This document shows, one piece after another, positions 1-14,063 of a stretch of DNA of 14,063 nucleotides. Positions within the stretch are counted from its first letter, which is position 1. Every line of letters begins with the position of its first letter. This stretch comes from Deltaproteobacteria bacterium (GTDB taxonomy: Bacteria > Desulfobacterota > BSN033 > UBA1163). Position numbers and translations under genes: made by a program. The notes beneath the pieces were generated by a model. It was not told the origin of the DNA. It ran no database searches and saw only the letters and a list, made by a program, of their open reading frames with translations. The DNA lies in contig VGRU01000078.1 of NCBI GenBank assembly GCA_016875255.1, forward strand, positions 1-14,063. Direction: 5' to 3'.

Positions 1-583
1 CGGATTGTCCATTGGCATCGAGCATTCCGTCCTTGAGCTGGGAATTGAGATCGGATGACCCTGCATTGGTAATTCGGCCAGGTTTGACCCCGGCGGCCTC
101 AAGAATTTTTGGCCAGTAAGTGGCGGGTGTTCCGCCAACAGGACCGACCCCGATGCTTTTACCGTTGAGGTCCTGGATCGTTTTAATCCCGGTTTTTTTC
201 AGGGCGTACATCTGAAAATAGGTGGCATACATGGGGAAGATCACTCGGGTGTTTTGATGTTTTTTCCCTTTGGCCCAGCCCTCACCGGTCCATCCTTCCC
301 AGACCGGAGCCGCGGTCACTCCCCCGAAATCGAGTTGTTTGGCATCCACCAACTGGGTGTTATGGACAGGACCCCCGGTTGTCTCAACATTTGCAGGAAC
401 CCCCACCTTATCATGGAGAAGTTTTGCGAATCCCCCCATCCATACGAAATAGACCCCGCCTACAGGCGCGGCTCCGATGGTTACGGACTTCGGCCACCCC
501 GGTTTTATCTGGGCTTCGCACAAACCGAGAGAAAGGGTGATGCTAAAAGCCACGAGACTAATGAGAATAAATAAACGCTTCAT
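1..583 (-). CDS. TAXI family TRAP transporter solute receptor (5' part, runs off window)
   Basis: This gene encodes an exported binding protein that would catch a small organic solute in the periplasm and hand it to a TRAP-type secondary transporter. I translated the minus strand from the ATG at 583. A strong Shine-Dalgarno AAAGGAGG lies at about 591-598, seven bases before the start. Residues 1-24 form a signal peptide (MKR, a hydrophobic core, then CEA), with likely cleavage before Gln25. The mature protein opens with the TAXI-like VTIGAAPVGGVYFVW, followed by an ETTGGPVHNTQL stretch, a DFGGVT stretch, and IQDLNGKSIGVGPVGGTPATYW, all typical of the family. About 194 codons are present; the family is usually 310-340 residues, so the C-terminal third is outside the window. 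The gene is divergent from the TetR-type regulator. The ligand cannot be told; an aromatic or other organic acid would fit the neighbourhood. Confidence 0.88.
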   Translation of the reverse strand, partial: MKRLFILISLVAFSITLSLGLCEAQIKPGWPKSVTIGAAPVGGVYFVWMGGFAKLLHDKVGVPANVETTGGPVHNTQLVDAKQLDFGGVTAAPVWEGWTGEGWAKGKKHQNTRVIFPMYATYFQMYALKKTGIKTIQDLNGKSIGVGPVGGTPATYWPKILEAAGVKPGRITNAGSSDLNSQLKDGMLDANGQS

Positions 584-617
584 TTGTAAACCTCCTTTTG
601 GATTTATTTACCCAATT

Positions 618-646
618 TATCTACCATTTAGCCCCTCTCTTGTCAA
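618..646 (-). promoter_or_regulatory. Possible sigma70-type promoter for the TAXI receptor gene
   Basis: On the minus strand a perfect TTGACA lies at 646-641. After a 17-base spacer the -10 position reads TAGATA (623-618), a weak match. It sits about 35 bases upstream of the start codon at 583. The -35 match is good and the -10 is poor, so this is tentative. Confidence 0.4.
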
Positions 647-823
647 TAGAAATTCTTAATGACTTGTACCCCTCAGTTATGGATTTAAGCCATATAAATG
701 AACTCTTATGCCCCTCTTTGGAAAAGAGTGGAGAATTGAGACTTTCTTGACAGGGCAGGGTGAGAATTTCGGATACGCTTTCCGTCTCTACCCAGACTTC
801 ATTTTGGATACAAGAGCTAATAA

Positions 824-838
824 TTGAATATCATTCAA
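824..838. promoter_or_regulatory. Small inverted repeat TTGAAT-N3-ATTCAA, possible operator half-sites
   Basis: A perfect 6-bp inverted repeat with a 3-base centre lies 30 bases upstream of the larger palindrome. Its TGAAT/ATTCA arms recur in part at 911-923, downstream of the promoter. It may be an accessory binding site for the TetR-type protein, or chance in AT-rich DNA. Confidence 0.3.
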
Positions 839-853
839 ATTTTTAACTTATTG

Positions 854-897
854 TAATATGTATAAAAAATACTTGACAATATTTTTTATACATATTA
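854..897. promoter_or_regulatory. Perfect 18-bp inverted repeat, likely operator of the divergent region
   Basis: The arms 854-871 and 880-897 are exact reverse complements over 18 bases. They are separated by 8 bases (872-879), and that spacer contains a TTGACA -35 box (873-878). A long symmetrical site covering the promoter of a TetR-family gene is the classic arrangement for autorepression, so I read it as the operator of the regulator encoded at 938-1561. The arms are AT-rich (ATGTATAAAAAATA core), so a structural role such as cruciform extrusion is the alternative. Confidence 0.65.
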
Positions 898-901
898 TTA
901 A
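873..901 (+). promoter_or_regulatory. Promoter of the tetR-molybdopterin oxidoreductase operon
   Basis: TTGACA at 873-878, a 17-base spacer and TATTAA at 896-901 (4 of 6 matches to TATAAT) give a plausible sigma70-type promoter. Transcription would begin near 908, about 30 bases before the ATG. The -35 box lies in the centre of the 18-bp palindrome, so bound repressor would block it. Confidence 0.55.
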
Positions 902-905
902 TGAA

Positions 906-920
906 CATAATTCAATTATG
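906..920. promoter_or_regulatory. Perfect 15-bp palindrome CATAATT-C-AATTATG at the predicted transcription start
   Basis: Two 7-base arms around a single C form a perfect palindrome overlapping the predicted +1 region. It could be a second operator for the TetR-type protein. The arm sequence differs from the larger upstream palindrome, so it might serve a different factor or be chance. Confidence 0.35.
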
Positions 921-937
921 AATTTTATCATCTCTCT

Positions 938-1561
938 ATGCCGGACAAAAACCTAAAAAAACAACTGATCATTGAAGCTGCGATAGACGTCTTCAGCAAA
1001 AACAATTTTCAAAATTCAACTATTTCTCAAATTGCTCAAAAGGCAGAGGTCGCCGAAGGAACGATCTATCAATACTTCAAAAATAAAGAGGACCTTTTCT
1101 TTTCCATTCCTGTCGAGAAAACAAAGGATTTTTGCAGGGAGCTTGAGTTGCATTTACAGGGGATCACGGGAGCGTTTAATAAGATCAGAAAATTTATCTG
1201 GTATTACCTCTATTTTTTTAAGATGAATCCTGAATACGGAAGGACCTTGATGCTTGAGATGAGGGTCAACAAAAGTTTTGCCAAGACCAAAGCCTACGAC
1301 TCATTTAAGAATTTAACCGACCGGATTCTCGAAATCATCAAAGAGGGGCAGGAGGAGGGTATCATTAGAAAGGATGTGAATATTTTTATCACCCGGCAAT
1401 TGATATTAGGCATTTTAGAGCATGTTGTTACCCGGTGGTTACTCAAGGGTGAACAGTATGATCTGCTGGAGCATTGTGATGAGGTGAATAAATTGATCAT
1501 CCATGGGATAGGTTTGACAACAGACCTGAATGGACTTAAGCGATGGAGGGAAGGGCAATGA
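938..1561 (+). CDS. TetR/AcrR family transcriptional regulator (FadR-like)
   Basis: This 207-residue protein has the length and layout of TetR-family regulators, which bind DNA as dimers and release it when a small ligand, often an acyl-CoA or aromatic compound, binds the C-terminal domain. The N-terminal helix-turn-helix is clear at residues 27-54: TISQIAQKAEVAEGTIYQYF followed by KNKEDLF, matching the family signature. The rest is helical and variable, as expected for the ligand domain. No clear Shine-Dalgarno precedes the ATG (only TCATCTCTCT), so translation may be weak. Its last four bases overlap the next gene as ATGA, which couples the two. Likely targets are its own promoter, through the palindrome at 854-897, and perhaps the divergent TAXI gene. 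The ligand is unknown. Confidence 0.92.
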   Translation: MPDKNLKKQLIIEAAIDVFSKNNFQNSTISQIAQKAEVAEGTIYQYFKNKEDLFFSIPVEKTKDFCRELELHLQGITGAFNKIRKFIWYYLYFFKMNPEYGRTLMLEMRVNKSFAKTKAYDSFKNLTDRILEIIKEGQEEGIIRKDVNIFITRQLILGILEHVVTRWLLKGEQYDLLEHCDEVNKLIIHGIGLTTDLNGLKRWREGQ

Positions 1562-3615
1562 AAAACTCAGGATCAAAATGGGTGGCTACGGATTGCACGA
1601 TTTGTTACCACAGTTGCGGGATGAATGTCCTGGTTGAGGATGGAAAGATCAAAAAAGTGGAGGGGCTCAAAGACCATCCCCTGAACAAAGGTAAACTCTG
1701 CCCCAAAGGTGAAAGAGCCATTGAGATGGTCTATCACCCTGATCGCCTCAAATATCCCCTGAAGAAGGTGAAGGGAAAGTGGGAGAGAGTGACGTGGGAC
1801 GATGCCCTGTCAGACATTGCTGATCAACTGCAGGGACTGAAAAAGGAATTTGGGCCGGAGATCCTGAGTATCTTTTCCGGGTCCATTGGAGTGGAAAACT
1901 TCGAGATGATGGAATTGGCCCAACGGTTTAAAGGAGCTTTTGGCTCTCCCAATTTCATCTCTGTAGAGGGGATCTGCTATCGAATGCGTATCCGGGCCAG
2001 GCAGATGACTTTTGGAAAGTATCCGGTTGAAGAAAAGGATACCAAACTTTATGTGCTCTGGGGCCACAATCCCGAGCAATCTGACTTTCCCCTGGATCTG
2101 GCCATTCAAGAAAATCTTCCGAAAGGATCGAAGATTGTAGTGATCGACCCCAAACGAATTCCCCTCGCAAAAAAGGCTGAAATGTATCTGCCCATTCGTC
2201 CAGGGACAGACGGAGCCCTTGCTCTCGCCTTGATGCACGTCATCATCAAGGAAAATCTTTTTGATAAGGATTTTATAGAGAAGTGGACTCATGGATTTGA
2301 TAAATTAGTGGTTCATATCGAACCTTATACGCCGGAATGGGCGGAGAAAATCACATGGATTCCGGCTGGAGACATCAAGAAACTTGCGCGGCTTTATGCC
2401 ACTGCAGAAAACGCCAGTATTTTCCAGGGGACGAATACTCAAGACCAGACGGCAAACGGAACGCAGAATAGCCGGGCCTTTGCCATCCTTCAAACGATCA
2501 CAGGAAATATCAACAACCCAGGGGGCTGGGTGGTGAGTCCCAGGCTTTCCCTGACAGGTTTGGGCATTACTACCGATAGAACTCCCATTGGCGCAGAAGA
2601 TTATTCACTCTTTTATGAGATCTGGGGCAGGAAAAGTCCTTACGGGCAGGTGATGTGTTTTCCTGACAGTGTCCCTGGTGTGATCAAGTCGCTGATCGTG
2701 ACCGGGGGAAATCCAGTTGTCAGCATGCCCGATTCGAATGCCTTCAGGGAGGCGATGAAAAGACTCGAACTTTTAGTCGTTCTGGATCTGTTTATGACAG
2801 AGACCGCCGAGCTTGCTCATTATGTGCTTCCGGGATGCACGCACCTTGAGAAGAACGGGCTGGCTTACAGTTACAACGTCTGTCACGGGATGCCCTACCT
2901 GATGCTGCGGAAAAAGGCGATTGAACCCCTGCACGAGAGCAAGTCAGAGTTTACCTTCTGGAAGGAATTGGCAAAGAAGATGGGGATGGCAGAAGTTTTC
3001 CCGTGGGAAACCGATGAAGAGGTGGTGGAACTCGAACTGAAGCCGTCCGGCCTGAGTTACAAGGAATTGAAGGAGGACAAGATAGCGGGCGCTTATTATA
3101 TGGCCAAAAAATACGGAATGGATGGATACGAGATAAAAGGTTTTTCAACCCCATCCAAAAAGATTGAGATCTATTCCGAAACTTTTGAAAAGGCGGGCTT
3201 CGATCCTCTTCCTACTTATCGGGAGCCGGATCAGAGTCCATTGAACAAAGACTTATACGGGAAATATCCGCTCATTCTCACAACGGGAGCGCGAATCCTT
3301 TATTATACGCACGGCCAGCATCGGAACATCCAGGATCTGAAGAAGCAGTGCCCGGAGCCCTTTGCGGAGATTCATCCCAAGGCGGCAGGGAAATATGGAG
3401 TGAAAAGCGGAGACACCATCGTGGTGGAGTCGAATCGGGGTCAGATCAAGGTCAAGGCTTTGTTGACGGAGGACATGGCGGAAGGGGTCGTGTCCATTCC
3501 TCATGGCTGGCCGGGAGAAGCAAACGTAAATATATTGACCGACCTTCATCTAAGAGAGCCGATCATGGGCTATCCCCAGATGAAATCCCAACTCTGTTCG
3601 ATTCGGAAGGCTTAG
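1558..3615 (+). CDS. Molybdopterin-dependent oxidoreductase, DMSO reductase family, with N-terminal [4Fe-4S]
   Basis: This is a 685-residue cytoplasmic oxidoreductase with a Mo- or W-bis-pyranopterin site. I chose the ATG at 1558 over the in-frame ATG at 1543 because GGAGGGAAGGG lies just before 1558 and the ATGA overlap with the regulator is typical coupling. An N-terminal [4Fe-4S] motif is present (Cys13, Cys16, Cys20, Cys48), followed by the conserved Lys50 in LCPKG. Family stretches include WGHNPEQSDFP, VVIDPKR, LPIRPGTDGALALAL, the VTGGNPVVSMPD region and a C-terminal domain with PHGWPGEANVN. The likely metal ligand is Cys140 (EGICYRM), the same index as Sec140 of E. coli formate dehydrogenase H. 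The following residue is Tyr, not the catalytic His of formate dehydrogenases, so formate is an unlikely substrate. No Tat signal is seen and no separate electron-transfer subunit lies next to it. The substrate is unknown. Confidence 0.85.
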   Translation: MKNSGSKWVATDCTICYHSCGMNVLVEDGKIKKVEGLKDHPLNKGKLCPKGERAIEMVYHPDRLKYPLKKVKGKWERVTWDDALSDIADQLQGLKKEFGPEILSIFSGSIGVENFEMMELAQRFKGAFGSPNFISVEGICYRMRIRARQMTFGKYPVEEKDTKLYVLWGHNPEQSDFPLDLAIQENLPKGSKIVVIDPKRIPLAKKAEMYLPIRPGTDGALALALMHVIIKENLFDKDFIEKWTHGFDKLVVHIEPYTPEWAEKITWIPAGDIKKLARLYATAENASIFQGTNTQDQTANGTQNSRAFAILQTITGNINNPGGWVVSPRLSLTGLGITTDRTPIGAEDYSLFYEIWGRKSPYGQVMCFPDSVPGVIKSLIVTGGNPVVSMPDSNAFREAMKRLELLVVLDLFMTETAELAHYVLPGCTHLEKNGLAYSYNVCHGMPYLMLRKKAIEPLHESKSEFTFWKELAKKMGMAEVFPWETDEEVVELELKPSGLSYKELKEDKIAGAYYMAKKYGMDGYEIKGFSTPSKKIEIYSETFEKAGFDPLPTYREPDQSPLNKDLYGKYPLILTTGARILYYTHGQHRNIQDLKKQCPEPFAEIHPKAAGKYGVKSGDTIVVESNRGQIKVKALLTEDMAEGVVSIPHGWPGEANVNILTDLHLREPIMGYPQMKSQLCSIRKA

Positions 3616-3637
3616 ACTGTGATAAAAGGTTACGGCT

Positions 3638-3752
3638 ACGAAGCCCCTGCCTACCGGCAGGCAGGCGTTTCGTTCAGCGTCTGAGGGTTACGTCAAATTC
3701 ATTGACCGAAAGACGTTACCGGATGACGATACGGGTCCCGCGAAACGCGGGA
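3638..3752. repeat. Cluster of intergenic palindromes downstream of the oxidoreductase gene
   Basis: Three hairpins follow one another. The first is a near-palindrome at 3646-3665 (CCTGCC/GGCAGG type) with outer arms ACGAA/TTCGT. The second is an imperfect pair GGTTACGTC/GACGTTACC at about 3687-3720. The third is a perfect 7-bp stem TCCCGCG/CGCGGGA with an AAA loop at 3736-3752. None is followed by a T-run, so they are not typical intrinsic terminators, although they may end or stabilise the transcript. The first belongs to the same repeat family as those at 4164-4182 and 6934-6955. Confidence 0.6.
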
Positions 3753-3766
3753 TTACCCTTACCGTA

Positions 3767-3898
3767 GAGACTGTGTCGTAATTAGCCATTCACCCTTCGA
3801 CATACTCAGGGCGAACGGCTAAGTGATTGATTTTTAACATGCCGTATTCCGTTCGTGGTGAGGCTCTCGAACCATGAACGGAATTACGACACAGCCTC
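3767..3898. repeat. Composite palindromic repeat, copy 1 (GAGACTGTGTCG arms with inner hairpins)
   Basis: Outer arms GAGACTGTGTCGTAATT (3767-3783) and AATTACGACACAGCCTC (3882-3898) pair over 17 bases with one mismatch. Inside are two further imperfect palindromes: 3784-3820 (CACCCTTCGA and CAGGGCGAACG) and 3849-3881 (CCGTTCGTGGT and ACCATGAACGG). The same outer arms recur at 10167-10298, and a degenerate form at 11199-11321. No gene is seen inside. Confidence 0.8.
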
Positions 3899-3917
3899 GT
3901 AACCGGGAGGTGAAGAC

Positions 3918-4124
3918 ATGTATTTTAGGGTTTTCTGCAATGCAAAGGAGATCGAAGCCCCGGATATGGAAACTGCCGAGCAAATTGTTAAGGATTCGCT
4001 ACGAGAATTTATCTGGTTGCTTCCTGTCACAGAGACTCCTGTAGCGCCTCCAGCGAGAGAACCTGGAAGACCCAAAGTAAACGAAAAGAAGGGTGGACAT
4101 GGTTCAATGACCATGCGCCATTAG
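3918..4124 (+). CDS. Hypothetical 68-residue protein upstream of bamB
   Basis: I do not recognise this protein. The start is well supported: GGGAGGTG lies seven bases before the ATG. The N-terminal half (residues 1-40) looks like a strand-turn-helix (MYFRVFCNAKEIEA, then a helical METAEQIVKDSLREFIW). The C-terminal half is Pro/Arg/Lys rich (APPAREPGRPKVNEKKGG) and probably disordered. It contains a GRPK motif reminiscent of an AT-hook. There is no signal peptide, membrane segment or CxxC motif. It does not end in GG, so it is not a MoaD/ThiS-type carrier. It sits 136 bp upstream of bamB on the same strand and could be the first gene of that transcript. The ribosome-binding site makes translation likely, but a small spurious ORF is not excluded. 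Confidence 0.55.
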   Translation: MYFRVFCNAKEIEAPDMETAEQIVKDSLREFIWLLPVTETPVAPPAREPGRPKVNEKKGGHGSMTMRH

Positions 4125-4260
4125 AGAGATTTCCGAAAAAGTCCAGAAATCTCTGATTACACACCTGCCTGCCGCAGGCAGGGATTACGGACGATTACAC
4201 TGATAGGAACGACCACGGCAGTCAAATATCAGACTGCCTAAGAGATATTTAGGGGTAAAA
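4125..4260. repeat. Leader of bamB with three inverted repeats
   Basis: This 136-base gap holds a perfect 9-bp stem AGAGATTTC/GAAATCTCT (4125-4133 with 4146-4154). A CCTGCCTGC/GCAGGCAGG palindrome follows at 4164-4182, flanked by GATTACA and GGATTACG-ACGATTAC. Last is a 7-bp stem GGCAGTC/GACTGCC (4217-4223 with 4232-4238), close to the bamB ribosome-binding site. The middle element and its flanks match the one at 6926-6985 upstream of bamE. No promoter of good quality was seen. Confidence 0.6.
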
Positions 4261-6219
4261 ATGAGGTACGCAGAGACAGGGTATGACTTAGAAATTGATC
4301 TGTCACGGGGAAGCATCGATAAGGTAGAGACCGATCCAAGAGAAACGGCATTGTATTTGGGGGGCAATGGCATCGCCGCGAAGCGGCTATTTGATCGGGT
4401 TCCTCCGGGGACCGATCCGTTTTCTCCAGATAACCTGCTCATCTTCGGGAACGGTCTTCTGAACGGCACACCCGTTCCAGGTGCAAACCGCGTCGCGGTC
4501 AATACGATTGCTCCGGTGAACGGATTGATGGGCCATTCACTCATGGGCGGAATGTTCGGGCCGGAGCTGAAACTGGCCGGATGGGACAGAATCGTCCTTC
4601 GGGGAAAGGCGCCCGACCTGGTCTACATAACGATACACAATGACAGGGTGGAGATACGCGACGCCAGGCACCTCCGGGGAAAAGGCATGTATGATACGGC
4701 CCGGTTGATCAAGGAGGAGTTGAAGGACAACAGGGCCTGGGTGGCTGCCATTGGTCCGGCCGGCGAACACAGGGCTTATTTGGCTTCGATTGATTGCGGC
4801 AATTCGAGCGCCGCTCGAACGGTCGGGCCGGTCATGGGAGATAAAAACGTAAAGGCGATCGCCGTCCGTGGAACAAAAGACGTGAATCTCGCCCACCCCG
4901 CAGAACTCTGGGAGATGTGCTCACGCCTGAGGAAGGAACTTGATGCGAACCCGAATGTCGGGGATTGGATGGCCGTTGATGAAGATGACAGCTTCCATCA
5001 CAACAATTTCTCATGGGGCAATGCCCGCGTGCGCCGAAAGACCTTCTGGAGCGCTTCTCTCGAAGAGAGATGGCGGAACCTGAAGCACGACCACATGAGC
5101 CGCCAGACAGGCTGCTGGAACTGCCCGAAGGCATGCCACAACGTCATTCAGTGGCCGAACCGCAGAAGATTTTCCTATAAGTGTTATGGAAAAGACACCT
5201 ATCACATGGCTGCCTTCCAGGAATTGGACTTCACCTACGAGATCCTCCCTATTGCTCAGGACTTAGGGCTTGACTCCTACTCCACCCCCCAGACCATCGC
5301 CTTCGCCCTTGAGCTTCTGGAGGCCGGGATTCTGGCGGAAAAAGACTTTCCAGGGATGCCCTCCGACGTGAGGGGAAGATTCTATTATCTCATTCATAAA
5401 ATGGCCTTTAGAGAGGACATTGGAGATATCCTGGCGGATGGCGTCTCCCGGGCAGCGGCGCGGATCGGCAAGGGCGCTGAGAAATTCGATCACAACACGG
5501 TCAAGAAATTCGAACAGCTGCCCATCAAGCTCGGCAAACTCAATCCGGCCTATTTCCTGATGATCGCCACCGGTGAGGATATGGCGATCACCCAGATCGA
5601 AGGCTCCTTCCCGCAAGACCCGATCACTGATCCGGAGCTGAAGGAAGAATTCATCAGAAAGTGGGTCGCGGTCCCGGATAAGAAGTTTGCAGAGTGGTTC
5701 CGGCAGTGGGAGAAACGCGATCAGTTACCCGACGATGCCATGGTCGCTATCGTTGATTGGAATGAGTGCATGCACTACCTGGATGATTCCCTGGGGTTTT
5801 GCGGATTCGTGTCCTCATTCAGGGGCCAGTTTGGCGGCACCACAGGATATCACGTATGGAATATGCCGCAGGTCATCACCCTCGCATCGGGGATGAATTT
5901 TGACAAAGGCAGGCTATGGGAATGCTTCCAGAGGAACCGGAATCTGGTCAGAGCCCTCAACGCGAGATTGGGCCTGAGAAGGTTCATGGAGAGGCCGCCG
6001 GAAGATCACTGGGCGGTCAGAAACGAGGAGTATGAGCAGCAACTGCTGAGCAAATATTATGACTTTAAAGGCTGGACCTTTGATGGGATTCCCACCAAAG
6101 AGACCCTGGAGAAATTGAACTTGGGCTACGTGGCGGATGACCTCATCAAGAGGGGCGTTTTGAACGGGAATGAAGTGACCGCCCTCAACGATGCCAGGGC
6201 CAAGAAGGGGAAGGAATAA
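4261..6219 (+). CDS. bamB: BamB-like tungsten acyl-CoA reductase (AOR family), catalytic subunit of a class II benzoyl-CoA reductase-type complex
   Basis: This 652-residue protein belongs to the aldehyde ferredoxin oxidoreductase superfamily and resembles BamB, which reduces the aromatic ring of benzoyl-CoA at a W-bis-pyranopterin without ATP. The start MRYAETGYDLEIDL and the C-terminal KGWTFDGIPTKETLEKL and DLIKRG match my recollection of Geobacter metallireducens BamB, as does the length (about 650). The [4Fe-4S] ligands are Cys285, Cys288, Cys292 (CWNCPKAC) and Cys514 (DSLGFCGF). Cys308 lies 16 residues after Cys292, matching the W-ligand Cys of BamB, and His246 lies 62 residues before Cys308, matching its catalytic His. 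Two other pocket residues of BamB (a Glu and a His just upstream) appear as Met237 and Glu241, so the substrate may differ. AGGGGT precedes the ATG. BamC follows. The enzyme should be cytoplasmic. Confidence 0.85.
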   Translation: MRYAETGYDLEIDLSRGSIDKVETDPRETALYLGGNGIAAKRLFDRVPPGTDPFSPDNLLIFGNGLLNGTPVPGANRVAVNTIAPVNGLMGHSLMGGMFGPELKLAGWDRIVLRGKAPDLVYITIHNDRVEIRDARHLRGKGMYDTARLIKEELKDNRAWVAAIGPAGEHRAYLASIDCGNSSAARTVGPVMGDKNVKAIAVRGTKDVNLAHPAELWEMCSRLRKELDANPNVGDWMAVDEDDSFHHNNFSWGNARVRRKTFWSASLEERWRNLKHDHMSRQTGCWNCPKACHNVIQWPNRRRFSYKCYGKDTYHMAAFQELDFTYEILPIAQDLGLDSYSTPQTIAFALELLEAGILAEKDFPGMPSDVRGRFYYLIHKMAFREDIGDILADGVSRAAARIGKGAEKFDHNTVKKFEQLPIKLGKLNPAYFLMIATGEDMAITQIEGSFPQDPITDPELKEEFIRKWVAVPDKKFAEWFRQWEKRDQLPDDAMVAIVDWNECMHYLDDSLGFCGFVSSFRGQFGGTTGYHVWNMPQVITLASGMNFDKGRLWECFQRNRNLVRALNARLGLRRFMERPPEDHWAVRNEEYEQQLLSKYYDFKGWTFDGIPTKETLEKLNLGYVADDLIKRGVLNGNEVTALNDARAKKGKE

Positions 6220-6361
6220 AGGTAATGGTTGGGGTAGTTCCGATATTCGCTCTAAAACTTTGACAATCCCCCCAACCCTGAGGGCCGGAACAATGTTGAT
6301 TCTAAAATGGGGATTTTTTCTCACTTTCTGAAACATTGCGAATAAAGGAAGGGGCGTCGCC
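6220..6361. repeat. bamB-bamC gap with imperfect inverted repeats
   Basis: The 142-base gap contains GGTTGGGG (6227-6234) against CCCCAACC (6270-6277) and AGTTCCG against CCGGAAC (6236-6291). A wider imperfect pairing links ATTCGC...AATCCCC (about 6244-6272) with GGGGATT...GCGAAT (about 6309-6344). No gene or convincing promoter is seen. The bamC ribosome-binding site GGAAGGGG is at 6348-6355. Confidence 0.5.
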
Positions 6362-6910
6362 GTGGACAGCAATGGGAAGAAAACAAGAATCGTCAAAGAC
6401 ATAAAGGTGGATACCAAGAAATGCGCGGGCTGCAGGGCGTGCGAGATAGCGTGTTCCGCGTTCCACGCCGTACCGAAATTTAGCTCGGTTAATTCCGCAC
6501 GTTCCCGGATCATGGTCGTCATGGACGAAGTTCGAGATATCTTCGTGCCGATACGGGCCGGCGACTATGCCCAGGCGGAATGTAACGGCAGAAACCGTTA
6601 CGTGATCGACGGCAAGGAGTACGACGAATGCACCTTCTGCCCGGCCTCCTGCCCGTCCAGGGACGCCTTCAAAGACCCCGATTCCGGCTTTCCCCTCAAA
6701 TGCGATATGTGTGAGGACGTGCCGCCCCTGGAAAAGCCTATGTGCGTGGACGCATGCACGTTTGGCGCCTTGACGTACGAAGAAAGGGAAGAGGCAGTAG
6801 AGGCGGAACCGCAGAAGCGTGAGGAGATGGAAATCGGCTTAAAATCATTGATCAAGAAATACGGACTGAAGAAAGTGACGGATACGATTGCCCGGGTCTC
6901 AAAGGAATGA
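6362..6910 (+). CDS. bamC: BamC-like ferredoxin subunit with several [4Fe-4S] clusters
   Basis: This 182-residue protein is the electron-transfer partner expected next to BamB, passing low-potential electrons to the tungsten subunit. Cysteines are arranged as in multi-cluster ferredoxins: Cys21, Cys24, Cys27 and Cys31 (CAGCRACEIAC), Cys90, Cys93 and Cys97 (CTFCPASC), Cys114 and Cys117 (CDMC), then Cys128 and Cys132. That is enough for three [4Fe-4S] clusters, as described for BamC. An extra Cys74 is also present. The C-terminal 45 residues are charged and helical and carry no cysteines. The start is GTG, supported by GGAAGGGG about six bases upstream. There is no Tat signal, which fits a cytoplasmic complex rather than an exported DmsB/PsrB-type subunit. 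Confidence 0.83.
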   Translation: MDSNGKKTRIVKDIKVDTKKCAGCRACEIACSAFHAVPKFSSVNSARSRIMVVMDEVRDIFVPIRAGDYAQAECNGRNRYVIDGKEYDECTFCPASCPSRDAFKDPDSGFPLKCDMCEDVPPLEKPMCVDACTFGALTYEEREEAVEAEPQKREEMEIGLKSLIKKYGLKKVTDTIARVSKE

Positions 6911-6925
6911 GAGCGATTGCTCTTT

Positions 6926-6994
6926 GATTACAGCCCTGCCTGCCGGCAGGCAGGGATTATGAAACGATTACTCCGATTAGAAAAATCTGTGTAA
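6926..6994. repeat. Palindromic repeat in the bamC-bamE gap, CCTGCCTGCC family
   Basis: Bases 6934-6955 form a perfect 22-bp palindrome (CCCTGCCTGCC and its complement). It is preceded by GATTACA and followed by GGATTATGAAACGATTAC, and GATTACA pairs again with TGTGTAATC at about 6988-6996. The block matches the one upstream of bamB (4155-4200). It is transcribed within the operon and leaves only a short leader before the GTG of bamE. Confidence 0.7.
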
Positions 6995-7019
6995 TCTCTC
7001 TTTATGAGGTCATAGAGAA

Positions 7020-10000
7020 GTGGAAAAAGAACAGGTTGAACAGCTTTATAAAGGTCTCGCAGACAGTATTTGCAAGGGTTCCGCAGGCAGTCATGCTGGC
7101 GATGTGATGGTGGTTGGCGGAGGGGTCAGTGGTGTTCAAGCCTCTCTTGACCTCGCCGCCTCGGGTTTTAAGGTTTACCTGGTCGATAGGGCGCCTGCCA
7201 TTGGCGGCAAGATGGCCCAGTTAGACAAAACCTTTCCCACCAACGACTGCTCCATCTGAATACTTGCGCCCAAACTGGTCGAGGTCGGCCGGCATCCCAA
7301 CATAGAAATCCTCACCTATACTGAAGTGGACAGGGTGGAAGGAGAAGCAGGTGAATTCAACGTCACCCTGATCAAGAAGCCCAGATATATTGAAGAGGAA
7401 AAATGTACGGGTTGCGGCGCCTGCGTTGAGTACTGCCCAATCAAGGTCGAGGATGAATATAATCAAAACCTGTCTTTGAATAAGGCCATTCACATCTATT
7501 TCTCTCAGGCCGTTCCTCTGGTCACCTACATCGACGCTAAAAAATGCTCTTTCCTCAAAAATGAGAAATGCGCCATCTGTGAGGGGATCTGCAAGAATAA
7601 CGCTATCGATCTTTGCCAGAAGCCGGAAAAGATAGAAGTGGAGGTGGGGGCGATCGTGCTGTCTCCGGGTTATGAGATATTCGATCCGAAGCTTCAGGGC
7701 GACTATGGCTATGGAACGATGCAGAACGTGGTCACCAGTCTTGATTATGAACGAATCTTATGTTCCACCGGACCCTACGAAGGCGAGATCAGGCGGCCTT
7801 CGGACGGGAAGCATCCACACAAAATAGCGTGGATACAGTGCGTCGGCTCAAGACAGGTTAATCCCTTGGGAGGCAACAGCTACTGCTCAGCCGTATGCTG
7901 CGCCTATACCCAGAAGCAGGTGATCCTGACAAAAGACCATGACGCTCAGGCCGAGTGCACCATCTTTCATAACGATGTTCGGTCTTTTGGAAAAGATTTC
8001 GAACGATTCTATCAGAGGGCGGAAAAGCTTCCCGGGATTCGATTCATAAGAAGCTATGTCTCAATCGGAAAAGAGATACCCGAAACCAAGAATGTGACCC
8101 TACGCTACTCCACCTATGAGGACGGGGTCAAGGAGGAGGAGTTCGACCTCGTGGTATTATCCGTTGGACTAAACCCTCCCGATGATGTGAAGGACCTGGC
8201 TAAGAAGTTCAGCATCGATCTCACTCCGCAGGGATTCTGTAAAACCAATCCTGTCAATCCCATTGAGACCTCCCGCCGGGGAATTTTTGTGAGCGGGGCG
8301 TTTCAGGGCCCGATAGACATTCCGGAGTCGATCGTTACTGCCAGCGGGGCGGACGCCCTTTGCAGTCAGCTGCTTGCCTATCGCCGGGGGGAGCTGTCAA
8401 CGGAAAGGGAATATCCACAGGAAAGGGATGTCGCGGGAGAGAAGCCAAGGGTCGGGGTTTTCGTCTGCCATTGCGGAGCGAATATCGGAAGGGTGGTGAA
8501 CGTCCCTTCCGTAGCCGAATATGCTTCGGGCTTGAAGAATGTGGTCTATGCGGAGGAGGCCCTCTTTGCGTGCGCCACCGACACTGCAAAAAAAATAGCC
8601 GAAACGATCCGGGAGAAAGGGCTGAACCGTGTGGTCGTTGCCGCCTGCACTCCCAGGACGCATGAGCCCCTGTTCCGGGACACGCTTCGTGAAGGGGGAA
8701 TCAATCCATACTACTTTGAAATGGCCAATATCAGAGAGCACTGCTCCTGGGTCCACGCTCGAGAAAAAGAGATGGCCACCCGGAAGGCAAAGGATATCGT
8801 CAGGATGGCAGTGGCCAGGGCGGCCCGTCTCGAGCCGTTGAAGGAATTTGAGCTGCCGGTCGACAAGAGGGCGCTGGTGGTCGGCGGAGGCGTGGCCGGG
8901 ATGACGAGCGCTCTGAGTCTGGCCAACCAGGGATTCGAGGTGTACCTGGTGGAAAGGGATTTGGAATTAGGAGGAGTAGCCCGGAAGATTCATTTCACGC
9001 TTGAAGGGCTCGATGTCCAGGCATACGTGAATGGTCTCGTCAACAAGGTTTACCGGCACCCCCTGCTTCATGTCTCCACCGATGCGACCATCACAACCGT
9101 TTCCGGTTATGTGGGCAACTTCACCACCACAATGAAGGCGGGGTGGATGGCCAAGGAGATACGTCACGGCATAGCGATCATTGCGACCGGCGCCGAGGAA
9201 TACAAGCCCACCGAATATCTTTACGGGAAAGAAGACGGAGTATTGACCCAGCTGGAGTTGGGAGAGCGAATCGCCAGAGGAGAAGAAAGGGTGATCCACT
9301 CCCAGTGTCTGGTGATGATCCAGTGCGTAGGCTGCAGAAATGAAGAAAGAAATTACTGCAGCCGGGTATGCTGCGGCCATTCGGTCAAGAACGCTTTGAA
9401 GCTGAAAGAAATAAACCCCCGGATGGATATCTACATTCTCTTTCGGGATATGAGAACGTATGGCCTGGCGGAGGATTCTTACCGGGAAGCGGCAAACAGG
9501 GACGTGAAGTTCATCCGCTATGAGCCGGAGAGTAAACCCCAGGTGGAAGCTGTCGAGGAGGGGGGGCATCGTTTTCTGAGGGTTACCGTGGCCGATCCTG
9601 TTCTCGGTCAGAAGCTCGAAATAGATGCGGACCTGCTCGCGCTGGCTGCCGCTGTTGTTCCTTCGGCAACGAATGCTGAACTATCCCGTTTTTTCAAGGT
9701 CCCCTTAAATCCGGATGGGTTCTTCCAGGAAGCCCATGTGAAACTGAGACCTGTTGACTTTGCTGCAGAGGGCGTCTTCCTGTGCGGCATGGCCCACTAT
9801 CCCAAGCATATAGCCGAAACGATCAGCCAGGCTTATGGGGCTGCGGGACGGGCGGCGACGATTCTTTCAAAGGATTCTGTCACAGCCTCCGGGGCTGTTT
9901 GCGAGGTGAAGGAGAGCGACTGTGTCTCCTGCGGGGTTTGTCTTTCCGTGTGCGCGTGCGGCGCCATAGAGTTTCGTGGCACACCGCAAGGCAAGAAGGC

Positions 10001-10133
10001 CTGGGTGAATTCCGTTCTCTGTGAAGGAGATGGTCTCTGCACCGCAAAGTGTCCAACGGGGGCTATCCAGTTGAAGCACTTTACCGATGAGGAGCTGGTC
10101 GCCCAGATTGACACGGCGATTGGAGATGTATAG
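7020..10133 (+). CDS. bamE: BamE-like HdrA selenoprotein, two-FAD electron-bifurcating subunit (UGA codon 80 read as Sec)
   Basis: This 1037-residue flavin/iron-sulfur protein resembles the HdrA family and BamE, thought to bifurcate or confurcate electrons in the complex. The reading frame runs through TGA at 7257-7259. Upstream is TNDCSI and downstream [17 protein letters not shown], which together reproduce the CxxC stretch of HdrA with Sec80 replacing the second Cys (Cys77-x-x-Sec80). In order: Rossmann GGGVSG (33-38), Sec80, [4Fe-4S] ligands Cys129/132/135/139, a second set Cys176/184/187/191, IQCVGSR with YCSAVCC (272-294), CHCG (483-486), a second Rossmann GGGVAG (622-627), a second QCVGCR with YCSRVCC (768-785), and a C-terminal ferredoxin (Cys968/971/974/978; Cys1001/Asp1004/Cys1007/Cys1011). 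The GTG start has GAGGT nine bases upstream. The repeated modules suggest fusion of two HdrA units. I recognise the HdrA family with certainty; the assignment as BamE comes from context. Confidence 0.88.
7275..7292 (+). promoter_or_regulatory. Predicted bacterial SECIS hairpin in bamE
   Basis: Downstream of UGA (7257-7259), CUGGUC (7275-7280) pairs with GGCCGG (7287-7292). This is a 6-bp stem with two G-U pairs. The loop GAGGUC lies 22-27 bases after the UGA. The AGGUC in the loop resembles the SelB-binding loop of E. coli fdhF, which sits a similar distance from its UGA. It lies within the coding sequence, as usual for bacterial SECIS elements. Confidence 0.65.
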
Positions 10134-10428
10134 AAACCCCACCCCCACCCTTTCCCTCCCCCTGAAGAGACTGTGTCGCAATAGGGGAAATTATAAAAAT
10201 TGTCATGCCGAACTTGTTTCGGCATCTAATAGAATTAAATAGTTACGAGATCCTGAACCAAGTTCAGGATGACAAAATAGTAATTACGACACAGTCTCGA
10301 AGGGGAGGGAATGCGTTATGCACCTCTCATGATTCCTCCCCCTTCAAGGGGGAGGTTAGGCCGCCGGCTCGGAGAGCCTCTGGCTCGGAGAGAGGGGGAT
10401 GGGAAAATTACTAAGAAGGGGAAAGTGA
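10134..10428. repeat. bamE-bamF gap: composite palindromic repeat, copy 2, plus a GC-rich hairpin
   Basis: Outer arms GAGACTGTGTCGCAAT (10167-10182) and ATTACGACACAGTCTC (10283-10298) pair with one mismatch. Pairing extends outward through a CCCTCCCC/GGGGAGGG stretch (to about 10155 and 10309). Inside are ATGCCGAA/TTCGGCAT (10205-10225) and ATCCTGAA/TTCAGGAT (10250-10270). After the element comes a perfect 8-bp stem CCTCCCCC/GGGGGAGG with a TTCAA loop (10335-10355), then a direct repeat GGCTCGGAGAG (10366-10376 and 10382-10392). There is no T-run for termination and no gene. Confidence 0.8.
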
Positions 10429-11196
10429 ATGAGCGCTGCCATTAAGTTTACCCCGAGAATCCTTGGTTTTGTGTGCCATTGGTGAGGATACGGCGCTGCT
10501 GACCTGGCTGGAGTTTCCAGACTGCAATATACGCCTGAGATCAGGATGGTCCGTGTCATGTGCACCGGCAGAGTCGACCCGGCGTTTATCCTCCGGGCTT
10601 TTTCAAACAGAACAGACGGGGTCTTTATCGGCGGTTGCTGGCCCGGCGAATGTCATTATCCTACTGAAGGGAACATCTATGCATTAAGCATGGCGCTTCT
10701 CATCAGGAAATTGTTGGAGCAGATAGGGGTGAACCCCCAGAGGTTAAAGCTGGAATGGGTCTCTGCGGCTGAAGGAATCCGTTTTGCCGAAGTGATGAAC
10801 AACGTCGTCAAAAAACTTCAGGAATTAGGGCCGATCGGGGAAGGGGAAGGAATAGAACAGAATGCTTTGACCTTCAGACTGAAAGCCGTGGAGAATTTGC
10901 TTCCCTATATTAAGCTGGTGGAAAGAGAGAGGCTGAGCGTGCGTTTTGAGACGGAAGAAAAAGTGATCGAATTTTTCAAGAGTGACGAAGGCGACCGGTT
11001 ATTCCGCGAATTGATTGCAGATCCATTGGCCATAAGCCAGATGATGCTCCTCCTGCGAGAAAACCCCCTTTCCGTAGGAGAAATCTTTGAGAGGTTAGGC
11101 TTGGACGCGTCCGAAATAAGGAGGCACCTTCACCGTTCCGTAAAACAGGGATTCGTCAAGTTCGATGAAGGCCAGAAGCGCTTTGCTCTCGCCTGA
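10429..11196 (+). CDS. bamF: BamF-like selenoprotein: MvhD/FrhD [2Fe-2S] domain fused to a winged-helix C-terminus (UGA codon 19 read as Sec)
   Basis: The gene encodes 255 residues when TGA at 10483-10485 is read as Sec19. The MvhD family carries a [2Fe-2S] cluster and links HdrA to an electron donor. The N-terminus PRILGFVCHW-Sec-GYGAADLAGVSRLQY is the family's signature, with Sec where the second Cys of CxxC normally stands (Cys16, Sec19). Then come VRVMCTGRVDPAF (Cys45) and GGCWPGECHY (Cys70, Cys75). The ATG at 10429 has GAAGGGGAAAG just upstream. Starting at the later in-frame ATG (10546) would delete the signature, so I reject it. Residues about 140-200 are helical. The C-terminal 45 residues (PLSVGEIFERLGLDASEIRRHL...) look like a winged helix. 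BamF is described as a selenocysteine-containing MvhD homologue, which fits. The gene is co-directional with bamE, though 295 bp away. Confidence 0.88.
10508..10520 (+). promoter_or_regulatory. Predicted SECIS hairpin in bamF
   Basis: CUGGA (10508-10512) pairs perfectly with UCCAG (10516-10520) around a GUU loop that starts 28 bases after the UGA (10483-10485). A slightly larger form pairs CUGG (10504-10507) with CCAG (10517-10520) around a nine-base loop. Position and a G at the loop start fit bacterial SECIS rules, but the loop differs from the one in bamE and is very short. Confidence 0.5.
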
Positions 11197-11198
11197 GG

Positions 11199-11321
11199 GA
11201 CTGAATCGCAATCCCGTTCATGGTTCGAGTGCCTCACCATGAACGGGATAAGACATATGATCGATCAATGAACCGTTCGCCCTGAGGTTCTCGAAGGGTG
11301 AACGGTTCATGACGATGCAGT
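11199..11321. repeat. Composite palindromic repeat, copy 3 (degenerate outer arms)
   Basis: Outer arms GACTGAATCGCAAT (11199-11212) and ATGACGATGCAGT (11309-11321) are a decayed version of the GACTGTGTCG arms of copies 1 and 2. Inside are a perfect 12-bp stem CCCGTTCATGGT/ACCATGAACGGG (11213-11247) and a 16-bp stem with one mismatch (11268-11283 with 11295-11310). These are the same two inner families as in copy 1, in swapped order. Confidence 0.78.
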
Positions 11322-11327
11322 AAAATT

Positions 11328-11423
11328 TTAATTACACCCGATAGGCGGGACATTCCTGTCCCGCCTATGTTGGAGGCGGGGTTAGACCTGCAGCAGGCCC
11401 CACCTATCGATTTCTGTAATCAA
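11328..11423. repeat. Second composite palindrome in the bamF-bamG gap
   Basis: A perfect 12-bp stem ATAGGCGGGACA/TGTCCCGCCTAT with a TTCC loop occupies 11341-11368. Next is AGGCGGGG/CCCCACCT (about 11373-11404), and outer arms TTAATTACA..CGATAGG / CCTATCGA..TGTAATCAA enclose both. Bases 11424-11488 up to the next gene show nothing further except purine-rich sequence leading to the ribosome-binding site. Confidence 0.7.
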
Positions 11424-11488
11424 TGAAATGAAATTACCCCAATAACTGAGGGGGCGGGATTCGGGGAGAGACGAAGGTTGGGACAGGA

Positions 11489-11944
11489 ATGATGGATAAC
11501 GATCGAATCGACCAGATTATTGATAAACATCAGGGGAATGCGAGCTCGCTGATTCAAATATTGTTGGAGATTCAGAAAGAAAACCGCTGGCTTTCCAAGG
11601 AGGTCTTAGGGAGGATCAGCGCGAAATTGCAGGTCCCGTTGAGCCGGATCCAGCATATGGTCACTTTTTATAAAGCCTTCAGTTTAGTTCCCAGGGGACG
11701 GCATGAAATTCACATTTGCATGGGGACGGCCTGTCATGTCCGTGGCGCGCCGCGTCTCCTCGACACGGTTCAGGATCTGATTAGAGTGAAACCGGGCGAA
11801 ACGGACTCGGATCTAAGATTCACCCTGGAGACGGTGAACTGCCTGGGCTGCTGTGCTTTAGGGCCCGTGATGGAAGTCGATGGGAAGTATCACGGTAAGG
11901 TGGCGCCCGCCGAGATAGGAAACGTGTTGAAAAAGTACGATTAA
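11489..11944 (+). CDS. bamG: BamG-like NuoE/HoxE-type [2Fe-2S] subunit
   Basis: This 151-residue protein matches NuoE, the 24-kDa subunit of complex I-type NADH dehydrogenase modules, and BamG in the Bam complex. It pairs with the NuoF-like subunit encoded next and carries one [2Fe-2S] cluster. The thioredoxin-like domain shows the ligands Cys77 and Cys82 (CMGTACHVRGA) and Cys118 and Cys122 (NCLGCCALGP). The N-terminal helical part holds the family signature (VPLSRIQHMVTFYKAFSL). Length is normal. Two ATGs stand side by side (11489 and 11492). AGGA directly abuts the first, so initiation may favour the second, which costs one residue. The role of moving electrons between NAD(H) and the rest of the complex is inferred from the family and the neighbours. 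Confidence 0.9.
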   Translation: MMDNDRIDQIIDKHQGNASSLIQILLEIQKENRWLSKEVLGRISAKLQVPLSRIQHMVTFYKAFSLVPRGRHEIHICMGTACHVRGAPRLLDTVQDLIRVKPGETDSDLRFTLETVNCLGCCALGPVMEVDGKYHGKVAPAEIGNVLKKYD

Positions 11945-11946
11945 GG

Positions 11947-12072
11947 CTTAATCCAGCGATAAAAGTGTCATGCTGAATTTATTTCAGCATCTCGTGAGAC
12001 CCTGAAACAAGTTCAGGGTGACAATAAAACCGGTATTATCACAGCCCTTTTCGTGATTATCGCTGGATTAAG
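11947..12072. repeat. Composite palindromic repeat, copy 4, in the bamG-bamH gap
   Basis: A perfect 16-bp outer inverted repeat CTTAATCCAGCGATAA / TTATCGCTGGATTAAG (11947-11962 with 12057-12072) encloses ATGCTGAA/TTCAGCAT (about 11970-11990) and CCCTGAA/TTCAGGG (12000-12018). The inner pair is of the same family as in copy 2, but the outer arms are different. The element ends four bases before the AAGGGAG ribosome-binding site of bamH, so a folded mRNA could affect translation of bamH. Confidence 0.8.
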
Positions 12073-12083
12073 GTTAAGGGAGA

Positions 12084-14000
12084 ATGATGCCAAGGATAAA
12101 CTCACCTGACGAGTTAGAGAAAGTTAGAAACGGAATCGTGTCCCGGAGAGACCCTAACAGGACTTGTATTTCAATATGCGCCGGCACGGGTTGTCTTGCC
12201 TCTGGCGCAAATGAGGTGATCACCGCCTTTAAGGCAGAGATCGAAAAACAAGGTTTAAAGACTGCCGTGGATGCCAAAGGAACCGGTTGCCCTGGATTTT
12301 GCGAGAGAGGGCCGGTGGTAGTGATCTATCCTGAGGAAATCTGCTATCTCGAAGTCAAACCAGAAGATGTTCCCGAGATTGTCTCTCAGACCATCCAGAA
12401 GAAGGTGGTCGATCGTCTGCTCTATGTTGACCCGGCCACAGGCGAGAAGGCATCCCGTGAATCCGATATTCCCTTCTATAAGAATCAGGTGCGAAACATC
12501 ATCGGCAATAACATCAGGATTGATCCTAAGAACATCGATGACTATTTGGCGCTGGGCGGTTATTCTGCGTTAGCCAAAGTTCTCTTCCGGATGACCTCCG
12601 AACAGGTATTGAATGAAGTCAAAAAGGCAGACCTGAGAGGAAGGGGAGGGGGCGGTTTTCCCACGGGGAGAAAGTGGGAGGAATCTCGAAATGGACCTGA
12701 CGAAATAAAGTATGTGATCGTCAATGCCGATGAGGGGGACCCGGGGGCATTCATGGACAGGGCGCTCCTCGAAGGAAACCCTCACTCCATCCTTGAGGGG
12801 TTGACCATCGGAGCCTATGCCATCGGCTCCCACGAGGGCTATATTTACGTTCGTCAGGAATATCCCCTTGCCGTAGAGAATGTGACCATCGCTATCCAGC
12901 AGGCGGAGGAGCATGGTCTTCTTGGGAAAAATATTCTTGGCTCAGGCTTTGATTTCACCGTTAAAGTGCACCAGGGAGCCGGCGCTTTTGTCTCCGGCGA
13001 GTCGAGCGCTTTGATGACGGCATTGGAAGGCAGGGTAGGGGAGCCGAGGCCCAAATATATCCACACAGCCGTCAAGGGTCTATGGGAAAGACCCAGCGTT
13101 TTAAATAATGTTGAGACATGGGCCAATGTGCCGCTGATTATCAATAAAGGCGCTGACTGGTTTGCTCAGTTTGGAACCGAAGGGAGCAAGGGCACGAAGA
13201 TTTTCTCCCTGGTGGGCAAAATCAACAATACCGGCCTTGTGGAAGTGCCCATGGGCATCACCCTGAGAGATATTATCTATAAGGTGGGCGGCGGAATCCC
13301 CGGAGGCAAGAGGTTCAAGGCAGTGCAGACCGGCGGTCCGTCCGGAGGATGTATCCCTGAAGAACAGTTAGATATGAAAGTGGATTTTGATGAACTCACC
13401 AGGGCCGGTTCCATGATGGGTTCAGGCGGGATGATTGTCATGGACGAAGATACCTGCATGGTTGATGTCGCCAGGTACTTCCTTGACTTCCTCAGTGATG
13501 AATCGTGCGGCAAATGCGTTCCGTGCCGCGAGGGCATCAGGCAGATGTTCAAGATTCTATCCAATATCGGCAAAGGGAAGGGAAAAGAGGGCGACATCGA
13601 GCTTCTGGAGGAGCTGTCCGAGACAGCCAGGGAAGCTTCACTCTGCGCTTTGGGTAAGAGCGCTCCCAACCCGGTGCTCAGCACAATCCGCTACTTCAGA
13701 GAGGAATACGAGGCGCACATCAAAGAAAAGAGATGCCCGGCTTACTCCTGCAAGGAACTCCTCTCCTACCATATTGATCCGGAGAAGTGCCAGGCCTGTA
13801 TGACGTGCCTCAAAAAATGCCCTGCAGAGGCGATCAGCGGCGGGAAGAAACAGGTCCATGTCGTTGACCAGGAGAAATGTACGAAGTGCGGGACATGTTT
13901 TGAAGTTTGTCCTCCTCGCTTTGGCGCGGTGAAGAAAATTTCAGGCGAGCCTGTTCCGCCTCCACTGCCTGAAGAAGCAAGAATGATCCTGAGAGAGTAA
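12084..14000 (+). CDS. bamH: BamH-like NuoF/HydB-type flavoprotein with extra ferredoxin domains
   Basis: This 638-residue subunit should bind NAD(H) and FMN and connect them through iron-sulfur clusters to the rest of the complex. Domains in order: an N-terminal thioredoxin-like [2Fe-2S] domain (Cys32, Cys37, Cys69, Cys73); the NuoF core with GRGGGGFPTG (186-195) and VNADEGDPGAFMDR for nucleotide and FMN binding; the SLBB-like part; the N3-type [4Fe-4S] cluster (Cys475, Cys478, Cys481, Cys521); and a C-terminal two-cluster ferredoxin (Cys569/572/575/579 and Cys599/602/605/609). This is the long form seen in bifurcating hydrogenase HydB and BamH, rather than the 440-residue complex I NuoF. 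ATGs lie at 12084 and 12087. AAGGGAG (12076-12082) suits the second slightly better. It pairs with the NuoE-like subunit upstream. Confidence 0.9.
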   Translation: MMPRINSPDELEKVRNGIVSRRDPNRTCISICAGTGCLASGANEVITAFKAEIEKQGLKTAVDAKGTGCPGFCERGPVVVIYPEEICYLEVKPEDVPEIVSQTIQKKVVDRLLYVDPATGEKASRESDIPFYKNQVRNIIGNNIRIDPKNIDDYLALGGYSALAKVLFRMTSEQVLNEVKKADLRGRGGGGFPTGRKWEESRNGPDEIKYVIVNADEGDPGAFMDRALLEGNPHSILEGLTIGAYAIGSHEGYIYVRQEYPLAVENVTIAIQQAEEHGLLGKNILGSGFDFTVKVHQGAGAFVSGESSALMTALEGRVGEPRPKYIHTAVKGLWERPSVLNNVETWANVPLIINKGADWFAQFGTEGSKGTKIFSLVGKINNTGLVEVPMGITLRDIIYKVGGGIPGGKRFKAVQTGGPSGGCIPEEQLDMKVDFDELTRAGSMMGSGGMIVMDEDTCMVDVARYFLDFLSDESCGKCVPCREGIRQMFKILSNIGKGKGKEGDIELLEELSETAREASLCALGKSAPNPVLSTIRYFREEYEAHIKEKRCPAYSCKELLSYHIDPEKCQACMTCLKKCPAEAISGGKKQVHVVDQEKCTKCGTCFEVCPPRFGAVKKISGEPVPPPLPEEARMILRE

Positions 14001-14031
14001 ACCTTAACATTGTACAAAAAGGGAGGTGAGT

Positions 14032-14063
14032 GTGCTTACAAACCTTTACAATGGCGGATTATT
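14032..14063 (+). CDS. Start of a further gene, cut by the window edge
   Basis: A strong GGGAGGTGA (14021-14029) lies 31 bases after the bamH stop. It is followed by GTG at 14032 reading MLTNLYNGGL, open to the window end; GTG at 14030 and ATG at 14051 are alternatives. Ten codons are too few to identify a family. In Geobacter the next gene after bamH is bamI, but I cannot confirm that from this sequence. Confidence 0.45.
   Translation, partial: MLTNLYNGGL

Follow-up and report, generated by a model that had tools for sequence, protein, structure and literature searches.

The window, by which we mean the whole stretch of 14,063 nucleotides analysed here (contig VGRU01000078.1, Deltaproteobacteria bacterium), carries a gene cluster with all genes on the same strand:

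938-1561, + strand: TetR-like gene
1543-3615, + strand: molybdopterin oxidoreductase (closest to formate dehydrogenase alpha in NCBIfam, 399.5 of 666 bits, under the cut-off)
4261-6219, + strand: bamB-like subunit of the AOR family (match to BamB of 4z3w, E 4.7e-207)
6362-6910, + strand: bamC-like ferredoxin subunit (weak Fer4 matches; follows bamB in relatives)
7020-10133, + strand: hdrA/bamE-like gene for a protein of 1037 residues that joins two HdrA modules, interrupted by a single in-frame TGA (translation, 5odc alignment, Pfam FAD and Fer4 domains)
10429-11196, + strand: flpD/mvhD (bamF-like) gene, also a predicted selenocysteine (Sec) gene (Pfam FlpD 160 bits; translation)
11489-11944, + strand: NuoE-like subunit (Pfam 2Fe-2S_thioredx)
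12084-14000, + strand: NuoF-like subunit (Pfam Complex1_51K and others; NCBIfam nuoF_fam 472 bits, under the cut-off)

The window ends 63 bases beyond the NuoF-like gene. A close homologue of the molybdopterin oxidoreductase sits before bamB in two related loci, L028 and L030. A small ORF at 3918-4124 has no NCBIfam match, and the stretch is about 90% identical in L028.

The hdrA-like frame runs from a GTG start at 7020 to a TAG stop at 10131-10133. Translation showed that its sole in-frame stop is the TGA at 7257-7259, codon 80, directly preceded by the peptide TNDCSI; an earlier note on this DNA had rightly described this TGA as splitting one continuous HdrA protein. As the note also foresaw for gene callers, mechanical ORF calling turns the gene into a 79-aa ORF (7020-7259) and a 935-aa ORF from a GTG at 7326, and thus cuts a central electron-transfer protein in two. 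Three stretches of the protein align with the HdrA of 5odc, in keeping with HdrA domain architecture; we take this structure to come from Methanothermococcus thermolithotrophicus. That organism is given for 5ODH in a part of PMC12350162, and a part of PMC9012536 gives M. wolfeii as the organism of the 5odc HdrA. The NCBIfam model hetero_SS_HdrA2 scored 952 bits on the product, under its cut-off of 1100, and the gene stands in a BamE context, adjoining bamC-, flpD- and nuoE/F-like genes.

The BamB-like subunit keeps Cys322, the W ligand, and His260. Glu251, His255, Glu257 and His260 are termed invariant in a passage of PMC12096430; three of these four Zn/proton-relay residues are absent from the subunit, Glu251 falling in a gap, His255 being replaced by E and Glu257 by D. 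The EDDSFHH form of the window protein was found in 10 of 48 aligned bamB rows (the window, L028, L030, L031, L033, L038, L079, L080, L096 and L102). The nearest genome (G001, which shares 38% of sampled 31-letter words) encodes two proteins closely related to the window's BamB, with identities of 98% and 55%. The absence of three relay residues makes a benzoyl-CoA reductase function doubtful, and the cluster may serve a substrate other than benzoyl-CoA. We found no significant match to bamD within the window (best E 0.15), and the gene is absent between bamC and hdrA (6906-7020). In L028, a 92% relative, bamD measures 1.16 kb, and its 3' end is present in L027; the contigs of G001 likewise break inside bamD. 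The missing bamD could reflect a deletion or an assembly fault, or the gene could lie outside the window.

Codon 80 in relatives and the selenium machinery

The codon under study is the following:

7257-7259, + strand: UGA predicted to be read as selenocysteine, residue 80 (codon counts in relatives; aligned with Cys197 of 5odc and X of 9sfi_A)

We aligned the best 80 of 186 relatives from named genomes, giving 81 rows with the window added; none of the six seed peptides of the relative scan includes residue 80. Codon 80 was TGA in 62 of the 80 relatives, TGC in 12 and TGT in 6, with no other codon, although the compared genes share kinship and the counts are not independent. By this alignment, a check that the earlier note had proposed, the UGA of the window occupies a site with either Cys or predicted Sec in the BamE/HdrA-type proteins of all 80 loci, as in a selenoprotein of the HdrA family. 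Another set, 39 loci from the genomes close to G001, overlaps the first (L001 and L027 are one gene) and gave 21 TGA, 9 TGC, 5 TGT and 4 others. These four are all distant rows: L004 and L005 were unaligned, L007 has CAT and L009 has GCC; the alignment is weak for the first three (scores 127-146), and L009 scores higher (363) with a different motif. Two earlier tallies were replaced by the alignment tally, one by strict motif (57 TGA, 13 TGC, 8 TGT and a spurious CCG, with a spurious L073 row) and one based on tblastn that left 34 of 110 rows uncalled. TGA at codon 80 also occurs in loci titled Desulfosporosinus, Desulfotomaculum, Dehalococcoidia and Chloroflexi, so that the range of some archaea and Desulfobacterota that had been named for Sec-containing HdrA is too narrow. 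We also noticed one in-frame TGA in L005 (G001:C121:20066-22621); the match of this distant HdrA relative spans query residues 184-1035, and its TGA is hence at a site other than residue 80.

All four selenium genes, selA, selB, selC and selD, were detected above the cut-offs in G001, selC with 76.5 bits (gathering score 47), and selD of this genome itself carries one TGA. Absence of selB or selC had been named as evidence that would refute Sec; both are present in the nearest genome, to which alone this check applies. Among 30 genomes, G001 and relatives, selB was above the cut-off in 28, selA in 27, selC in 24 and selD in 23; the selC matches in G010 and G027 exceed the cut-off by no more than 2 bits and may be other tRNAs, and the selC model is also above the cut-off in 5 of 14 control genomes. 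A search of the plasmid collection gave no match.

Hairpins downstream of the two UGA codons

Downstream of codon 80 lies a hairpin within the coding region:

7275-7292, + strand: SECIS hairpin, stem 7275-7281 / 7286-7292, apical loop AGGU at 7282-7285 (fold, conservation, pair counts)

It folds with a 7-bp stem at -10.2 kcal/mol, 15 bases from the UGA to the stem and 22 to the loop. The loop had been proposed as AGGUC; the minimum free energy (MFE) loop is AGGU, the C being paired, and the SECIS assignment itself is borne out by the conservation described below. Taken singly, the window hairpin is unexceptional: shuffled sequences fold as well (z 0.55 and -0.18 for two cuts), the MFE is close to what synonymous recodings give (P 0.49), and it is the intact 7-bp stem that departs from the recodings (P 0.021). 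The SECIS status of the hairpin is not demonstrable from the window sequence alone, and single-sequence folding was set aside as proof in favour of comparison across relatives. An Rfam search of the window gave four matches, all under the gathering scores and irrelevant.

For the comparison we used 71 non-redundant TGA genes and 32 Cys genes, identical stretches and rows short of upstream sequence having been removed. The 7-bp stem is intact in 70 of the 71 TGA genes versus 2.9% of 2840 recodings; in the Cys genes it is intact in 1 of 32, with 1.25% among their recodings. We give no P value for this conservation because related genes are not independent. Codons +6 to +11 of the TGA genes are almost without synonymous variation (CTG in 70; GTC in 68 and GCC in 3; GAG in 71; GTC in 70 and GCC in 1; GGC in 57 and GAC in 14; CGG in 69), and the flanking codons vary. 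The middle stem pair is U.G in 54 genes, U-A in 14 and C-G in 3, pairing being kept despite changes of Gly to Asp or Val to Ala. A figure legend of PMC13188914 lists, for bacterial SECIS elements, a loop of 3-9 nt with G in the first two positions, a stem of at least 4 bp, a spacing of 16-37 nt and an MFE of at most -7.5. Applied without an upper stem limit, these bounds include the window hairpin (loop AGGU, 7 bp, spacing 22, -10.2 kcal/mol); they also include 42% of the window's own recodings, so that the test is weak alone. They include 67 of the 71 TGA genes versus 33% of 710 recodings, and 2 of the 32 Cys genes, with 12% of Cys-gene recodings. Because of its conservation among relatives we count the hairpin as real and, on this comparative ground, as a true bacterial SECIS element.

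The neighbouring flpD-like gene has a similar arrangement:

10483-10485, + strand: second UGA, predicted Sec in VCHWUGYGAADLAG (of the 81 rows including the window, 75 could be assessed and 72 have TGA)
10508-10520, + strand: candidate SECIS hairpin of flpD, CUGGAGUUUCCAG (codons conserved in 66 Sec flpD genes)

At this candidate hairpin the 66 genes, a non-redundant set, have TCC in 66 of 66 and GCT in all 61 that have Ala; the hairpin is present in just 6 of 12 MFE folds listed, and its conservation was judged from these codon counts. Among the 63 rows with Sec in hdrA (window included), flpD was assessable in 58 and has TGA in every one; the other 5 are without flpD above the score limit. 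The 18 rows with Cys in hdrA have an flpD with TGA in 14 cases, Cys in 3 and an unalignable sequence in 1. On these counts Sec is more constant in FlpD than in HdrA.

These comparisons of codon and RNA signal point to decoding of the UGA at codon 80 of a BamE-like double HdrA by SelB and tRNA-Sec, which the AGGU-loop hairpin at 7275-7292 would steer; the adjacent flpD product would carry Sec too. The apparent stop is almost certainly read as selenocysteine, and we hold the Sec/SECIS reading as a whole to be very probable. A sequencing or assembly error at the TGA, or a decayed gene, could be suspected from the absence of bamD alongside hdrA, a possible assembly fault. However, the TGA recurs at a single codon across many genomes, which refutes such an error: 62 of 80 relatives share it and the other 18 have Cys there, the frame is otherwise open over 1037 codons, and the orthologue in G001, 95% identical, has one TGA at the same codon 80. 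We give this explanation practically no weight, and the same is true of the idea that the organism generally reads UGA as sense or suppresses it with another tRNA. Two frames of the window, hdrA and flpD, do require readthrough, but TGA is also an ordinary stop here, terminating the TetR, bamC-like and flpD genes, which makes general recoding unlikely; moreover, the hairpin is conserved in the TGA genes and not in the Cys genes, and selB and tRNA-Sec are present in the nearest genome.

A further alternative is that the UGA is decoded and serves mainly in regulation, low selenium turning it into a stop and so tuning operon output. This is possible in principle, and the joint occurrence of UGA in hdrA and flpD in all 58 assessable Sec-hdrA rows would suit it. 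Against it, 18 of 80 relatives have Cys80, and the Cys genes as a group are without the hairpin (1 of 32, wider set), indicating that the feature kept is a Cys-like residue; we regard a mainly regulatory use as very unlikely.

Residue 80 and its proposed Fe-S cluster partner in the second module

In the structure alignment the counterpart of residue 80 is Cys197 in the 5odc HdrA; 9sfi_A has X there, a non-standard residue that we infer to be Sec. In a section of PMC9012536, Cys197 is described as a ligand in trans, serving the N-terminal Fe-S cluster of the partner HdrA, and in fused HdrAs one module is said to have Cys197 and the other the N-terminal domain. The window protein agrees with this division, although its two parts come in the opposite order to those fusions. 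The first module, residues 31-403 (equivalent to 148-514 of 5odc), contains residue 80 and is without an N-terminal domain. The second begins with the putative partner:

8439-8957, + strand: Fe-S domain at the N-terminus of the second module (residues 474-646), equivalent to 5odc residues 2-174

Cys 483, 485, 518 and 543 of this domain are kept in 81 of 81 rows, and Cys575 in 57. The stretch of the second module equivalent to that round residue 80 has no Cys in 80 of 81 rows; in the exception, L089, the Cys lies further downstream. Thus, the second module has an N-terminal domain and lacks the equivalent Cys of its own, which suggests that Sec80 would be a selenolate ligand of that cluster, at the position of the cysteine that, in HdrA dimers, ligates the partner's N-terminal [4Fe-4S] cluster. 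Here a single chain would supply both partners, the second module taking the place of the other HdrA, and the cluster bound by the selenolate would belong to the electron path around the bifurcating FAD. This assignment draws on homology and on the description in one paper, as far as cited (PMC9012536), and we favour it with considerable room for doubt.

The earlier note had instead placed Sec near the first FAD, changing the chemistry there. Residue 80 does lie within the thioredoxin-reductase-like, FAD-binding part of HdrA. However, the aligned Cys197 is the trans Fe-S ligand described in the quoted section of PMC9012536, which makes ligation of a cluster likelier than direct flavin chemistry, and an action of Sec80 at or near the first FAD in bifurcation seems improbable to us. 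The position of the cluster on the electron path is given in two ways: a legend of PMC9012536 puts the N-terminal HdrA cluster on the route from FAD to ferredoxin, and a passage of PMC12350162 puts the N-terminal clusters on the entry route in Elp-Hdr, so that the two sources, in these places, disagree on the cluster's side of the flavin. Binding of an Fe-S cluster by the selenium of HdrA is a testable question. A narrow literature search found no paper on a selenolate ligand in heterodisulfide reductase, which is not proof of novelty.

Parts of both modules of the window protein align with the 5odc HdrA. The latter is a single HdrA with Cys that donates the ligand to a second chain, according to the same section of PMC9012536, whereas the window protein has two complementary modules fused. 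The HdrA of 9sfi, with its X exactly at the position of residue 80, is likewise single-module, unlike the double HdrA of the window.

Known Sec-containing systems, residue 89 and the history of codon 80

A paper of 2004 reportedly names, in its title, Sec proteins in the benzoate metabolism of Desulfococcus multivorans. Part of PMC5109826 lists five genes in which a UGA precedes a SECIS, one of them being BamE of this organism (dmul_C24500/10); like the window gene it combines UGA with SECIS, and it is spread over two gene numbers. The novelty implied for the window gene was overstated, as UGA/SECIS in BamE is already published for D. multivorans in that source; the window gene adds a member, not a new kind. 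The likeness is one of description, and the D. multivorans gene sits in a cluster that the source assigns to benzoyl-CoA reduction, whereas the BamB-like subunit of the window is without three of four relay residues. Sec-HdrA (CxxU motif) and Sec-FrhD/MvhD are listed selenoprotein families of bacteria and archaea, often clustered, in parts of PMC1794560, PMC13188914 and PMC2702500. The operons stressed there are frhA/frhD/hdrA; in the window, HdrA and FlpD adjoin a BamB-like enzyme and NuoE/F-like subunits.

The Geobacteraceae BamE-type HdrAs at L044, L049, L056, L067 and L105 belong to the same family, with flpD and nuoE/F-like neighbours in 5 of 5 loci and bamB/bamC in reach in 3 of 5. Unlike the window they have TGC (Cys) at codon 80 and Cys at residue 89, and their flpD keeps Sec (TGA), which agrees with the earlier note, by which Sec is not a standard feature of Geobacter BamE and is reported for BamF of that complex. 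They belong to the Cys genes, which as a group do not retain the hairpin. Why many lineages use Sec in HdrA while the examined Geobacteraceae loci use Cys is open to test.

Residue 89 (window 7284-7286) follows the state of residue 80. In the 81 rows, Sec80 occurs with Val in 62 and Ala in 1, and Cys80 with Cys in 18 of 18; in the wider hairpin set the Sec genes have V in 70 and A in 1, and the Cys genes C in 28, V in 2, F in 1 and T in 1. Aligned structures with Cys197 have Val at this position, indicating that Cys89 is not required wherever Cys80 stands. The SECIS loop overlies codons 88-89 (GAG GTC), which offers a simple cause for the pattern on the Sec side. We tentatively propose, as a combined statement that may well be wrong, that Sec80 is a selenolate ligand of the [4Fe-4S] cluster between two fused modules of one chain and that Sec80 and Cys89 are mutually exclusive owing to the loop over codons 88-89. 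If so, the identity of a residue close to a metal site would be set by an RNA signal, and going from Sec to Cys or back would swap U...V and C...C; the extent to which a coding-region RNA signal dictates neighbouring residues is testable.

The tree of the 81 rows needs three Sec/Cys changes, the window's clade of five Sec rows being grouped with 15 Cys rows; trees of the near stretch and of the remainder need 3 and 2. Forcing all Cys rows into a single clade gave p-AU 0.0171, and all Sec rows 0.0317 and 0.0349. Sec regain and repeated Sec loss are both possible. Regain by gene conversion from a Sec paralogue was considered and is not borne out, as the tree of residues 45-120 with the trait masked is compatible with the Cys-row kinship (p-AU 0.318; 80 of 81 rows, one being too short). 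Over these residues the window is 82-86% identical to its Sec relatives and 74-82% to its Cys kin.
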